Of a stretch of DNA of 64,000 bases, positions 1-64,000 are shown in pieces. The DNA comes from Haloarchaeobius iranensis (GTDB lineage: Archaea; Halobacteriota; Halobacteria; Halobacteriales; Natrialbaceae). The position numbers were made by a program, and so were the translations under genes. The notes below the pieces were generated by a model that made no database searches, was not told the origin of the DNA, and saw only the letters and a list, made by a program, of their open reading frames with translations. Positions within the stretch are counted from its first letter, which is position 1; each line of letters starts with the position of its first letter. The stretch is from assembly GCF_900103505.1 (NCBI RefSeq), contig NZ_FNIA01000003.1, positions 124,001 to 188,000 of the forward strand, read 5' to 3'.

Positions 1-372
1 GGCGCGGTGGGCGTCGTTGAGGTCCGCGATGCGGTGGTTGGAGACGAGCTGGTCGGCGAGGTGCGGGTCGTCCGCGTAGATGCGGACGAGCGCCCCGTGA
101 GCGACGTTGCAGTAGTAGCAGTCGTTCGCACCGCTGACCGCGACGACGATCATCTCGACCTCCTCGCGCTCGAGCGCGGTGTCCTCGACGAGCGCGTCGT
201 AGTAGTCGAAGAAGGCCCGGAAGTGCGAGGGCTTGTAGCCGTACGCGAGGAAGACGTTGGGGACGAAGCCGGCGCGTTCTTCCTCCTCGTCGATGCGCTC
301 GCGCAGGTCGTCGGGAAGTTCGTCGACGTCGGGGACCGGGAATCGCGTCATCGCGGGGGTGCCGTCGCTCAT
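1..372 (-). CDS. CMD/AhpD-family peroxidase-related protein, 3' end cut by window edge
   Basis: Reading leftwards from an ATG at 372, an open frame runs off the window after 124 residues. It contains C-Y-Y-C-N-V-A-H, the CxxCxxxH redox motif of the carboxymuconolactone decarboxylase/AhpD fold. In this fold the Cys pair and the His form a peroxidase-like or disulfide relay. The N-terminal part (FPVPDVDELP, then an acidic helix and GFVPNVF) matches the 'uncharacterized peroxidase-related' branch of the family, which is usually about 190 residues, so roughly one third is missing. A later Met eight codons in is an alternative start. The physiological substrate is unknown. Confidence 0.8.
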   Translation of the reverse strand, partial: MSDGTPAMTRFPVPDVDELPDDLRERIDEEEERAGFVPNVFLAYGYKPSHFRAFFDYYDALVEDTALEREEVEMIVVAVSGANDCYYCNVAHGALVRIYADDPHLADQLVSNHRIADLNDAHRA

Positions 373-459
373 ACGCGCGACGACGGCGACCGGGACAATC
401 AAACCATCGTCGTTCGGGACACCACGGCACTCTTTGTCACGGGGCGCGTCACGTAACGT

Positions 460-927
460 ATGGGTCGATACTCACGACGCGCACTGCTGGGGACGGTCCC
501 CCTTGCGGCCGGCCTCGCTGGCTGTCTCGGCGGCGGTGGCGGTGACGACGGCGGGGATGCGACGACCGAACCACCGGAGACGACCGCGATGGAGACCGGG
601 ACGCCGACCGTCGAGCCGACGACGACAGCCACGACGACCAGCGAGGGCGTCGACTCGACGGTCGTCGTCGGTCCCGGCGGGTCGCTCTCGTTCTCACCGG
701 CGACCATCGCGGTTCCGGCGGGGACGGCGGTCACGTTCGAGTGGGACTCCGGCGGCCACACCGTCACGCCCGAGAGCCAACCCGACGGCGCGGAGTGGGT
801 CGGCGTGCCGTCGACGGAGTCCGCTGGCTTCGTCCACGAGTTCACCTTCGGGGTGGCCGGCACCTACCGGTACTACTGCGACCCGCACCGTGGCGCGGGG
901 ATGACGGGACAGGTCATCGTGGAGTGA
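460..927 (+). CDS. Halocyanin-type blue copper lipoprotein
   Basis: 155 residues. The N-terminus SRRALLG followed by a hydrophobic stretch and lipobox LAGC (Cys22) indicates Tat export and lipid anchoring on the outside of the membrane. Residues 25-62 are a Gly- then Thr/Glu-rich linker. The rest is a cupredoxin domain with all four type 1 copper ligands visible: His100 in GGHT, then Cys140, His143 and Met148 in CDPHRGAGM. Family knowledge makes this a small one-electron carrier at the cell surface. The redox partner is not evident from neighbours. It lies divergent from the gene at the left edge. Confidence 0.9.
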
Positions 928-1015
928 GCAGCCACGGCGGTCGGGGCGACGCGGCTGGACGGCGGACCCCGTCCGAGCCGAGAACTTGATACCAGCCCCT
1001 TGACTACCGGTTGGC

Positions 1016-1660
1016 GTGGAGAACGTAACGGACCGGGTGTCGAACCCGTTCGACATGCGCCCGCCCCCGGAGTATCCGCCTGTCGACGACGGGCCGGCCG
1101 CCGTCCCCGGCTACGGCGACGCGAACGCCGACTTCCACGTCGTCGGTGCGTCGTCCGCCCAGCACGGCGGGGAGACGACCGGTGTCCCGTTCACGGAGAC
1201 CGAGGGTGCGCGCCGACTGCAGGGCGTGCTGTACGACGTGGGGTTCCTCGCCGACCCGTACAGCGACGCGCCGGAGCCGACGAACCTCTTCATGAGCTAC
1301 CTGTTCATGCCCCGGTTGCCCGATGGGCGCGAACCGACCGCCGAGGACTACGAGTTCATGGAACGGTTCTTCGACGCGGAGTTCCGCGCCATCAACGCCC
1401 ACATTATCCTCCCGGTGGGCGCGACGGCCATCGACCGAGTTGTCCGGGAGTACACGACGCTCAGGCGTCGGTTCCCGGACCCCATCGACGACCGGGCGAT
1501 ACACGCGACGGAGGTCAGGGGGCGGGGGTTCCTCGTGGTGCCGGTCGCGGACCCGGAGACGTGGGACGATAGGGAGGCGGACGCGCTCCGCGAGCGACTG
1601 CGGGCCATCCTCGACTCGGATTACCGGCAGACGAAGGGCGTCGCGACGCGGGTCGGGTGA
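1016..1660 (+). CDS. Uracil-DNA glycosylase superfamily protein
   Basis: 214 residues from a GTG start at 1016; no in-frame ATG precedes the conserved N-terminus. The segment GYGDANADFHVVG followed by TTGVPFT resembles the first motif of family 4/5-type uracil-DNA glycosylases, where a loop after strand 1 builds the uracil pocket. HIILPVGATA in the second half fits the second conserved strand. I see no [4Fe-4S] cysteine set, so it belongs to a cluster-free haloarchaeal branch whose activity is not certain. It stands alone between the halocyanin and the convergent DnaJ gene. Confidence 0.65.
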   Translation: MENVTDRVSNPFDMRPPPEYPPVDDGPAAVPGYGDANADFHVVGASSAQHGGETTGVPFTETEGARRLQGVLYDVGFLADPYSDAPEPTNLFMSYLFMPRLPDGREPTAEDYEFMERFFDAEFRAINAHIILPVGATAIDRVVREYTTLRRRFPDPIDDRAIHATEVRGRGFLVVPVADPETWDDREADALRERLRAILDSDYRQTKGVATRVG

Positions 1661-1677
1661 CCGACGGACGGCGGCGG

Positions 1678-3060
1678 TCAGAGACGGGCCGCGATCTTCG
1701 GCCGGACGAACGCGCTCAACAGCAGGACCACGACCGAGAGCAGCGGCAGGAGCATCACCAGCAGGTCCACGGCGAGCATCGGCGCGGCCTCCGCGGCGTC
1801 GAGCACGAGTCCGACCAGCGGTGCAGAGACACCGACGACGTAGAGGTACGTCGGCTTGAACTGCTGTGCCATCCGCGTGTGTCGGATGATGACCAGGTAG
1901 ACCAGCGGCAGGACGAGCGCGCCGGCCAGCAGCAGGCCGCCGTACGCCCCTGCCGCGATGGCGACGGCGAGCGAGACCCCGACGGTCTCGTTGACGGTCA
2001 CCCACTTGTACGGCCGCCGGGCGCGGACCGCCCGGTTGAGCGCGAACACGAGGACGGTGACGCCGACGAGGCCGGCGAGCGCGCCGTACCACTGCCGTGT
2101 CGGGAGGGGTGGCTCGGTCACCAGCGCGCCCTCCTCGGCGATGAACGTGGCTGGCTGGGTGAGTCCGTGTCGCGACTCGACGAGAGCGGCCTGCAGGGCC
2201 GCGGTGTCGGTACCGGCGGCGCGCAGGCGGTCCGCGAGCGTGGACAGCCCGCTCTCGTGAGCCAGCCCGTACTGGACCAGTCCGGCGATGTAGAGGAGCA
2301 CCGCCGAGAGCATGAGCGGCCAGCCGAGGCTCAGGCCGTTCCACCAGTTGAACAGCGCGTTGTCGGTCCAGCCGCCCGTGCTGGTCCCCGTTGCGGGCGA
2401 GGTCCGCGTGCCGTCGGCCGAGTGCCCGCTGTTGGTCGACGTGCTCCGTGTCGACCCGCCGGCGCTTCGGGACGAGGAGGTGCTCCCGGTCGAACTGCTG
2501 CTACCCCGACTCGTCCGCTGTGACGCCTTCGAGGTCGCGGACTGGCTGGCGGAGCTCCGCGAGGTGCCAGTGCTGCCCGAACTGCCGCTGGACCGGCTGC
2601 TGCCCGAACTACCGCTGGACCGGCTGCTGCCCGAACTACCGCTGGACCGGCTGCTGCCCGAACTACCGCTGGAACGGGTTCGCCCGCTGCGCGTCGAGCC
2701 CGTGGAGCGACTCGTGGTCCGCGAGCTGGTCGCAGAGCCGCTCGCCCGGCTCGTCGAGCTGTCGGACTCACCGCTGTCGCTGGAGCCGCTCCCCCAGATG
2801 TCGCCGGAGGGGAAGCCGCCGATGCGCTTTGCGACGTAGTCCTTGTGCCCGAGTCGGTCGTAGGCGTTCCGCTCCGAGGAGTCGTTGAGGGTCTCGTAGG
2901 CTTTCTTGAGGGCGTTGAACTGGGCGGGGGCGTCGGGGTCGTCGTTGAGGTCCGGATGATACTCGCGGACCTTGGACCGGAACGCCTCCTTCACCTCGGC
3001 CTGGGAGGCGTCCTCGTCTATCTCCAGAAGTTCGTAGAAGTCCATATCGTCGTCAGCCAT
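1678..3060 (-). CDS. DnaJ-domain membrane protein with Ser/Gly-rich repeat linker
   Basis: About 460 residues. The first 70 residues form a J domain with the invariant HPD (REYHPDLNDD), which in this family stimulates the ATPase of DnaK/Hsp70. Residues about 90-230 are low-complexity Ser/Gly/Arg/Thr, including four exact or near-exact copies of SSGSSRSSG. The C-terminal half has several hydrophobic segments (for example LSLGWPLMLSAVLLYIAGL and two more pairs near the end), so the J domain is tethered to the membrane. I start it at the ATG at 3060, which directly precedes the acidic run before the J domain; a second Met five codons on is possible. It is not the canonical zinc-finger DnaJ. Confidence 0.85.
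   Translation of the reverse strand: MADDDMDFYELLEIDEDASQAEVKEAFRSKVREYHPDLNDDPDAPAQFNALKKAYETLNDSSERNAYDRLGHKDYVAKRIGGFPSGDIWGSGSSDSGESDSSTSRASGSATSSRTTSRSTGSTRSGRTRSSGSSGSSRSSGSSGSSRSSGSSGSSRSSGSSGSTGTSRSSASQSATSKASQRTSRGSSSSTGSTSSSRSAGGSTRSTSTNSGHSADGTRTSPATGTSTGGWTDNALFNWWNGLSLGWPLMLSAVLLYIAGLVQYGLAHESGLSTLADRLRAAGTDTAALQAALVESRHGLTQPATFIAEEGALVTEPPLPTRQWYGALAGLVGVTVLVFALNRAVRARRPYKWVTVNETVGVSLAVAIAAGAYGGLLLAGALVLPLVYLVIIRHTRMAQQFKPTYLYVVGVSAPLVGLVLDAAEAAPMLAVDLLVMLLPLLSVVVLLLSAFVRPKIAARL
2571..2678 (-). repeat. Four tandem 27-bp coding repeats in the DnaJ gene
   Basis: Units start at 2571, 2598, 2625 and 2652. The second and third are identical and the first and fourth differ by one to two bases. 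Read on the minus strand each encodes SSGSSRSSG-like residues. The near identity at third codon positions points to recent slippage or unequal exchange, so copy number probably varies between strains. Confidence 0.95.
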
Positions 3061-3128
3061 GCTGATGAGAGTACGTCTATTCCATCTCGGGTGCCGGGCC
3101 ATATAAGTTCCATTGGCCGCGGCGGTGG

Positions 3129-4400
3129 CTACTGGAAATCGGCCAGCGTGGACTGGCCGTCGGTCCCGTCCGCCCCGCGCCGTCGCGAGCGGTCCTGCGA
3201 CGGCCCCGCTGCGGTCTCACGGCCGCCCCCGGAGTCCCAGGAGTCGAGGCTCGCCTGGTTCCGCTCGGTGAAGGCGAGGTTCGAGACCCGGACACCGACC
3301 TTCCGCACCGGCGCGTCGTCGAACTCCGCGAGGAGCTCCAGTGCAGTCTCGACGACCAGCTGTCCGTCGGCGACCGGCCCCGGCAGCGACCGTTCGCGGG
3401 TGTTCACGTCGAACGGCGGCTCGACGGCCTTGATGCCGATGGTCCGGTAGAGCGCGCCCTCGCGGTCGGCGCGGTCTGCGACGGCCTCGGCGAGCGTCCG
3501 CACCTGCTCGCGCTTCGGCTCGGGCTCCGTGACGGGCTCCCCGAAGGCCGACTCCCGCGAGAAGCTCTTCGGCAGCCCTCGCGGTGTCACCGCACGGTCG
3601 TCGTTCCCCCGCGCCCGGTCGCGGAGCTCCGGGCCGCGGTCGCCGAAGCGCTCCGCCAGCGCCCGGCGGTCCGAGCCAGCGAGGTCGCCGGCGGTCTCGA
3701 CGTCGAACTCGTCCCGCAACTCGCGGGCCGTCACCGGGCCGACGCCGTGGATCTCCTCGACCGGCAGCGGTTCGAGGAAGCCTCGCAGCTCCGCCGGCGG
3801 TACCACGACCAGTCCGTCGGGCTTGTCGTGGTCGCTCGCGACCTTCGCGGCGCTCATGTTCGGTGCCACGCCGACGCTGGCGACGACGCCGACCTCGCGC
3901 TCGATGCGCTGTTTGACGTGTCTCGCGAACCCCTCGGCGACGCTCCAGTCCGTCCGCTCGGTCACGTCCAGATACGCCTCGTCGATGCTCACCTCGCGGA
4001 CCGTGTCCGCGCAGTCGTGGAGGATGGCCTTCACGTCGCCCGCCACGGCGTCGTAGTAGTCCAGGTCGACGGGCCGGTACAGCCCCGTCCCCTCGAGGTC
4101 GTCCGCGTCGGCCCGCCGCGGGAGTCGCTCCAGCGCGGTCGTGATGGCCTGCGCGCTCTCGACGCCGTACTCCCGGGCCTCGTAGCTCGCCGTCGCCACC
4201 GCGCCCGTGTCGTCGCCCGGCTCGTACCCCATCCCCACCACGACCGGCTCGCCCCGGAGCTCGGGCTCGCGAAGCCGTTCACAGGCCGCGTAGAAGCAGT
4301 CGATGTCGACGTGCAGGACGATGCGGTCCTGGGCGTCCTGCGCCGGCGAGACGCCTGGGAGACGTTCACCGGGTCGGGTCGGGTCCTCCGGGTCGGCCAT
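3129..4400 (-). CDS. dinB: Y-family DNA polymerase IV (translesion)
   Basis: 423 residues from the ATG at 4400; an in-frame upstream extension has no conserved sequence. The catalytic palm is clear: HVDIDCFYA near the start (first metal Asp) and SIDEAYLD (second Asp-Glu pair). Helix-hairpin-helix sequence (IHGVGPVTARELRD) follows, then the little-finger domain. The last residues QSTLADFQ match a PCNA-interacting PIP box (QxxLxxF), so the enzyme should be recruited by the sliding clamp. Function by family is error-prone bypass of damaged template. The linker before the PIP box is acidic and Gly/Ser rich. Confidence 0.92.
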   Translation of the reverse strand: MADPEDPTRPGERLPGVSPAQDAQDRIVLHVDIDCFYAACERLREPELRGEPVVVGMGYEPGDDTGAVATASYEAREYGVESAQAITTALERLPRRADADDLEGTGLYRPVDLDYYDAVAGDVKAILHDCADTVREVSIDEAYLDVTERTDWSVAEGFARHVKQRIEREVGVVASVGVAPNMSAAKVASDHDKPDGLVVVPPAELRGFLEPLPVEEIHGVGPVTARELRDEFDVETAGDLAGSDRRALAERFGDRGPELRDRARGNDDRAVTPRGLPKSFSRESAFGEPVTEPEPKREQVRTLAEAVADRADREGALYRTIGIKAVEPPFDVNTRERSLPGPVADGQLVVETALELLAEFDDAPVRKVGVRVSNLAFTERNQASLDSWDSGGGRETAAGPSQDRSRRRGADGTDGQSTLADFQ

Positions 4401-4632
4401 CGCGTGTTCGGCTGTCGGTTGGGGAGCGAGGTGGATGAGTGTTCCGTCCGGTCCGTCAGTGCCGTCGCCCGTGGCTGGTTCCAGCCCGGTACGACGCACG
4501 CCCGAACAGTGTCCTCGCGGTCAGCACCGGCCGGTCCGGGAGGAGTGTGGCGAAGGTGGGCCGTGGTGCTGTGCCCCGCTCCGCGTCCGAGTACGGGGTT
4601 GATGTCGAGAACGTGGGTGCTGGCTGGGAGCT

Positions 4633-4652
4633 ACCGCCGCCGGAACGGCGGT
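4633..4652. terminator. Possible hairpin terminator after the aldo/keto reductase gene
   Basis: ACCGCCG and CGGCGGT form a perfect 7-bp stem with a 6-nt loop, 11 bases past the stop codon of the minus-strand reductase gene. No T run follows, so a role in termination is only suggested. The rest of 4401-4632 is GC-rich and I see no gene or promoter in it. Confidence 0.3.
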
Positions 4653-4663
4653 TCGTGGGCGGC

Positions 4664-5482
4664 TCAGATACCGATCGAACCCTTCGCGAACGCCAGCCCG
4701 TTCCTGACGGGGTCGGGACGGGCGATGCGGTCCAGTTCGTCGCGGTCGAGCTTGAAATCGAAGATGTCGATGTTCTGTTCGATGTGGTCCTCGCTGGTGG
4801 ATTTGGGGATGGCGACGACGTTCCGGTGCTGGGTCGCCCAGCGGAGCGCGACCTGCGCGGGGGTCTTGTCGTAGCGCGTGCCGATGGACCGGAGGAGGTC
4901 GTCGTCGAGGACCCCGCCGGTGCCGAGCGGTGAGTAGGCGGTGAGCAGGACGTTCGAGTCCTGGCAGTAGCGCAGGAGGTCCCGCTGGGGTTTGAACGGG
5001 TGGAGCTTCACCTGGTTGGTGAAGATGGGCTCGGGTGAGACGCGCTGTGCCTTCATGAGGCGCTTCTTCGAGAAGTTCGAGACGCCGACGTGGCGGACGT
5101 CGCCACGTTCGACGAGGTCGGCCATGGCCTCCATCGTCTCGCGGAGGTCGGCGAGCGGGTTCGGCCAGTGCAGCAGCAGGAGGTCGACGTAGGAGGTGTC
5201 GAGGCGGCGGATGCTGTTGGCGACCGAGCGCTTGAGGCGACCTGGGCGGAATCGGTCCGGACGGACTTTCGTGGTGAGGAAGACGTCCTCGCGGTCCACG
5301 TCGGCGTCGTGGATGGCGTTGCCGACGTAGCGCTCGTTGTCGTACGCCTGGGCGGTGTCGATGTGTCGGTACCCCGCGGCCAGCGCGGTACGGACTGCGC
5401 CGTAGGTCTCCTGGCCGTCGGTCTGCCAGGTGCCGAGGCCGATCTTCGGGACGGCGGTCCCCTGGACCGTTTCGTACTCCAT
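4664..5482 (-). CDS. Aldo/keto reductase
   Basis: 272 residues from the ATG at 5482 (MEYETVQG); longer in-frame starts add only a non-conserved Arg-rich tail. The full catalytic tetrad is visible: Asp42 and Tyr47 (DTAQAYDN), Lys72 (TTKV) and His105 (LLLHWP). GVSNFS and AIPKS near the C-terminus are the NADPH phosphate-binding segments. It should reduce an aldehyde or ketone with NADPH in the cytoplasm; the substrate is not indicated by neighbours. The length is normal for the 2,5-diketo-gluconate reductase-like branch. Confidence 0.9.
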   Translation of the reverse strand: MEYETVQGTAVPKIGLGTWQTDGQETYGAVRTALAAGYRHIDTAQAYDNERYVGNAIHDADVDREDVFLTTKVRPDRFRPGRLKRSVANSIRRLDTSYVDLLLLHWPNPLADLRETMEAMADLVERGDVRHVGVSNFSKKRLMKAQRVSPEPIFTNQVKLHPFKPQRDLLRYCQDSNVLLTAYSPLGTGGVLDDDLLRSIGTRYDKTPAQVALRWATQHRNVVAIPKSTSEDHIEQNIDIFDFKLDRDELDRIARPDPVRNGLAFAKGSIGI

Positions 5483-5547
5483 GCCACGGCGTTGGGCTCG
5501 GGTCGGCATAGGCCTTGACACTTCGGACTGCACCGTCGCCACCATGG

Positions 5548-5623
5548 ATATTAGGTATTAATATGCTACTAATTCTTATAACGAGTTGCCAGAAACCCTT
5601 TTATACAAGTCTCGTGCTACGAG
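5548..5623 (+). promoter_or_regulatory. AT-rich promoter with two inverted repeats
   Basis: ATATTA and TAATAT (5548-5564) form a 6-bp inverted repeat with a 5-nt spacer. A strong TATA element CTTTTATAC lies at 5598-5606, 30 bp before the ATG at 5632. CTCGT and ACGAG (5611-5623) form a second inverted repeat between TATA and start. The spacing predicts a leaderless or near-leaderless mRNA, and the repeats are possible operators. This is the most AT-rich stretch of the first 12 kb. Confidence 0.6.
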
Positions 5624-5631
5624 GTACCACG

Positions 5632-5748
5632 ATGACGAACGACAACCGCACGATGAAAGAGGTCAGCCACACGCCACCGAACGGGGAGTCCGTCACCAAC
5701 GTCTGGGAGCGAGGGGACGAGTCGCCGGACGAGCCGCGAGACGACTGA
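5632..5748 (+). CDS. Small acidic protein, 38 residues, function unknown
   Basis: Begins MTNDNRTMKEVSHTPP and ends in SPDEPRDD. It is hydrophilic and acidic with no Cys, no transmembrane segment and no domain I recognise. The case for a real gene is the position: its ATG is 30 bp downstream of a clear TATA box, the usual arrangement for leaderless haloarchaeal mRNAs, and it ends in a TGA. An in-frame upstream extension to 5515 passes through the promoter and is unlikely to be translated. Confidence 0.5.
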   Translation: MTNDNRTMKEVSHTPPNGESVTNVWERGDESPDEPRDD

Positions 5749-5917
5749 GTTCTTCTCCCGACATTCGAGCCGGGAGCGGTGCGACCGACGCACCCGGACC
5801 GACCGTCGCCTCACACCCGGCCATCGAGACCGCCGAGCGGAGCGCTCGGTAGTCTCATTGTGTCACCGTTTCACAATCGTAGGAACGCTTTAGCGGCTCC
5901 CTGCCGATTCCTCTCGT

Positions 5918-6007
5918 GTGGCTTCGATACTCCACGACGCCGGCGAGGAGCGACCCGAAGCGCCCGACGTAACCGACCGCGGAACCGGCCACGCGGGGGT
6001 GTGCTGA
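5918..6007 (+). CDS. Possible 29-residue leader peptide
   Basis: A GTG at 5918 opens a 29-codon frame (VASILHDAGEERPEAPD at the start) whose TGA overlaps the ATG of the next gene as TGATG at 6005-6009. A TTTAG element at about 5890 is 27 bp upstream of the GTG, the right distance for a leaderless start. That arrangement suggests translational coupling to the 66-residue protein. The peptide has no recognisable motif and the call rests only on arrangement. Confidence 0.3.
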   Translation: MASILHDAGEERPEAPDVTDRGTGHAGVC

Positions 6008-6207
6008 TGTCGACGTACGTCGCCTCGAACGGCGAGTACTACACCGCGAGCGAGGTCGTCGAGAACGTCGAGTCCGGACGCTGGACGGCGCACCTCTGGG
6101 AGACAGACACCGACCGCCAGCTCGTCGAGACGCCGCGGGAGGAGATACTACTGCTCGTGCCGGCGACGGAGGTCGACTTCGCGCCGGCGTTCGAGCCGGC
6201 CCACTAG
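6007..6207 (+). CDS. Small hypothetical protein, 66 residues
   Basis: Starts MSTYVASNGEYYTASE and ends FEPAH. It is acidic and Trp/Tyr-containing, with ESGRWTAHLWETDTD in the middle and a hydrophobic EEILLLVPATEV strand, so it could fold as a small beta-rich domain. No Cys or signal peptide. I do not recognise the family. It is preceded with a 3-base overlap (TGATG) by a possible leader peptide and faces the convergent lipoprotein gene. Confidence 0.6.
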   Translation: MSTYVASNGEYYTASEVVENVESGRWTAHLWETDTDRQLVETPREEILLLVPATEVDFAPAFEPAH

Positions 6208-6221
6208 GCGGGCGGCAACGG

Positions 6222-7427
6222 TTACTCGCAGCCGACCGACCGAGCGACGGCGACGAGTTCGGACCGCGAGAGCGACCCCTCGACCGAGACGCCGGCGTAC
6301 TGCGGGCCGTCGCCGCAGGACCAGACGACCGACCCCAGCGAGTCCGTCGCGACGTAGCGGCCCTCGGTGTCGCCGATTTCGACGGTGTCACCCTCCGCCG
6401 AACCGGTCGAGCGGGGCTCCGAGTGCTTGCTCACGTAGAGGACGTCGCCGGCGTCGTTCCGGTAGAACACCGTCACGGTCGTGACCTCGCCCCGGAGCAC
6501 GCCAACCTGGGACGGCTCGTACCCGTCGGGCACGTCCGGCTCCGGAAGCGTCGTCGAGACGTTCGCCGCCGCCGCGGCGCGCGTCTCGAACGTCTCCTGG
6601 CTCTCGTCGAGGTCGACCACGCTCGCGTCCTCGGGCGGGGCGAAGCGGAACCGCGAGTCGGGGATGTCCGGGTCGAAATCGACGTTCGTGTACTCCGAGA
6701 CGACGCGGAACTCCTTCCCGTTGACCGTCATCGACTGGGTCACCTTCGTCGGGAAGTAGCGCTCGCTGTCGAGGTAGTACCGGATGCGTGCGTCCGACGC
6801 CACCCTCGCGACGTCGCCGCGGGGGGCCAGTTCGACGACGTGGGTCTCGCGGCCCGCGACGGTCTCCGTACCCTCGTAGGACGCGGTGTAGTTCTCGACC
6901 CGCGTCGTCGCGTTCCTGACCGCCGCGTCGGGTTCGTCCTCGACGGGCACCGACGGCGCGGGGCCCATGCCGACGGTCGGCGGGGACTGGACCGTCTCGT
7001 TGTCGCTGGCCGCGACCGCGTCGAACACCTGTCGGAGGAACGTGTCCATCCTGATCGCGTCCCCCTGGCCGCGTTCGTAGGACTGCGTCCGGACGACGCC
7101 CCGGCTCTCGTTGTACACCCAGAGCTGCGAGCCGTTGGCGACGACGACGTTGCCCCGGCGGGCGTCCGGTTCACGGACCTCCTCGCGGACCGCGCCACTG
7201 GCGGGCCGGAGCCACACCGCCGACTCACGGTGTTCGGTGCTGTTCCCGTGGGTGATGGTCGTCTCGACGACCGCGTGGACGCCGTCGATGGACTCGTAGG
7301 CCTCGACGGCCGCCTCGCCGTCGACCGTCGGGGTCGCCTGTTCGCCGTCGTCGACGAGACCCAGACAGCCAGCACCGACGACGAGCAGGAGCGCGACGGC
7401 GACGAGAGAGCGAGGGAGGGCCGACAT
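6222..7427 (-). CDS. Secreted lipoprotein with LolA-like fold
   Basis: 401 residues. A hydrophobic signal ends in lipobox GAGC (Cys21), so the protein is lipid-anchored outside the membrane. The body alternates beta strands of the type seen in the LolA/LppX outer-membrane-lipoprotein-carrier superfamily: YESIDGVHAVVET, SQLWVYNESRG, RYYLDSERYFPTKV, FRVVSEYTNVDFDPDIPDSRFRF. The C-terminal 110 residues look like a separate domain (EPSQVGVLRGEVTTV, WSCGDGPQYAGV). Related haloarchaeal proteins are abundant and uncharacterised; a lipid-binding role is inferred from the fold only. A TATA-like CCTAATTATC lies about 27 bp upstream of the start. Confidence 0.75.
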   Translation of the reverse strand: MSALPRSLVAVALLLVVGAGCLGLVDDGEQATPTVDGEAAVEAYESIDGVHAVVETTITHGNSTEHRESAVWLRPASGAVREEVREPDARRGNVVVANGSQLWVYNESRGVVRTQSYERGQGDAIRMDTFLRQVFDAVAASDNETVQSPPTVGMGPAPSVPVEDEPDAAVRNATTRVENYTASYEGTETVAGRETHVVELAPRGDVARVASDARIRYYLDSERYFPTKVTQSMTVNGKEFRVVSEYTNVDFDPDIPDSRFRFAPPEDASVVDLDESQETFETRAAAAANVSTTLPEPDVPDGYEPSQVGVLRGEVTTVTVFYRNDAGDVLYVSKHSEPRSTGSAEGDTVEIGDTEGRYVATDSLGSVVWSCGDGPQYAGVSVEGSLSRSELVAVARSVGCE

Positions 7428-7547
7428 TTTCGCGAGTGTTACGCCCGATGATAATTAGGCGTTTCCGTCCGCGCGAGCCGTGCGAACCGGCTGACGCGGG
7501 GTACCGCAGACGAAGTCCCTAAGGATGTGCCAGCCTGAGCGGTGCGT

Positions 7548-8423
7548 ATGCAAGCGCTGGTCATCGTGGCACACGGGTCGCACCTCAACCCGGCGTCGAG
7601 CACACCGACCTACGCCCACGCGGACACCATCCGCGAGTCGGGCGCGTTCGACGAGGTGCGCGAGGCGTTCTGGAAGGAGGAACCGAGTTTCCGCGACGCG
7701 CTCCGGACCGTGGAGTCCGAGGAGGTGTTCGTCGTCCCCCTGTTCATCAGCGAGGGCTACTTCACCGAGGAGGTCATCCCCCGCGAGCTCCGGCTCGACG
7801 AGTGGGACCCCGACCTGTGGGAGTCCGACGGGACGAGCGCCTCGCAGGCGACGCTGTACGCGGAGGACGTGGACAAGACCATCCACTACTGTGGCCCGGT
7901 CGGGACCCACGACGCGATGTCCGATGTCATCGTCAAACGCGCCGAGTCGGTCACCGAGGACCCCGACGTCGGCGAGGGGTTCGGCCTCTCGGTCGTCGGC
8001 CACGGCACCGAGCGCAACGAGAACTCCGCGAAGGCCATCGAGTACCACGCGGACCGCATCCGTGACATGGGCCGCTTCGACGAGGTGAAGGCCCTCTACA
8101 TGGACGAGGAGCCGGAGGTCGACGACGTGACCGACTACTTCGAGAGCGAGGACGTCGTCGTCGTCCCGCTGTTCGTCGCCGACGGCTACCACACCCAGGA
8201 GGACATCCCCGAGGACATGGGCCTCACCGACGACTACCGGACGGGCTGGGACACCCCCGCCGCGGTCGACGGCCACCGCATCTGGTACGCGGGCGCGGTC
8301 GGCACCGAGGACTTCATGGCCGACGTCATCCTCGAGCGCGCCGCCGAGGCCGGTGCCGACATCCGGGACGCGCTCGAGAAGGTCCGCGAAGCGACCGGCG
8401 GCGTCCCGGCCTCGGGTGACTGA
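7548..8423 (+). CDS. cbiX: CbiX-type sirohydrochlorin/cobalt chelatase
   Basis: 291 residues from the ATG at 7548. Two chelatase half-domains are visible, each with the metal-binding His motif and a VVPLF strand: VIVAHGSHLN (His9) with EEVFVVPLFISEGYF, then VVGHGTERNEN with DVVVVPLFVADGYH. The family inserts cobalt (or iron) into sirohydrochlorin on the anaerobic cobalamin or siroheme route. It is followed two bases after its stop by a DR2241-type Fe-S gene, a pairing seen repeatedly in halophiles. A CCCTAAGG element sits about 27 bp before the start. Confidence 0.9.
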   Translation: MQALVIVAHGSHLNPASSTPTYAHADTIRESGAFDEVREAFWKEEPSFRDALRTVESEEVFVVPLFISEGYFTEEVIPRELRLDEWDPDLWESDGTSASQATLYAEDVDKTIHYCGPVGTHDAMSDVIVKRAESVTEDPDVGEGFGLSVVGHGTERNENSAKAIEYHADRIRDMGRFDEVKALYMDEEPEVDDVTDYFESEDVVVVPLFVADGYHTQEDIPEDMGLTDDYRTGWDTPAAVDGHRIWYAGAVGTEDFMADVILERAAEAGADIRDALEKVREATGGVPASGD

Positions 8424-8425
8424 CG

Positions 8426-9526
8426 ATGCCGGCCACCGACGCTGACCTCGCACCCGACCAGTTCGAGGACCTCGTCGACGCCGTGACCGGCGGTCCGGTC
8501 GAGTTCGACGGCCTCGTGGTGCAGTACGAGGACGACGGCTACGTGTTCGAGGTGCCGGACCTCCACCGCGAGCACCTCTCCGTCGAGGAGCTGGAACGGG
8601 TCGCCGCCGCCAACGCCGAGTGGGTCTCCAACTGGCACTTCTGGAACGTCGTCGTCGGCGGCGAGGGGACCGCCCGGCGCGCATTCCTGCGCTGGCTGGA
8701 GGCCGCCGACGAGCACTCCGTCCGGGGACGGTACGACGCGATGGCCGACGGCGGCATCCACCACGAGTGGGGTGAGCTGCTCGTCACGGTCGAACTCGGC
8801 GAGGTCGGCTACCGACGGTACGAGCTCCGTCACGTCGACGACGCCGACGCCGGTCGCGGGACGCTCACCGCCCACACCGAGCCGCGCAACCTGCGCGACC
8901 TGTCGAAGTACGACGACAGCGGGCGCTACCGGCCGCTGAAGACCGCGCCGTCGCTCGTCGACGGCTGGGTGCTCTCCGACCTCACGAGCGGCGAGCTGAA
9001 GGAGGCCCTCGGCTTCGTCTACCCAGCGACGGTGGAGAACTGGCACCGGGAGCAGGAAGGCACCCTCGACGTGACCCACTGGCGCGAGACCGCGGAGCGC
9101 CAGACCGGCATCTACGGTGTCGTCGAGGAGCTGCCCCGCGAGGCCGTCGAGTGGGTCACCGAGGCCGCCTGCGTCGACTCGCAGTGCCTCAAACGACGCG
9201 AGTGGCAGTACGACGAGGACGACCACCTCGAGACGCCCGGCGGCGATGGCCCGTTCCCCTGCAGGGAGCCCTGCTCGCTCGTCGTCGCGGCCGCCCGGAA
9301 GTGGACGAAGCTCGAGGAGGAGGACGAGCACACCTACGAGTTCGACCTCACGCCGAGCGAGAAGGAGCAGCTCGAGGCCATCGTCGACGCCGTCGCCGAC
9401 GGCCGGACCGAGGGGATCCGCGAGGCCGACGTGTACGAGGGCGCGAACCGCTACCGGGCGCGCTATCTGCGGGCCAAGCGGTTCGACGATGACGGCAACC
9501 TCTGTGGCGTACCGACAGAGGAGTGA
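8426..9526 (+). CDS. DR2241-family [4Fe-4S] partner of CbiX
   Basis: 366 residues, start 2 bp after the cbiX stop, so co-transcribed. Two close Cys pairs, AACVDSQC and FPCREPC, separated by about 35 residues, match the [4Fe-4S]-binding region of the DR2241 family. The C-terminal part contains a Glu/Asp-rich helix and ends NLCGVPTEE. In related organisms DR2241 is found fused or adjacent to CbiX, so a role in metal insertion or electron supply for the tetrapyrrole step is likely but not shown. The N-terminal 200 residues are acidic with no separate domain I recognise. Confidence 0.75.
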   Translation: MPATDADLAPDQFEDLVDAVTGGPVEFDGLVVQYEDDGYVFEVPDLHREHLSVEELERVAAANAEWVSNWHFWNVVVGGEGTARRAFLRWLEAADEHSVRGRYDAMADGGIHHEWGELLVTVELGEVGYRRYELRHVDDADAGRGTLTAHTEPRNLRDLSKYDDSGRYRPLKTAPSLVDGWVLSDLTSGELKEALGFVYPATVENWHREQEGTLDVTHWRETAERQTGIYGVVEELPREAVEWVTEAACVDSQCLKRREWQYDEDDHLETPGGDGPFPCREPCSLVVAAARKWTKLEEEDEHTYEFDLTPSEKEQLEAIVDAVADGRTEGIREADVYEGANRYRARYLRAKRFDDDGNLCGVPTEE

Positions 9527-9545
9527 CGGAGTTGCTGGCGGGGGC

Positions 9546-10130
9546 TCAGCGCAACAGGACGACGACGGCGACGAGAATCCCGACCAGGACCGCGCCGACC
9601 CCGAGCAGCACGACGGCGCTGTTCGCGAGCACCACCGCGAGCATCGCCACCAGCAGCGCCACGCCAGCCAGCGCGAGCAACGGCGCGTCGTCGCGCCCGG
9701 GAGCGAGCGCCGAGGGGTCCATCCCGCCCGCCCGTCCCGCCGCCGTCTCGGTTCCGCCCTCTTCGGTGCCCGGGACACCGGCCTGGTCGACGGCCGGTGT
9801 CGCCGCCGGGTCCCGAATCGTCACCGGGACCCCGGCCTCCTCCGCACCGTAGGCCGCCACGAACCGGAGCGCCCCGGAGACCGGGCGTGGGCCGTCGGCG
9901 ACCTCGACACGGAACGTCGTACTCGACTCCGTCTCGACGAAGTGGTTCGTCTCGGTCAGGGTGGCGACACGCGAGAGCGCGTCGTCGACGTTGCAGTGGA
10001 CGTGGACGGCTCGCCCGTGGTTCCGGACCTCCACGTCGAACGGTCCGCGAGCCTCGAACGCGTCGACGGCTGGCTCCACGCTGTGAAGCTCCTCGCGGCT
10101 GATGTCGACGACGAGGGTCTCGGGTGCCAT
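9546..10130 (-). CDS. Haloarchaeal membrane protein with N-terminal soluble domain
   Basis: 194 residues. Residues 1-105 form a beta-rich soluble domain (TLVVDISREEL, FDVEVRNHGRAVHVHCNVDD), a short Gly/Thr/Glu linker follows, and two adjacent hydrophobic helices (APLLALAGVALLVAMLAVVLA and a second) end the protein. The pattern matches a haloarchaea-only family that I believe is catalogued as DUF7524, not verified. There is no catalytic motif. It is tail-to-tail with the DR2241 gene. Confidence 0.65.
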   Translation of the reverse strand: MAPETLVVDISREELHSVEPAVDAFEARGPFDVEVRNHGRAVHVHCNVDDALSRVATLTETNHFVETESSTTFRVEVADGPRPVSGALRFVAAYGAEEAGVPVTIRDPAATPAVDQAGVPGTEEGGTETAAGRAGGMDPSALAPGRDDAPLLALAGVALLVAMLAVVLANSAVVLLGVGAVLVGILVAVVVLLR

Positions 10131-10190
10131 GGGCGGTGAGTACGACGGGTCGTCGGTCGTCTACGAGTTCGGTTCCGCGACGCTACCGGA

Positions 10191-10385
10191 TTACGCCGGC
10201 ACGTCGTCGCGCATGTCCGGCGGCAGCATGTTCGGCACGCCCTCCTCGATGGGGTAGGCCTCGCCACACTCGGTACAGGTGAGTGTGCCGGAGACGATCT
10301 CGTCCTCGTCCTCGTGGTCCACCTCGAGTTCGAGGTCGGCCTTGTCCATCGGACAGCAGAGGATGTCCATCATGGATTCTTTCAT
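10191..10385 (-). CDS. Trm112-like zinc-ribbon protein
   Basis: 64 residues from the ATG at 10385 (MKESMMDILCCPMDK). It has a Cys pair at the N-terminus (LCCPMD) and a CTEC pair in the middle, then AYPIEEGVPNMLP, the hallmark of the Trm112/UPF0434 family. Trm112 proteins activate several methyltransferases for tRNA, rRNA and release factor; haloarchaeal homologues bind many methyltransferases. Longer in-frame starts run into the upstream intergenic region and are not conserved. Confidence 0.85.
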   Translation of the reverse strand: MKESMMDILCCPMDKADLELEVDHEDEDEIVSGTLTCTECGEAYPIEEGVPNMLPPDMRDDVPA

Positions 10386-10553
10386 ACCCGCACCCTCGGA
10401 CACCGAGAGCAAAAGGCTTCGGGAACGGCGTGCGTGATTGCCTGGATTCGAGCGGCGGCGCGAGACCGCGCCACCGGTGACCGTCCCGGTCGTCTCAGCG
10501 TCGCTACGAGTGCTGACTGCGGAAGCGGGAGTCACCGCACTGCGGGTCGCCCG

Positions 10554-11930
10554 CTACGAGTCGTACGGGTCCTGCAGGATGACGGTGTCCTCGCGGTCGG
10601 GCCCGGTACCGACGGCGTAGATGTCGGTGTCGAGCTCGTCCGAGAGGTAGCGCAGGTAGGTGCGCGCGTTCTCGGGGATGTCCGCCCAGTCGTCGACGTC
10701 GTCCCAGTCCACGTCGGGCCAGCCGTCGAACGTGCGGAGGTTCGCCTCACAGCGCGCCCACCGCTCGGTCGTCGACGGCATCGTCAGCAGCTCCTCGCCG
10801 TCGAGCGTGTAGCTGTGGCCGACCTTCACCTCGTCCATGCCGGCGAGCACGTCGACGTGGTTGACGGCGAGGCCGGTGAACCCGCTGACGCGGGTCGCGT
10901 GGCGGAGCATCGGCACGTCGAGCCAGCCGACCCGGCGGGGGCGGCCGGTGACGGTGCCGTACTCGCCACCCTCGTCGCGGATGTAGGTGGCGAGCTCCTC
11001 CTCCTCCTCGCCGGCGTCGCCGTCGTATCCCGCGGTCTGTCCCTCGACCCCGGCCAGCTCGGTCGGCATCGGACCGCTCCCGACGCGGGAGAGGTAGCCC
11101 TTGACGATGCCGATGATCTCGCCGTCGCCGATGAGACCCGGCCCGAGGCCGGTGCCGGTGGTCGCGCCGCCGGCGGTCGGGTTCGACGACGTGACGTACG
11201 GGTAGCTGCCGTGGTCGATGTCGATGAGCGTGCCCTGTGCACCCTCGAACATGACCTGCTCGCCGTCGTCGATGGCGTCGGCGAGGAAGTCGCCGCAAGA
11301 GACGGGCATCCCCTGCTCGGCCAGTCGCTCGCCGTACTCGCGGTACTCCTCGAACAGCGCGTCGACGTCGAACGCGTCCGGGTCGTCGAGGTCGTCGATG
11401 GAGAGCCCGTACACGTCTTCGACGAGCGCCCGCTTCTGGGGCACGACGTACTCGAGCCGCTCGCGCAGCACCTCGGGGTCGAGCAGGTCGCCGACACGGA
11501 CGCCGCGGCGGCCCGCCTTGTCCTCGTAGGTCGGTCCGATGCCGCGCCCGGTGGTGCCGACCTCCTGGTCAGATTCGCTCTTTACCTCCTCCTCGATGCC
11601 GTCGAGCACACGGTGGTACGGCAGGATGACGTGTGCTCGCTCGGCGACACGCACGTCGGGGTCGAGACCCCGCTCGCGCAGGTCTGCGATCTCGTCGAAC
11701 AGCGTCGCCGGGTTCACGACGCAGCCGTTACCGAGGACGCCCACCTTACCGCGGACGACCCCGCTGGGAACGAGCGAGAGCTTGTACTCGGTGCCACCGT
11801 AGACGACGGTGTGGCCCGCGTTGTCGCCGCCCTGGTAGCGGACGACGACGTCGGCCCCGTCGCCGTAGATGTCGACGACACCGCCCTTGCCCTCGTCGCC
11901 GAGCTGCGACCCGACAATGGTTACGGTCAT
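10554..11930 (-). CDS. purA: Adenylosuccinate synthetase
   Basis: 458 residues. QLGDEGKGGVVDIY at the N-terminus is the GTP-binding/catalytic Asp loop and GGDNAGHTV carries the catalytic His. The central TTGRGIGPTYEDK and the C-terminal PSTTERW region also match the family. The enzyme joins IMP and aspartate using GTP, the first committed step from IMP to AMP, in the cytoplasm. Length is somewhat above the bacterial norm (about 430), mostly through acidic insertions. Its start is divergent from a small HTH regulator gene at 12119. Confidence 0.97.
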   Translation of the reverse strand: MTVTIVGSQLGDEGKGGVVDIYGDGADVVVRYQGGDNAGHTVVYGGTEYKLSLVPSGVVRGKVGVLGNGCVVNPATLFDEIADLRERGLDPDVRVAERAHVILPYHRVLDGIEEEVKSESDQEVGTTGRGIGPTYEDKAGRRGVRVGDLLDPEVLRERLEYVVPQKRALVEDVYGLSIDDLDDPDAFDVDALFEEYREYGERLAEQGMPVSCGDFLADAIDDGEQVMFEGAQGTLIDIDHGSYPYVTSSNPTAGGATTGTGLGPGLIGDGEIIGIVKGYLSRVGSGPMPTELAGVEGQTAGYDGDAGEEEEELATYIRDEGGEYGTVTGRPRRVGWLDVPMLRHATRVSGFTGLAVNHVDVLAGMDEVKVGHSYTLDGEELLTMPSTTERWARCEANLRTFDGWPDVDWDDVDDWADIPENARTYLRYLSDELDTDIYAVGTGPDREDTVILQDPYDS

Positions 11931-12085
11931 TTACACGCGCCGATTCTCTAGCGGCCGGTAAACCGATTTCGATACGGCGGGTCGCGCTCGGCGGTTGAGT
12001 CGTGGTCCCACCGACCAGAAGACATATACACGAACCACTGCTACCATCGATTTACCACGTTTCTCGCCGCGTTCGCACGATAAGG

Positions 12086-12093
12086 TTTAAAAC
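12086..12093 (+). promoter_or_regulatory. TATA box of the small HTH regulator gene
   Basis: TTTAAAAC lies 30 bp before the ATG at 12119, giving a short-leader or leaderless transcript. A second AT-rich element (CATATACA near 12024) may belong to another start. Confidence 0.6.
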
Positions 12094-12118
12094 CCCGTAC
12101 GACAAGTTAACAAATGCC

Positions 12119-12424
12119 ATGATAGACCGACTTGAGAAGGAAGTCGATATGCTGGAACGGCATCTGCAGGTGCTGAAGATGGTCATCGAGAACGAACCCA
12201 TCGGTATCGTGAAGATGTCCAACGAGACCGGCTACCCCCACCACAAAGTCCGCTACTCCCTCCGCGTCCTCGAAGAGGAGAACCTCATCGAGCCGTCGAG
12301 CCAGGGCGCAATCACGACCGAGCGCACGCTCGAGTTCGTCGAGGAACTCGACGGCAAGATCGACGAGATCGTCGAGAAGATGAACGGGATGAAGATAGAC
12401 GACGCGGCCGAAATCGAGAACTGA
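12119..12424 (+). CDS. Small winged-helix DNA-binding protein
   Basis: 101 residues. An N-terminal helix (MIDRLEKEVDMLERHLQVL) leads into a winged HTH: ENEPIGIVKMSNETGYPHHKVRYSLRVLEEENLI, with the recognition helix around PHHKVRYSLRVL. A Glu/Lys-rich dimerisation-type helix ends the protein (ELDGKIDEIVEKMNGMK). It is a haloarchaea-type predicted transcription regulator with unknown targets. The ATG at 12119 is chosen because it follows the TATA element at the right distance; an in-frame extension upstream is Arg/His rich and passes the promoter. Confidence 0.8.
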   Translation: MIDRLEKEVDMLERHLQVLKMVIENEPIGIVKMSNETGYPHHKVRYSLRVLEEENLIEPSSQGAITTERTLEFVEELDGKIDEIVEKMNGMKIDDAAEIEN

Positions 12425-12439
12425 ACGGTTTCCGTCTTC

Positions 12440-14863
12440 CTACAGCTCCGGCACGTTGATGTGGAACTCCCCGCCGCGGGACTCCACCAGACAGAGGTGG
12501 TAGCCCGATTTCCGGGACAGTTTCACGAAGCTCTTCTTCGAGTCCCGACTCAGGAAGCTGCCGCTCGTCGCCTCGGAGGCAGTCTCCAGCGCTCCCGGGT
12601 CGAAGAACGAGGCAGTGACGACGACCGCCCCGGCGAGGGTCTCGCTGGTCCGCTTGACCCGTGAGGCGCGCTCCTGGATGTCGACCATCATCTCCTCGGT
12701 CGTCGGGTCGCGGGAGTCGTTCAGGTTCGCGACGACGAGCGGGTTGCCCATCCGGTCGCGGACGACCACGTCGAACGTGGTCTGCTCGCGCTGCTCGTTG
12801 CCGTCGTCGTCGTAGCGTAGCGACACCGAACCGTTGAGCTCGGCGCGGTCCGCCTCCGGGATGGCGTCGTAGAGGTCCCGCATCGCGCTCGCGTTCCCGG
12901 TGTCGCGGATCTCGTAGAGCAGGTCGCGGACGAACCACTCCACGAAGCGGAACTCGATGCTGTCGTGGAGGAAGTCGGCGTAGGGCCGGCCGTCGACCGC
13001 CGCGTCGTCCGCCTCGAACTGCGTGTGGTGCTCGATGCGGAGGTTCGCGTTGACCGCCTCGGCGTCGGCCTCGCCCTCGTGAGCGGTGTCGAGTGTCGCC
13101 TCGCCCTTCGAGCCGTAGCGGACGAAGAGGTTCGTCCCCTCGAGCGCCTGCTGTGGCGTCAACTGCGTGGTGGCGTCGGCGGCCGGGCCGCGCTGTGCGG
13201 CGAGTTCGGCTTCGAGGTCGGTCAGCTCGGCCTCGAGCTCGGCTATCTCGGCCTCGAGGGCCTCGCGTTCGTCGCGCAGCTCGGCGTTCTCGTCGGCCAG
13301 CTGGTCCCGCTCCTCGCGGAGTTCCGTGCGCTCCTCCTCGACGTTCGAGAGCTGCTGCTGGAGCCGGTCGATCTTGTCCTCGCGCTGGAGCATCTCCCGC
13401 TCGAGCGGCTCGTCGGGGCTCCGGCTGTCGGCGGTGTTCGTGGACTGTTGCTCCGTGCGTCCGGCCTGCCGACCGGGGTTCGACTGCTGGGTCGAGCCGC
13501 CGTTTGCCTGCTGCGGACCGGTCGCGCTCTTGGGGTTCGACTGCTGGCCGTCCGCGGCGTCCTGGCGCTGCCGTCGGCTCCGTCGGGTCGGCGTCGTGCT
13601 CTGGCTCGTCGCGGACTGCGCCGTCGAGCTCTGAGCCGTTGGGTCACCGCCCGTCGGTTCTGACCGGTCGGGGTTGATGGAGGGAATCGAGCGCGTCTCC
13701 CGCCACTCCGCTTCCTCCTCCAGCACCGGGTCCTCGTCCTCGTCCGCGGCCTCGCGCTCGACCTCCTCCAGCACCTCGTCGGGAATCTGGACGGGGTCGT
13801 GGTCGTCCGTCGCCGTCTTCGTGGCCGTGCTGTCCGGTGCCGGGTCCGCGTCGGCCCGCGTGTCCGTCGCGCCGGGCTGGCCCTCCGGGTCCGCCGACGG
13901 CTCCCGTCGCGGGGCCGGCCGGCTCCCGTCGGCCTGGGTGTCCTCGGACGGGCTGTCCGCCGGGTCGGTCCCGCCCGTCCGCGGCTGGTCCTGCGCCCGA
14001 GGTTGCTCGGTCTGGGTGGGCGCTGGCTGCTCGCTCGAGGCCTCGCTGACCACGGGCTCCGCTGGCGCGGAGGCCTCGCTGACAGGCGACTCGTCGGCGG
14101 GGTCCCGCTGGTCGCGGGGCGTGGCCGCCTCCCGCCTGGCGTCGGCAGTGTCAGACGGGGCGGCGTCGGCGACGACCGGCTCGTCGCCGGCCGCGTCGCC
14201 CGTCCCGGTAGGGTCGGTCCCGGTGGGGTCGGTCCGGGCGTCCGCGGTGCCGGCGGCTGCACCGCCCGCCGCAGCGCCGGTCGCCGCGTCGTCGGGGTCG
14301 GTCGCCGGCTCGGGCTCCGGCTCGCCACCGGGAATCTCGGTCACCTCGATGTCGACGTCCATCACGGTGTAGATGCCGACCTCGTCGTCCGCGCGCTCGA
14401 ACGCCTCGTCGCCCGTGTGCAGGCGTTCGCGGTTGCCGATGAACGCACAGCTCATCGAACGGCCGCCGTAGTAGACGACGTAGTAATCGCCGCTGAGGAC
14501 GTTCTCGGAGAGTTCGATGTAGCCCGTGAACTTGCCCGACGTGAGCGTCGAGTCGGCCTCCGAGATCGGTGTGTCGTTGGTGTAGTAGTTCGCCCGTTCA
14601 TCGCCGCCCGTCTCCTGCATCGCGAAGAGGAGCGGCACCGACGGATGGGGTGCCTCGTACGTCGTGCCCGACGAGCCGTCGAAGTCGTCGATAGTCCCGT
14701 CGAAGACCCCGATGATGCGGCCGTTCAGCATGAACAGCCACGTCGTCCCGGTCGTCACGGCTCCGGTGAACTCCGTGTCCGCGAGCGAACGGAGCTCCGC
14801 GAAGCCGCCCGGGAAGGGACGGGAGTCCCAGTCTTCGACGCGCTCTACTCTGCGCGAATCCAT
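12440..14863 (-). CDS. Large haloarchaeal protein: N-domain, disordered linker, coiled coil, C-domain
   Basis: 807 residues, no signal or membrane segment. Residues 1-175 form a compact domain (SRPFPGGFAELRSLADTEFTG, TWLFMLNGRIIGVFDGTIDDF, GDYYVVYYGGRSMSCAFIG). Residues 180-500 are Ala/Thr/Pro/Asp/Gln-rich and probably disordered. Residues about 505-580 are a coiled coil with Glu/Leu heptads (EERTELREERDQLADENAEL). The last 220 residues form a second domain with FDVVVRDRMGNPLVV and VKLSRKSGYHLCLVE. I know similar haloarchaeal proteins only as domains of unknown function. The C-domain strand order is reminiscent of restriction-endonuclease-like folds, but the usual catalytic Lys is not there (ANLN). 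Confidence 0.8.
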   Translation of the reverse strand: MDSRRVERVEDWDSRPFPGGFAELRSLADTEFTGAVTTGTTWLFMLNGRIIGVFDGTIDDFDGSSGTTYEAPHPSVPLLFAMQETGGDERANYYTNDTPISEADSTLTSGKFTGYIELSENVLSGDYYVVYYGGRSMSCAFIGNRERLHTGDEAFERADDEVGIYTVMDVDIEVTEIPGGEPEPEPATDPDDAATGAAAGGAAAGTADARTDPTGTDPTGTGDAAGDEPVVADAAPSDTADARREAATPRDQRDPADESPVSEASAPAEPVVSEASSEQPAPTQTEQPRAQDQPRTGGTDPADSPSEDTQADGSRPAPRREPSADPEGQPGATDTRADADPAPDSTATKTATDDHDPVQIPDEVLEEVEREAADEDEDPVLEEEAEWRETRSIPSINPDRSEPTGGDPTAQSSTAQSATSQSTTPTRRSRRQRQDAADGQQSNPKSATGPQQANGGSTQQSNPGRQAGRTEQQSTNTADSRSPDEPLEREMLQREDKIDRLQQQLSNVEEERTELREERDQLADENAELRDEREALEAEIAELEAELTDLEAELAAQRGPAADATTQLTPQQALEGTNLFVRYGSKGEATLDTAHEGEADAEAVNANLRIEHHTQFEADDAAVDGRPYADFLHDSIEFRFVEWFVRDLLYEIRDTGNASAMRDLYDAIPEADRAELNGSVSLRYDDDGNEQREQTTFDVVVRDRMGNPLVVANLNDSRDPTTEEMMVDIQERASRVKRTSETLAGAVVVTASFFDPGALETASEATSGSFLSRDSKKSFVKLSRKSGYHLCLVESRGGEFHINVPEL

Positions 14864-14954
14864 ATAGGGTTACAACCGCATGCGGGACAAATAGTTTCCG
14901 GGGATTCACCGTTGCAGGCTGGCACCCGACACGGTGAACGGCCGAAACGCGGCC

Positions 14955-15233
14955 TCAGATCTTCGATTCGGCGTCGTCCGCGAGCTCCTCCATGCGCTTC
15001 TGGATGCGGCCGGCGCTGGAGAACTCGTCCTCGCTCATGACGCTGGCGAGCGCGTTACCCAGCACGAACACGGCGTGTTTGTGCTCGCTCTTCGATTTGT
15101 GTACGTCCGACGGGTCGACGTCGAGGTCGTGGTACTGCTGGAACAGCTCGTCCTTGCCGTCGCCCTGTGCCTCGAAGTGTGTCATGATATCCACCATCTG
15201 CTCGTGGAGTTCGAGGAGCTCGTCCTTATGCAT
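14955..15233 (-). CDS. UPF0058 family protein
   Basis: 92 residues from the ATG at 15233 (MHKDELLELHEQMVDI). Mostly helical, with HTHFEAQ-type His residues and DVHKSKSEHKHAVFVLGNALASVM, the conserved block of the archaeal UPF0058 family. The function is unknown. Longer in-frame starts add a non-conserved tail. It is divergent from the gene at 15350 across a promoter region. Confidence 0.85.
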   Translation of the reverse strand: MHKDELLELHEQMVDIMTHFEAQGDGKDELFQQYHDLDVDPSDVHKSKSEHKHAVFVLGNALASVMSEDEFSSAGRIQKRMEELADDAESKI

Positions 15234-15319
15234 GAATCCGTGTACGGTTTTGGCCGATTTAAGGATTGTTGTGCCGCTCAGCGGGTCGAGGGCGTCGGCG
15301 AGGGGCGTAGGCCACAATT

Positions 15320-15327
15320 TTTATAAT
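15320..15327 (+). promoter_or_regulatory. TATA box before the 330-residue protein gene
   Basis: TTTATAAT is centred 26 bp before the ATG at 15350, predicting a leaderless transcript. Confidence 0.7.
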
Positions 15328-15349
15328 CGACCGTCGTACCGGGGAACAA

Positions 15350-16342
15350 ATGCCGACAATCCGCCTCGACGTCCCCGAGGAGACCGTCGAGAAACTCGAC
15401 ATGGAGACGGACCTGCTCGGGTTCGAGGACATCCCGGCGTATCTTGACTGGATCATCGGGAACCGTGCAGCCATCGAGCAGGGGACCGAACGGGACCAGT
15501 TGCTGTCGGAGTACGCCGCCCGTGTGGCCGAGTTAGAGGAGCAGGTGGCCCAGAGCACGACCGGCGACGAGCCAGCGCCGACCCCGGCCGACGGGGACGC
15601 GACGGCCGAGGCCACGGACGGGTCGGCGACCCCCGAGAGCCCGGGAGTGACGGACGGGACGGATTCGAGCGGTCAGCAGCCGGCGACGGCCGACGGCGGC
15701 GGGACGGCGAGCCAGACTGTCGAGACGGGCGGGACCGGCGAGCGGATGGTCCCGAAGTCGGGACCGGACGCGGAGCCCGACGACCTCGGCGGGAACTTCA
15801 CTCCCGAGCGCGTCAAGCGGTTCACCGACGAACGACTGAACGAGGAGGCCGACGTCCTCGCCGGGGTCGAGGGCGAGCGGCTCGACGAGTTCGCCCGCCG
15901 GGCGGTCGCACAGACGCGCAAACGCCTCGGCCGTGACCCGGCGACCGGGCTGAGCTACCAGTCGAACACGAGCATCGCGGTCAGCAGCGACGACGTCTCG
16001 CCCGGCGAGGACATCACGGACCTCGAGGCGCTCGACGTACCAGGTCGCTCGCCGGAGAAGGTCGAGCCCCGCCGACGAGCCGTGGGCGCGGCGCTCGCGT
16101 ACCTGAAGGACGAGGACCGCGCCCGGCGGTCGGACTTCGTCGAGGCGCTGTACGAGGAGTACCCGGCGGGGTACGGCTCCGAGTCCGGCTGGTGGGACTG
16201 CATCAAGACCGGCCTGAAACAGGTCGACGTGGTGGAGGGCGGCGACGGTGCGCGGGTCTGGCGGTTCCGGCGGACGGAGATATCGAACGAGGCCGGGACC
16301 CTCCGGGGGCGCGGGCCGAAGCGCGTCGTCGACTCCAAGTAG
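15350..16342 (+). CDS. Haloarchaeal protein with RHH-like N-terminus and C-terminal winged-helix-like domain
   Basis: 330 residues. The N-terminus MPTIRLDVPEETVEKLD resembles the strand-helix opening of ribbon-helix-helix proteins, followed by a helix (DIPAYLDWIIGNR) and a coiled-coil segment to about residue 70. Residues 72-135 are low-complexity Ala/Thr/Gly/Asp. The C-terminal 90 residues (RRAVGAALAYLKDEDRARRSDFVEALYEEYP, GWWDCIKTGLKQVDVV, ARVWRFRR) look like a winged helix with a basic end. A DNA-binding role is inference. It converges with the K+ channel gene 18 bp away. Confidence 0.65.
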   Translation: MPTIRLDVPEETVEKLDMETDLLGFEDIPAYLDWIIGNRAAIEQGTERDQLLSEYAARVAELEEQVAQSTTGDEPAPTPADGDATAEATDGSATPESPGVTDGTDSSGQQPATADGGGTASQTVETGGTGERMVPKSGPDAEPDDLGGNFTPERVKRFTDERLNEEADVLAGVEGERLDEFARRAVAQTRKRLGRDPATGLSYQSNTSIAVSSDDVSPGEDITDLEALDVPGRSPEKVEPRRRAVGAALAYLKDEDRARRSDFVEALYEEYPAGYGSESGWWDCIKTGLKQVDVVEGGDGARVWRFRRTEISNEAGTLRGRGPKRVVDSK

Positions 16343-16360
16343 GGCCGGTGCCGCGAGGGG

Positions 16361-17998
16361 TCAACAGCACAGCTCCCTGAAGCGGTTCGTCCCCTGGTCG
16401 GTGCCGGCGACGATGAGTTCGTCGCCCTGTTCGATGCGGAACGAGGGACCGACGTCGGTGACGAGCGTCCCGTCGCGTTCCACGCCGACGACCGTACAGC
16501 CGGTCCGCTTGCGAACCTGTGCCTCTTCGAGGGTCTGTCCGACCAGCACCGTGGCCTCCGTCCGGATGACGTCGACCTGCTGGTCGAGGGAGAGCACCTC
16601 CTCGTCCTCAAGGATCGTCGAGGCGATCATCCGGCCGCTGACGGACGCGAGCGAGAGCACGTAGTCGGCCCCCGCGCGGTACATCTTCTGGATGCTCCCG
16701 GACTCCGTGACACGCGCCACGACCTCCGTCTCGGGGCTCTCGTCCCGGATGACGAGCGTGGCGAACTCGGTGGTCGTGTCGTCGGGGAGCGTGAGCACGA
16801 CCGTTCGAGCGTCCGCGAGGCCGGCGGCGTGGAGCACCTCCGGGTCGAGCGCGTCGCCGACGACGTCGACGCCGGACGTCCGTTCCCGGTCGATGACGCT
16901 GTAGGAGCTGCCGGCCTCGTCGAGCTGCTCCGCCACGCTGCTCCCGACCTGTCCGTAGCCAACGACGATGGTCTCGCCGCGGCGGAACTCGCGCACGCTG
17001 GAGAGCGTGAGCTCTTTCAGCCGCTGGAGCTGGTCCTCGCGCCCGGTGACGAGCAGGACGGTACCGCTGTCGAGCACGGCGTCCGGCTCCGGCGGACTCC
17101 GGAACTCGCCCTCGAACCACGCCCCGATGACGTTGACGCCGGCCCGCTCGCGGATGCTGCTGTCGGCGAGTGTCTTGCCGACGAGCTCGCTCTGTCGGTG
17201 GATAGGCAGTTCGGCGATCTCGAAGTCGTCGCCGATCTCGATGGCGTCGCCGAGCTCGGTCGAGAGACCCGTCGTGACCTTCGAGGCGAGCCCGCGACCC
17301 AGCAGGGGCCGGGGGGAGAGCACCTCGTCCGCACCCGCGAGGCGGTGGTAGGAGACACTGTCGGGGTCCTCGACGACGCTGACGATCTGGAGGTCCTCGC
17401 CACCGACCTCGCCCGCCGCCAGCACGATGCTCGCGTCCACCTGGTCGGAGACGTCGGCCACGAGGGCGCGGGCACGCTCGATGCCGGCGTCCTCCAGGTC
17501 CTCGGTGCTCTCGGGGTCCGCGTTGATGACGTCGTAGCCGTCCTCGTGGAGCTCGACGGCGGTCTCGCGGTCCGGCTCGAGGATGACGGAGTCGACCCCC
17601 CACGCGTCGAGTTCGTCGATGACCGCGTCGGCCCGCGCGGTGTAGGTGCAGACGACCACGTGGTCGCTGAGGTCGTCGTCGACGCTCGCCGGGACCGTCG
17701 TCGAGAGGATGTCCTCCATGAGCGGGAAGAAGAGCACGGGCAGCGCCATGAAGATGAGGAACACGCCCGTCGTGTCCATGATGATGACGAGCAGGTTCAT
17801 CTCCGGGGTCTGCCAGGGTGCGTCGGACCCGAAGCCGGTCGTCGTGAACGTCTCGACGACGACCTGCAGGGAGTGCAGGAACGTCTCCGGTTCGGACTCG
17901 TAGACGCTCATCCCGTAGTCGTAGATGACCGCGTAGACCAGCATCACCCCGGTCAGCATCAGGAGATAGTAGGCGGTCCGGCGCTGCCACTTGTCCAT
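16361..17998 (-). CDS. Potassium channel subunit with two RCK modules
   Basis: 545 residues. An N-terminal two-helix pore (YYLLMLTGVMLVYAVIYDYG and IIMDTTGVFLIFMALPVL) brackets the selectivity filter TTTGFGSD. Two cytoplasmic TrkA-N/TrkA-C (RCK) repeats follow. The second has a canonical Rossmann loop (VVGYGQVGSSVAEQL) and should bind NAD(H) or a similar nucleotide. The first reads VVVCTYTARADAV in place of GxGxxG and probably does not. The C-terminus ends in a TrkA-C domain. Such channels gate K+ flux, central to salt-in osmoadaptation. It is a single gene between convergent and membrane-protein neighbours. Confidence 0.9.
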   Translation of the reverse strand: MDKWQRRTAYYLLMLTGVMLVYAVIYDYGMSVYESEPETFLHSLQVVVETFTTTGFGSDAPWQTPEMNLLVIIMDTTGVFLIFMALPVLFFPLMEDILSTTVPASVDDDLSDHVVVCTYTARADAVIDELDAWGVDSVILEPDRETAVELHEDGYDVINADPESTEDLEDAGIERARALVADVSDQVDASIVLAAGEVGGEDLQIVSVVEDPDSVSYHRLAGADEVLSPRPLLGRGLASKVTTGLSTELGDAIEIGDDFEIAELPIHRQSELVGKTLADSSIRERAGVNVIGAWFEGEFRSPPEPDAVLDSGTVLLVTGREDQLQRLKELTLSSVREFRRGETIVVGYGQVGSSVAEQLDEAGSSYSVIDRERTSGVDVVGDALDPEVLHAAGLADARTVVLTLPDDTTTEFATLVIRDESPETEVVARVTESGSIQKMYRAGADYVLSLASVSGRMIASTILEDEEVLSLDQQVDVIRTEATVLVGQTLEEAQVRKRTGCTVVGVERDGTLVTDVGPSFRIEQGDELIVAGTDQGTNRFRELCC

Positions 17999-18070
17999 GT
18001 CCGGGCGTTACGCTCTACGGGGATAACTGTTGTACGTCGCGGCAGTCGAGACCGGCTGGAGACGGGTGAG

Positions 18071-18727
18071 TTACGCGGGGAGCGAGCCGTCGCGGAGCAG
18101 CGTCCGGGCGGTCCAGATGACCCAGCCGCCGAACAGCGCCGCACCGACGGCCTCGGGCACGGCGAAGTAGGTCAAGGTGTCGCCGTCGCCGGTCCAGACC
18201 ATCGCCTCGAGCAGCACCCAGACGACCCACTGGAGCAGCTGGAGGATGCCGAGCCACATCGTGACGAGCCCGAACGTCGGCGACCGGTCGAGCGCGGAGC
18301 CGGTGCCGAAGACGAGGAGCGCGACGGTCGCAAACAGGTAGAACCCCGCTGCGAACGGGAAGTGGAGGGCGTTCGCCGGACCGTCGATGTACGCGAAACC
18401 GATGCCGGTCATGGCCAGCAGTGCGACCACGAGGACGACGACACCGGCCTTCTCGATCCCGTTGACCGTCGCCGACCAGAGTCGGGCCGTGAACGGGAGG
18501 CCGACGATGCCGCCGAAGAGCAGGCCGCCGTTGAACAGGAGGAAGGCGAGCTGGTCCGCGGTGCCGACGGCGAGCAGGGCCTTCCCGTTCGCCTCGCCGA
18601 CGCTCGACAGCGAGCGGCTCTGCCAGCTGAACAGCGGGTCGACGAGCGTCGCCAGCAGCAGGGTAGCGAGCGCGACGGTCGGGGCGACGAGTCCGAGGTA
18701 CGTCACCGTTCGACGCGTGTCAGTCAT
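18071..18727 (-). CDS. DUF998-like membrane protein
   Basis: 218 residues from the ATG at 18727. About six hydrophobic segments are visible, beginning VTYLGLVAPTVALATLLLATL; VDPLFSWQSRSLSSVGE between the first two is the conserved loop of the DUF998 family (integral membrane proteins of unknown function). The last segments are FGLVTMWLGILQLLQWVVWVLL and AVGAALFGGWVIW. No catalytic residues are known. It is divergent from the VOC protein gene. Confidence 0.75.
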   Translation of the reverse strand: MTDTRRTVTYLGLVAPTVALATLLLATLVDPLFSWQSRSLSSVGEANGKALLAVGTADQLAFLLFNGGLLFGGIVGLPFTARLWSATVNGIEKAGVVVLVVALLAMTGIGFAYIDGPANALHFPFAAGFYLFATVALLVFGTGSALDRSPTFGLVTMWLGILQLLQWVVWVLLEAMVWTGDGDTLTYFAVPEAVGAALFGGWVIWTARTLLRDGSLPA

Positions 18728-18818
18728 GCAACCACCCTCCGGTCCCAGCATCAAATAGCTGCGTGAACTCCGGAGGGATGCACGAACCGTTTTACCGGGG
18801 GCGCTCCCACGCTGTCAC

Positions 18819-19169
18819 ATGTCCGGACTCGTGTTCTTCGGGAGCGAATCGTACGAGGAGACGGCCGCCTTCTACGTCGATGAGGTGGGGGCGGAGGTCT
18901 GGCTCGAACAGTCGGCGTGCACCATCCTGCAGTACGACAACCTGCTGTTCGGGTTCTGCGACGCCGACGAGACCGAGACCGAGGGGGTGCTCACGTTCGT
19001 CACCGAGGACCGCGACGGCGTCGACGCGTTCTACGACCGGTTCGCCGACCGGGCCCGCGACGAGCCGTCTGTGAACGACGCGTTCGACATCTACAACTTC
19101 TTCGCGACGGACCCGGACGGCCGGACGATGGAGTTCCAGACGTTCCGCCACGAGACGGAGCCGCTCTGA
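18819..19169 (+). CDS. VOC/glyoxalase-fold protein
   Basis: 116 residues, one vicinal-oxygen-chelate module: LVFFGSESYEETAAFYVDEVGAEVW at the start, TILQYDNLLFGFCDA in the middle, and FFATDPDGRTMEFQTF at the end, the typical final strand with Glu as a possible metal ligand. VOC proteins include dioxygenases, glyoxalases and antibiotic-binding proteins; nothing here fixes the substrate. A TTTTACC element about 31 bp upstream is its likely promoter. Confidence 0.75.
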   Translation: MSGLVFFGSESYEETAAFYVDEVGAEVWLEQSACTILQYDNLLFGFCDADETETEGVLTFVTEDRDGVDAFYDRFADRARDEPSVNDAFDIYNFFATDPDGRTMEFQTFRHETEPL

Positions 19170-19176
19170 CCCGGCC

Positions 19177-19197
19177 AGGTTTTTTGGCAAACCTAAA
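19177..19197 (+). promoter_or_regulatory. Imperfect iron-regulator-like box before the GT2 gene
   Basis: TTTTGG-CAAA-CCTAAA (19182-19197) differs by one base from the perfect TTTAGG-N4-CCTAAA palindromes before the GT75 and Fe-binding protein genes of this locus. AGGTTT and AAACCT (19177-19194) form a second, perfect inverted repeat. The site is 27-47 bp upstream of the GT2 ATG, at the promoter position. Confidence 0.45.
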
Positions 19198-19223
19198 GTA
19201 CGCCCATCGGTAAGCCAGAGGCG

Positions 19224-19973
19224 ATGAGCGAGCACTCTCCGGCGGAATCGTCCGACGTGGACGACGGCGAATCAACCAGGGCAGACGACCCGCCGTTCAC
19301 CTTCGACGACGTGGCGGTCGTGATGGGAACGTACAACGAGGAAGCGGCTATCGAACACGTGCTGACCGACATCGACGAGGTCACAGATGGCCGGGCCGAG
19401 GTCGTCTGCGTGGACGGCTCCGACGACGCCACCGCCGAGGTCGCCCGCGAGCACGGCGCGACCGTCATCGAGCAGGAGCCACAGGGCTACGGCGTCGCCG
19501 TCCGGGAGGCCGTCCTCGCGCCCGACCGGCCCATCGTCGTCACGACGGACTGCGACGACACCTACCCGATGGAGGCGCTCCCGCGGTTCCTCGACCTCGT
19601 CAACGAGGGCTACGACGTGGTCTCGGGCGACCGACTGCACCACGGGGCCGAGGCGATGCCCGCGTTCAACCGCCTCGGCAACCACGCCTTCGCGGCCCTG
19701 ACGTCCGTGCTCATGGGCGAGCGCGTCCACGACACCACCACGGGGATGCGTGCCTACCGGCGGGAGGTCGTCCAGGACATCACCTGGACCGAGAACACCG
19801 GGCTCTCCGCAGAGCTGCTGATCCGCCCGGCGATGCGGGGCTACGACGTGGTCGAGACCCCCATCGAGTACGACGAGCGCCGCGGCGAGACGAAGCTCGA
19901 CCCCATCGGGGGCGGCGCTGCCATCGGGAAGTCCATCCTGACGGTCTCGCTGTCCGAGCGCTTCCGGTTCTGA
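19224..19973 (+). CDS. GT2 glycosyltransferase, dolichyl-phosphate sugar synthase type
   Basis: 249 residues, no membrane helix. VVMGTYNEEAAIEHVL opens the nucleotide-binding half. VVCVDGSDDAT occupies the usual VDDGSxD position and VTTDCDDTYPMEALP the metal-binding DxD region. DTTTGMRAYRREVV matches the acceptor-side motif of the DPM1-like branch. Such enzymes move hexose from a nucleotide sugar to dolichyl phosphate on the cytoplasmic face. It is convergent with a GT39 transferase of the kind that uses dolichyl-phosphate sugars outside the membrane, so the two probably act in sequence. An iron-box-like palindrome lies in its promoter. Confidence 0.85.
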   Translation: MSEHSPAESSDVDDGESTRADDPPFTFDDVAVVMGTYNEEAAIEHVLTDIDEVTDGRAEVVCVDGSDDATAEVAREHGATVIEQEPQGYGVAVREAVLAPDRPIVVTTDCDDTYPMEALPRFLDLVNEGYDVVSGDRLHHGAEAMPAFNRLGNHAFAALTSVLMGERVHDTTTGMRAYRREVVQDITWTENTGLSAELLIRPAMRGYDVVETPIEYDERRGETKLDPIGGGAAIGKSILTVSLSERFRF

Positions 19974-22144
19974 ACCGGGGCTGTAATCGAGTTCTCCGAG
20001 CTGGCACCGGTCGTCAGCGTCCCGTTCAGCCAGACGCCGTCGAAGTGCTCGTCCGGGTGGTCGGGGAGGTAGGTCCCCTCCAGTCCGCAGTCGACCACGA
20101 GCCGGCAGACCGACGACGCGGGCGGCCAGACGACCTGGACGCCGTCGTCGGTCCGGCGGGCGTCGAACTCCTGCCGGTAGGTCAGGGTCGCGCCGCCCTC
20201 GTACGTCAGGACCACCGCGACGGCGAACTCCGTGGTGCCGTTCAGCGGCACCGAGCGGTCCCCGCCGAGCGCCTGGACGTCGTCGTCGGTCAGCCTGAGT
20301 CCGTCCGGACCGACGGTCCAGTTCGCGGCGAGGCTGCCGTCGACCGCTCCCTCGACGGCGAACTCGCGGACCTCGCCGTCGCCCTCCAGCCGGACGATGG
20401 CGCTGCTCGCACCGCGCGGGACGCCGACGCGTGTCGTCCCCGAGAGCTGCTCGCCGGAGCGCAGTTCGAGCCGTTCGAGCTTCCCGATGGGGCGGTCGGT
20501 CGCGTCCGGCACCCACTCGCCGTGGTACGTGAACCGGTACGGCGTCCGGTCACCCGTCGCCCGGAGCACCGCGAAGTCGCTCGTGGGGCCACGGTCGAGC
20601 GCGTACACCACGTCGCCGTCGTAGCCAGCGTCGTTGCGGAGCGTCTGGAACGGATGCGCGAGCCAGTCGCCGTACGGCGTCGGGACGAACACGACGGCGT
20701 CGTCGAACTCCTGTGCGAGCACCGGCTCGTAGATGGTCCCGTACTTCTCGGTGGTCTCGGCGTGCTCGGTGACGGGGGCGTCGAGCGCATCGCGCTCCGC
20801 GACGCCGACGGCCGGGAGCGAGACGACGAGCAACGCGGCGAGCACGACCCGTGCGGCGGTCTTCGAGCGGCGTGCGGTGACGGCCGCTCGGAGCCGGTCC
20901 GCGGCGGTGACGACGCCGAACGCGCCGAACGTCGCCAGCGGGACGACGAGGTCGAAGTGATAGAGCGGCCCGAACAGCGAGAGCAGCCCGTCACCCAGCT
21001 CGGACGGGCCCGAGCTGACGTTGTATGTCCCCCAGAACGCCAGGTTACCGACGCAGACCGCGGGCACGACAGCGAGCAGGAGCAGGGCGAGACAGTCGTC
21101 CGAGCAGTGCGGCCGGTCGAGCGTCGGCGAGCTGTCGGGGGCGACCAGCCGCCGCACCAGCCACGCGCCCGCCCCGCCGAGGAACGCGGCCGTCCCGAGC
21201 CAGCCGCCGACGGTCCACCGTGTCGCGGACTCCCAGAGGAGGACGAGGTTGGTCCGGACGGCGAGCGCGGGCGTGTACACGAGGTCGTGCTCCAGGATGC
21301 GCCGCTGGCCGAAGCCCAGGCCGTCGAGCGGTGCGAAGGCCGCGTACGGGAACACCAGCGGGTCGCCGGTCAGCAGCCAGTTGTAGCCGAGCGTGGTGAG
21401 CACGCCCACGAGGCCGAGTGCCGCGACGACGAGGTTCCGGGCGACGACGCCGTGCTGGAGGTACTCGTCCGTCGAGCCGTCCCGACGCCGGTACGCCGTC
21501 GCCAGCGTCCAGCAGGCGTGGCCGACGAACGGGAGCGCGAACAGCACGGCGGTGTACGGCCGGGCGAAGAACGCCAGCGCGACGGCGACGCCGGCCAGCA
21601 CGGCGTACCGGCGCGAGTGACGGCGGTGAGCCCGGACGTAGGCGAGTGCGAACGCGAGGTTCAGCAGCGTCGCCGGCGCGTACGGCAGGAACACCGAGGT
21701 CGTAAGCAGGAACGTCGGCGTCAGCAGCACGAGCACGCCGGCGAGGAGGCCCACGCGTCGGTCGAACGCTTCCGTCCCGAGGGCGGCGGTGAGCGCGACG
21801 ATGCCCGCCGCGACCGCGGCGAGGGACAGGCGGGGCTCGCCGAGCGCGAGCCCGAGCGCGAATATCGCCGACGGCACGGGCGCGTACTTCGGATACATCG
21901 ACTCCCCGTCAGTGACGAAGAACCACGGGCGGAACGCCTCGGTCAGCCCGTCCGGCGGGTAGGCGTAGAGCTGGCCGTCGAGCAGCAGCGACGCCTGGTG
22001 GAGGTAGACCCCCTCGTCGTGGTTCGCCGAGTGGTACGGGAACAGCTCGGTGGCGACGACGAACACGACCGCCGCCGCGAGGGCGGCGAGCAGGAGGGAT
22101 GGCACGCGGGTTCGCGTGAGAACGTCGGGGACGGAGCCGGCCAT
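19841..22144 (-). CDS. GT39/PMT-like membrane glycosyltransferase
   Basis: 767 residues. Roughly ten or more hydrophobic segments occupy residues 15-440; the first extracellular loop has SANHDEGVYLHQAS, with the Asp-Glu pair that is catalytic in the PMT/ArnT superfamily. The C-terminal 320 residues are a soluble, presumably extracellular beta-rich domain. The start is 4 bp after the ATPase stop, so it belongs to the Fe ABC operon. The frame stays open into the opposite-strand GT2 gene and stops at 19841, giving a 133-bp antisense tail overlap; its last 40 or so residues are Ser/Arg/Pro-rich and unlike the rest. Confidence 0.85.
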   Translation of the reverse strand: MAGSVPDVLTRTRVPSLLLAALAAAVVFVVATELFPYHSANHDEGVYLHQASLLLDGQLYAYPPDGLTEAFRPWFFVTDGESMYPKYAPVPSAIFALGLALGEPRLSLAAVAAGIVALTAALGTEAFDRRVGLLAGVLVLLTPTFLLTTSVFLPYAPATLLNLAFALAYVRAHRRHSRRYAVLAGVAVALAFFARPYTAVLFALPFVGHACWTLATAYRRRDGSTDEYLQHGVVARNLVVAALGLVGVLTTLGYNWLLTGDPLVFPYAAFAPLDGLGFGQRRILEHDLVYTPALAVRTNLVLLWESATRWTVGGWLGTAAFLGGAGAWLVRRLVAPDSSPTLDRPHCSDDCLALLLLAVVPAVCVGNLAFWGTYNVSSGPSELGDGLLSLFGPLYHFDLVVPLATFGAFGVVTAADRLRAAVTARRSKTAARVVLAALLVVSLPAVGVAERDALDAPVTEHAETTEKYGTIYEPVLAQEFDDAVVFVPTPYGDWLAHPFQTLRNDAGYDGDVVYALDRGPTSDFAVLRATGDRTPYRFTYHGEWVPDATDRPIGKLERLELRSGEQLSGTTRVGVPRGASSAIVRLEGDGEVREFAVEGAVDGSLAANWTVGPDGLRLTDDDVQALGGDRSVPLNGTTEFAVAVVLTYEGGATLTYRQEFDARRTDDGVQVVWPPASSVCRLVVDCGLEGTYLPDHPDEHFDGVWLNGTLTTGASSENSITAPVQNRKRSDSETVRMDFPMAAPPPMGSSFVSPRRSSYSMGVSTTS

Positions 22145-22148
22145 CGGT

Positions 22149-23300
22149 TCAGCTGAAGGAGCCGTCCTCGTCGGTGGCGGGGAACCAGGCGAGGTCGTGG
22201 TCCGCGGTCAGGTCGACCCGGACGGACTCGTCGAGGTCGACCTGGTCGGTGTGGTTGTGCATGCACTCGACGATGTCCCCGTTGTCCAGTTCGACCCGGT
22301 AGAGGATGGTCGGGCCGAGGTAGCGGCGGTAGACGACGCGGCCGTTGGGCACCTCGTCCGGGGCGAGCGGACGGGCCTGGATGTCGTCCGGGCGCACAAG
22401 CACGTCGATGCGGCTCCCCTCGTACTCGCCGGCGAGGCCGTGGATCATGCTGCGGTCGACGGGGCCGACGCCCGTCTCGACCTCGTCGCCGTGGACGTAG
22501 CCCGAGAGGAACGAGGCGTGGCCCAGGAAGCCCGCGACGAAGCGGGACTCGGGGTGCTGGAACACCTGCTCGGGGCGGCCGACCTGCTCGAGGTGGCCCT
22601 CGGACATCACGGCGACCCGGTCGGAGATACTCATCGCCTCCTCCTGGTCGTGCGTGACCGAGACCGCGGTGACGCCGGCCTCCTTCAGGATGCGGCGGAC
22701 CTCCTCGCGCATCTCGACGCGGAGGTCCACGTCGAGGTTCGAGAACGGCTCGTCGAGCAGGAGGATCTTCGGCTCCGGCGCGAGCGACCGCGCGAGGGCG
22801 ATGCGCTGTTGCTGGCCGCCGGAAAGCTCGTCGGGGTGTGCGTCGCGGTGGGACTGCAGGCCGACGAGGTCGAGCATCTCGTCGACGCGCGCCTGCGTCG
22901 CCTCCTCGTCCATATCCGTCAGGCCGAACGCCACGTTCTCCGCGGCGTTCATGTGTGGGAACAGTGCGAACTCCTGGAAGACGACGCCCACGCCGCGCTG
23001 CTCGGGCACGACGAAGCTCCCGCTGCCCGAGACGCGCTCGCCGTTGACCCGGATATCGCCGCCGTCGGGGCGTTCGAGCCCCGCGATGAGTCGGAGCGTC
23101 GTCGTCTTACCACAGCCCGACGGGCCGAGCAATGTCAGTATCTCGCCCTCGCGGACCGAGAGCGAGAGGCCGTCGATGACCGACTCGCTCCCGTACGACT
23201 TCGACACACCGTCGAGTTCGAGGACGGTCTCGCTCTCCTCGACGGACGGGCGTTCGTACACTGTCTCTACGTCTGCGGTGATAGTTGCGTCACTTGACAT
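22149..23300 (-). CDS. Fe(III)-type ABC transporter ATPase
   Basis: 383 residues from the ATG at 23300, overlapping the permease gene by 11 bp. Walker A GPSGCGKTT, Q-loop FQEFALFPH, signature LSGGQQQR and Walker B ILLLDEPFSNLD are all intact, with the switch His in VSVTHDQEEA. The C-terminal 130 residues form a TOBE-type regulatory domain (IDVLVRPDDIQARPL). The subfamily is FbpC/PotA-like. With the binding protein and two-domain permease upstream it completes an iron importer. Confidence 0.93.
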   Translation of the reverse strand: MSSDATITADVETVYERPSVEESETVLELDGVSKSYGSESVIDGLSLSVREGEILTLLGPSGCGKTTTLRLIAGLERPDGGDIRVNGERVSGSGSFVVPEQRGVGVVFQEFALFPHMNAAENVAFGLTDMDEEATQARVDEMLDLVGLQSHRDAHPDELSGGQQQRIALARSLAPEPKILLLDEPFSNLDVDLRVEMREEVRRILKEAGVTAVSVTHDQEEAMSISDRVAVMSEGHLEQVGRPEQVFQHPESRFVAGFLGHASFLSGYVHGDEVETGVGPVDRSMIHGLAGEYEGSRIDVLVRPDDIQARPLAPDEVPNGRVVYRRYLGPTILYRVELDNGDIVECMHNHTDQVDLDESVRVDLTADHDLAWFPATDEDGSFS

Positions 23301-24924
23301 CGTATCCCTCCTGTGAGAGGATGACGAAGATGGAGACGGCGGAGACCCCGAGCAGGATGAGCGCCGGCACCGCGGCGTCGTAGAACGCCTGGGCGCGGTG
23401 AGCCTGCCAGACCGCAATCACCAGCGTCTCGTACCTCGTCGGGCGGAGCAGCAGCGTCACCGGCAGCTCCTTCATCGTCGTCAGGAACACCAGGGCCGCG
23501 CCGCCGAGCAGTCCCGGTGCGGCCAGCGGGAGCGTCACCGACCGGAACGCCCCGACCGAGCTGCGGCCCAGGGTCCGTGCGGCCTCGGGGAGCGCCGGGT
23601 TGACCTGCAGGAACGAGGCCCGGGTCGAGCCGACCGACTGCGGCAGGAACCGGACCACGTAGGCGAAGATGAGCAGCGGGAGCGCCTGGTTCAGGCTCGG
23701 GAACGTCCGCGTCGACAGGTAGATGAGGGCGAACGCGACGACGACACCCGGGGCGGCGTAGCCGAAGTAGCTGACGCGCTCGGTGAGCTTGCCGACGCGC
23801 GTGTCGTGGTTGGCCGAGAGGTACGCGATTGGCAGGCCCGCGATCGTCGCGACGACCGCCGCCGCGACGGAGAGCGTGAGCGAGTCGGTCAGGTTCGATA
23901 GCTCGAACGGGACGCGCCAGCCGGGCTCCGGCCCGGCGAGCAGCCAGCCGACCAGGATGAGCACCGGGAGGACGATGGAGACGAGTACGACGAGCGAGCA
24001 GAGCGCGAGCGCGGGCCACTTCCAGGGGCCGAGGCGGGCAAGCGACGCCTGGCCGCCCTGTCTGCCGCTCGCGAACTGCTCGTTGCTACGGGTGCGGTTC
24101 TCGACCGCCAGGATGACGGCAGTCACCGTCAGGAGCTGGAGCGAGAGGAGCGCGGCCCGGTCGAGACCGCTACCGCCCGTCGACGAGCCGCGTTGCGTCG
24201 CGGACTCGATGACCGTCGTGAACACGTTGTATCCCATGATAGCGGGGGTCCCGAAGTCCGAGAGGGCGTACAGCGCCGTCAGCAGCGCGCCGGCCGCGAT
24301 GGCGGGCTGGAGCTGCGGGAGGACCACCCGACGGACCGCCTGCAGCCGGCTGTGACGGAGCGTGCGTGCCGCGTCGACGAGCGTCGTGTCGACGGTCTTC
24401 AGCCCGGCGCGGGCGGTGATGTAGACGTACGGGTACGTGTAGAGCGTGATGACGAGGACCGCACCCTCGAGACCGGTGACGTCCGGAATCTGGGGGACAC
24501 CGAAGGGCGCGAGGAACTCGTTCACGTCGCCGCCCTCGCCGAACGCGCTCGTGAACACGAACGCGCCGATGTAGCTCGGGATGACGAGTGGCAGCGTGAC
24601 GAGGACGGTCCAGACGCGTCGCCCGGGGAGGTTCGTCCGGACCGTCAGGTACGCGAGCGGGACGCCGAGCAGGATGGAGAAGACGGTGACACCGGCGACC
24701 ATGATGGTGCTGTTGACGAACATGTCCACCGTCGTGTCGCGGGTGACGATCTCCAGCGCCCGGGAAAACGGGACGTTCGAGGCAGCGAGCAGCACCCAGA
24801 TGAACGGACTGGCGACGGCGGCGGCGACGGCCGCACTGGCCAGCGAGAGGCCGAGGGGATAGGCACCGCTTTCGGTGCCCTCGTCGTCTGTCGCCGTCTC
24901 TGAGTCGTGCTGCTCGACTGCCAT
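23290..24924 (-). CDS. Fe(III)-type ABC transporter permease, fused two-domain
   Basis: 544 residues from the ATG at 24924 (a GTG one codon earlier abuts the previous stop). About twelve transmembrane segments are arranged as two homologous halves, as in FbpB. The EAA loops are visible: DAARTLRHSRLQAVRRVVLP in the first half and EAARTLGRSSVGAFRSVTLP in the second. The N-terminal 25 residues are acidic and cytoplasmic. It forms the membrane channel for the binding protein encoded just upstream. Confidence 0.92.
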   Translation of the reverse strand: MAVEQHDSETATDDEGTESGAYPLGLSLASAAVAAAVASPFIWVLLAASNVPFSRALEIVTRDTTVDMFVNSTIMVAGVTVFSILLGVPLAYLTVRTNLPGRRVWTVLVTLPLVIPSYIGAFVFTSAFGEGGDVNEFLAPFGVPQIPDVTGLEGAVLVITLYTYPYVYITARAGLKTVDTTLVDAARTLRHSRLQAVRRVVLPQLQPAIAAGALLTALYALSDFGTPAIMGYNVFTTVIESATQRGSSTGGSGLDRAALLSLQLLTVTAVILAVENRTRSNEQFASGRQGGQASLARLGPWKWPALALCSLVVLVSIVLPVLILVGWLLAGPEPGWRVPFELSNLTDSLTLSVAAAVVATIAGLPIAYLSANHDTRVGKLTERVSYFGYAAPGVVVAFALIYLSTRTFPSLNQALPLLIFAYVVRFLPQSVGSTRASFLQVNPALPEAARTLGRSSVGAFRSVTLPLAAPGLLGGAALVFLTTMKELPVTLLLRPTRYETLVIAVWQAHRAQAFYDAAVPALILLGVSAVSIFVILSQEGYDVK

Positions 24925-24927
24925 CAC

Positions 24928-26073
24928 CTAGACCTGTATCCCCACCTCACGCATCAGATCGATAGTCGGCCCGATGTCGGAGAGCTGTGCGAGGTCGAAG
25001 TCGGGCGTCGCCAGTTCGTCGACGGGTGGGAGGTCGCCGACTGGTTCTACTTCGGGGATGAGTGGGTACTCGAATGTACGTGTTGCGAAGTACTCCTGGG
25101 CCTCGGCCGAGAGGAGGTGCCGGACGAAGTTCGTCGACATCGACTCGTCGCCCGTGCTGTCGACGACGGCCGCGCCGGCGACGTTGAAGATGGCACCGGC
25201 GTCGTTCTGCGTGAACGCCGTCCCGATGGGGGCGTCCTCGTCGTTCGCGAGGACGCGCTGGATGTAGTAGTGGTTCGCGAAGCCGGCGGTGAGCTCGCCG
25301 TTCGCGACCGCCCGGGAGACGATGAACTCGTCGCTGTAGCGGCTGACGCCGGCCTCGAGCATCCCCTCGAGCCACGCCTTCGTCTTCTCGCGGCCGGCCA
25401 TCACGCGCATCGCGGTGAGGAAGCCCTGGAACGAGCCGTAGCTCGGTGCCCAGCCCATGTCGCTGGCGAAGTCGGTGTCGGGGATGGCGAAGATGTCCTC
25501 GGGTACGTCGGCGGCGGACAGCTCGCCCGTGTTGTACGGGATGGTCCGCGCGCGGCCGGAGGTGCCGACCCACGCGCCGCCGCCGGCGCGGTACTGCGTC
25601 GGGACGAGCTCCTGCACGTCGTCGGGGAGGGTGACCGTTCGGTCGGCGTCGGCGAGCAGGCCGAGTGCGCCGGCGTTGACGGAGAAGAACACGTCGGCTT
25701 CGCTGGCGGTCCCGGCGGTCTCGATCTGGTTTGCGAGGGTGGTGGACGCCTCGTAGCGCGTGTCGACGGTGAAGTCGTCGTACTGGTCCTCGATGTACGA
25801 GAGCAGCGGGTTGACGAGCGGTTCGCCACGGCCGGAGTAGAGCGTGAGCGTGCCGGACAGGTCGGGCATGTCGGCCATCGGCGTCCCGCCTGGGGCCGGT
25901 CGACCGTCCATCCCGGAGCCGATGAGGCCGAGGTCGCCGCTGCTGTCGTCGTTGTCGCCGGTCAGGGAACCGATGCAGCCCGCAGTCGCCGCGACACCCG
26001 CCGCCGATGCCGCCGCGAGGAAGCGGCGACGCCCGACGGGAGCGTCGGTCGTGTCGTGGTCGTTCTGGTTCAT
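24928..26073 (-). CDS. Fe(III) ABC transporter substrate-binding lipoprotein
   Basis: 381 residues. GRRRFLAAAS plus lipobox TAGC (Cys33) marks a Tat-exported lipoprotein. LTLYSGRGEPLVNPLL opens the FbpA-like fold; the paired tyrosines in FANHYYIQRV fall where FbpA proteins hold iron. Iron as substrate is inferred from the fold and from the DtxR-like palindrome between its TATA box and start codon. It is the first gene of the binding protein, permease, ATPase, GT39 series and lies 45 bp downstream of the GT75-like gene. Confidence 0.9.
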   Translation of the reverse strand: MNQNDHDTTDAPVGRRRFLAAASAAGVAATAGCIGSLTGDNDDSSGDLGLIGSGMDGRPAPGGTPMADMPDLSGTLTLYSGRGEPLVNPLLSYIEDQYDDFTVDTRYEASTTLANQIETAGTASEADVFFSVNAGALGLLADADRTVTLPDDVQELVPTQYRAGGGAWVGTSGRARTIPYNTGELSAADVPEDIFAIPDTDFASDMGWAPSYGSFQGFLTAMRVMAGREKTKAWLEGMLEAGVSRYSDEFIVSRAVANGELTAGFANHYYIQRVLANDEDAPIGTAFTQNDAGAIFNVAGAAVVDSTGDESMSTNFVRHLLSAEAQEYFATRTFEYPLIPEVEPVGDLPPVDELATPDFDLAQLSDIGPTIDLMREVGIQV

Positions 26074-26079
26074 AGTTGG

Positions 26080-26105
26080 TTTAGGTCTACCTAAAGGATT
26101 TATAA
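26080..26105 (-). promoter_or_regulatory. Promoter with perfect DtxR-like iron box for the Fe ABC operon
   Basis: TTTAGG-TCTA-CCTAAA (26080-26095) is a perfect 6-4-6 palindrome matching the core of DtxR/IdeR-type sites, known in haloarchaea as targets of SirR/Idr regulators. The TATA element ATTTATAA (plus-strand reading, 26098-26105) is about 28 bp from the ATG at 26073. The box therefore lies exactly between TATA and start, where a bound repressor would block transcription. Confidence 0.75.
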
Positions 26106-26118
26106 CTGCCGATACTGT

Positions 26119-27342
26119 TCAGTCGTCGGCCGTCGCCGGGACCGGTTCGTGGCCCGCCACGGGTGCGAGTTCGTCGAGGCAGTCGAGCCAGTCGAGGCAG
26201 TACTCGCCGACGTAGTTGAGGAACTCGCCGTTCTGGTAGTCGTCGAACTCGCCCTCCACGAGTGCGTCGGCCATGGCGGCCATGACGCCGGCGTAGGTGT
26301 CCGCCTCCGGGGCCTCGCCGTCCTCTGACGGCTCTGCCGTCCGGGCGGTCCGTGGACCCGACGGGTCCACGCTGTCGACGACCTCCCAGAAGTGCTCGTT
26401 ACACTCCAGCCCGGCGACCTCGTTCGCGAGGTCGTCGAACGTCGAGCGCGGGGCCTTGTTGTGCTCGCAGAGCGGGTCCCCGTTGAGTATCTGCCCGCCG
26501 AGCAGGTCGGCCGCGCGCTTGAGGAACACGCCCGACCAGATGTCGTCGAAGCGGCCCACGTTCCACGGGTTGTCGTCCATCGGGCACTGGTAGAACGCCG
26601 GAACGACCTCGCGGCGGAACGCGAGGTTCATCGAGCAGACCGTGAGGTAGTTATCCTCGGCGGCGACGAACTGCTCGCCGAAGTCGTCCGCGCTGGTCCG
26701 GGTCTGTGCCTGGCCCTCCAGGTCGCCGTCCATCAGGATGCGGACGGCGTCGAGGTCGGGGACGTTCGTCCAGAGGCCCTGCGAGGCGACGACGTGGTCG
26801 ACGGTCGTCGTGTCCGTCTCGACGGTCTCGTCCATCGCGGCGTAGGGGTAGCCACGCGGGTAGAGCCCGTGCTCGTCTGCGTTCTCGTAGAGGACGTTCA
26901 CCCACTGCTCGTCGGAGGCGACGCGCTCTACCTCGCCCTCGTAGGCGAGGTTGGCCATGTGCTGGCCGAAGAAGTCGTGGTCCTCGTGGGGCAGCGTGTC
27001 GTCGTCGATGAAGAACCCGTACTCGAACTCGTTGTTCCAGAGGTAGAGCAGGCCGAAGGAGGTCTGGGCGTGGCTCGCCGCCGGGACGAGATGGCTGTAC
27101 TCGCTGATGCCCTGTTCGTCGTACCACGCCTCGCGGTCGGATTCGTCGAACACGCGGCCGGAGACGTCGAGATCGTCGAGCATCTCGCGCATGGCCTCGG
27201 CGTTACAGAAGTCCTCTGTGACGAGGACGAAGTGGAGTCTGTCCGTCTCGAAGTCGTGGTCCCGCGCGTTCGCGACGTACGAGCGGACGCACTCGTACTC
27301 GCGGATGGTCGGGACGACGACACAGATGTCCTGACTGGTCAT
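26119..27342 (-). CDS. GT75/RGP-like protein (UDP-arabinopyranose mutase family)
   Basis: 407 residues. VVVPTIREYECV at the start, FFIDDDTLPHED (the DDD metal/UDP motif), YPRGYPYA, SQGLWTNVPDLDA, CSMNLAFRRE and RFDDIWSGVFLKRAAD match, in order, the conserved blocks of plant and archaeal reversibly glycosylated polypeptides. That family interconverts UDP-arabinose ring forms or self-glycosylates. The C-terminal 90 residues are acidic and not part of the family core. Two iron-box palindromes lie immediately upstream, so the gene should be induced when iron is low. The sugar substrate is unknown. Confidence 0.85.
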   Translation of the reverse strand: MTSQDICVVVPTIREYECVRSYVANARDHDFETDRLHFVLVTEDFCNAEAMREMLDDLDVSGRVFDESDREAWYDEQGISEYSHLVPAASHAQTSFGLLYLWNNEFEYGFFIDDDTLPHEDHDFFGQHMANLAYEGEVERVASDEQWVNVLYENADEHGLYPRGYPYAAMDETVETDTTTVDHVVASQGLWTNVPDLDAVRILMDGDLEGQAQTRTSADDFGEQFVAAEDNYLTVCSMNLAFRREVVPAFYQCPMDDNPWNVGRFDDIWSGVFLKRAADLLGGQILNGDPLCEHNKAPRSTFDDLANEVAGLECNEHFWEVVDSVDPSGPRTARTAEPSEDGEAPEADTYAGVMAAMADALVEGEFDDYQNGEFLNYVGEYCLDWLDCLDELAPVAGHEPVPATADD

Positions 27343-27359
27343 CGCTTACCCGAACTCTG

Positions 27360-27375
27360 TTTAGGGCGGCCTAAA
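27360..27375 (-). promoter_or_regulatory. Iron-regulator-like box, start-proximal copy
   Basis: TTTAGG-GCGG-CCTAAA, a perfect 6-4-6 palindrome beginning 18 bp upstream of the GT75 ATG and overlapping the likely TATA position. Confidence 0.7.
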
Positions 27376-27385
27376 AGCGTGTCTA

Positions 27386-27401
27386 TTTAGGTTCGCCTAA
27401 A
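27386..27401 (-). promoter_or_regulatory. Iron-regulator-like box, distal copy
   Basis: TTTAGG-TTCG-CCTAAA, identical in its arms to the neighbouring box; the two centres are 26 bp apart, about 2.5 helical turns, which would allow two dimers to bind on roughly opposite faces. Confidence 0.7.
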
Positions 27402-27460
27402 TGGGGGCTCCCGCCTCCTTCGGGAAGGCCGCCCGGGCCCAGAATATCCGGGTCCGGGTG

Positions 27461-28351
27461 CTACCACTCCGCCACGACGTCGCCGATGCAGCCCTCGCCG
27501 GGCTCGTAGTAGGAGAAGTGGTCGGTGACGTAGTCGACGTTGTGGTCCTGGTAGTTGCCGGGCTGGGCCCCCTCACAGCCCTCCTCGCCCACGGCGGAGT
27601 CGAACTCGGCGGTCGTGTACGCCCAGTTGAGCACGTCGTCCCCGTCCTTCCAGTAGTTGTCGACCTGCCCGACCGCGTCCGCGAGGTCCGGGCCGTAGCG
27701 GCCGCCGGCCGAGACGGCGTCGTTGTCGGCCGCACCGCCGAGCAGCGAGACCGACTGGACGGCCTCGGTGACGCCGTTCGCGTTCAACACCTCGACGCAG
27801 CGGAGCGTCACCCGCGCGCCGAGCGAGTGACAGACCAGCCGGATGGTCGTGTCGGGGTTGGCCTGCCGGTAGTCCTCGACGAAGTTCGCGAGCTTCTTGC
27901 CGTTCTCCTCGGCGATCTCGGTGGAGTCCCACCAGCCGAACACGCTGGAGTCCGAGTCCCAGCTGAACCCGATGACGGCGCGGTCGTAGCCGCTGTCCCG
28001 GTAGGACGCCTCGGCCGTCTGGAACCCCTCGATGGCGCTGTCCGGCTCGTTCATCCAGCCGTGGACGTGGACGAGGAACTCGTCCGGTGCTGCCGAGTCG
28101 AGACCCGGGATGTCGCCGGCGGTGTCGTAGTCCCACTCGGTGTGTCCGTCGGTCAGATACACCGACCCGTACCAGGTGATGTCGTAGTGCCCTCGCGTGG
28201 TCACCCGCGGATACGTGTCCGTGGCCGCCGCCGTGCCCGTTGCGCCGACCGCGAGCCCGGTCCCGGCTGCTGCGGTGGCTGCGGTACCGAGGAACCGTCG
28301 TCGGCCGACGTTCTGTGCCCCATGTTGCCTGCTGTCATGCCCGTGTGACAT
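27461..28351 (-). CDS. Tat-exported alpha/beta hydrolase
   Basis: 296 residues from the ATG at 28351. GRRRFLGTAATAAAG is a Tat signal without a lipobox Cys, so the enzyme is probably released. LVCHSLGARVTL is the nucleophile elbow (Ser), FLVHVHGW near the start supplies the oxyanion-side HG motif, and the His in VTDHFSYYE near the C-terminus could be the catalytic one. The order fits the DUF900/lipase-like branch; substrate unknown. A TATA-like TTTTAAAT about 28 bp upstream sets the start. The iron boxes at 27360-27401 lie downstream of this gene and belong to the next one. Confidence 0.8.
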   Translation of the reverse strand: MSHGHDSRQHGAQNVGRRRFLGTAATAAAGTGLAVGATGTAAATDTYPRVTTRGHYDITWYGSVYLTDGHTEWDYDTAGDIPGLDSAAPDEFLVHVHGWMNEPDSAIEGFQTAEASYRDSGYDRAVIGFSWDSDSSVFGWWDSTEIAEENGKKLANFVEDYRQANPDTTIRLVCHSLGARVTLRCVEVLNANGVTEAVQSVSLLGGAADNDAVSAGGRYGPDLADAVGQVDNYWKDGDDVLNWAYTTAEFDSAVGEEGCEGAQPGNYQDHNVDYVTDHFSYYEPGEGCIGDVVAEW

Positions 28352-28506
28352 CACCAACCGCAACTGCCGGTGAGGATTTAAAACCTGGTGGACGGTCGGG
28401 GAATAAAAGTTGAGTCGGTTCTCGAGCAAAACACCACGCAGTACTGGCGTGACTGGGGAACGCCGACGCGTCCACAGACCGGGAGTGACCGGCCCGACCT
28501 GTACCG

Positions 28507-29169
28507 TTATTCGGGGAGGTCGTCGATGAGGACGACCGCCTCACCGTCGACGACGACCCGCTCGTCGTCGTCGTCCTCGATGACCGTCGAGAGCCGGTAC
28601 TGGCCGTTGCCGAGGTCCTCCAGGACCTCGACCGTCGCGGTCACCCGGTCGCCGATGCCGACGGGTGCCTCGAAGGTCAGCTCCTGCGAGAGGTAGATCG
28701 TGAGGCCGGGGAGTCGGGCCAGCGCCGCACTCACGAGCCCCGAGACGAGCGTCCCGTGGGCGATCCGGCCGCCGAAGCGCGTGGTGGCGGCGAACTCGTC
28801 GTCGAGGTGGAGTCTGTTCGTGTCACCGCTGGCGGCCGCGAACGCGCGGACGTCGTCCTCGCTGAGGTGCTTCGAGAACACGACGGTGTCGCCGACGGTG
28901 ATGTCCGCAGCACGCTCGACGGTCCGTTCGAAGGTCCAGTCGGCGTGTTCGTACGTCACGGACGAAACTGACGGCTCCACTATCTCGTCCTCGTCCGTCG
29001 CTGTGGTCTCCTCCGTGTCCAGCTTCGACGATTCCACACCTGGTGCGAACGCCGCGAAGGCCGCTCGGTTCGCCGCCGTCGCCCCCTTGACGGCGTTCTC
29101 CGCGAAACTGGTCCACGCCGTCGCCATCGCCGCAAATGGCGACGCGACGCGAGTCTCCTCTTCACTCAT
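28507..29169 (-). CDS. phaJ: MaoC-domain (R)-specific enoyl-CoA hydratase, PHA-linked
   Basis: 220 residues. The N-terminal 60 residues are Ala/Phe-rich and helical (FAAMATAWTSFAENAVKG), resembling phasin sequence, and may target the enzyme to PHA granules. Residues 90-220 are a hotdog MaoC domain; DTNRLHLDDEFA and RFGGRIAHGTLVSGL contain the catalytic Asp and His of R-hydratases. It should supply (R)-3-hydroxyacyl-CoA from enoyl-CoA for PHA synthase. It is divergent from phaR. AGGAGG sits 7 nt before its ATG, an unusually good Shine-Dalgarno for this window. Confidence 0.85.
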   Translation of the reverse strand: MSEEETRVASPFAAMATAWTSFAENAVKGATAANRAAFAAFAPGVESSKLDTEETTATDEDEIVEPSVSSVTYEHADWTFERTVERAADITVGDTVVFSKHLSEDDVRAFAAASGDTNRLHLDDEFAATTRFGGRIAHGTLVSGLVSAALARLPGLTIYLSQELTFEAPVGIGDRVTATVEVLEDLGNGQYRLSTVIEDDDDERVVVDGEAVVLIDDLPE

Positions 29170-29320
29170 ACCCGCCTCCTAAGACAGGCGTGCGTATCAC
29201 TCCTTTGGCTCTGCCAAGGCCTGCAGGGTCTCTGGGTCCGTTCTCGGTTGATAGGCCTGTGTGGTACGTTGCCCACCGGAGGTCTCGGTCCGTCACCGGA
29301 CAGTCCAGTTCCACTCAATA

Positions 29321-29331
29321 CCATTCAATGG
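29321..29331. promoter_or_regulatory. Palindrome in the phaJ/phaR divergent region
   Basis: CCATT-C-AATGG is a perfect 5-1-5 palindrome 25 bp upstream of the phaR TATA box. It is a candidate operator for PhaR, which is known in related haloarchaea to regulate its own operon. The exact PhaR site is not known to me. Confidence 0.35.
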
Positions 29332-29355
29332 CTCTCGTTGGTTCTCAGCGGAATC

Positions 29356-29361
29356 TTTATG
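29356..29361 (+). promoter_or_regulatory. TATA box of phaR
   Basis: TTTATG lies about 28 bp before the ATG at 29387, fitting a leaderless phaRP transcript. Confidence 0.6.
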
Positions 29362-29386
29362 CTCCCGGGCGGTGTAGTACTGGTTG

Positions 29387-29713
29387 ATGACGGACGATTC
29401 GCCGCAGATGCCGTGGTCCCCGTTCATGCTCCAGCAGATGCAGGAGCAGATGCAGGAGGCGAGCGAGCAGATGATGGGGTCCCAATCGGAGCTGTGGGAA
29501 CAGTTCCTCAAGAGTGGGGCCGGCGGGTCGGACACGATGTCCGACCTGACCGCGATGAGCCGCGGCGCGGCGATGTTCAAGACCCGCGTCCAGAGCAGCG
29601 GTCGCATCAGCATACCCGACGCCGAGCGCGAGGCGCTCGACATCGGTGAAGGCGACATCGTCCAGACGATAGTCATCCCAGTCAAACGCAACAACAGTGA
29701 TTCCAATGAGTGA
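29387..29713 (+). CDS. phaR: AbrB-like PHA regulator PhaR
   Basis: 108 residues. The N-terminal 45 residues are Met/Gln/Glu-rich amphipathic helix (MLQQMQEQMQEASEQMM), plausible for granule surface binding. The C-terminal half is a SpoVT/AbrB swapped-hairpin domain (TRVQSSGRISIPDAEREALDI, GDIVQTIVIPVKR). In related haloarchaea such a protein represses the phaRP promoter and is titrated away by PHA granules. The stop overlaps the phaP start (ATGAGTGA), indicating coupled translation. Confidence 0.85.
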   Translation: MTDDSPQMPWSPFMLQQMQEQMQEASEQMMGSQSELWEQFLKSGAGGSDTMSDLTAMSRGAAMFKTRVQSSGRISIPDAEREALDIGEGDIVQTIVIPVKRNNSDSNE

Positions 29714-30194
29714 AACTACCCAGAACCCGATGAAGCCCGTCTTCCAGATGCAGCGCACGATGCTCGAGAGCAGCCAGCAGGCGACTCACGACGTCGTCGA
29801 GGCGCAGAAGGAGGCGGTCACCCAGATGACCGAGTCCGTCGAGCAGTACCAGACGCTCAGCGAGCAGAACGCCGAGCTGTCGAAGAAGGCGGTCCACGCG
29901 TACTTCGACGCCGTCGAGTCCATGATGCCCGAGGGCTCCGTGGACTTCGAGGAGTTCGAGCAGATGCTCGACGAGCAGTACGACGCGCTCACCGAGAACC
30001 AGGCCCAGATGATGGAGGCGGCCCTCGAGACGATGGAGGAGAACGCCGACGCCTTCGACCAGTACGCGGACAGCTACACCGAGGTCGTCGACAGCTCCTT
30101 CGACTCCTTCCTCGAGGCGCACGAGCGCATGGAAGCGAGCTTCGAGGACGCGAGCGAGCAGCTCGAGGACGCGACCGAGGAGCTCTCGGCCTGA
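29706..30194 (+). CDS. phaP: Phasin PhaP
   Basis: 162 residues from the ATG at 29706, overlapping phaR by 8 nt. The protein is almost entirely helical, rich in Glu, Gln, Met and Ala, with repeating hydrophobic positions and no Cys (QRTMLESSQQATHDVVEAQ, FDQYADSYTEVVDSSFDSF). Phasins coat the polymer surface and set granule size. Composition and its place between phaR and phaE identify it; sequence conservation of phasins is low. Confidence 0.85.
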   Translation: MSETTQNPMKPVFQMQRTMLESSQQATHDVVEAQKEAVTQMTESVEQYQTLSEQNAELSKKAVHAYFDAVESMMPEGSVDFEEFEQMLDEQYDALTENQAQMMEAALETMEENADAFDQYADSYTEVVDSSFDSFLEAHERMEASFEDASEQLEDATEELSA

Positions 30195-30209
30195 GCGCCC
30201 GACGAGACC

Positions 30210-30217
30210 TTTTATAA
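30210..30217 (+). promoter_or_regulatory. TATA box of phaE
   Basis: TTTTATAA lies 27 bp before the phaE ATG, so phaEC has its own leaderless promoter in addition to read-through from phaRP. Confidence 0.75.
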
Positions 30218-30240
30218 CCAGCAACACCCATCTTTAGACA

Positions 30241-30795
30241 ATGACAGACTCATACCCCCAATCGACGGTGCCGACCGAGTGGAACGACTTCGTCTCGCGA
30301 ATGAACGAGCAGTTCTTCGAGGCGATGGAGAAGAACATGGAAGCGCAGGCGGAGTTCGTGGAACAGTGGTCCGAGACGGTCGAAGGGACCGGCGCGGAGA
30401 TGGGCGACCTCGACGAGAGCGTCGAGGGCTACAAGCGCGCCTACGAGGCCTGGATGGACGCCGCCGAGCAGATGGTAGAGCGGACCGAGGACGGCATGCA
30501 GGGCGAGGAGGTCGAGGCGGAGGAGTTCCGCGACATCTGGCTCAACACCGCGAACCAGGCGTTCAAGGAGGTCATGTCCACGAGCGCGTTCGCCGCCTGG
30601 ACCGGCTCCAGCGTCGGCCAGATGCTCGAGATGCAACAGCAGGCCGACGAGACCGCCCAGGACACGCTCCACACACTCGGCTTCGCCACGGAGGGCGACG
30701 TCGTCGAGATCGGCGACCGCCTCGTCGAACTCGAACGCCGCCAGCACGCTGTCGAACAGAAGCTCGACCGCGTCCTCGAGCACCTGGAGGAGTAA
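30241..30795 (+). CDS. phaE: PHA synthase subunit PhaE (archaeal class III)
   Basis: 184 residues, the short archaeal form (bacterial PhaE is about 350). It is acidic and helical. [21 protein letters not shown] in the middle is the most conserved PhaE block, and the C-terminal [27 protein letters not shown] is a coiled coil likely to contact PhaC. The PhaC start follows one base after its stop. PhaE is needed for PhaC activity in class III enzymes. Confidence 0.9.
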
Positions 30796-30796
30796 G

Positions 30797-32176
30797 ATGC
30801 AGAACCCGTTCGCAGCAACACTCGACATGCAGCGCCAGGCCTGGGAGAACGCCGCCGAGGCGTTCGAGAAGGCCGGCGTCGCACCCGACCGCGCCGACAC
30901 CATCCAGGACGTCGACGTCGGCGAGACGCCGAGCGAGGTCGTCTACGAGGAGAACAAGCTCCGGCTGCTCCACTACGAGTCCCGCACGGACGAGCAGGAG
31001 CCGGTGCCGATCCTCATCGTCTACGCGCTCATCAACCGGCCGTACATCCTCGACCTGCAGCCCGACCGGTCGGTCATCCGGACGCTGCTCGACAACGGCT
31101 ACGACGTGTACATGATCGACTGGGGCGAGCCGTCGAACCTCGACCGCTCGCTCACGCTCGACGACTACGTCAACCGCTACATCGACAACTGCGTCGACGA
31201 GGTCCGCCACCGCTCCGGCCAGGACGCCGTCAACGTGCTCGGCTACTGCATGGGCGGCACGATGTCGACGATGTACGCCGCGCTCCACCCCGAGAAGGTC
31301 CACACGCTCGCCCTGATGGCTGCCGGCCTCTGCTTCGCCGGCGACTCCGGGGTGCTGGAGCTCTGGGGTGCGGAGGACTTCTACGACCCCGAGAAGGTGA
31401 CCGACACCTTCGGGAACGTTCCCGCGGAGTTCCTCGACGTCGGCTTCGCACTGATGGACCCCGTCCAGAACTACGTCACGAAGTACGTCCGGTTCTACGA
31501 GAACATGGAGGACGAGGACTTCGTGGAGAACTTCGCACGGATGGAGGAGTGGCTCGGCGACGGCATCGACGTCGCGGGCGAGACCTACAACGAGTTCATC
31601 CGCGACATCTACCAGGAGAACAAGCTCATGAACAACGAGCTGTCCCTGGGCGGCGAGCACGTCGACATCGACAACATCCAGATGCCCGTGCTCCAGATCG
31701 TCGCCGAGTACGACCACCTCATCCCGCCGGAGGCGTCCAAGCCGTTCAACGACGTGCTCACGACGGACGACAAGACCATCATGGAGTTCCCGACGGGGCA
31801 CATCGGGATGTCCGTCTCCTCGCGGAGCCACGCCGAACTCTGGCCCGACGTCTGCGACTGGTTCGGCGAGCGCATGGTCGACGACACCGGCGACGTGTCG
31901 ACGACCCCCGTCGACGTCGAATCCGGCGCCGACGCGGCCGCGACCGAGGAGGACGAGGATTCGAGCGTCGAGATCGAGGTCGAGGGCACCGAAGCACCGG
32001 ACCTCGAGGATATCGACGGTATCGGCCCGGCGTACGCACAGCGCCTGCGCGACGCCGGCGTCGACTCCGTCGCCGCGCTCGCGGCGGCCGACGCGGTCGA
32101 GCTCGCGGAGACGAGCGAGCTGCCGGTCTCCCGCGTCGAGGACTGGATCGAAACGGCGACCGACCACACCGCCTAA
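30797..32176 (+). CDS. phaC: PHA synthase catalytic subunit PhaC with HhH extension
   Basis: 459 residues. The lipase-like box GYCMGG gives the nucleophile Cys151; Asp306 (EYDHLIPP) and His335 (TGHIGM) complete the triad. It polymerises (R)-3-hydroxyacyl-CoA on the granule surface with PhaE. After residue 365 comes an acidic linker and then a helix-hairpin-helix-like module (residues about 403-455: [20 protein letters not shown]), which shorter class III PhaC proteins (about 355 residues) lack. The catalytic core is complete without it. Confidence 0.95.
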
Positions 32177-32295
32177 GCGGGTCGACCACACCGCTGACGC
32201 GTCCGGCACACGCCACCGTCGACCGACCGTCTCGGACGGAACGGTGGCCGCTGCCGACTGGGATTCTATCGTTTCACCGCCCGTGAGTCCTGAGG

Positions 32296-32392
32296 AATAT
32301 TTAAGTCTGTTTTTCGTGAACTACGTACATGGACGGGCGACCGGTGCCGGGCACTTCCCGCCACGCGAGTCGTCCGCGCCCTGGAACTCATC
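32296..32392 (+). promoter_or_regulatory. phaB promoter and 64-nt leader with an out-of-frame ATG
   Basis: AATATTTAAG at 32296-32305 is a strong TATA box. An ATG exactly 27 bp downstream (32329) is where a leaderless gene would begin, but its frame is +1 to phaB and runs 83 codons, overlapping phaB. The true phaB start is at 32393. The context CATGGACGG occurs at both positions (32328 and 32398). Confidence 0.55.
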
Positions 32393-33136
32393 ATGCACAT
32401 GGACGGACGCACATGCGTCATCACAGGCGCAGGACGCGGCATCGGACGCGGCATCGCCGAACACCTCGGCCGAGAGGGGGCGAACGTCGTGGTCAACTAC
32501 CGGTCGTCGTCGGAATCGGCGGAGTCGGCCTGCGAGACGATACGGCGCGAGGGTGGCGACGCCATCGCCTCGCAGGCTGACGTGACCGACATCGTCGAGG
32601 TCGAGGCGATGCGCGAGGAGGCCCACGACGCGTTCGGCTCCGTCGACGTCCTCGTCAACAACGCGGGCATCACGAAGGACACCCGGTTCGTGAAGATGTC
32701 GCGCGAGGACTGGGACACGGTGATGGACGTGAACCTCGGGGGGATGTTCAACTGCACCAAGACGTTCTACGACGATATCTGGGGTGCCGAGGAGGGGCGG
32801 CTTATCAACATCTCCTCCATCGTCGGGAAGCAGGGGAACTTCGGTCAGGCGAACTACGCCGCCGCCAAGGCCGGGATGTTCGGCTTCACCCGGACCATCG
32901 CCATCGAACTCGCGAGCGGCGGTTCGACCGCGAACTGTGTCGCCCCCGGCTTCACCCGGACCGACATGCTCGAGAGCGTCCCCGAGGATGTCAAAGAGCG
33001 CATCGTCTCGCAGATCCCGCTCGGACGGTTCGCGGAGATAGAGGACATCGCCGCCATCGTCCGGTTCCTGGCGAGCGAGGAGTCCTCGTACATCACCGGT
33101 GAGGTCATCGACGCCAACGGCGGGATGGACCTGTAG
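32393..33136 (+). CDS. phaB: Acetoacetyl-CoA reductase (SDR) PhaB
   Basis: 247 residues. VITGAGRGIGRGIAEHL is the Rossmann loop, NNAGI the adenine-side motif, Ser in INISSIVGKQ and YAAAK (YxxxK) the catalytic residues, and DANGGMDL the family C-terminus. FGQANYAAAKAG fits the FabG/PhaB branch. It reduces acetoacetyl-CoA to (R)-3-hydroxybutyryl-CoA with NADPH, feeding PhaC. A second Met two codons in is also a possible start; the SDR core begins there. Confidence 0.9.
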   Translation: MHMDGRTCVITGAGRGIGRGIAEHLGREGANVVVNYRSSSESAESACETIRREGGDAIASQADVTDIVEVEAMREEAHDAFGSVDVLVNNAGITKDTRFVKMSREDWDTVMDVNLGGMFNCTKTFYDDIWGAEEGRLINISSIVGKQGNFGQANYAAAKAGMFGFTRTIAIELASGGSTANCVAPGFTRTDMLESVPEDVKERIVSQIPLGRFAEIEDIAAIVRFLASEESSYITGEVIDANGGMDL

Positions 33137-33194
33137 TCGGTCGCCTGCGTCGTCCATCCCTCTCGGGCGACCGCACGTTCCGGAGCCGGTGCTC

Positions 33195-33881
33195 TCACTC
33201 CGGTTCGTAGATGTACGAGGTGTAGGCGTCGACGTCGTAGAACAGGGTCCCCGGCGGGAGCCCTCGCAGCCGCCAGAGGACGAACAGGTCGCCGACCGCA
33301 CCGCCGGTGTTCAGGACGAGCCCGAACCAGACGAACGGCACGTGCGGCCCCGGAACCAGGAGCAGGGCGACCCCGAGGGGTGTGAGCACTGCGAGCGGCG
33401 CGGCCACGGCGACGGCGAGCTGCCGCCGCGTCTGGAACTGCTCGAAGATGGCCGTGTAGAACGCGCCGAGCCGCGGGGCGACACCGAAGGAGACACGGAA
33501 CCCGAGCGCCCGGAACGCGAGCCCGTGGACGAGCTCGTGGAGGACGACGGTCCCGACGAGCGAGACGACGAACACCGTCCCGAACTCGGTCCCGTCGACG
33601 CTGAGCGTGAACCCCTCGGCGGTCTCCTCGAAGACGAGGAACGGGAACGCCGTCTCGGCGCCGCTCGTCGTGGTGGCCAGCCAGGCGAAGACGGCGAGCC
33701 CGACCGGTGCGACGACGACCGAGAGCAGGGTGAGCGTCAGCGCGGAGTAGCGGAACGGCGTCCCGGCGCGGTAGCCGGCCCGCACGGGAGGTTCGTACCC
33801 GTCACTGCCGGGTGGTACCGGTGGCTCATCGGTGGCAGTTGCGGCGGCATCGATAGCCGAGCCGTCCGGTGACGACGACAT
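33195..33881 (-). CDS. DUF3267-like membrane zinc metalloprotease
   Basis: 228 residues from the ATG at 33881. VVLHELVHGLAFRALG contains the HExxH zinc motif (HELVH) at the end of a membrane helix. Other hydrophobic segments are TLTLLSVVVAPVGLAVFAWL, VAVAAPLAVLTPLGVALLL and VPFVWFGLVLNTGGAVGDLFVLW. The last contains NTGGAVGD, where Asn/Asp could give the third ligand as in site-2-type proteases. The family is known as DUF3267; substrates are not known. It is convergent with phaB. Confidence 0.8.
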   Translation of the reverse strand: MSSSPDGSAIDAAATATDEPPVPPGSDGYEPPVRAGYRAGTPFRYSALTLTLLSVVVAPVGLAVFAWLATTTSGAETAFPFLVFEETAEGFTLSVDGTEFGTVFVVSLVGTVVLHELVHGLAFRALGFRVSFGVAPRLGAFYTAIFEQFQTRRQLAVAVAAPLAVLTPLGVALLLVPGPHVPFVWFGLVLNTGGAVGDLFVLWRLRGLPPGTLFYDVDAYTSYIYEPE

Positions 33882-33953
33882 GAAACGGTGGTCTGTCTCC
33901 GGGAACAAATCTGTTCGGGGGCGGCCGTGGTCGGGGAGACAGCCCCCCGCGGT

Positions 33954-35180
33954 TCAGCGGACCTCGTTCATCGTCGCCACGGTCCGCAGGTCGGAGAACC
34001 GCTGCTGCATGTCTAGCTCGTCCTCCAGCGCGGTGAGCGCGGATTCGAGTGGCACGTCGAGCTCGTAGGAGTAGAAGTTCCCGCGCGAACCGGAGCGGTT
34101 CTCCCGGGCGGTGAGGATGCCCAGCATCCGCAGGTCCGAGAGGTGGTTGTGGACCGAGCGCTGGGCGAGGCTGTCGACGCCGTAGCCGTCGCAGATGTCC
34201 AGGTAGCGGTCGTAGATGGCCCGGCTTCGGCCGGGGGTGTCGCCCTCCGCGGCGATGGAGACGACCGCCAGCAGCGCGAGGTGGCCGTGCTGGGTGAGCT
34301 GGCGGATACCCTCCTCGACACGCTCGCGTTCGAGTTCGTGCCGCGCCGCCTCGACGTGGCGCTCCGAGACGCGGTCGTCGTCGCCGTTCTCGGCCTGCTC
34401 GGCCGCGAGCAGGAGGAGGTCGAGCGCCTGTCGTGCGGAACCACGGTCCTTCGCGGCGAGTGCCGCACAGAGTCGGACGACGGCCTCGTCGTAGGTGTCC
34501 TCACGCAGCGCGATCTCGGCGCGCGAGGAGAGGATGTTCGTCAGCTCCTGGGCGTTGTACGGTGGGAACTGGAGTTCGCGCTCACAGAGCGTGTCCTGGA
34601 CGCGGGGGTCGAGCTGGTCGCGGAACTTGAAGTCGTTCGAGATGCCGATGATGCCGACCTTCGCGTCCTCGAGGTCACCCTTCGACCGGGCCCGGGGGAG
34701 CTCGTACAGTAGCTCGTCGCGGTCGCCGATGGCGTCGATCTCGTCGAGGACGAGCAGGATGGTGCCGCCGACCTCGTCGAGCTCCTCGTAGAGCTTGTTG
34801 AAGACGGTCTGCTGTGGGTAGCCCGTGGTGGATATCTCTCCGCCGTCGGGCCGCAGCTCGTTGACCAGTTCGACCGCGACCTGGTACGACGACGAGAGTG
34901 GCTTGCAGTTGAGTGAGACGACGGAGAGGTCCACGTCGTCGTACTCCTCGACGTCGTCCTGTAGCAACGACAGCAGGTACTCGGTGACGGCGGTCTTCCC
35001 GACGCCGGTGTTGCCGTAGAGGAAGACGTTGTTGGGTTCCCAGCCGTCGACGACCGGTTGGAGCGCGTCCATGTACGCCTCTATCTCCTCGTCCCGCTCT
35101 TCGATGCTGTCGGGCTGGTAGCTCTCCCGAAGAGCGTCCTTGTTTGCGAAGATGGCGCGCTTGCGCTCGAACCGGCGCAT
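33954..35180 (-). CDS. Orc1/Cdc6 replication initiator
   Basis: 408 residues from the ATG at 35180. AAA+ motifs are complete: Walker A GNTGVGKTAV, Walker B LLVLDEIDAIG, sensor 1 GISNDFKF and a sensor 2 region near GSARQALDLLLLA. The C-terminal winged helix (QRSVHNHLSDLRMLGILT) binds origin recognition boxes. Longer in-frame sequence upstream crosses the promoter and the repeats and is not coding. The gene sits directly beside a repeat-rich noncoding region with ORB-like sites, the usual arrangement of an archaeal origin with its cognate initiator. Confidence 0.95.
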   Translation of the reverse strand: MRRFERKRAIFANKDALRESYQPDSIEERDEEIEAYMDALQPVVDGWEPNNVFLYGNTGVGKTAVTEYLLSLLQDDVEEYDDVDLSVVSLNCKPLSSSYQVAVELVNELRPDGGEISTTGYPQQTVFNKLYEELDEVGGTILLVLDEIDAIGDRDELLYELPRARSKGDLEDAKVGIIGISNDFKFRDQLDPRVQDTLCERELQFPPYNAQELTNILSSRAEIALREDTYDEAVVRLCAALAAKDRGSARQALDLLLLAAEQAENGDDDRVSERHVEAARHELERERVEEGIRQLTQHGHLALLAVVSIAAEGDTPGRSRAIYDRYLDICDGYGVDSLAQRSVHNHLSDLRMLGILTARENRSGSRGNFYSYELDVPLESALTALEDELDMQQRFSDLRTVATMNEVR

Positions 35181-35202
35181 ACCCTTCCGGTGTGACTCCG
35201 GG

Positions 35203-35210
35203 TATAAAAG
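35203..35210 (-). promoter_or_regulatory. TATA box of orc1/cdc6
   Basis: Plus-strand TATAAAAG reads CTTTTATA on the gene strand, 26 bp before the ATG at 35180. A partial ORB (35211-35228) directly abuts it, so the initiator may repress its own gene. Confidence 0.7.
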
Positions 35211-35228
35211 AACCTCCTTTGCAAGTGA
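35211..35228 (-). repeat. ORB-like repeat G (partial, next to orc1/cdc6 promoter)
   Basis: Minus-strand reading TCACTTGCAAAGGAGG; core matches, tail is divergent. Confidence 0.55.
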
Positions 35229-35315
35229 TTCAAGTGTTTCGTGTGAACCGTCACGGTCGTTCACGTCCACAATCGACCCGCGCGCTGGTTGGTCACACGA
35301 CTCACACCCCTCACA

Positions 35316-35339
35316 GACACCACTGTTGCAAGTGAAGCT
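35316..35339 (-). repeat. ORB-like repeat E
   Basis: Minus-strand core TTCACTTGCAA at 35326-35336 followed by CAGTGGTGTC; nearly identical to repeat B in inverted orientation. Confidence 0.8.
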
Positions 35340-35439
35340 AGGAAGGAAGGGGTACCTAGTAGGAGAACACACCACGACTTCTGGTGAAGCGTTGACAGCT
35401 GTTCCCCCCGGCTGGGACGGCCGACTGTCGCCGAGGGAC

Positions 35440-35465
35440 ACACCCACCACGTTTACAAGTGAAGA
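35440..35465 (-). repeat. ORB-like repeat F
   Basis: Minus-strand core TTCACTTGTAA at 35453-35463 followed by ACGTGGTGGG; one core mismatch. Confidence 0.7.
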
Positions 35466-35558
35466 TTGTGTTTTGAGGGCCTGAAAGGAGGTATGATGCC
35501 GGTTTCGGGATATCTTCGAGGAACTCGGGAGTCCACCCCCTCCCCCACCTGACACCGG

Positions 35559-35580
35559 TTTCACTCGCAACGGTGGTGTC
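35559..35580 (+). repeat. ORB-like repeat A
   Basis: Core TTCACTCGCAA at 35560-35570, then CGGTGGTGTC. Confidence 0.85.
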
Positions 35581-35612
35581 TCTGTGTCAGGGCCCACCCC
35601 CACCCTCGTCCC

Positions 35613-35635
35613 GCTTCACTTGCAACGGTGGTGTC
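35613..35635 (+). repeat. ORB-like repeat B
   Basis: Core TTCACTTGCAA at 35615-35625, then CGGTGGTGTC; 55 bp after repeat A. Confidence 0.85.
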
Positions 35636-35682
35636 TCTCTCCCCCTGCAGCCACCGGCGACCGTCGCGTGAGCCGTATGGGT

Positions 35683-35705
35683 GTTCACTCGCAACGGTGG
35701 TGGGG
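35683..35705 (+). repeat. ORB-like repeat C
   Basis: Core TTCACTCGCAA at 35684-35694, then CGGTGGTGGG; 69 bp after repeat B. Confidence 0.85.
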
Positions 35706-35726
35706 GTGCGAAGGTCGACTGGCCCG

Positions 35727-35750
35727 CTTCACTTGCAAGGGTGGGGGGAG
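35727..35750 (+). repeat. ORB-like repeat D
   Basis: Core TTCACTTGCAA at 35728-35738, then GGGTGGGGGG; 44 bp after repeat C. Confidence 0.8.
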
Positions 35751-35890
35751 AGACCGGGGGACTGCGCCGCGGTGGCGAGGTGACCCACCGATGCGGCATG
35801 GCTCTCGCTACCGGCGTCGTCGAGCACGTGGCTGCGCAAGACGTGGGAGTGACGGGAATAACTAAACCGATGCCACGAGTGGAACCGGCT

Positions 35891-37045
35891 ATGGACCGTG
35901 TAGCAGTCATCGGCGCCTCGATGACCAAGTTCGGACAACGGGACTCGTGGGTGATGGACCTGCTCGCCGAGGCGGGGACGGCCTGCCTCGACGACGCCGG
36001 GGTCGCACCCGACGAGGTCGAGCACCTGTACGTCTCGAACATGGCAAGCGGGGAGTTCGAGGGACAGACGGGAGTGATGAACGCCCTGGCGCACGACCTC
36101 GACGTGCTGCCGGCCTACAGCCAGCGGGTCGACCAGACATCCTCCTCCGGCGGGGCGGGCATCTACGCGGCGTGGCAGTCCGTCGCCTCCGGCGCGTCCG
36201 ACATGACGCTGCTCGTCGGCGGCGAGAAGATGACCCACCGGACGACCGGCGAGGCCACGGACGTCATCGCCTCCATCACGCACCCGGTCGAGTACAAGCA
36301 CGGCGTCACGCTGCCGAGCTTCGCCGGCCTCACCGCGCGGCACTACCTGGAGCGGTACGACGCGCCGCGGGAGTCGCTCGCGAAGGTCGCCGTGAAGAAC
36401 CACAAGAACGGCCTGGACAACCCGCACGCGCAGTTCCAGAAGGAGGTCGACCTGAAGACGGTGATGGAGTCGCCCATCGTCGCCGACCCCCTCCGGCTGT
36501 ACGACTTCTGTCCCATCACGGACGGCAGCGCGGCGCTCATGTTCTGCCCCGAGTCCGTGGCCGAGCAGTACACCGACGACTACGCCGTCGTGACCGGTGT
36601 CGCGGGCGCGACGGACACCCACGTGGTCCACGAGCGCGAGGACCCCACCGTGATGGGCGGCGTCGTCGAGTCCGGCAAGCAGGCCTACGAGATGGCCGAC
36701 CTCGGACCCGAGGACGTGGACGTGGCCGAGCTCCACGACATGTTCACCATCCTCGAGTTCCTCCAGATGGAGGGCCTCGGGTTCGCGGAGCCGGGCACGG
36801 CGTGGGAGCGCGTCGAGGCCGGCGAGACGGAGATGGACGGCGAACTCCCCATCAACACATCCGGCGGGCTGAAGTCGAAGGGCCACCCGCTCGGCGCGAG
36901 CGGGGTCGCACAGGGCTACGAGATCTACGCCCAGCTCGTCGGTGAGGCGGGCGACCGCCAGGTCGACGCGGACGTCGGGCTCGCATGCAACGTCGGCGGG
37001 TTCGGGAACTGCGTCATCACCACCATCATGGAGGCAGCAGCATGA
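35891..37045 (+). CDS. Thiolase-fold acyl-CoA acetyltransferase
   Basis: 384 residues from the ATG at 35891, about 27 bp after an ATAACTAAA promoter element; an in-frame ATG at 35870 is possible. The two thiolase halves are present: QTSSSGGAGIYAAWQSVASG occupies the nucleophile region and LKSKGHPLGASGVAQGYEI holds the GHPxGxSG His motif. The expected nucleophile Cys position reads Ser/Gly (SSSGGAG), so it belongs to the archaeal SCP2-like thiolase branch and may need its partner. It overlaps a DUF35/OB-fold gene by 4 nt, the usual partner that bridges thiolase and HMG-CoA synthase in archaea. Confidence 0.85.
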   Translation: MDRVAVIGASMTKFGQRDSWVMDLLAEAGTACLDDAGVAPDEVEHLYVSNMASGEFEGQTGVMNALAHDLDVLPAYSQRVDQTSSSGGAGIYAAWQSVASGASDMTLLVGGEKMTHRTTGEATDVIASITHPVEYKHGVTLPSFAGLTARHYLERYDAPRESLAKVAVKNHKNGLDNPHAQFQKEVDLKTVMESPIVADPLRLYDFCPITDGSAALMFCPESVAEQYTDDYAVVTGVAGATDTHVVHEREDPTVMGGVVESGKQAYEMADLGPEDVDVAELHDMFTILEFLQMEGLGFAEPGTAWERVEAGETEMDGELPINTSGGLKSKGHPLGASGVAQGYEIYAQLVGEAGDRQVDADVGLACNVGGFGNCVITTIMEAAA

Positions 37046-37401
37046 CGATGGAAGCCTACCGGTACGACGACGGCAGCATCACCTACCCGGGCCACACCAT
37101 CGGCCCGAACGGCAGCGAACCGGTCGGGACGGTCGACCTCAGCGAGTACGAGGGCGAGGTCGTCACCTGGACGAACTCGACGGCGACCCCGCCGGGGGTC
37201 CGCCAGCCCAACGCGCTCGCAATCGTCGAGTTCGACGTCGACGGCGAGTCAGTCCGCGCCATCGGGCAGCTGACGACCGACGACGTCGAGACCGGCGATA
37301 CGGTTCGCCCCGTCTACGCCGAGGAGCTTCGCGACCCCGAGGCCGGCATCAAGGAACCGGAGAGCCAGGACTGGGACGGCTACCGGTTCGAACCCGTCTA
37401 G
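37042..37401 (+). CDS. DUF35-type OB-fold protein, thiolase partner
   Basis: 119 residues, ATG overlapping the thiolase stop as ATGA. The OB-fold strands VGTVDLSEYEGEVVTWTN, ALAIVEFDVDGESVRAIGQL and GDTVRPVYAEE match the C-terminal part of DUF35 proteins. The zinc-ribbon half normally present in DUF35 is missing; the protein has no Cys at all. In archaea the DUF35 partner binds acyl-CoA between thiolase and HMG-CoA synthase. Which acyl substrate this pair uses is not indicated. Confidence 0.8.
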   Translation: MTMEAYRYDDGSITYPGHTIGPNGSEPVGTVDLSEYEGEVVTWTNSTATPPGVRQPNALAIVEFDVDGESVRAIGQLTTDDVETGDTVRPVYAEELRDPEAGIKEPESQDWDGYRFEPV

Positions 37402-37445
37402 GTCGTCTGGACGGTCGCGGAACACTCCCCGTCAGAACCCCGCGG

Positions 37446-38294
37446 CTACTCGTCGGCACCGACGGGTCCGCGGCCGTCGTCCTCGCCTGCGGTGTCCGTC
37501 CCGCCGCTCCCGTCCTCCTCGCCGGTGCCGGCACCCGCATCCTCCGCGCCAGCACCCGCATCCTCCGGGCCGGCACTCGCCTCGTCGCCGTCGTCACTCG
37601 TGCTCTCGCCACGGCGGGCCGAACCGGCATCGCCGCCTCCCGACCCGTCCTCGTACTGCTGCTTCAGCGTCTCCAGCTCGGCGTCGACGTCGATAGTCAC
37701 CGATTGGTCGTCCGCCTCGGCGTCCGACCCGTCGCTGTCGGCCACGTCGATGTCGGTGCCGTCGTCGTCGGCTTCCTCCCCGGTCTCCTCGAACTCGTCG
37801 AGCGTGCGGTCCCGGGTCCGGCTCGCCGTGAGCTGTTCCTGTATCTCCCGCCGGAGGTCCTGGGCCTCGGTCAGGATGCTCCGGGCCGAATCGTTCTCCG
37901 GAAGCTCGGTCCCCTCGAGGACCGACTGGAGCTCCGCGAGCGCGTCCGAGGCCCGGGAGAGCGTCTCGCGGCTGACGGATTCGGCGGTCGAGCGAGCACG
38001 GTCGCCGGTGTCCCGTCCGCGTTCGCCCGCCCGGCGACCCCCCTCGGCGAGGCGGATCGCTCGCTGGAGCGCTTCGAGGAGCCGGATGTTCGTCTCGAGG
38101 ATGGCGATGGTCGCGGGGATGGCGACCTCGTCGGCGAACTCCATGAACTCGCGCGGTGTGGGCGGTCGCGGGATGCCAAGCGGTCCCGTCGGCGGCCGAC
38201 GGCGCTGCTCGTCGAGCTGTTCCCTGAGAGCGCGGAGCTCCCTCGCCAGCTCCTGGGCGTCGGCGGCGATGTCGTCGTCCCTGGAATCGCTCAT
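37446..38294 (-). CDS. Haloarchaeal helical protein with acidic tail
   Basis: 282 residues. Residues 1-150 are helical and charged, with a central conserved-looking block (RPPTPREFMEFADEVAIPATI and AILETNIRLLEALQRAIRLA). Residues 160-282 are Asp/Glu/Gly/Ala-rich and disordered, with DAGAGAEDAGAGTGEEDG-type local repetition. No signal or membrane helix. I know this only as a haloarchaeal family of unknown function. It converges with the DUF35 gene and is divergent from the gene at 38449. Confidence 0.65.
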   Translation of the reverse strand: MSDSRDDDIAADAQELARELRALREQLDEQRRRPPTGPLGIPRPPTPREFMEFADEVAIPATIAILETNIRLLEALQRAIRLAEGGRRAGERGRDTGDRARSTAESVSRETLSRASDALAELQSVLEGTELPENDSARSILTEAQDLRREIQEQLTASRTRDRTLDEFEETGEEADDDGTDIDVADSDGSDAEADDQSVTIDVDAELETLKQQYEDGSGGGDAGSARRGESTSDDGDEASAGPEDAGAGAEDAGAGTGEEDGSGGTDTAGEDDGRGPVGADE

Positions 38295-38412
38295 AGCGTA
38301 CCCTTATCGCGTAGCCGACAAAAACCATGCGCCGCCCCTCGCGCGGTCCAGTTCCGCGACTGACTCGGTTTCACCGGGTGTAACACGTTATTATAGTAAA
38401 TCAATAGCCACA

Positions 38413-38421
38413 ATATTTATT
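38413..38421 (+). promoter_or_regulatory. TATA box before the DUF7504-like gene
   Basis: ATATTTATT lies about 32 bp before the ATG at 38449, in a clearly AT-rich stretch. Confidence 0.6.
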
Positions 38422-38448
38422 GCATCCTGTTTCCAATTCGACGAAAGA

Positions 38449-39138
38449 ATGCGTACCGACCACGGTGGGGGGGTACCCGGGAGCACCACGTTCGCACAGA
38501 CGCTCTCGGCACTCAAACGCGAGGGCAGCAGCATTCTCCTGGTCGGGCGGACGAGTGCGACGGCACACCGTGCGGCCTGTCACAGACTCATGGGCGACGG
38601 CGAGGAGCCAAGACAGCGTCTCTACATCTTCACGACGGGGACCGAGACGTGCGGGCAGGGGCCGTCCACGGACCAGCACGGCGAGACCCGCGTCCTCAGC
38701 CAGGAGAACGAGGCCGGCGTCGCTGCGAGCCCGAAGGGCCTCCCGGACGACGTCACGGAGACGGTGGTCGGCCAACAGCTGCTGAGCACGCTCGGGACGG
38801 CGATCATCGACGACATCGACGACATGGAGAGCGACCACGAGCTCGAGCCGGGTGAACTGCGGCTCTGCTTCGACTCGGTCACCCCGCTTCTCCGGGAGCA
38901 CAAGTCACAGAACGTGTTCCGCCTGCTCCACATGGTCACGTCGCGGACCAGGCAGGCCGACGGGATGGGGCACTTCCACCTGCCGCTCGACCGCGACAGC
39001 GACTACGTGCGGCTGCTCGAACCGCTGTTCGACGCGGTCGTGGAGGTCAGACGGACCGAGGAGGACGACGAGGAGCGCCTCGAACAGCGGTGGCATCTCC
39101 GCGACCGCGACGCAGAGAGCGGCTGGATCGAGATCTGA
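38449..39138 (+). CDS. RecA/KaiC-like degenerate NTPase-fold protein (DUF7504-like)
   Basis: 229 residues. FAQTLSALKREGSSILLVG followed by HRAACHRLMG at the N-terminus is typical of a haloarchaeal family (I recall it as DUF7504, unverified) related to KaiC/RecA-like proteins but with the Walker A loop lost (GRTSATAH where GxxxxGK would be). LGTAIIDDIDDM and LRLCFDSVTPLLREHKSQNVFRLLHMVTSR resemble the Walker B and following strand of KaiC. A signalling or regulatory role is inference. Confidence 0.65.
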   Translation: MRTDHGGGVPGSTTFAQTLSALKREGSSILLVGRTSATAHRAACHRLMGDGEEPRQRLYIFTTGTETCGQGPSTDQHGETRVLSQENEAGVAASPKGLPDDVTETVVGQQLLSTLGTAIIDDIDDMESDHELEPGELRLCFDSVTPLLREHKSQNVFRLLHMVTSRTRQADGMGHFHLPLDRDSDYVRLLEPLFDAVVEVRRTEEDDEERLEQRWHLRDRDAESGWIEI

Positions 39139-39152
39139 GCGGGCGCTCCGTC

Positions 39153-39524
39153 TCAGCTGTGCTGTTCGATGAGACCGGCGAGCGTGGACTTCTCCTGGAC
39201 GCCGACCATCCGCTCGACGAGCTCGCCGTCCGCGTACAGCAGCAGGGTCGGGACGCCACGGACGCCGTTCTCCTGTGCGAGCGCCTGTAGCTCGTCGATG
39301 TCGACCTTCGCGACGGTGGCGTCCGTCTCGGCGGCGAGCTCCGCGACGACGGGTTCGAGCATCTTGCAGGGACCACACCAGTCGGCGTAGAAGTCGACCA
39401 GCACCACGTCCTCGTCGGCGACCAGCGTCTGCAGGTGCGACTGGCTCTCGACGTGGACCGGCTCGGCCGTGTTCGTCGCGCTGGTGTCGGTGACGTCGTC
39501 GTTCGACTCTGCTACATCACTCAT
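39153..39524 (-). CDS. trxA: Thioredoxin
   Basis: 123 residues. VDFYADWCGPCKMLEPV carries the CGPC redox centre, VRGVPTLLLY the cis-Pro loop. The N-terminal 30 residues are an acidic haloarchaeal extension. It reduces protein disulfides in the cytoplasm. GTTTAACC-type sequence (TTAAAC on the gene strand, about 39550) is about 28 bp upstream of the start and is its likely promoter. Confidence 0.95.
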   Translation of the reverse strand: MSDVAESNDDVTDTSATNTAEPVHVESQSHLQTLVADEDVVLVDFYADWCGPCKMLEPVVAELAAETDATVAKVDIDELQALAQENGVRGVPTLLLYADGELVERMVGVQEKSTLAGLIEQHS

Positions 39525-39745
39525 GCCCGTCGTTACGGAGGGCCGACGTTTAACCGTTCGTCGGGTTGTCGGGGACCTCGCACGACCGGTCCGGCGGAGT
39601 CATGGTGGATGTGAACGCGGGCAACGTACCACGGGAATCCAGCCTTCGTGGCGGTGCAGTCGCACGAATCGGGACACGACTCACCGTTCGATATCGAGCG
39701 AACCCTGATACCTCGACCGTGCGTACGCGAACAGGAGAGTCACCC

Positions 39746-41839
39746 ATGGTCGAAGTAGGCATCGAGATACTCGCCGGCGTCGCAGTGACGATCCTCCTGA
39801 TGCTCGTCTTCCTCGGCGTGGTCGTCATGTGGGACGTCGCGCTCGCGCTGCGAGACGTCGCGGAGAGGGTCGATTCGCTCGAGGACGACGTGGATTCAGA
39901 TCTGGAGACGATAAACGGGACACTGACCCGAATCCACGACAGCATGCGCGGTGAGGGGCAGGGCCGGACCGTCGGCCGTACCGCAGCCACCGCCGACGGG
40001 CGTGGCACCGCGGCAGAGCGTCAGCCCCAGTCGCCACCGGCACGCACGGCGGCCCGGACCGTCGCCACGCCCGGAGTCGGCACACCGACGACGTCGAGCG
40101 GCCAGTCGAAGGTGGGTGGTCTGCAGGCGGCACAGCCCTCGCCGGAGGGCGTCGTCGGCCAGGTGCAACTGGCCGACGGTCGGACCGGGCGGACCGGGTC
40201 CGACGCGGCTGCACCTGCCGGCGCTTCGTCGGCCGCCGGGACGTCGACCGACGCGGACGCCAGGGCGACCGAGGGTCTGGATGCGGGCAGTGCCGATATC
40301 GACCCGGACGAGACCGGCGCGCAGTCGGACGACGAGACGGATGCGGATTCGACCACGGGTGAGAGTGGGACGGGTGACACGGCGGCAGATAGCGCCACGG
40401 AGGACGACGGGGAAGCGGACGAAGAGCCTGCGGACGGCGAGAGCGAGGGTGGAGCCGACGCGCCGGACGCCGCGGACGAGGCGGGCGGCGAAGACGCCGG
40501 CGGCACGGACGACGACCTCACGGAGGACGGGGCTCCCGCTACAGACGATGCCGCGACCGACGAGGCCGAAGCGGACGACGACCAGGGCGCCGACACCGAG
40601 GACGGCTTCGTTACGGACGCCGTGGACGCCGAGAGACCTCACGCCTCGGACGCCGCGGCTGCCGAAGGTGGCGCGGCCCCCACGTCCGACCGGGAGCTGG
40701 ACGGCTCCATCGCGAAACTGCTCGACGACGAGGACGAGCAGACGGCGGACGGTTTCGAACCGGACGACTCGGCCACCGAGGCGGTTCGAACCTTCGGGCA
40801 GGACGCCCGGACGAACCGTGGGCTGGGGCCCTCGCCCGACCTGTTCACCGATGCCGACGGAGACGAGGCTGGGGGCCGATTCGAGACCGCAGCCGACGAA
40901 CCGTGGTACGCGACCCAGTTCGAATCGCACCCACGCTCGACCGGTGCGATCGCGGAGACGAGCGAGCACGGGCCGGACGAACGGCCAGACGACGCTGACG
41001 ATGCTGTTGGGACCGCACCGGCGCTCGCCGACTTCGACGACGCGTCGGTCGGGAAGACGGACGCGGAGCCGGCGGACGTGGGGACCTCGAACGGGCTGTC
41101 GGACCCAGCCGGGTTCGAGGACCCTGCGGCTGCAGATGCCGCGGTCGCCGGGGACTCAACGCAGGACGAGACCGACGCGGAAGCGTCCGGTCGCGCCGAC
41201 CCGGAGACGGTCGCAGCCGCAGTCCTGCAGGGAGGCGACGCTCCGGAGAGCGAAGACGACGGCCACGAGGACGACGGCACGATGCCCGGTGTCGAGAGCG
41301 GCGACGCCCCGAGCGCGGCCGCCGACGGGACCGGGCAGGACACTGCCGGTTCGGCCGACACCGATGGCGGCGCGGCCGCGGCCGGCCCCGGAACCGACGA
41401 GCCGGCGGGCGTCGGTGACCTCGTCGAGCAGGAGCTGACGACGCTCACCCAGGAGGTCGGCGGGACGAGCATCTCACCGGACGTGAGCTCGCTGCCGCTT
41501 CCCCAGGGGGCCGAGGAGCTCGACGACACCGAGTACACGTTCCCGCTGTCGGGCGAGGCGTACGGGCTCAGCGCCAGCGCCGAGAACGAGGTCGCGAGGC
41601 TGGAGCTGGTGCCCGACGGCGGCACCGAGCTCTCCGGGTCGAGCGAGCAACTGCTCCGGTACCAGTTCCGGAACTACCTCGGGCGAACGGGGAGCGACCA
41701 CGCCGAGTTGCAGGTCGACGGCGATGGCGTCGTCGCGGTCGAGATTCCCGGCGCGACGGCGGACGCCCTCGACAGCTGGGCCGATGCGCTCATCCAGATC
41801 ACCGACCGGACGCTGTACCTCGCCAGAAGCGAGGACTGA
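39746..41839 (+). CDS. Membrane-anchored highly acidic protein
   Basis: 697 residues from the ATG at 39746. One N-terminal membrane helix (ILAGVAVTILLMLVFLGVVVMW) is followed by a short coiled coil (LRDVAERVDSLEDDVDSDLE). Residues 65-560 are low-complexity Asp/Glu/Ala/Thr/Gly. The C-terminal 140 residues appear folded (LPLPQGAEELDDTEYTFPL, SSEQLLRYQFRNYLGRTGSD, GATADALDSWADALIQITD). Function unknown; a long spacer holding a globular domain away from the membrane is the visible design. An in-frame extension upstream of 39746 is not conserved-looking and I left it out. Confidence 0.7.
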   Translation: MVEVGIEILAGVAVTILLMLVFLGVVVMWDVALALRDVAERVDSLEDDVDSDLETINGTLTRIHDSMRGEGQGRTVGRTAATADGRGTAAERQPQSPPARTAARTVATPGVGTPTTSSGQSKVGGLQAAQPSPEGVVGQVQLADGRTGRTGSDAAAPAGASSAAGTSTDADARATEGLDAGSADIDPDETGAQSDDETDADSTTGESGTGDTAADSATEDDGEADEEPADGESEGGADAPDAADEAGGEDAGGTDDDLTEDGAPATDDAATDEAEADDDQGADTEDGFVTDAVDAERPHASDAAAAEGGAAPTSDRELDGSIAKLLDDEDEQTADGFEPDDSATEAVRTFGQDARTNRGLGPSPDLFTDADGDEAGGRFETAADEPWYATQFESHPRSTGAIAETSEHGPDERPDDADDAVGTAPALADFDDASVGKTDAEPADVGTSNGLSDPAGFEDPAAADAAVAGDSTQDETDAEASGRADPETVAAAVLQGGDAPESEDDGHEDDGTMPGVESGDAPSAAADGTGQDTAGSADTDGGAAAAGPGTDEPAGVGDLVEQELTTLTQEVGGTSISPDVSSLPLPQGAEELDDTEYTFPLSGEAYGLSASAENEVARLELVPDGGTELSGSSEQLLRYQFRNYLGRTGSDHAELQVDGDGVVAVEIPGATADALDSWADALIQITDRTLYLARSED

Positions 41840-41931
41840 ACGTCGGAACGGCCGTCTTCACGCTGTCTGTTCGCACACCGAAGCCTGGCCGCTACCGCAA
41901 GACGAAGGTGCCTCGGGCGGCGACGGTGGGT

Positions 41932-42330
41932 ATGCGCGAACACCCTTTCACCGTCGATATCGACGTCCGGTACAACGATGTCGACCTGCTCGGCCACGTG
42001 AACAACGCCATCTACTCCTCCTACCTCGAAGCGGCGCGCGTGGAGTACCTCCCCGAGGTGCTCGGGACGGCGGACTCCCTGGAGAGCGTCCTCGCCCACC
42101 TCGAGATCGACTTCCAGCGACCGATCACCCTGGAGGACGACGTGGAGGTCGCCATCTGGGTCACCGACGTCGGCACCTCGACCATCCACTTCGCCTACGA
42201 GGTCCGGGCATCGGGCGAGGTCGCGGCGACGGCCGAGACGGTCCAGGTCGCCTACGACCCCGAGGCGAAGGAGTCCCGGCCGGTCCCCGGGGAGTGGCGC
42301 GAGCGCATCGAGGCGTTCGAGGACCTCTGA
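41932..42330 (+). CDS. Hotdog acyl-CoA thioesterase
   Basis: 132 residues. VRYNDVDLLGHVNNAIYSSYLEAAR is the 4HBT signature, with the catalytic Asp in YNDVD and the HVNN helix. ITLEDDVEVAIWVTDVGTS gives the next strands. It hydrolyses an acyl-CoA; chain preference cannot be read. The ATG at 41932 is used since eight upstream codons are not conserved. The neighbouring thiolase pair is 5 kb away and not obviously linked. Confidence 0.88.
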   Translation: MREHPFTVDIDVRYNDVDLLGHVNNAIYSSYLEAARVEYLPEVLGTADSLESVLAHLEIDFQRPITLEDDVEVAIWVTDVGTSTIHFAYEVRASGEVAATAETVQVAYDPEAKESRPVPGEWRERIEAFEDL

Positions 42331-42390
42331 GGCGACGCGTCCGGGCCGGCGGAACGACAGCTTTTCTATCCGCCTGACCGAGGTACGACC

Positions 42391-43128
42391 GTGCGAATCG
42401 AGAACAGCTTCATTCCGGTCCGGGGCGTCGGTGAGCAGACCGAACGCGAGCTCTGGCGCGCTGGCATCACCCACTGGGACGACTTCGACGGCTCGGTCGT
42501 CGGGACGACGACGGCCGACCGCATCGAGACGTTCATCGAGACGGCCACCGACCGGCTGGAGGCGGGCGACAGCCGCTTCTTCGACGAGCAGTTCCCCAGC
42601 AGCGAACGCTGGCGGTTTTACGAGAACTTCCGCGGCGACACCTGCTTCTTCGACATCGAGACGACCGGCCTCTCGCAGGAGCGCGACGACGTGACGACGG
42701 TCTCGTTCCACCAGGACGGCGAGACGACGACGCTCGTCCAGGGCGACAACCTGACCGCGGGCGCGCTCCGCGAGCAGTTCGACGACGCGGCGCTCGTCGC
42801 GACGTTCAACGGGGCGCGCTTCGACGTGCCGTTCCTCGAGACCTCGTTCGACGTCGACGTCGACGTGCCACACGTCGACCTCATGTACCCCTGCAAGCGG
42901 CTGGGGCTGACCGGTGGCCTCAAGACCATCGAACAGGAGGTCGGAATCGGCCGGGACGAGCCGGACATCACCGGCCAGGACGCGGTCCGACTCTGGCACG
43001 AGTACGAGCGCGGCAGCGACGAGGCCCTCGACACGCTCGTCCGGTACAATCGCGACGACGCGAGGAACCTCCAGACGCTGATGGACGTGGTGGCCGACGG
43101 CCTGCACGCGCGAGTGTTCGAGGAGTGA
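42391..43128 (+). CDS. RNase H-fold exonuclease with HhH-like N-terminus
   Basis: 245 residues from a GTG at 42391. The first 40 residues resemble a helix-hairpin-helix (FIPVRGVGEQTERELWRAGI). CFFDIETTGLS is the first Asp-Glu motif of DEDD exonucleases, VATFNGARFDVPFLE the second Asp, and YNRDDARNLQTL the last (D-x-x-D region). This matches the YprB/RNase H-like family found in archaea and Firmicutes. A role in DNA or RNA repair is inferred from the fold. A hairpin immediately follows its stop. Confidence 0.8.
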   Translation: MRIENSFIPVRGVGEQTERELWRAGITHWDDFDGSVVGTTTADRIETFIETATDRLEAGDSRFFDEQFPSSERWRFYENFRGDTCFFDIETTGLSQERDDVTTVSFHQDGETTTLVQGDNLTAGALREQFDDAALVATFNGARFDVPFLETSFDVDVDVPHVDLMYPCKRLGLTGGLKTIEQEVGIGRDEPDITGQDAVRLWHEYERGSDEALDTLVRYNRDDARNLQTLMDVVADGLHARVFEE

Positions 43129-43154
43129 ACTGCCGTCCGAAAACTGTCGGCAGT
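43129..43154 (+). terminator. Hairpin directly after the exonuclease stop
   Basis: ACTGCCG and CGGCAGT form a perfect 7-bp stem with a 12-nt loop starting at the base after the stop codon. No T tract follows. The 43155-43293 remainder has an AT-rich patch (about 43245-43275) but no gene I can support. Confidence 0.4.
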
Positions 43155-43293
43155 GGGGTCGGGAGGCGTCGGGCAACACCTCCGTCGGGTTTCGGTCAGA
43201 GTGGGCGGGTCCAGTGCCGACACCACTCCCTACAGCCGGACTGTCAATAAACGCACCTATAACTACAACAGTCGCTTTCGTCACCCGGTAGCA

Positions 43294-43734
43294 TCACGCA
43301 TGCGCTTCGACGTGGTCGACCGCGGCGGCGGCTGTACCGACCTGTCTCACACCAGGCACGTCGTGGGTCCCCAGCCCCGCGACTGGTCGGTCGTAGACGG
43401 CCGCGAGGCCGAGTTCCGAGAGCGTCCCCGGGCCACCGTCGATGGCGACGACCGCATCACCGTTCATGACGACGAGGGCGTTCCGAGCGTGGCCGAGGCC
43501 CGTCGCGATGGGGATGTCGACGAACTCGTTCGCCGCCGCGACCTCCTCACCGGGGAGGATGCCGACGGTCGGGCCACCGCCCCCGCTCGCGCCCTCACAG
43601 ACGCCACGCATCACGCCACCTAACCCACCGCAGACGACAGTGTGGTCGCGCTCCGCGAGCAGCCGGCCGACCTTCACGGCCTGTTCGTACACCGCCGCCG
43701 AGACGGTACTCCCGCCGATGACACTCACTCGCAT
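43294..43734 (-). CDS. TIGR00725/LOG-like Rossmann protein
   Basis: 146 residues. MRVSVIGGSTVSAAVYEQA begins the fold; VVCGGLGGVMRGVCEGA is the phosphate-binding GGxGGVM loop and IDGGPGTLSELGLA the PGTxxE motif found in lysine-decarboxylase-like/LOG proteins. This short version matches the TIGR00725 branch (SLOG superfamily), thought to bind nucleotide-derived ligands. Substrate unknown. It is divergent from the membrane protein gene at 43832. Confidence 0.8.
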   Translation of the reverse strand: MRVSVIGGSTVSAAVYEQAVKVGRLLAERDHTVVCGGLGGVMRGVCEGASGGGGPTVGILPGEEVAAANEFVDIPIATGLGHARNALVVMNGDAVVAIDGGPGTLSELGLAAVYDRPVAGLGTHDVPGVRQVGTAAAAVDHVEAHA

Positions 43735-43800
43735 GGTCGTTTCGACGGGCGGCGGGCATGCGTCGGTTTCGGTCCGTTTTCCTCACACCCGTATGATATG

Positions 43801-43808
43801 ATTTATAC
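43801..43808 (+). promoter_or_regulatory. TATA box of the membrane protein gene
   Basis: ATTTATAC, 27-31 bp before the ATG at 43832. Confidence 0.7.
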
Positions 43809-43831
43809 GCCCGCACCGCGGCGGAACGCGT

Positions 43832-44728
43832 ATGGGTGCAATCTCCGCGGCGAAACACGCCGGGTCGACGCTGGCACGGAACCCGATCCTGTTCCTCGTC
43901 GCCACCGCGTTCGCCATCGTACAGCTGCCCCAGATACTCCTCCAGTGGAGCGGTCTGCCAATCGTCGCATCGCTGTTCAACCTCGCGACGGTCGTCGTCG
44001 TCCCGTTCCTCATCGGCGGTATCTACGGGATGGCCGAGGAGGGCCTCGACGGGACGACCTCGCTGGCAACGTTCGTGCGCGCGGGCCGGGAGAACTTCGT
44101 CTCGCTGCTCGTCGCGGCCATCTTCTTCGCACTGGTCGTCTTCGTGGTCGTGTTCGTCGCCGTCGTCGTGCTGGCGTTCGTCACCGTCCTGACGGTCGGC
44201 GTCTCCGGCGTTCAGGGCGGCGTCAGCCCGACTGCACTCATCGTCCCGGGGCTCGTCGGTTTCGCCTTCCTCCTCCTCTACCTCGCCACCGTCGTCTTCC
44301 TCCAGTTCTACGAGGCCGCAATCGTCGTCGACGACGCCGACGTGTTCGACAGCCTCAAGCAGAGCTACCGGTTCGTGCGTGGCAACCTCCTCAGCACCAT
44401 CGGGTTCACGGTCGTCCGCTGGACGCCGGGTCTGCTGACCTCCCTCCTCACGGCCTACTTCGTGTTCACCAGCCTCGGCATCGACCCCGACAACCTCGAG
44501 TCGGTCGAACCCGAAACCGTCCAGAACGTCTACGCACAGCTCTCCGGTACCGAGGTCGGCATCATCGTGGCCACGACCCTCCTCACCGCCGGCATCGTCG
44601 GCGCGTTCACCCGGACCTACCTCGTCGCGTTCTACGTCGACCACCGCGAAGCGGCCGGGACAGTCGAGGAGTCAGCCGACGAGTTCGACGAAGACCTCTT
44701 CGACGACGAGTACGACACCATCGGGTAG
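43832..44728 (+). CDS. Multi-spanning membrane protein, function unknown
   Basis: 298 residues with about six hydrophobic segments: ILFLVATAFAIVQLPQILL, PIVASLFNLATVVVVPFLIGG, FVSLLVAAIFFALVVFVVVF, LIVPGLVGFAFLLLYLATVV, then LSTIGFTVVRWTPGLLTSLL and IIVATTLLTAGIVGAFT. The order and the segment DSLKQSYRFVRGN resemble the haloarchaeal DUF7847/glycerophosphodiester-type membrane domain proteins, unverified. The C-terminus is acidic. Its stop lies three bases before tRNA-like debris. Confidence 0.7.
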   Translation: MGAISAAKHAGSTLARNPILFLVATAFAIVQLPQILLQWSGLPIVASLFNLATVVVVPFLIGGIYGMAEEGLDGTTSLATFVRAGRENFVSLLVAAIFFALVVFVVVFVAVVVLAFVTVLTVGVSGVQGGVSPTALIVPGLVGFAFLLLYLATVVFLQFYEAAIVVDDADVFDSLKQSYRFVRGNLLSTIGFTVVRWTPGLLTSLLTAYFVFTSLGIDPDNLESVEPETVQNVYAQLSGTEVGIIVATTLLTAGIVGAFTRTYLVAFYVDHREAAGTVEESADEFDEDLFDDEYDTIG

Positions 44729-44730
44729 TG

Positions 44731-44810
44731 CGTTCCGGGTGGGATTCGAACCACGGTCGCGGCACTTCGTACCGCTCCCTGGTTCAAATCCACACCTGTG
44801 GCTCTCTTCT
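44731..44810. pseudogene. Degenerate tRNA fragments, two opposed T-arms
   Basis: On the minus strand 44738-44755 reads GGTTCGAATCCCACCC, a T-arm and 3' stem of a tRNA that has lost one G of the T stem. On the plus strand 44780-44792 reads GGTTCAAATCC and continues CACACCTGTGGCTCT, resembling the T-arm, 3' acceptor strand and downstream bases of the neighbouring tRNA-Thr with small indels. No full cloverleaf can be drawn. The pieces look like remnants of past recombination or integration at the tRNA. Confidence 0.5.
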
Positions 44811-44827
44811 CGCTTCGCTCGAAGAAG

Positions 44828-44901
44828 AGCCAAGGGTGGGATTTGAACCCACGAAGTCTCGATTACAAGTCGAGTGCATGCACCGCCCATGCTCCCTTGG
44901 C
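44828..44901 (-). tRNA. tRNA-Thr (anticodon UGU)
   Basis: A 74-nt cloverleaf on the minus strand: acceptor GCCAAGG/CCTTGGC, D stem GCAT/ATGC with loop GGGCGGTGC, anticodon stem CTCGA/TCGAG with loop CTTGTAA (anticodon TGT), T stem GTGGG/CCCAC with loop TTCAAAT, discriminator T. CCA is not encoded. It reads ACA threonine codons. A 7-bp hairpin (44804-44829) overlaps its 3' end. Confidence 0.95.
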
Positions 44902-44913
44902 ACGGTCCGCAAC

Positions 44914-45402
44914 TCAGTCGTGGTCGTTGGCCTTAGTATGGCTTTCGACTCCGACGCGTTTTTGGAGGACGTAGCGATGTTCCGCGTAGCCCTGGTCGAA
45001 GTAGAACGAGAGCGCGCGTGCGTTGTCCGCCATGACCTCGAGCTGCACGACGTCGGCGCCGCGCTCGCGGAGCGCCGTCTCGGCCGCCGCCAGCAACGCA
45101 GCACCGCGCCCCGCCCCGCGGTACCCGGGCACGACGTAGAGGTTGCTCACGAGCCCGCGGACGGCGTCGACGCTCACGTCGGAGTCGGTGCGCTCGAAGG
45201 AGACGAAGCCGACGATGTCGCCGTCGGTGCGGTCGACGAGGACCGAGCCGTCGACCACGTGACGTGCGAGCCGCTCGCGCATCGTGGTCCGGTTCTCCGT
45301 CCGCCTGACGTGGGTGCCGTGGGGTCGTTGCTCGCTCGCGAGGTCGACCCAGAGGTCGACGAGGATGTCGAGTTCGTCCAGTGCGGCCGGTTCAATCGGC
45401 AT
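44914..45402 (-). CDS. GNAT N-acetyltransferase
   Basis: 162 residues from the ATG at 45402, overlapping pgk by 11 bp. LYVVPGYRGAGRGAALLAAAE is GNAT motif A with the acetyl-CoA pyrophosphate loop (RGAGRG); LEVMADNARALSFYFDQGY is motif B. EPAALDELDILVDLWVDLA is the usual N-terminal helix. Acceptor unknown; the coupling to pgk is probably incidental. Followed by tRNA-Thr on the same strand. Confidence 0.85.
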   Translation of the reverse strand: MPIEPAALDELDILVDLWVDLASEQRPHGTHVRRTENRTTMRERLARHVVDGSVLVDRTDGDIVGFVSFERTDSDVSVDAVRGLVSNLYVVPGYRGAGRGAALLAAAETALRERGADVVQLEVMADNARALSFYFDQGYAEHRYVLQKRVGVESHTKANDHD

Positions 45403-46603
45403 CGTAGCCGTGGCGCAGCGCCTCGACGGCCGGGAGAGCCTGTCCCGTGAGCAGCCGGAGGCAGGCCCCACCGCCCGTCGAGATGTGACTGAACCCGTCG
45501 ATACCGAGCCGACGGATGGCGGCGGCGGTGTCGCCACCCCCGACGATGCTGAAGGGGACGTCCGAAGCGGCCCGGTACAGCTCTCTCGTCCCGGTTGCGA
45601 ACGTGGGGTCCTCGAACACGCCCGCGGGCCCGTTGAGGATGACCGTCTCGGCGTCCGCGAGTACGGACTTGTACATCCGCAGCGTCTCCGAGCCGATGTC
45701 CATCGCTGCTTCACCCTCGTTCCCGGGCAGTGCGTTGAGTCCGATCTCGTGTCGCTCGCCGTCGCGCTCGACGGCCACATCCTGCGGGAAGCGGATGCGG
45801 TCGCCGTGGGCGTCCAGCAGGTCCGCGGCGCGGTCGATCTCGTCCCAGTACCCCTCGTCGTAGATGAAGTCGGCGCTGGCGTCGCCGATGTCGACGCCGT
45901 CGGCGAGCAGGAACACGTTGCCGACGACGCCAGCGGTCAGCACCTGGTCGGCGAGTCCGGATTCGAGCACGTTCCAGGCCACGTCGATGGAGTCGGAGAC
46001 CTTCGCACCTCCCAGGGCGTACACGCGGGGGCGCTCGGTGGCCTCGACGTCGCCGAGCACGTCGAGCTCCGACTCCATGACGCGCCCGGCGTAGCTGGGC
46101 AGGTGCTGCGGGAAGCCGATGAGTGAGGGCTGCGAGCGGTGGGCCGCGGCGAAGGCGTCGTTGACGAAGGCGTCGAGCGCCGGGGCGAGACCCGCGACGA
46201 GGTGGGTCTCGCCCGCCTCCTCGGGTTCGAACTGCATGTACTCCTCGGCGTAGAAACGGGTGTTCTCGAGGACCACGGCGGTGCCCGGTTCGAGGGACTC
46301 GACGGCCTCCCGGGCAGCAGTACCGAAGTTGGCGTCGGCGTAGCTGACCGGCGCGTCGAGCAGTTCGTCGAGCCGCTCGGCGTGGGTGGCGAGCGTCTCG
46401 AACTCGTCACCGCCGGGGCGGCCCTGGTGTGCGAGGACGGCGACGCGCGCATCCTTCTCGAGCAACTCGGAGAGTGTTTGCTCGTGGGCGCGGAGCCTGG
46501 CGTCGTCGGCGAGGCCCCCGTCGTCGAGCGGGCTGTTGATGTCGACGCGTACCCCGACTCGACGCCCGGCGACCGAGAGGTCGTCAAGGGTCCCTACCGG
46601 CAT
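45392..46603 (-). CDS. pgk: Phosphoglycerate kinase
   Basis: 403 residues from the ATG at 46603. VGVRVDINSPLDD is the N-terminal substrate motif (RVDxN), LAHQGRPGG and NDAFAAAHRSQPS are the 3-phosphoglycerate-binding segments, ALGGAKVSDS and NGPAGVFEDP the nucleotide side, and SIVGGGDTAAA plus STGGGACLRLL the C-terminal glycine loops. It interconverts 1,3-bisphosphoglycerate and 3-phosphoglycerate with ADP/ATP in glycolysis and gluconeogenesis. A perfect inverted repeat lies in the promoter region. Confidence 0.96.
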   Translation of the reverse strand: MPVGTLDDLSVAGRRVGVRVDINSPLDDGGLADDARLRAHEQTLSELLEKDARVAVLAHQGRPGGDEFETLATHAERLDELLDAPVSYADANFGTAAREAVESLEPGTAVVLENTRFYAEEYMQFEPEEAGETHLVAGLAPALDAFVNDAFAAAHRSQPSLIGFPQHLPSYAGRVMESELDVLGDVEATERPRVYALGGAKVSDSIDVAWNVLESGLADQVLTAGVVGNVFLLADGVDIGDASADFIYDEGYWDEIDRAADLLDAHGDRIRFPQDVAVERDGERHEIGLNALPGNEGEAAMDIGSETLRMYKSVLADAETVILNGPAGVFEDPTFATGTRELYRAASDVPFSIVGGGDTAAAIRRLGIDGFSHISTGGGACLRLLTGQALPAVEALRHGYDAD

Positions 46604-46641
46604 GGTTCGAGGTGTGGCGGGCCCGGTGAAAGAGTTTTCTT

Positions 46642-46670
46642 TGTGGGTCCATCCGTGCCGCCGACCCACA
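46642..46670. promoter_or_regulatory. 8-bp inverted repeat upstream of pgk
   Basis: TGTGGGTC and GACCCACA form a perfect 8-bp inverted repeat with a 13-nt spacer, centred about 53 bp upstream of the pgk start. The TrmB-type site (TACT-N7-GAGTA) known for haloarchaeal glycolytic genes is not what I see. The remaining 46671-46807 shows no gene. Confidence 0.45.
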
Positions 46671-46807
46671 GTGGGGTCGTTCGGGGCCGCAGCCGGTCAC
46701 GAGCCGTCTCCCGGTCGCTGTGCGTACTGAAATGCGGGGAGGAGAGGATGGCATTGGGTACCAATCGCACGCAGTCGCGGAGGTGAAACGGGTGTATGGT
46801 CGGGCAA

Positions 46808-46815
46808 GATTTATC
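46808..46815 (+). promoter_or_regulatory. TATA box of livHMGF
   Basis: GATTTATC about 40 bp before the livH ATG, leaving a leader of about 12-15 nt that contains AAGGGA, a weak Shine-Dalgarno. Confidence 0.6.
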
Positions 46816-46851
46816 TATCTCCTTGTTCCGCTTTGTGTGTAAGGGACATCC

Positions 46852-47970
46852 ATGGGTGCATCAAGCACGTACGACAGGGCCCGCAGCCAGATAGTCGAGA
46901 AGCCGATGACGGCAGTACTGGGGATAATCGCAGTACTGCTCGTCTTCGACCTCGTCAGACAGCTCGCGACTGGTAACCTCACCATCGCGCGGATGATGAG
47001 TCTGGTTCTCGACGGAGTGCTTCGGGGTCTCGTCATAGGGTTGGCGGGTATCGGGCTCTCGATGACGTACAGTATTCTGAACTTCGCGAACTTCGCCCAC
47101 GGTGATTACATCACGGCGGGGGCGTTCTCGGGGTGGGCCACCACGTACGTCATCGCCGGTGGCTTCGGCTCCGCTGCCAACATCGGTTCGCTGGCGCTGG
47201 TGGGTTCCGGCGGTTCGGTGTTCGGTGGTGCGCTCGGCATCAACGCCGTCCAGACGCCGCTGGCCGTGCTCGCCGGGCTGGTGGTGTCCGGCGTGTTCAC
47301 CGTCGCGCTCGCGCTCGCCATCGACAAGTTCATCTACAAGCCGATCCGCGGCTCGGGGGGCATTCCGCTCCTCATCACGAGCGTGGGCGTGGCGTTCGCG
47401 CTCCGGTACGTCATCCAGTTCGTGTTCGACTCGGGCACGCGCGGGGTGACCAACACCGGATCGCTCCCCGGCATCCGGCCTAACGTCATCGACGGGACGG
47501 TGGCGGTCACTGCACACGACGTGCTGCTGATCCTCGTCGCCGGCGGCCTGATGCTCGGCGTCCACATCCTGCTCCAGCGGACGAAGCTGGGGAAGGCGAT
47601 GCGGGCGATGTCGGACGACGAGGCGCTGGCGCGCATCACCGGCATCGCGACCGAGCGCGTCATCCGCTCGACGTGGATCATCGGCGGCGGCCTGACGGGC
47701 GTCTCCGGGTTCATGTTCGTGCTCTGGAAGGGCACGATCAGCTGGAACGACGGCTGGCTGCTGCTGCTGCTCATCTTCGCAGCGGTCATCCTCGGCGGTA
47801 TCGGTTCGGTGTACGGCGCCATCGCGGGCGGCCTGGTGATCGGGCTCACCGCCTCGACGGCAGTGATCTGGATCCCGTCCGGCTTCGCCCGTGCCGCCGC
47901 GTTCGGCGTGATGATCCTCGTCCTGGTGGTACGTCCGCAGGGCATCTTCGCAGGGAGGTCTACAGCATGA
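46852..47970 (+). CDS. livH: Branched-chain amino acid ABC permease LivH
   Basis: 372 residues, about eight to nine transmembrane segments. SMTYSILNFANFAHGDYITAGAF is the family's first conserved block, GLVVSGVFTVALALAIDKF the next, MRAMSDDEALARITGIATERV the cytoplasmic EAA-like loop, and GGIGSVYGAIAGGLVIGL the last conserved helix. It pairs with LivM to form the channel. The stop overlaps the livM start (ATGA). Confidence 0.93.
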   Translation: MGASSTYDRARSQIVEKPMTAVLGIIAVLLVFDLVRQLATGNLTIARMMSLVLDGVLRGLVIGLAGIGLSMTYSILNFANFAHGDYITAGAFSGWATTYVIAGGFGSAANIGSLALVGSGGSVFGGALGINAVQTPLAVLAGLVVSGVFTVALALAIDKFIYKPIRGSGGIPLLITSVGVAFALRYVIQFVFDSGTRGVTNTGSLPGIRPNVIDGTVAVTAHDVLLILVAGGLMLGVHILLQRTKLGKAMRAMSDDEALARITGIATERVIRSTWIIGGGLTGVSGFMFVLWKGTISWNDGWLLLLLIFAAVILGGIGSVYGAIAGGLVIGLTASTAVIWIPSGFARAAAFGVMILVLVVRPQGIFAGRSTA

Positions 47971-49385
47971 GCGACGACGAATCAGGGGGTGAGTACGGGC
48001 AGAGCACGGAGGAACAGCGTGCGGTAGTGATGGGCATCGACTTCCGGAACGACGGGTTGATGCTGCTGACGATGCTCCTCGGCATCTACATCATCTACCT
48101 CCTCGCCGGACTGGTCATCGGGTTCCCGTTCCGGGGGCTGATGAACCAGATCGGCCAGCTGACGTTCTGGATCGCCGTGTTCGCGATGGCCTCCCTCGCG
48201 TTGAACCTGCACTGGGGATACACGGGGCTGTTCAACATCGGTATCGTCGGGTTCATGGCGACCGGCGTCTACGTGACCGGCATCCTCTCGAAGCCGGTGT
48301 TCGGCTCCGGGACCAGTGCAGCGGAGATCGGCGGGTTCGGCCTGCCGCTGTGGATCGGCATCATCGGCGGGACGGTCGCGGCCGGGCTGCTCGGGCTCAT
48401 CGCCGCGTTGCCGGCACTCCGCTTGCGTGCGGACTACCTGGCAATCGTCACCATCGCGCTCTCCGAGATCGTCCGGTTCTCGTTGCTGTCGGACTCGCTG
48501 AGCGGCCACGAGATCGCCGGCTACCGCGTCGGCCTCGGTGGCGGTGACGGGGTCATCCTGGACTATCAGGACCCCCTCGAGAGCCTGATCCGCGCGCTCA
48601 GTGCGCCGTTCGACCTCATCCTCGGGGAACAGGGGTGGCTGTGGAACGACGTGTACCTCGGCATCGTCGTCGACTTCGTGGCGAACTTCATCCCGAACAA
48701 CCCCAAGCCCGTCGTCGACAACTTCGCGTACTCCGCCGTCCTGCTGCTCATCCTCGGCGGGTTCTACGTCGTCATCCGTCGGATGGGGAACTCCCCGTTC
48801 GGGCGGGTGCTCAAGGCCATCCGCGAGGACGAGGACGTGACGAACGCGCTCGGGAAGAACACGAACATGTTCAAGATAAAGTCGTTCGTGGTCGGCTGTG
48901 CCCTGATGGGGCTGGTCGGCATCCTCTGGTTCGGCACGCAGGGCTCGGTCACGCCGAACACGTTCCGCCCGCGCATCACGTTCTACATCTGGATCGCGCT
49001 CATCATCGGCGGTGCCGGGTCGAACTCCGGCAGCGTCATGGGCGGTGCGGTGTTCGCGGCGTTCCTGTTCCAGGGGCCGCGGTACTTCAAGAACGTCATC
49101 GAGACGGCGCTCGGGAACCCCGAGGCACCGTCGAGCTTCGGCCAGGCGATGCTGCCGGTTTCGAACGGTGACGTCGTGCCGTTCCTGCTCTACACGCTCG
49201 ACAGCATCAGGCAGCTCCAGCTGTTCATGATGGGCGTGGTGCTCATCGTGCTGATGCACCGGCGTCCCGACGGGATGCTCGGCCACCGGAAGGAGCCGGC
49301 GTCCAGCATCCCCCTGACCCGGCCGATCAAGCGCTCGGGCGGCGGTGACACCGTCGCGACCGACGGAGGTGAGACCGATGAGTAG
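47967..49385 (+). CDS. livM: Branched-chain amino acid ABC permease LivM
   Basis: 472 residues, larger than bacterial LivM (about 320-420). ASLALNLHWGYTGLFNIGIVGFMATGVY is the signature block, ALRLRADYLAIVTIALSEIVR the second, RVLKAIREDEDVTNALGKNT the EAA-like loop, and GGAGSNSGSVMGGAVFAAFL the final block. Insertions between helices (about 48540-48720) account for the extra length. It overlaps livH by 4 nt and livG by 8 nt. Confidence 0.93.
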   Translation: MSDDESGGEYGQSTEEQRAVVMGIDFRNDGLMLLTMLLGIYIIYLLAGLVIGFPFRGLMNQIGQLTFWIAVFAMASLALNLHWGYTGLFNIGIVGFMATGVYVTGILSKPVFGSGTSAAEIGGFGLPLWIGIIGGTVAAGLLGLIAALPALRLRADYLAIVTIALSEIVRFSLLSDSLSGHEIAGYRVGLGGGDGVILDYQDPLESLIRALSAPFDLILGEQGWLWNDVYLGIVVDFVANFIPNNPKPVVDNFAYSAVLLLILGGFYVVIRRMGNSPFGRVLKAIREDEDVTNALGKNTNMFKIKSFVVGCALMGLVGILWFGTQGSVTPNTFRPRITFYIWIALIIGGAGSNSGSVMGGAVFAAFLFQGPRYFKNVIETALGNPEAPSSFGQAMLPVSNGDVVPFLLYTLDSIRQLQLFMMGVVLIVLMHRRPDGMLGHRKEPASSIPLTRPIKRSGGGDTVATDGGETDE

Positions 49386-50241
49386 CGAACCCGAGACCTC
49401 CGGAGGCACGGGCGGTGTAGACGAGACCGACGACCGGACGCTGACCACGCTCGGCGGGGCCGGGGACACCGCGGAGGTGCCGCTGAAGGTCAGCGGGCTC
49501 GAGAAGCACTTCGGCGGTATCACGGCCGTCGACGGTGTCGAGTTCGAGATAGACAAGGGGAGCATGACCGGCCTCATCGGCCCGAACGGGGCCGGGAAGT
49601 CCACCACGTTCAACTGCATCACCGGCACGCACAAACCCGACGGCGGCCGCGTCGAGTTCAACGGCCAGGACATCACCGGACTGGAGCCGTACCAGGTCGC
49701 GGACCGCGGTCTCGTCCGGACCTTCCAGATCGCCCGGGAGCTCGGCGAGATGACCGTCCTCGAGAACATGATGGTCGCGCCGAAGCACCAGCGCGGCGAG
49801 GCGCTCTGGCGGTCGGTCCTGCCCTACGCACGGAACAGCGTGAACCAGCAGGAACAGGAGATTCTCGAGCGCGCGTGGGAGACGCTCGAGTTCTTCGACA
49901 TCGACCACCTCGCGAACGAGTACGCGGAGAACCTCTCCGGTGGCCAGCGGAAACTGCTGGAGCTGGCCCGTGCGCTGCTGACCGACCCGCAGATGCTCCT
50001 GCTGGACGAGCCGTTCGCCGGCGTCAACCCGTCGCTGGAGGAGCGCCTGCTCGAACACATCCACGAGCTGCGCGACCAGGGCTACACGTTCCTCATCGTC
50101 GAACACGACATGGACCTCATCATGGAGAACTGCGAGAAAGTCATCGTCATGCACCAGGGTCGCATCCTCACCGAGGGGACCCCGGAGGACGTACGGAACA
50201 ACGAGGACGTCATCGAGGCCTACCTCGGGGGTGAGGTATGA
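49378..50241 (+). CDS. livG: Branched-chain amino acid ABC ATPase LivG
   Basis: 287 residues from the ATG at 49378. Walker A GPNGAGKSTT, Q-loop TFQIARELGEM, signature LSGGQRKLLELA, Walker B MLLLDEPFAGVNP, switch His VEHDMDLI. The C-terminal EDVRNNEDVIEAYLGGE is typical of LivG. The first 30 residues are an acidic extension. The stop overlaps livF as ATGA. Confidence 0.95.
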   Translation: MSSEPETSGGTGGVDETDDRTLTTLGGAGDTAEVPLKVSGLEKHFGGITAVDGVEFEIDKGSMTGLIGPNGAGKSTTFNCITGTHKPDGGRVEFNGQDITGLEPYQVADRGLVRTFQIARELGEMTVLENMMVAPKHQRGEALWRSVLPYARNSVNQQEQEILERAWETLEFFDIDHLANEYAENLSGGQRKLLELARALLTDPQMLLLDEPFAGVNPSLEERLLEHIHELRDQGYTFLIVEHDMDLIMENCEKVIVMHQGRILTEGTPEDVRNNEDVIEAYLGGEV

Positions 50242-51014
50242 GCCCCGACGACGTGGCCACGGACGGCGGGGCGGCCACGAGCGCCGCCCAGGACGTCACC
50301 CTCTACGAGGACAGCCTGCTCTCGGTGCGGAACTTGGACGCCGGCTACGGTGACCTCCAGATCCTGACCGACGTGGACCTCGACGTCACCGAGCAGGAGT
50401 ACGTCACCATCGTCGGCCCGAACGGGGCCGGCAAGTCGACGGTGATGAAGTCGGTGTTCGGACTGACCAGCCACATGGGCGGGACGGTGACGTTCGGCGG
50501 CGGGGACATCACGGCCGAGCGGCCGGAGGACATCATCCACCTCGGCCTCGGCTACGTCCCGCAGAACGACAACGTGTTCAGCTCGCTGTCGGTCCGGGAG
50601 AACCTCGAGATGGGTGCGTACATCCTCGACGAGGTCCCCCAGGACGCGCTGAACGAGGTGTTCGACCGCTTCCCCATCCTGGAGGAGCGCCAGACACAGA
50701 AGGCCGGGACGCTCTCGGGCGGCCAGCAGCAGATGCTCGCGATGGGTCGGGCGCTGATGCTCGACCCCGACCTGCTCCTGCTCGACGAGCCCTCCGCCGG
50801 GCTCGCACCCGACCTCGTCGCGGACATGTTCGACCGCATCGACGCGATCAACGACGCCGGGACGGCCATCCTGATGGTCGAGCAGAACGCGAAGGAGGCG
50901 CTGCGCCGCTGTGACCGCGGCTACGTCCTCGTCGACGGGAAGAACCGCTACGAGGACGAGGGGACGACCCTCCTGAACGACCCGCAGGTGCGCCAGGACT
51001 TCCTGGGCGGCTGA
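50238..51014 (+). CDS. livF: Branched-chain amino acid ABC ATPase LivF
   Basis: 258 residues. Walker A GPNGAGKSTV, LGLGYVPQNDNVFSSLSVRENLEMG (the LivF-type Q-loop region), signature LSGGQQQMLAMGRAL and Walker B LLLLDEPSAGLAP are intact. Last gene of livHMGF; a T-run lies just downstream. The binding-protein gene is separate, convergent at 51176-52477. Confidence 0.95.
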   Translation: MSPDDVATDGGAATSAAQDVTLYEDSLLSVRNLDAGYGDLQILTDVDLDVTEQEYVTIVGPNGAGKSTVMKSVFGLTSHMGGTVTFGGGDITAERPEDIIHLGLGYVPQNDNVFSSLSVRENLEMGAYILDEVPQDALNEVFDRFPILEERQTQKAGTLSGGQQQMLAMGRALMLDPDLLLLDEPSAGLAPDLVADMFDRIDAINDAGTAILMVEQNAKEALRRCDRGYVLVDGKNRYEDEGTTLLNDPQVRQDFLGG

Positions 51015-51026
51015 GGGGACCCGCGG

Positions 51027-51032
51027 TTTTTT
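51027..51032 (+). terminator. T-run terminator after livF
   Basis: Six T residues 13 bases after the livF stop, preceded by a GC-rich CCGCGG. Short T runs are the usual archaeal termination signal. No other feature in 51033-51175. Confidence 0.5.
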
Positions 51033-51175
51033 CGGTGCCACAGTCGTCGCCAGCGGTGCCGCCGTCGCCCGTTCGCCGGCCGTTGCCACCGAGGTCCGCA
51101 ACTCGAGGGTCGCCCGCGGAGCGCGGTCGCTCGTCGGTCGAGGCGTCGAAAGAAGGGAGTGTGTCTGGTCGTCGC

Positions 51176-52477
51176 TTACTCGGCCGACATCGCGTCGCTG
51201 ACCACGGAGGAGTACGAGGACTCGCCCTGGTTGAACGCGACCTGGCGCCAGACCGAGCCGTCGAACTCGTCCTCGAACACGGACGAGAACCGCTCGGAGA
51301 GCTGCTGGCCGTAGTCGTTGTTGATGTACAGCGTCGCACAGGTCTCGGCCTCGAGATCCTCGGAGGCGACCTGTGCCATGACGCGGCCCTGCAGGCGGTC
51401 CGAGGGCGCGGTCCGGAAGACGTAGTCGTTGTCGTCGAGGTTCGTCACGGAAAGCGCGGTACTCGACGGGGAGCAGCCGACGATCTCTCCCGGGATGAGG
51501 ACCTCCTGACAGACCGGGACGTTCACACCGGACGACGCGGTCCCACAGATGTACGGGTAGCCGGCGTTGACGAGCGAGTTCGCCGCGCTGACACCCGACT
51601 GGGAGTTCGTCTCGGTGTCTTCCAGCTGCGTGTCGACCGTGAGGTCGATGTCGGACTCGTTGACCTGCTGGGGCGGAATCCGCGAGGCGTTGATCATCGA
51701 CTCACCGGTCGATGCGAGCGCCCCGGTCTCCGGCAGGAGGATCCCGAGCATGATTTCGCGACCCATGCCACCGGGCATGTCGTCGGCCGACGGGCCGGAC
51801 CCCTCCGGGTTCGCGCCTGCGAAGTTCTCGGTCCGGATGGTCGACGTGCTGTCGCCGTCGAACTCCCACAGCGCGTACGCTGCGGACGCAGGGTCGCCGT
51901 TCTGGTCGAAGTTGACCGAGCTCGACGCACCCTGGTAGTTCACCGGCTCGCCGTTCGCGGCCGCCTCGACGCCTTCGACGAAGTTGTCGGGCGTTACCTC
52001 CATCCCGTCCGGGTTGGCGATGTTGCGCATCTGGTCGCGGATCGCGGTCCCGGAGTTCTCGCCGGCGGCCGCGTTCGCGAGGATGCCGACCGCCGCGGAG
52101 TCGTACGACTGGGACGAGAAGACGCCCGGCGACTCACCGTAGACATCCTGGTACAGCGACTCGTAGGCGGACTGGGCCGGACCCCCTGCTGCGGGCGCGG
52201 TCCCGGTGATGTTGCTCATGTCGTCACCGACCTGTCCAGGGAGGTCGGGGTCGCGGAGACCGTCGGGGATGAGAATGTCCGTATCGTCGCCGTAGCTGCT
52301 GTAGAAGTCCCGGAACAGCTGGATACCGTCCTCCGGGTATCCGACGACAGTGATCATGTCGGGACTGCTACCACCACCACCGCCCCCACCAATGCACCCT
52401 GCCAGACCTGCTAACCCTGCAGTTCCAGCGATTCCGGTAGTCTTCAGCACTTCGCGCCGTTGCAGTTTCCGTGCCAT
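51176..52477 (-). CDS. livJ: Branched-chain amino acid binding lipoprotein with circularly permuted order
   Basis: 433 residues. The signal has lipobox LAGC (Cys28) and a poly-Gly linker. Residues 39-220 start PDMITVVGYPEDGIQLFRDF, which in type I periplasmic binding proteins is the middle of the fold, just after the first lobe. They run on to the normal C-terminal end. Residues 239-433 start GREIMLGILLPETGALASTG, normally the mature N-terminus, and contain YICGTASSGVNVP and FRTAPSDRLQG. The protein ends SSVVSDAMSAE, which would normally be followed by PDMITVV. So the order is swapped around one point within one unbroken frame. Both lobes are complete. It is convergent with livHMGF, whose binding protein it probably is. 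Confidence 0.9.
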   Translation of the reverse strand: MARKLQRREVLKTTGIAGTAGLAGLAGCIGGGGGGGSSPDMITVVGYPEDGIQLFRDFYSSYGDDTDILIPDGLRDPDLPGQVGDDMSNITGTAPAAGGPAQSAYESLYQDVYGESPGVFSSQSYDSAAVGILANAAAGENSGTAIRDQMRNIANPDGMEVTPDNFVEGVEAAANGEPVNYQGASSSVNFDQNGDPASAAYALWEFDGDSTSTIRTENFAGANPEGSGPSADDMPGGMGREIMLGILLPETGALASTGESMINASRIPPQQVNESDIDLTVDTQLEDTETNSQSGVSAANSLVNAGYPYICGTASSGVNVPVCQEVLIPGEIVGCSPSSTALSVTNLDDNDYVFRTAPSDRLQGRVMAQVASEDLEAETCATLYINNDYGQQLSERFSSVFEDEFDGSVWRQVAFNQGESSYSSVVSDAMSAE

Positions 52478-52558
52478 GCTACCGTCATACTTACCCCTGC
52501 GTTATAAATTTGCCTCCCGAAGTGGTCGGGCGACCCGGAGAGGAGACGGAGATGCGCG

Positions 52559-53143
52559 TCAGACCTGTCGGCAGTCGGAACAGACTAACTGGCCGTTCGA
52601 GTCGTGTAACGAATCGGTCAATGCCCCGCAGAGCTCACAGACGCCCTGTGAACCGTACTCGTCCTCGGGGAGGGTAGCCTCGCTCTCGACGGCGGTCGCC
52701 GCGGTCGCGACCCCCTCGATGGTCGCCTCGGTGTCGAGCGACCGGGAGGCCTGGAGGGTGCTCGCGGCTTCGATGACGTCCCGCTCGGTGAGCACGCCGA
52801 CGATATCCTCGGCATCGGTGCCGTCCGTGACGACGAGGTTCCGGATCTCCTCCCGCGACATCGTCTCCGCCGCGTCCGCGAGCGGTCGGCTCGCGGCCAT
52901 CGTGATGACCGGCTGGGACATCAGCTCCCCGACCGAGGTTGATTCCGGGTCCGTGCCGGTCGCCACCATCTCGAGGACGTCCCGTTCGGTCATGATGCCG
53001 ACCGGGGTCGACCCTCGCAAGACGAGGACGCTGCCGACGTCCTCCTCGTGCATGAGCTGGACGGTGCTGTGCACCGAATCTGATTCACTGACGCCGACGA
53101 ACTCTCGCGCGGTCACATCACGAATCGACACATCGCGTTCCAT
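52559..53143 (-). CDS. Two-CBS-domain protein with C-terminal zinc ribbon
   Basis: 194 residues. Two CBS repeats: DSVHSTVQLMHEEDVGSVLVL with GIMTERDVLE, and RPLADAAETMSREEIRNLVV with GVLTERDVIE. Such pairs bind adenine nucleotides such as AMP or ATP. Residues 165-194 form a small zinc ribbon (CELCG and CSDC). The combination suggests a nucleotide-sensing regulator that also binds nucleic acid or protein, by inference. A single gene upstream of the livJ start on the same strand. Confidence 0.85.
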   Translation of the reverse strand: MERDVSIRDVTAREFVGVSESDSVHSTVQLMHEEDVGSVLVLRGSTPVGIMTERDVLEMVATGTDPESTSVGELMSQPVITMAASRPLADAAETMSREEIRNLVVTDGTDAEDIVGVLTERDVIEAASTLQASRSLDTEATIEGVATAATAVESEATLPEDEYGSQGVCELCGALTDSLHDSNGQLVCSDCRQV

Positions 53144-53234
53144 ATGTGACGGTTTTGCACGGCTGCTCTAAAATCTACCTGCAGCAGCTTTATCGGGCTT
53201 CCAAACGAAGTTTCGCGGTTGCGGTACGTGGTGG

Positions 53235-53993
53235 TCAGTGGAACTCGACGAGCGACTCGTCCGCGCGCCCGACCTCGAGCGCGTGCTTCGCCGCGTAGCC
53301 CGCGTCGTGCGGCGTCGACCCCTCACCGACCCCGACCCGGACCTGGATACCGGTCTCGTCGAGGACGTGCTCGATGGCGTCGTCGTACGCCGCGGCGTCG
53401 AGGTCGGGACAGACGGCGATGATGTTGTCACCGCCGACGAAGAAGGAGAGCGAGTCGTGGGCCTCGTACATGTACCGCATCAGCGAGGCGTACGCTTGCT
53501 CGATCTCGATGAACGCGCCGAAGGCGTCGAGTTCGTCGGTGTACTTGCCCGTGGCGTCGACCACGTCGAAGTGAGCGATCTGTACGTCGTCGTCGGTTCG
53601 GAACGCCTCCTCGATGACGCGCCCGTCGAGGATCTCCCGGCGGGACTTGTCCTGTGCGCTCCCGGCGTCCTGGATGAGGTTCGTGGCATCGGCGAGGGCG
53701 TGGACCGGCGAGGTCCCCGTCGCCACGCCGAAGCTCACGGTCACCGGGTAGCGGTTCCGTACCGACTCCTGGATGAGCGCGTGGTCGTCCATATCGAGCC
53801 CGTTCGTCACCGCCACCATGTTGTCGAACCGCGTGAAGAAGACGTAACCGTCGCGGTTCCCGACGAGCTGGGAGAGGTCGGCGTACAGACGCGACTGCAG
53901 GGTCTGCAGGTCGACCTCCCGACGGGGTTCCGGCGTGACAGTCCACGGGCCGTAGTTGTCGATCTGGATCAGCGTGATCTGCGTGTTCGTCAC
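53235..53993 (-). CDS. gch3: GTP cyclohydrolase III
   Basis: 252 residues, the usual length. Two palm-type halves are visible: GYVFFTRFDNMVAVTNG with VTVSFGVATG in the first, and LSFFVGGDNIIAVCPD with VRVGVGEGSTPHDAG in the second, like the nucleotide-cyclase-related fold of this archaeal enzyme. It opens GTP to the formamidopyrimidine nucleotide used for riboflavin/F420-related synthesis. It is divergent from the histidine kinase gene. Confidence 0.92.
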   Translation of the reverse strand: MTNTQITLIQIDNYGPWTVTPEPRREVDLQTLQSRLYADLSQLVGNRDGYVFFTRFDNMVAVTNGLDMDDHALIQESVRNRYPVTVSFGVATGTSPVHALADATNLIQDAGSAQDKSRREILDGRVIEEAFRTDDDVQIAHFDVVDATGKYTDELDAFGAFIEIEQAYASLMRYMYEAHDSLSFFVGGDNIIAVCPDLDAAAYDDAIEHVLDETGIQVRVGVGEGSTPHDAGYAAKHALEVGRADESLVEFH

Positions 53994-54113
53994 TGTTGCG
54001 CGGAGCTTTCGATTGCATCCGTATAAGTGGAACTACATCCAGATTCGAGACGGTACCCTGCCGGGGCCACGCGATTTAATTGTCTCCGCGTCAACGGGTT
54101 CCCGAAGACACCC

Positions 54114-56090
54114 ATGTCCACCCACGTCGTGCTCGTCGTCGACGCGAACACGGAGGTCGTCGACGACCTCGCTACGCGTCTGACTGCAACAGACCAGTCG
54201 GTGGTCGTCAGGTCCGCAGCGACGGCCACGGCGGCCGAGGAAGCGGTCGCCGACGGCTCGGTCGACTGCATCGTGAGCGAGCACGGACTCGAAGACGGCG
54301 ACGGTGTGGAGCTGCTCTGCCGGCTGGGCGGCGGCTATCCGGACCTGACCAGGGTCCTGTTCACCGACGCTGGGTCGGAGGCTGTCGCGAGCGACGCCAT
54401 CGACGCGGGCGTGGACGCGTACGTGCCGAAGCAGCTCGGGGGAGCCGGCGCAGTCGATTCGCCCGCCACGATGGCCGCGTACGACCGGGTCGCGTCCGCC
54501 GTCGAAGCGGGACTCGACGCCGCGGGCCGTCCGACCGTGACCCCCGAGGAGACCGCGGCGAAGATAGACACGCTCCACGACGTGGCGATGGACCTGGAGT
54601 CCTGTACCGTGGAGGCCGACATCTACCAGGTCGCCGTGGACGCGGCCGACATGGTCCTCGAGTTCGACATGTCCAACATCGACATCGTGGAGGACGGGCG
54701 GCTGAAGCCGGTCCAGACCTCGGCCGAGATGCCCAAGGAGGGGGTGGAGTCGGTGCCGCTCGACGGGGAGAGCGTCGCCGCTCGCGTCGCGCGGACCGGC
54801 GAGGCGATGTACACCGAGGACCTCCGCCAGGTGCTCGACGCGGACCCGACACAGATGACCTACCGGTCGGGGCTGACCGTCCCCATCTCCGATATCGGGG
54901 TGTTCCAGGCCATCTCCGAGGAGGTCGCGGCGTTCGACCAGGCCGACGTCGACCTCGCGGAGACGCTCATGCAGCACGTCGCCGAGAGCGTGAAGCGGAT
55001 CCGCTTCCAGCGGACCCTCCGCGAGGAGCGCGACCGCTTCGCAGCGCTGTTCGAGAACGTCCCCGACCCCGTCGTCAGGCTTCGAACGGCGGGCACACCC
55101 ACCATCGCTGCGGTCAACGAGGCGTTCGCCGGGACGTTCGACTTCGACGCCGGGTCGGTCGTCGGACGGCCGCTCGAGACGGTGCTGACCGCCCCGGAGA
55201 CCGCGGGCGGCGTCAGCGTGTTCCCGGGCATCGAAGCCGCGGACAACACGGCCCCGACGGAGCTCCGACTGGTGGCCGCCGACGGCCCGCGGGACTTCCT
55301 CGTCCACGTCGTCCCGGTCGACCTGACGGCGTCGGAGTCCGACGAGGTGTACGGCTTCTACGCGGACATCACCCCGACCAAGGAGCGCAAACGAGAGCTC
55401 GCCCGGCAGAACGAGCGCCTCGACGAGTTCGCGAGCATCGTCAGTCACGACCTCCGCAACCCGTTGAACATCGCCGAGGGGCACCTCCAGCTGGCGACCG
55501 ACCGCATCGGCCCGGACGAGGACCTCGACGACCTCGACGAGGTCGAGCGGGCGCACGGGCGGATGCGCGACCTCATCGAGAACCTGCTCTCGCTGGCGCG
55601 GTCCGGCTCGGTCGTCCAGGAACCGGACGAGCTGTCGCTCACGGCCACCGCGGGCCAGGCGTGGTCGTCGGTCCACCTCCCGAACGCACGGCTCGAAACC
55701 ACCGGTGACGTGCGGCTGCGTGCGGACCGCGACCGGCTCGTTGACCTCTTCGTGAACCTGTTCCGGAACGCCGTCGACCACGGCCGCCCGGACGCGACCG
55801 TCCGTGTCGGGCCGCTCGACGACCGCGCCGGATTCTACGTCGCGGACGACGGCCCGGGAATCCCCGAAGCGGCCCGCGACGAGGTGTTCGACTCCGGCTA
55901 CACGACGACCGACGAGGGCACCGGGTTCGGCCTCGCCATCGTCCACCAGGTGGCGACAGCGCACGACTGGACGGCCACGGTGACGGAGAGCGAGCACGGC
56001 GGCGCGCGCTTCGAGTTCCCCACCGCCGACGGGTCGGAGCCACTCGCAACGGAGCACGCGATGTCGGTCGAACCGAGCGACGAGGACTGA
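54114..56090 (+). CDS. REC-GAF-PAS hybrid histidine kinase
   Basis: 658 residues from the ATG at 54114; a GATTTAATTG element about 38 bp upstream fits. Residues 1-115 form a receiver-like domain in which the phospho-acceptor Asp position is Glu56 (DCIVSEHGL), though Asp10 and Lys are present. A GAF-like region (residues about 165-305), a PAS domain (RFAALFENVPDPVVRL) and a HisKA helix with H-box IVSHDLRNPLN follow. The HATPase region has YVADDGPGIPEAARDEVF and GTGFGLAIV. No membrane segment, so it senses a cytoplasmic or diffusible signal. No partner regulator is adjacent. Confidence 0.88.
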   Translation: MSTHVVLVVDANTEVVDDLATRLTATDQSVVVRSAATATAAEEAVADGSVDCIVSEHGLEDGDGVELLCRLGGGYPDLTRVLFTDAGSEAVASDAIDAGVDAYVPKQLGGAGAVDSPATMAAYDRVASAVEAGLDAAGRPTVTPEETAAKIDTLHDVAMDLESCTVEADIYQVAVDAADMVLEFDMSNIDIVEDGRLKPVQTSAEMPKEGVESVPLDGESVAARVARTGEAMYTEDLRQVLDADPTQMTYRSGLTVPISDIGVFQAISEEVAAFDQADVDLAETLMQHVAESVKRIRFQRTLREERDRFAALFENVPDPVVRLRTAGTPTIAAVNEAFAGTFDFDAGSVVGRPLETVLTAPETAGGVSVFPGIEAADNTAPTELRLVAADGPRDFLVHVVPVDLTASESDEVYGFYADITPTKERKRELARQNERLDEFASIVSHDLRNPLNIAEGHLQLATDRIGPDEDLDDLDEVERAHGRMRDLIENLLSLARSGSVVQEPDELSLTATAGQAWSSVHLPNARLETTGDVRLRADRDRLVDLFVNLFRNAVDHGRPDATVRVGPLDDRAGFYVADDGPGIPEAARDEVFDSGYTTTDEGTGFGLAIVHQVATAHDWTATVTESEHGGARFEFPTADGSEPLATEHAMSVEPSDED

Positions 56091-56136
56091 GCGGCCGCTC
56101 GCGAACGACGGTGACCGAGACGGAAGCCGCGAGAAC

Positions 56137-56463
56137 TCAGGCGTGCTTGACGTTCGATTCGCCGGCCTTCGGGTGGAACTCCCAGAAGCCACCCGCACGC
56201 ATCGCGTTGCCGACGGCCTTGTGGAACGCGACGATGTCCTCGAACTCGCCCTCCGTGACGTGCTCGAAGATGTCCGCGACGCTGACGACGCGCTTCGAGT
56301 TCAGACGGACGGGCTCGTCGCCGTGCTCCTCGACGAACTCCGACGCCTTCAGCGGGAATCCCTCGTCCTCGTCCAGCTTCTTCGCGAGGACCGCCATCCC
56401 GTACTTGCGCATCCCCTCGCTGCCCTGCTCACCGTCAGGGTCGTGGGGCCACTGGTTGCTCAT
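56137..56463 (-). CDS. Small haloarchaeal protein (DUF5785-like)
   Basis: 108 residues from the ATG at 56463. WPHDPDGEQGSEGMRKYGMAVLAKKLDE, RVVSVADIFEHV and FWEFHPKA are its conserved-looking blocks. The pattern matches what I recall as DUF5785, unverified. Function unknown; composition suggests a soluble domain with an SWIB-like helical content. A TATA-like CCCTTTTGAG is about 27 bp upstream. Confidence 0.75.
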   Translation of the reverse strand: MSNQWPHDPDGEQGSEGMRKYGMAVLAKKLDEDEGFPLKASEFVEEHGDEPVRLNSKRVVSVADIFEHVTEGEFEDIVAFHKAVGNAMRAGGFWEFHPKAGESNVKHA

Positions 56464-56521
56464 ACGCTCTCTGAGAACGGTACCCTCAAAAGGGTTTGTG
56501 AAACCATCTTTTTCTTCGTCG

Positions 56522-56540
56522 GGTGCGCCTTCGGCGCACC
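56522..56540. terminator. Strong GC hairpin downstream of mct
   Basis: GGTGCGCC-TTC-GGCGCACC is a perfect 8-bp stem with a 3-nt loop between the minus-strand mct gene (ends 56648) and the next minus-strand gene. It may stop or process the mct transcript. A CGCTCGCTTCGCTCGCAC run (56602-56619), of a kind also seen beside tRNA-Thr (44810), lies in the same gap. Confidence 0.4.
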
Positions 56541-56647
56541 GCTCCTCGAAAAACATGGGTGAAAAAGGCCGGGTGCTCACTGCGTTCGCGCCCGGTGAAT
56601 CGCGCTCGCTTCGCTCGCACGAACGTTTAACGGCGGAAGCGGCGCGG

Positions 56648-57835
56648 TCAGTCGTCGCCGGCAGCGCGCTCTGCGCCCTCGTCGCTCCGCTCGCCGAGGA
56701 GTTCCTCGCGGTGTTCGTCGAGCAGGGGTGCGCGCGCCTGCGGGCCGGTCGGCGTCTCGGAGAACTTGATGGGGCAGCCGGCGACGGTGACGTCGCGGTC
56801 CGCCCCGGGCTGTTCCACGTCGGCGAGCATCTCGCGCTCGTGGACGTGCGGGTCGTCGAAGACGTCCGCGGTGTCCTGCACGGGCGCGACCGGGACCTCG
56901 CCCGCCAGTGCGTCGACGACCACCTGCTCGGTGTGCTCTCGGGTCCAGTCCGCGATCTCCTCGCGCAGCGCGTCGCGGTTGCGCAACCGCGAGCCGGCGT
57001 CCGGGTAGTCCGCCACCAGGTCGGGGCGGTCCATCGTCTCACAGAGGGCCCGCCAGTGGCCGTCGGAGAAGGCCGCGACCACGACGTGTCCGTCGCTCGT
57101 CTCGAAGGAGTTGTACGGGAACAGCGTCGGGTGCGAGTTCCCCTGCCGGGTGAGCACCTCGTCGGTGTAGGAGTAGTAGTAGACGGTGCGCTCGCACATC
57201 GACACCATGGCGTCGTACATCGCGGTGTCGACGTACTGGCCCTCGCCGGTGCGGTCGCGGTGGTGCAGCGCACCGAGGATGCCGACGGCGTTGAGGACGG
57301 CGGTGAACAGGTCGCCGATGCCGGGGCCGACCTTCGTCGGTGGGCCGTCCTCCTCGCCGGTTATCTCCATGACGCCGCCGAGCGCCTGCGCGATGAGGTC
57401 GAAGCTCGGCTGGCCCTGGCGGTGGGTCTCGCCGGTGCGCGGGTCGCCGAAGCCGCGGATGGAGGAGTAGACGAGCTCGGGGTTGTGCTCACGCAGGGTC
57501 TCGTAGCCGAGGTCGAACCGCTCCATCGTCCCCGCGCGGTAGTTCTCGACGACCACGTCCGCTTTCTCGACGAGCGAGAGGAAGTCCTCGCGGTCGCGGT
57601 CGTCACCGAGGTCCAGCTCTATCGAGCGCTTGCCACGGTTGACCGACTGGAAGTAGCCGCCGTAGGGTTCCTCGTCGGCGTCCTCGGCGAAGGGTGGGTT
57701 CGGCCGGATGAGGTCGCCCCCCGGCCGTTCGACCTTCACTACGTCCGCGCCCATGTCCGCGAGCAGCATCGTACAGTACGGGCCTGCGAGGACCTGCGTG
57801 AGGTCGACGACGGTGACGTCTTCGAGCGCTCCCAT
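56648..57835 (-). CDS. mct: CaiB/BaiF CoA-transferase, mesaconyl-CoA C1-C4 transferase
   Basis: 395 residues. VVDLTQVLAGPYCTMLLADMGADVVKVE is the family N-terminus, ENYRAGTMERFDLGYE the next block, and PSFDLIAQALGG holds the catalytic Asp. VGPGIGDLFTAVLNAVGILGAL follows. Class III CoA transferases move CoA within or between acids. Its place divergent from the methylaspartate-cycle operon identifies it as the enzyme that moves CoA between C1 and C4 of mesaconate. TATA-like GGTTTTAGC is about 28 bp upstream. Confidence 0.88.
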   Translation of the reverse strand: MGALEDVTVVDLTQVLAGPYCTMLLADMGADVVKVERPGGDLIRPNPPFAEDADEEPYGGYFQSVNRGKRSIELDLGDDRDREDFLSLVEKADVVVENYRAGTMERFDLGYETLREHNPELVYSSIRGFGDPRTGETHRQGQPSFDLIAQALGGVMEITGEEDGPPTKVGPGIGDLFTAVLNAVGILGALHHRDRTGEGQYVDTAMYDAMVSMCERTVYYYSYTDEVLTRQGNSHPTLFPYNSFETSDGHVVVAAFSDGHWRALCETMDRPDLVADYPDAGSRLRNRDALREEIADWTREHTEQVVVDALAGEVPVAPVQDTADVFDDPHVHEREMLADVEQPGADRDVTVAGCPIKFSETPTGPQARAPLLDEHREELLGERSDEGAERAAGDD

Positions 57836-57987
57836 GGCGTGGACGAACCGGTCCCCGCGCTAAAACCTTCCGGATAAATCATTACATTGTGGTTGTTTCA
57901 CATTGGGGTAGTTTAGGCTGTTTAAGGTGTATTATCATGAAAAACCATTAACTTTAAGGATTGTTCATGCAACTTGGCGAGTACTGC
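57836..57987. promoter_or_regulatory. Divergent promoter region, mct and glmS operon
   Basis: An AT-rich 152-bp gap. On the plus side CTTTAAGG (57952-57959) is about 32 bp before the glmS ATG. On the minus side GGTTTTAGC is about 28 bp before mct. TTTAGG (57912-57917) and TTTAAGG follow one another but no matching CCTAAA arm exists, so this is not an iron box. Confidence 0.55.
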
Positions 57988-58428
57988 ATGCCCACGACAG
58001 TCATCCTCGGTGTCATCGGCTCCGACGCACACGTCGTCGGAATCACGATCCTCGACCAGGCCCTCTCCGCAGCGGGCTTCGATGTCGAGAACCTCGGCGT
58101 CCAGACCTCCCAGGAGGAGTTCGCAGCAGCCGCGAGCGAGCACGACGCCGACGCTGTACTCGTCTCTTCGCTGTACGGGCACGCCGAGCAGGACTGTCAG
58201 GGGTTCCACGAGCTCCTGGCCCGCGAGGAGGTCGACGTCACCACCTACATCGGTGGCAACCTCGCGGTCGGTCAGGACGACTTCGAGCAGACCCGGACCA
58301 CGTTCCGGAAGCTCGGCTTCGACAAGGTCTTCGACTCGGAGACAGCACCGGAAGAGGTCATCCGGTCCCTCGAACGGGACCTGGGGATCTCCACCCGGGA
58401 GGCCGAGACGGATCGGGTTCAGGCCTGA
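57988..58428 (+). CDS. glmS: Glutamate mutase (methylaspartate mutase) small subunit
   Basis: 146 residues from the ATG at 57988; a Met at 57967 is only about 10 bp from the TATA element and less likely. LGVIGSDAHVVGITILDQAL contains the DxHxxG cobalamin-binding motif (DAHVVG), with the His that coordinates cobalt. VLVSSLYGHAEQD and YIGGNLAVGQ complete the B12 fold (S-x-L and GG). It binds adenosylcobalamin for glutamate to 3-methylaspartate rearrangement with the large subunit. Also called mamA in haloarchaea. The stop shares one base with the glmE start. Confidence 0.93.
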   Translation: MPTTVILGVIGSDAHVVGITILDQALSAAGFDVENLGVQTSQEEFAAAASEHDADAVLVSSLYGHAEQDCQGFHELLAREEVDVTTYIGGNLAVGQDDFEQTRTTFRKLGFDKVFDSETAPEEVIRSLERDLGISTREAETDRVQA

Positions 58429-59897
58429 TGATACGCGACGAACGCCTCACCGCCGACGAGTTGCAACGCATCGACGAACGTATCCGCGACGACTGGCCGA
58501 CCGGTTCGGCGGTCGACTTCGAGGAGGCCATCGCCTACCACGAGTCGCTGCCCGCGCACAAGCAGTTCGCGGACGTGCTGGAGTCGGCGGACCGACCGCT
58601 GCTCCAGCCACGCGCCGGCGTGCCGTGTCTCGACGACCAGGTCAGCCTGCTCGAACACCTCCACGGTGAGGGGGCGGCCGACCTGCTCCCGACGACCATC
58701 GACTCGTACACGCGCGACAACGAGTACGGCAAGGCCCAGGAGGGCCTGGAGAACGCCCGCGAGTCCGGCGACGCGACCCTGAACGGCTTCCCCGCCGTCA
58801 ACCACGGCGTCGAGGGCTGTCGCGAGCTCGTCGACCGCGTCGACGCGCCCATCGAGGTCCGTCACGGGACACCCGACGCGCGACTGCTGGCCGCCGTCAC
58901 GTTCGCCGGCGGCTTCCAGAGCTTCGAGGGCGGTCCCATCTCGTACAACATCCCCTACACCAAGGAGGGGAGCCTCGCCCAGACCATCGAGCACTGGCAG
59001 TACGTCGACCGCCTCGCCGGCGCGTACACGGAACGCGGCGTCACCATCAACCGCGAGCCGTTCGGCCCGCTCACCGGGACGCTGGTCCCCCCGAGCATCG
59101 CTATCGCCATCATGCTCGTCGAGGGCAAGCTCGCGGCGACACAGGGCGTCCGCAGCCTCACGCTCGGCTACGGGCAGGTCGGCAACGTCGTGCAGGACGT
59201 CGCCGCGCTGCGCGCGCTTCGCAAGCTCGGCAACGAGTACCTCCGCGACGAGGTCTGCGTCACGACCGTCTTCCACGAGTGGATGGGCGGCTTCCCGCCG
59301 GACGAGGCCCGCGCCAACGGCGTCATCGGCCTCGGCGGCACCACCGCCGCCATCGCACGCCCGGACAAGGTCATCACGAAGTCCCCACAGGAGTTCCAGG
59401 GCGTCCCGACGAAGGAGGCCAACGCGGCCGGTCTCCGCACCACGCGCCAGCTCATCGACATGGTCGTCGAGCAGGACATCGTCCTCGACGGCGTCGACGA
59501 GGAGCAGGCGCTCATCGAGCGCGAGACCCGCTGTCTCATGGACGCCATCGAGGCCCACGGCGACGGCGACGTCGCGCAGGGCACCATCGAGGCGTTCGAG
59601 TCCGGGGCCCTCGACGTCCCGTTCGCCCCGAGCGACGCGGCCGAGGGCGCGGTGCTCCCGGCCCGCGACGACGACGGCCGGGTCCGCATCTTCGAGTGGG
59701 GCGAGCTGGCGATGGACGACGACATCAAGGAGATCCACCGGGCCCGACTCGCCGACCGGGCCGAGACGGAGGGGCGAAAGCAGTCCTTCCGGATGGTCGC
59801 CGACGACGTCGACGCCATCAGCGACGGCAAGCTCATCGGGCGACCGACGAGCGACACGGGCGGGGGCCGCGACGGAGGTGAGACCCGTGCGGATTGA
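58428..59897 (+). CDS. glmE: Glutamate mutase epsilon subunit
   Basis: 489 residues. TIDSYTRDNEYGKAQEGL, NGFPAVNHGV and FEGGPISYNIPYTKE line the substrate-binding TIM barrel in this family, and ARPDKVITKSPQEFQGVPTKEAN lies in the C-terminal half. With GlmS it forms the B12-dependent mutase that converts L-glutamate to 3-methylaspartate, the entry of the methylaspartate cycle. Also named mamB. It overlaps mal by 11 nt. Confidence 0.93.
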   Translation: MIRDERLTADELQRIDERIRDDWPTGSAVDFEEAIAYHESLPAHKQFADVLESADRPLLQPRAGVPCLDDQVSLLEHLHGEGAADLLPTTIDSYTRDNEYGKAQEGLENARESGDATLNGFPAVNHGVEGCRELVDRVDAPIEVRHGTPDARLLAAVTFAGGFQSFEGGPISYNIPYTKEGSLAQTIEHWQYVDRLAGAYTERGVTINREPFGPLTGTLVPPSIAIAIMLVEGKLAATQGVRSLTLGYGQVGNVVQDVAALRALRKLGNEYLRDEVCVTTVFHEWMGGFPPDEARANGVIGLGGTTAAIARPDKVITKSPQEFQGVPTKEANAAGLRTTRQLIDMVVEQDIVLDGVDEEQALIERETRCLMDAIEAHGDGDVAQGTIEAFESGALDVPFAPSDAAEGAVLPARDDDGRVRIFEWGELAMDDDIKEIHRARLADRAETEGRKQSFRMVADDVDAISDGKLIGRPTSDTGGGRDGGETRAD

Positions 59898-61191
59898 GGC
59901 GGTCCGGGCCGTCCCGACGGTCTCGGGCTTCTTCTTCGACGACCAGCGCGCCATCAAGGACGGCGCGACCCAGGACGGCTTCGCCTACGACGGCGAGCCG
60001 GTCACGCCCGGCTTCGACGACATCCGCGAGGCCGGCGAGGCGCTCACCGTCGAACTGGAGCTCGAAGACGGTAGCGTCGCGACGGGCGACTGCTGTGCGG
60101 TCCAGTACTCCGGTGCCGGCGGGCGCGACCCGCTCTTCCGCGCCGAGGCGTACCGCCCGGTCGTCGAGGGTACGGTCGCCGCGGCGCTCCGGGGGCGCGA
60201 CGCGGCCGCGTTCGCGGAGAACGCCTCCATCGTCGAGGAGCTGCCCGCCGAGCGTCCGACGGACGACTGCGGCACGACAGGAGCCACTGGCGACGACGCG
60301 GGCCAGCTCCACACCGCGGTCCGGTACGGCGTCTCGCAGGCGCTGCTGGACGCGGCAGCGCTCGCCGAACGCCGGACGATGACCGAGACACTCGCCGACG
60401 CGCTCGGGACGACACCCGCGACGGAGCCGGTTCCGGTGTTCGGCCAGTCCGGCGACGACCGCTACGGCAACGCCGAGAAGATGATGATAAAGGGCGTCCC
60501 CGTCCTCCCGCACGGGCTGTTCAACAGCGTCGAGAAGCTCGGTGAGGACGGCGAGGCCCTGCGCGAGTACGTCGACTGGCTCGCCACCCGGGCGGTCGAA
60601 CTCGGCCCCGACGGCTACGAGCCGACCATCCACGTCGACGTCTACGGGGTGCTCGGCGACGTGCTCGGCGCGCCGTACGACCGCGCCGCCGTGACCGACT
60701 ACTTCGCGACGCTCGCCGAGGCCGCCGACCCGTTCGACGTGCAGGTCGAGGGGCCGATGGACGCCGGCGGCCGCGAGGAGCAGATCAACGACATGGCCGA
60801 ACTGCGCGACGGGCTCGCGTCGGCCGGCGTCGATGTCGACATCGTCGCCGACGAGTGGTGCAACACGTTCGCCGACGTTCGGGCGTTCGTCGACGCCGGC
60901 GCGGCCGACCTCGTGCAGGTGAAGACGCCCGACCTCGGCGGCATCCAGCGCTCCGCCGAGGCCGTGCGCTACTGCGAGGGGACCGACACCCGGGCGTACC
61001 TCGGCGGCACCTGCAACGAGACGGTCACGTCCGCGCGAACCTGTGCGCACGTCGCGCTCGCGACCGACGCGGCCCAGACCCTCGCCAAGCCCGGCATGGG
61101 CTTCGACGAGGGCTTCATGGTCGTGACCAACGAGATGCGACGTTCACTCGCCCGGATGCGACCGACGCCGGAGGCGACGGCCGACGACTGA
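59887..61191 (+). CDS. mal: Methylaspartate ammonia-lyase
   Basis: 434 residues from the GTG at 59887 (MRIEAVRAVPTVSGFFFDD), overlapping glmE by 11 nt; a GTG three codons earlier is possible. Metal ligands of the enolase-superfamily barrel are visible: HVDVYG (Asp), QVEGPMDAG (Glu), IVADEWCNT (Asp), and the catalytic Lys in LVQVKTPDLGG. It removes ammonia from 3-methylaspartate to give mesaconate. Confidence 0.94.
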   Translation: MRIEAVRAVPTVSGFFFDDQRAIKDGATQDGFAYDGEPVTPGFDDIREAGEALTVELELEDGSVATGDCCAVQYSGAGGRDPLFRAEAYRPVVEGTVAAALRGRDAAAFAENASIVEELPAERPTDDCGTTGATGDDAGQLHTAVRYGVSQALLDAAALAERRTMTETLADALGTTPATEPVPVFGQSGDDRYGNAEKMMIKGVPVLPHGLFNSVEKLGEDGEALREYVDWLATRAVELGPDGYEPTIHVDVYGVLGDVLGAPYDRAAVTDYFATLAEAADPFDVQVEGPMDAGGREEQINDMAELRDGLASAGVDVDIVADEWCNTFADVRAFVDAGAADLVQVKTPDLGGIQRSAEAVRYCEGTDTRAYLGGTCNETVTSARTCAHVALATDAAQTLAKPGMGFDEGFMVVTNEMRRSLARMRPTPEATADD

Positions 61192-61224
61192 TCTGACTGC
61201 GGACTATCCGACGACCGACGACAC

Positions 61225-62295
61225 ATGGACTACACAGACACGGAGACGTTCACGACGATACTGGACAGGACAGAGACCCGAGAGAAGGGCAACTGCTTCG
61301 AGGACTTCACAGAGGGCCAGACGATAGCGCACGCCCCCGGGCTCACGCTCTCGAACTACGCCAACGAGCTGTGGGCGAGCCAGACCCTCAACCACGACCC
61401 GATGTACTGGCGGACCGACGCGGCCCGCGAAGCCGGTTTCGAGGAGCCGCCGGTCCACCCGGACTACCTGCTCGCGGCCGTGATGGGGCCGACCGTGGAG
61501 GACCTCTCCGAGAAGGGCGGCTACTTCCTCGGCCGGACGAACGTCCGGTACCACGACCAGACGGTGACGCCGGGGACCGAGGTTCGGGTCTCGTCGACGG
61601 TGGAGTCGACCGCGACCTCCTCCTCGCGCCCCGAGTACGGCATCGTCACCTGGGAGACGGAGGGCGTCGACGCCGAGACCGGCGATCCCCTGGTCAGCTA
61701 CGAGCGGACGAACATGATACCGCGGCGCGAGCCCGTCGCCACCGACGGCGGCGAGTCCGCAACTGCGGCCGATGGCGGCGACACCGACGCCACGGACGGT
61801 GACGCGGACGATGCGCCGCCGGAGGAGTTCGTCACGCCCGACGGCGACCGCTTCGGTGACTTCGCCGCGGCGCTCGACGAGGCCGAGGACCGCGACGCCG
61901 CGGTCGCCTACCGGCACGAGCGCGGGCGGACGATGGACGACGTGCTGGTCGCGACGCTCCCGCTGATGACGCTCAACACGGCCAAGCAGCACCACAACGT
62001 GGACGTGATGGCCGACTCGCCCTCGGGCGACATCGTGGCCTACGGCGACGTGACTCGGTCGGTCGCGCTCGGCCACGCCCGCTCGGACGAGGCCACGTAC
62101 CGCGAACTCGGCTGCGACGACGAGCGCTTCCACACGTTCGTCACGCCCGGGGACACCGTCTACGGCTTCACCCGGGTGCTCGACGCCGAGGCGACCCACG
62201 ACCACGCCGGCACCGTCACCTTCGAGCACATCGCGTTCAACCAGCACGACGCACCCGTCTACTCGGGCACCCGTCGCGCGCTCATCCAGCAATGA
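61225..62295 (+). CDS. mch: Mesaconyl-CoA hydratase (double MaoC)
   Basis: 356 residues, two hotdog MaoC-like halves. The first: GLTLSNYANELWASQTLNHDPMYW and FEEPPVHPDYLLAAVMG; the second: RGRTMDDVLVATLPLMTLNTAKQHHNVD and GDVTRSVALGHARSDEA. The acidic linker around residues 170-200 is haloarchaeal. It hydrates mesaconyl-C1-CoA to beta-methylmalyl-CoA. Gap to mal is 33 bp without a promoter; overlap with the next gene is ATGA. Confidence 0.9.
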   Translation: MDYTDTETFTTILDRTETREKGNCFEDFTEGQTIAHAPGLTLSNYANELWASQTLNHDPMYWRTDAAREAGFEEPPVHPDYLLAAVMGPTVEDLSEKGGYFLGRTNVRYHDQTVTPGTEVRVSSTVESTATSSSRPEYGIVTWETEGVDAETGDPLVSYERTNMIPRREPVATDGGESATAADGGDTDATDGDADDAPPEEFVTPDGDRFGDFAAALDEAEDRDAAVAYRHERGRTMDDVLVATLPLMTLNTAKQHHNVDVMADSPSGDIVAYGDVTRSVALGHARSDEATYRELGCDDERFHTFVTPGDTVYGFTRVLDAEATHDHAGTVTFEHIAFNQHDAPVYSGTRRALIQQ

Positions 62296-63332
62296 CAGAC
62301 ATCGCACGCACCTTCCAGACCGCACCGGCCGCCGTCCCGCGGGACAACACGGCGAAGTACCTCGACAGCGCCCTCGACAGCGAGGGGTTCGCCTGCCCGG
62401 ACTGGCTCGTCCCCGACCTGGAGGACGGCACCGCACCCGACATGAAGGCCGAGGCGCTGGAGAACGTCGTCGACCGATTGCCCGAGCACGCCGACGCGTT
62501 CCCCGGCGAGATCTGGCCCCGCGTGCAGTGGGCCTACGACGACGAGGGCGCACGGGAGCAGGGGCGCGAGGAGATCCGCACGCTGGTCGAGGAGGTCGGC
62601 GAGCACATCGACGGCGTCGTCGTCCCGAAGGTCGGCCGGCTGGCGGACGTGAAGGATGCCGCAGGCGTCGTCGCGGACGCAGAGCGCGAGTTCGGCTTCG
62701 CCGACGACGCCATTGGGATGGCGGTCATCGTCGAGACGGCCGCCGCGAAGTCCGACCTCCGCGAGATATCGCTGTTCGGTTCGAACTCCCGGCTCGACGC
62801 ACTCGTGTTCGGTCCGGTCGACTACACCGCCGAACTCGGCGGCCGCGAACTCGACGGCGAACGACCGGAGTGGGGGGGCCTGCTCGAGGACCTCTCGAAC
62901 GAGGCCAGCGCGAACGACCTCGTCGCCATCGGCGGCCCCTACGACCGGCTGTTCACCGAGCGGGCCGGCGTCACCTTCTACAACGGGGACGGCTACGCCG
63001 ACCACGTCGAGCGCGAGGCCCGCGTCGGCCTCGACGGCTCGTGGTCGCTCTACCCCAAACAGACGATCCAGGCGAACCGCATCCACATGCCCACGAGCGA
63101 CGAGCTGGCCCGCGACGTCCGCAAGATAGAGGCGTTCCAGGAGGCAAAATCCGGTGGTACCGGCGCGGTCACCGTCGAGGGACAGATGGTCGACGAGGCG
63201 ACGTTCAAGAACTTCGTCAACACCGTCGAGACGGTCCGGACCATCGACGAGCGCCACCCCGACCAGACCGGCGAGGCCTACGAGGACGAGCTGCTCGAGC
63301 GTGCGCTCACCGTCGACACGACCTGGGAGTAG
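62292..63332 (+). CDS. citE: CitE-like beta-methylmalyl-CoA lyase
   Basis: 346 residues of the HpcH/HpaI aldolase family. VPDLEDGTAPDMKAEALENVV near the start gives the Glu-Asp metal and substrate region, WPRVQWAYDDEG the Arg, GVVVPKVG and VETAAAKSDLREIS the barrel strands. It should cleave beta-methylmalyl-CoA to glyoxylate and propionyl-CoA, the step that yields the glyoxylate used by malate synthase. The substrate is assigned by its place in this operon. Confidence 0.88.
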   Translation: MTDIARTFQTAPAAVPRDNTAKYLDSALDSEGFACPDWLVPDLEDGTAPDMKAEALENVVDRLPEHADAFPGEIWPRVQWAYDDEGAREQGREEIRTLVEEVGEHIDGVVVPKVGRLADVKDAAGVVADAEREFGFADDAIGMAVIVETAAAKSDLREISLFGSNSRLDALVFGPVDYTAELGGRELDGERPEWGGLLEDLSNEASANDLVAIGGPYDRLFTERAGVTFYNGDGYADHVEREARVGLDGSWSLYPKQTIQANRIHMPTSDELARDVRKIEAFQEAKSGGTGAVTVEGQMVDEATFKNFVNTVETVRTIDERHPDQTGEAYEDELLERALTVDTTWE

Positions 63333-63381
63333 TCCCCGGAGCCGTGAATCGACCGCCGCTGCTGCGCTCCTCCGCTCTCGA

Positions 63382-63990
63382 CTACTCCAGCCCGTGTTCC
63401 GAACGGTAGGCAGCGGCGTCCGGGGCGATGGGGTCCGAACGGGTGCCGTCCGGTGCCAGGTCGGCGTCGGGGAGTGACAGCGTATCGAAGGTGACGAAGC
63501 CGCAGCCGTCGCACTCGAACGCCGTCGACCCGAGTGCGGGGTACTGCACGTCGCGCTCCTCGAACGAGCCGCCGCAGTGCTGGCAGTCCTCGCGCGGCGA
63601 CGGGAGCTCGTGGAGGTGGTAGGCCCGGAACACCTCGTCGCAGTCCTCGCAGCGGTACTGCGCCTCGTACACCCGGTCGAGGTTCCGGTCGCGGTCCTCG
63701 CTCACCGCCGTCGAGCCGCAGTCCTCGCACCGCAACTCGTCCGCCAGGACCGCCTCGATGGTCGTCAGCTCACGGTACCTGACGATGGGGTCGTCGTGCT
63801 CGCGTGCCAGGTGTTCGAGCGAGGACTGCGGCTCGGTGAACGGCCGGAAGCCGTACTGCCGGGCACACTCGCTCGCGGCCGCCTCGCCCCGCGCGTCCCC
63901 GTCGTCTGAGACGCGATCGACGATGGTGACCTCGCCGTCCGCACCCTTCCGGTAGACGTGGCCGCTCCCGGCGTCCGAGGTGTCGTTCAC
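63382..63990 (-). CDS. Zinc-ribbon protein, start near the window edge
   Basis: 202 residues from a GTG at 63990; a start beyond the window cannot be excluded. Four CxxC pairs occur in order (CEDCG, CEDC, CQHCG, CDGCG), enough for two zinc ribbons. The N-terminal 80 residues are acidic (GFRPFTEPQSSLEHLAREHDD). It ends TRSDPIAPDAAAYRSEHGLE. A nucleic-acid or protein adaptor role is likely for such ribbons but unproven; no operon partner is visible. Confidence 0.7.
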   Translation of the reverse strand: MNDTSDAGSGHVYRKGADGEVTIVDRVSDDGDARGEAAASECARQYGFRPFTEPQSSLEHLAREHDDPIVRYRELTTIEAVLADELRCEDCGSTAVSEDRDRNLDRVYEAQYRCEDCDEVFRAYHLHELPSPREDCQHCGGSFEERDVQYPALGSTAFECDGCGFVTFDTLSLPDADLAPDGTRSDPIAPDAAAYRSEHGLE

Positions 63991-64000
63991 CCCCAGGACG

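Follow-up and report, generated by a model that had tools for sequence, protein, structure and literature searches.

Does the gene that faces the livHMGF operon of Haloarchaeobius iranensis encode a solute-binding protein (SBP) whose two halves stand in exchanged order, and, if so, how often has such an order arisen and what does it do to the receptor? The window analysed here is a stretch of 64,000 nt (GCF_900103505.1, NZ_FNIA01000003.1, positions 124,001-188,000), for which a first-pass annotation had proposed a circularly permuted LivJ-type protein. Our reading, held with good confidence, is that the gene encodes a tethered LivHMGF receptor that was permuted three to four times in Halobacteria at one loop of lobe 2 (cut A), and was then permuted again (cut B).

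Chain order and predicted fold

The layout of the gene and its neighbourhood is given in Table 1. The encoded protein opens with a Tat-type RR signal (MARKLQRREVLKTTG...LAGLAGC28) that ends in the lipobox Cys28 and is followed by a Gly linker. The permuted start lies at residue 39 (PDMITVVGYPEDGIQLF / PDMITVVGYPEDG), the old N-terminal strand, GREIMLGILLPETG, is reached at residue 239, and the chain ends with SSVVSDAMSAE. Searched as encoded, the protein is matched by the Pfam profile PF13458 in two stretches, the best of which aligns residues 242-432 with profile positions 2-189. The alignment with PDB entry 3td9 also falls into two off-diagonal blocks, residues 239-431 on chain positions 14-202 and residues 38-158 on positions 204-327. 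Rotation to the normal order gives a single uninterrupted PF13458 match (4-316 on profile 2-315), with 96.3 bits against 82.6 bits as encoded; the cut-off of 31.7 is exceeded both ways. In the profile search the Pfam matches were PF13458 and PF01094, with no sugar-SBP model. Because the swapped stretches unify into a single match only once rotated, the protein represents a homologous permuted PF13458 subfamily and not a canonical member. A normal domain order was ruled out by the PF13458 stretches, the 3td9 alignment and the rotation result alike.

Table 1. Features of the SBP gene and its neighbours, in window coordinates
Feature	Position	Strand	Basis or remark
Circularly permuted type I solute-binding lipoprotein gene (cut A), 433 aa	51176..52477	(-)	Profile/PDB alignment; order conserved in 158/392 Halobacteriales genomes
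Tat-type signal and lipobox, residues 1-28 (LAGC28)	52394..52477	(-)	Sequence; RR motif in all compared members, lipobox in most
Gly-rich tether, residues 29-38, fused directly onto the permuted start	52364..52393	(-)	Sequence; identical junction in every compared cut-A member
Canonical C-terminal half, about residues 38/39-216, encoded first	51830..52363	(-)	
Linker from old C to old N terminus, residues 217-238, ENFAGANPEGSGPSADDMPGGM	51764..51829	(-)	SADxxPGG motif conserved within clade A1
Canonical N-terminal half, residues 239-433, encoded last	51179..51763	(-)	
LivH permease	46852..47970	(+)	
LivM permease	47967..49385	(+)	Start MSDDESGG
LivG ATPase	49345..50241	(+)	
LivF ATPase	50238..51014	(+)	Convergent with the SBP gene
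CBS-domain/zinc-ribbon-like protein	52559..53143	(-)	Frequent conserved SBP neighbour, upstream of the SBP gene

AlphaFold2, supplied with the mature protein and 59 permuted sequences, returned a model with pLDDT 92.8 and pTM 0.88, in which the linker scores pLDDT 84-93; the protein is thus predicted to keep an intact bilobed type I fold. Foldseek and VIA-align matched this model to leucine-binding and type I SBPs over about 190 residues, mostly in its last half, as expected because the chain order differs. The top matches, almost all limited to about half of the model, included no solved structure with the cut-A chain order; the first VIA-align match, 5er3, spans more of the model at 10% identity.

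The permutation described at first pass is therefore genuine, on the strength of the two 3td9 blocks and the single match after rotation, and the features that it had read from the open frame (Cys28, the Gly linker, the strand at residue 239 and the SSVVSDAMSAE end) are exactly as stated. The model agrees with its view that both lobes are complete in one frame, residues 217-238 form the short connection that it had seen between the old termini, and the export signal has indeed been relocated onto the new start. Its placement of the break in a hinge-adjacent loop is not supported: in the model, cut A separates the last helix (385-392) of lobe 2 from its first strand (3-7). Cuts A and B each open a helix-to-strand loop, probably on the side of the lobe opposite the cleft, as suggested for cut A by the pocket Tyr, which sits at the opposite end of the first strand. 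On the other strand, a 459-residue open frame (window 51035-52414, +) runs antisense to the SBP gene and is most likely a GC-rich shadow frame.

Spread and probable recurrence of cut A

The cut-A order was counted at a threshold of E<=1e-100, which the normal-order proteins seen do not reach (about 1e-67 at best) because just one half aligns at a time. It was found as one collinear match in 158 of the 392 sampled Halobacteriales genomes (~40%), spread over 36 of 95 genera, and outside the order no cut A was detected at E<=1e-35 in a 295-genome sample of the phylum. Within Haloarchaeobius, three genomes (G002, G003 and G004) match the whole query (residues 1-433) in the swapped order with 91-94% identity, and two (G001 and G005) carry a normally ordered homologue at 49-57% identity. 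The same order was seen in Haloarchaeobius sp. FL176, Halalkalirubrum salinum, Halostella pelagica (on a complete chromosome), Haloglomus irregulare, one Natronomonas MAG and three Halobellus species; seven bacterial relatives (L028-L034) and the paralogues in the window's own genome have the normal order. The junction is thus shared with other haloarchaea, a point that the first-pass annotation had raised, and this count, together with cut B, contradicts its statement that the order of the family is otherwise fixed. The local event that it implied gives way to a cut that is old and recurrent. In G001 (L012/L120) and G005 (L013/L121), a normal-order SBP and a divergent LivHMGF stand by a similar CBS gene, replacing the permuted one.

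When the halves were placed in canonical order for a 103-row SBP tree, cut A fell into clades A1 (with the window protein), A2, A3 and A3b, all of them embedded among proteins of normal order, and a single cut-A clade was recovered in 0% of bootstraps. An independent LivHMGF tree and separate trees of the N half and the C half recover the same clades. The sisters of A2 are the normal-order L135 and L139 in every tree, and A1 adjoins the normal-order L120/L106/L107 in the LivHMGF tree and lies near them in the whole-SBP tree. Cut A is non-monophyletic in all trees made and appears to have three to four separate origins, since a normal-order root gives 4 gains with the SBP tree or 3 with the LivHMGF tree, the alternative being 1 gain with 7 reversions.

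This alternative, a single ancient origin in Halobacteria followed by reversions (also through duplication and trimming) or by spread between operons through recombination, is the likeliest of the rival readings. The opened loop is identical to about three residues across all cut-A clades and the linker lengths are similar, as one origin would predict, and the tandem permuted pairs that exist could re-create the normal order. The AU tests, run on sets smaller than 103 rows with groups named after the trees were seen, rejected one cut-A clade with p-AU 0.023 on SBP alone and 1.9e-75 on SBP with LivHMGF, yet on SBP alone they rejected neither A1+A2 (p 0.117) nor A1+A3 (p 0.087). The SBP-only AU support for multiple origins is accordingly moderate, and the strong rejection leans on LivHMGF, whose history could differ. 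On the other hand, besides the 7 reversions and the agreement of the N-half, C-half and LivHMGF trees, the linkers speak against a common source: they agree within clades and differ between them (..FEGxxPxGxGPSADxxPGGxGR in A1, ..ELSxEDxNATAxDPVGVDxF in A2 and ..PQPEPxGSGSGaDRTV in A3), and no normal-order protein inspected retains a remnant of a cut-A linker. We therefore consider a single origin unlikely and prefer three to four separate openings of the same loop.

How each opening came about is suggested by comparison of the sequences. The likeliest route to cut A would begin with a tandem duplication of the SBP gene in place, followed by an in-frame fusion across the junction of the two copies and by deletion of the leading N half and the trailing C half, with the first copy's export signal staying in front. 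The fold and the amino-acid pocket would be kept, and the lipid tether would exit from lobe 2 instead of lobe 1. This is the tandem duplication with loss of the outer ends put forward at first pass, which still appears likeliest, although its traces are weak and no full N-C-N-C intermediate was found among the SBP homologues sampled. Halobellus-type members end in ..ALSGPDS and start with ..GPEG, so that a few residues are repeated at both ends, and in A1 the Gly-Gly-Arg that directly precedes strand 1 looks like the end of the tether in neighbours with the normal order (GGGGREIKYG in L120). These repeats and resemblances, as well as the tandem permuted pairs, may be traces of duplication, but they are suggestive only.

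Tandem pairs of permuted SBP genes were seen at L094, L095 and L160, and two matches were also present in G157, G161, G171, G176 and G195. In the L094, L095 and L160 pairs, one copy has the lipobox and the other lacks its Cys (..GLMGNLQQGG); the two may be differently anchored, or one may be secreted. An odd score in G168 was traced to an interrupted permuted gene, with its two parts (L162 and L163) ~1.4 kb apart, which suggests an insertion or a pseudogene.

A second permutation

Cut B was found in two proteins from draft assemblies, L027 (Halobacteriales archaeon SW_9_67_25) and L096 (G312), both of which adjoin livF. Each starts with its own Tat/lipobox signal and Gly tether and continues directly with lobe-1 strand 2 (at about residue 277-280 of the window protein). 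The remainder of the N half follows, then the C half and an A1-like linker (GPSADEMPGG / GSSADEMPGS), with strand 1 and helix 1 at the very end. A query rotated to cut B gave one full-length match, G312, in 1 of the 392 genomes of the order; the close homologues met in this rotated search were all of the normal, A or B form, with no further cut site. AlphaFold2 gave L096 a pLDDT of 92.9 and a pTM of 0.90 from an input alignment that consisted partly of A and N fragments.

Since both proteins keep the A1-type linker, which none of the inspected normal-order proteins has, and both are nested inside A1 in the SBP tree, B is derived from A, in the order N to A to B. Inside the window's clade, the second step would thus have shifted the start to the loop before lobe-1 strand 2. 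A clade of the two cut-B proteins was rejected (p-AU 0.020, for a grouping named after the tree was seen), and cut B may therefore have arisen twice. By eye, about three residues at the C-terminal end of L096 (NEADLDIS) recur at its own N-terminal start (GLEINPTVEDT), a short overlap of the kind that duplication might leave.

The receptor and its tether point

The livHMGF genes (46852-51014, +) converge tail-to-tail on the SBP gene (-), and in nearly all loci with enough flank the SBP gene is convergent with livF, whatever the architecture. From this linkage we infer that the permuted protein is the cognate receptor of that importer. Its ligand is probably an amino acid. In the normal-order alignment, residues S79, T102 and Y150 of the E. 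coli leucine-binding protein are matched in the N half, and Y202 and E226 are matched in the C half as Tyr and Asp, the latter a conservative change; these five we take to be ligand contacts of the E. coli protein. Several of the leucine-pocket positions are invariant or nearly so across the 59 permuted sequences. The CBS-domain protein upstream (52559-53143) bears a C-terminal zinc-ribbon-like CxxC pair and is a possible regulator of the importer.

Could the protein be a genuine fold variant that no longer serves transport, as a sensor or decoy for example? A CBS-domain gene often adjoins it, and some lineages have two copies, one without the lipobox Cys, both of which would suit such a role; but the gene adjoins LivHMGF, most loci hold no other SBP there, and the pocket positions are conserved, which makes a non-transport role quite improbable. 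The window gene is under purifying selection, with dN/dS of 0.106-0.240 against five relatives. To the least tenable reading, in which assembly or annotation has rearranged a normally ordered gene of the 73-contig draft, we give practically no credence: it is already refuted because the same order recurs in more than 150 genomes from independent assemblies (on a single contig in several) and in named cultured strains, with a proper Tat/lipobox signal joined to the new start and dN/dS of 0.11-0.24.

The twin-arginine motif is present in all compared members and the lipobox in most, and the median tether is about 18-27 residues long in every architecture. Judged from the order of the elements, the tether would enter lobe 1 in the normal order, lobe 2 in cut A and lobe 1 again in cut B. 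It is possible, although we put this forward only tentatively, that the permutation is recurrent and adaptive, the same loop having been opened 3-4 times since a tether on lobe 2 alters docking to LivHM, and cut B having brought the tether back to lobe 1 through re-permutation and not by reversal. Most descriptions of natural circular permutations treat them as single old events. In this receptor family, normal, once-permuted (with several origins at the same loop) and twice-permuted forms share one operon position in one archaeal order, and their coexistence offers a natural experiment on whether it matters where a lipoprotein receptor is tethered. That question was raised for TpMglB-2 and left open there (PMC4990184).

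TpMglB-2 (Tp0684), a sugar-binding lipoprotein with a natural permutation and a crystal structure, assigned to a proposed 'Type Ic / Cluster Bc', is the closest precedent, and its authors suggest that adaptation to tethering drove the permutation (PMC4990184). Both it and the window protein are natural circular permutations of a type I solute-binding lipoprotein found in many species. TpMglB-2 keeps the fold, ligand binding and closure, and the window protein is predicted to keep the fold. The former belongs to the MglB sugar family of spirochaetes and Gram-positives, the latter to the amino-acid LivJ family PF13458 of Halobacteria. In TpMglB-2 the cut lies inside the N-lobe sheet, with the first three strands moved to the C terminus and a fourth crossover added, and one topology is reported; cut A, in contrast, opens lobe 2 and transfers the complete first half, strand 1 and helix 1 alone are displaced in cut B, and the haloarchaeal proteins appear to have several origins and include a second re-permutation. 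Canonical LivJ/LivK proteins (PF13458; PDB 3td9, 4gnr and 1usg) are homologous to the window protein in both halves, share its conserved pocket positions and are likewise LivHMGF-linked, but differ in chain order and in the site of the membrane tether. Natural circular permutations, some of them multiple, are also known from DNA methyltransferases, cpGTPases and swaposins (PMC3320104; cpRAS PMC2430557), and duplication and fission/fusion models of permutation have been reviewed (PMC3320104). These proteins share the duplication-and-trimming model but differ in fold and function; in the present case a single archaeal order holds all three forms (normal, once-permuted and re-permuted) at one and the same place in the operon.

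In the openly accessible literature that was searched, we found no earlier account of permutation in a LivJ-type protein or in haloarchaeal SBPs. What is new is the family, the cut sites, the recurrence and the stepwise re-permutation, of which the recurrence and the second permutation are the unusual parts. Both chain orders score as the same Pfam family, and domain annotation by local hits can therefore hide rearrangements of this kind.
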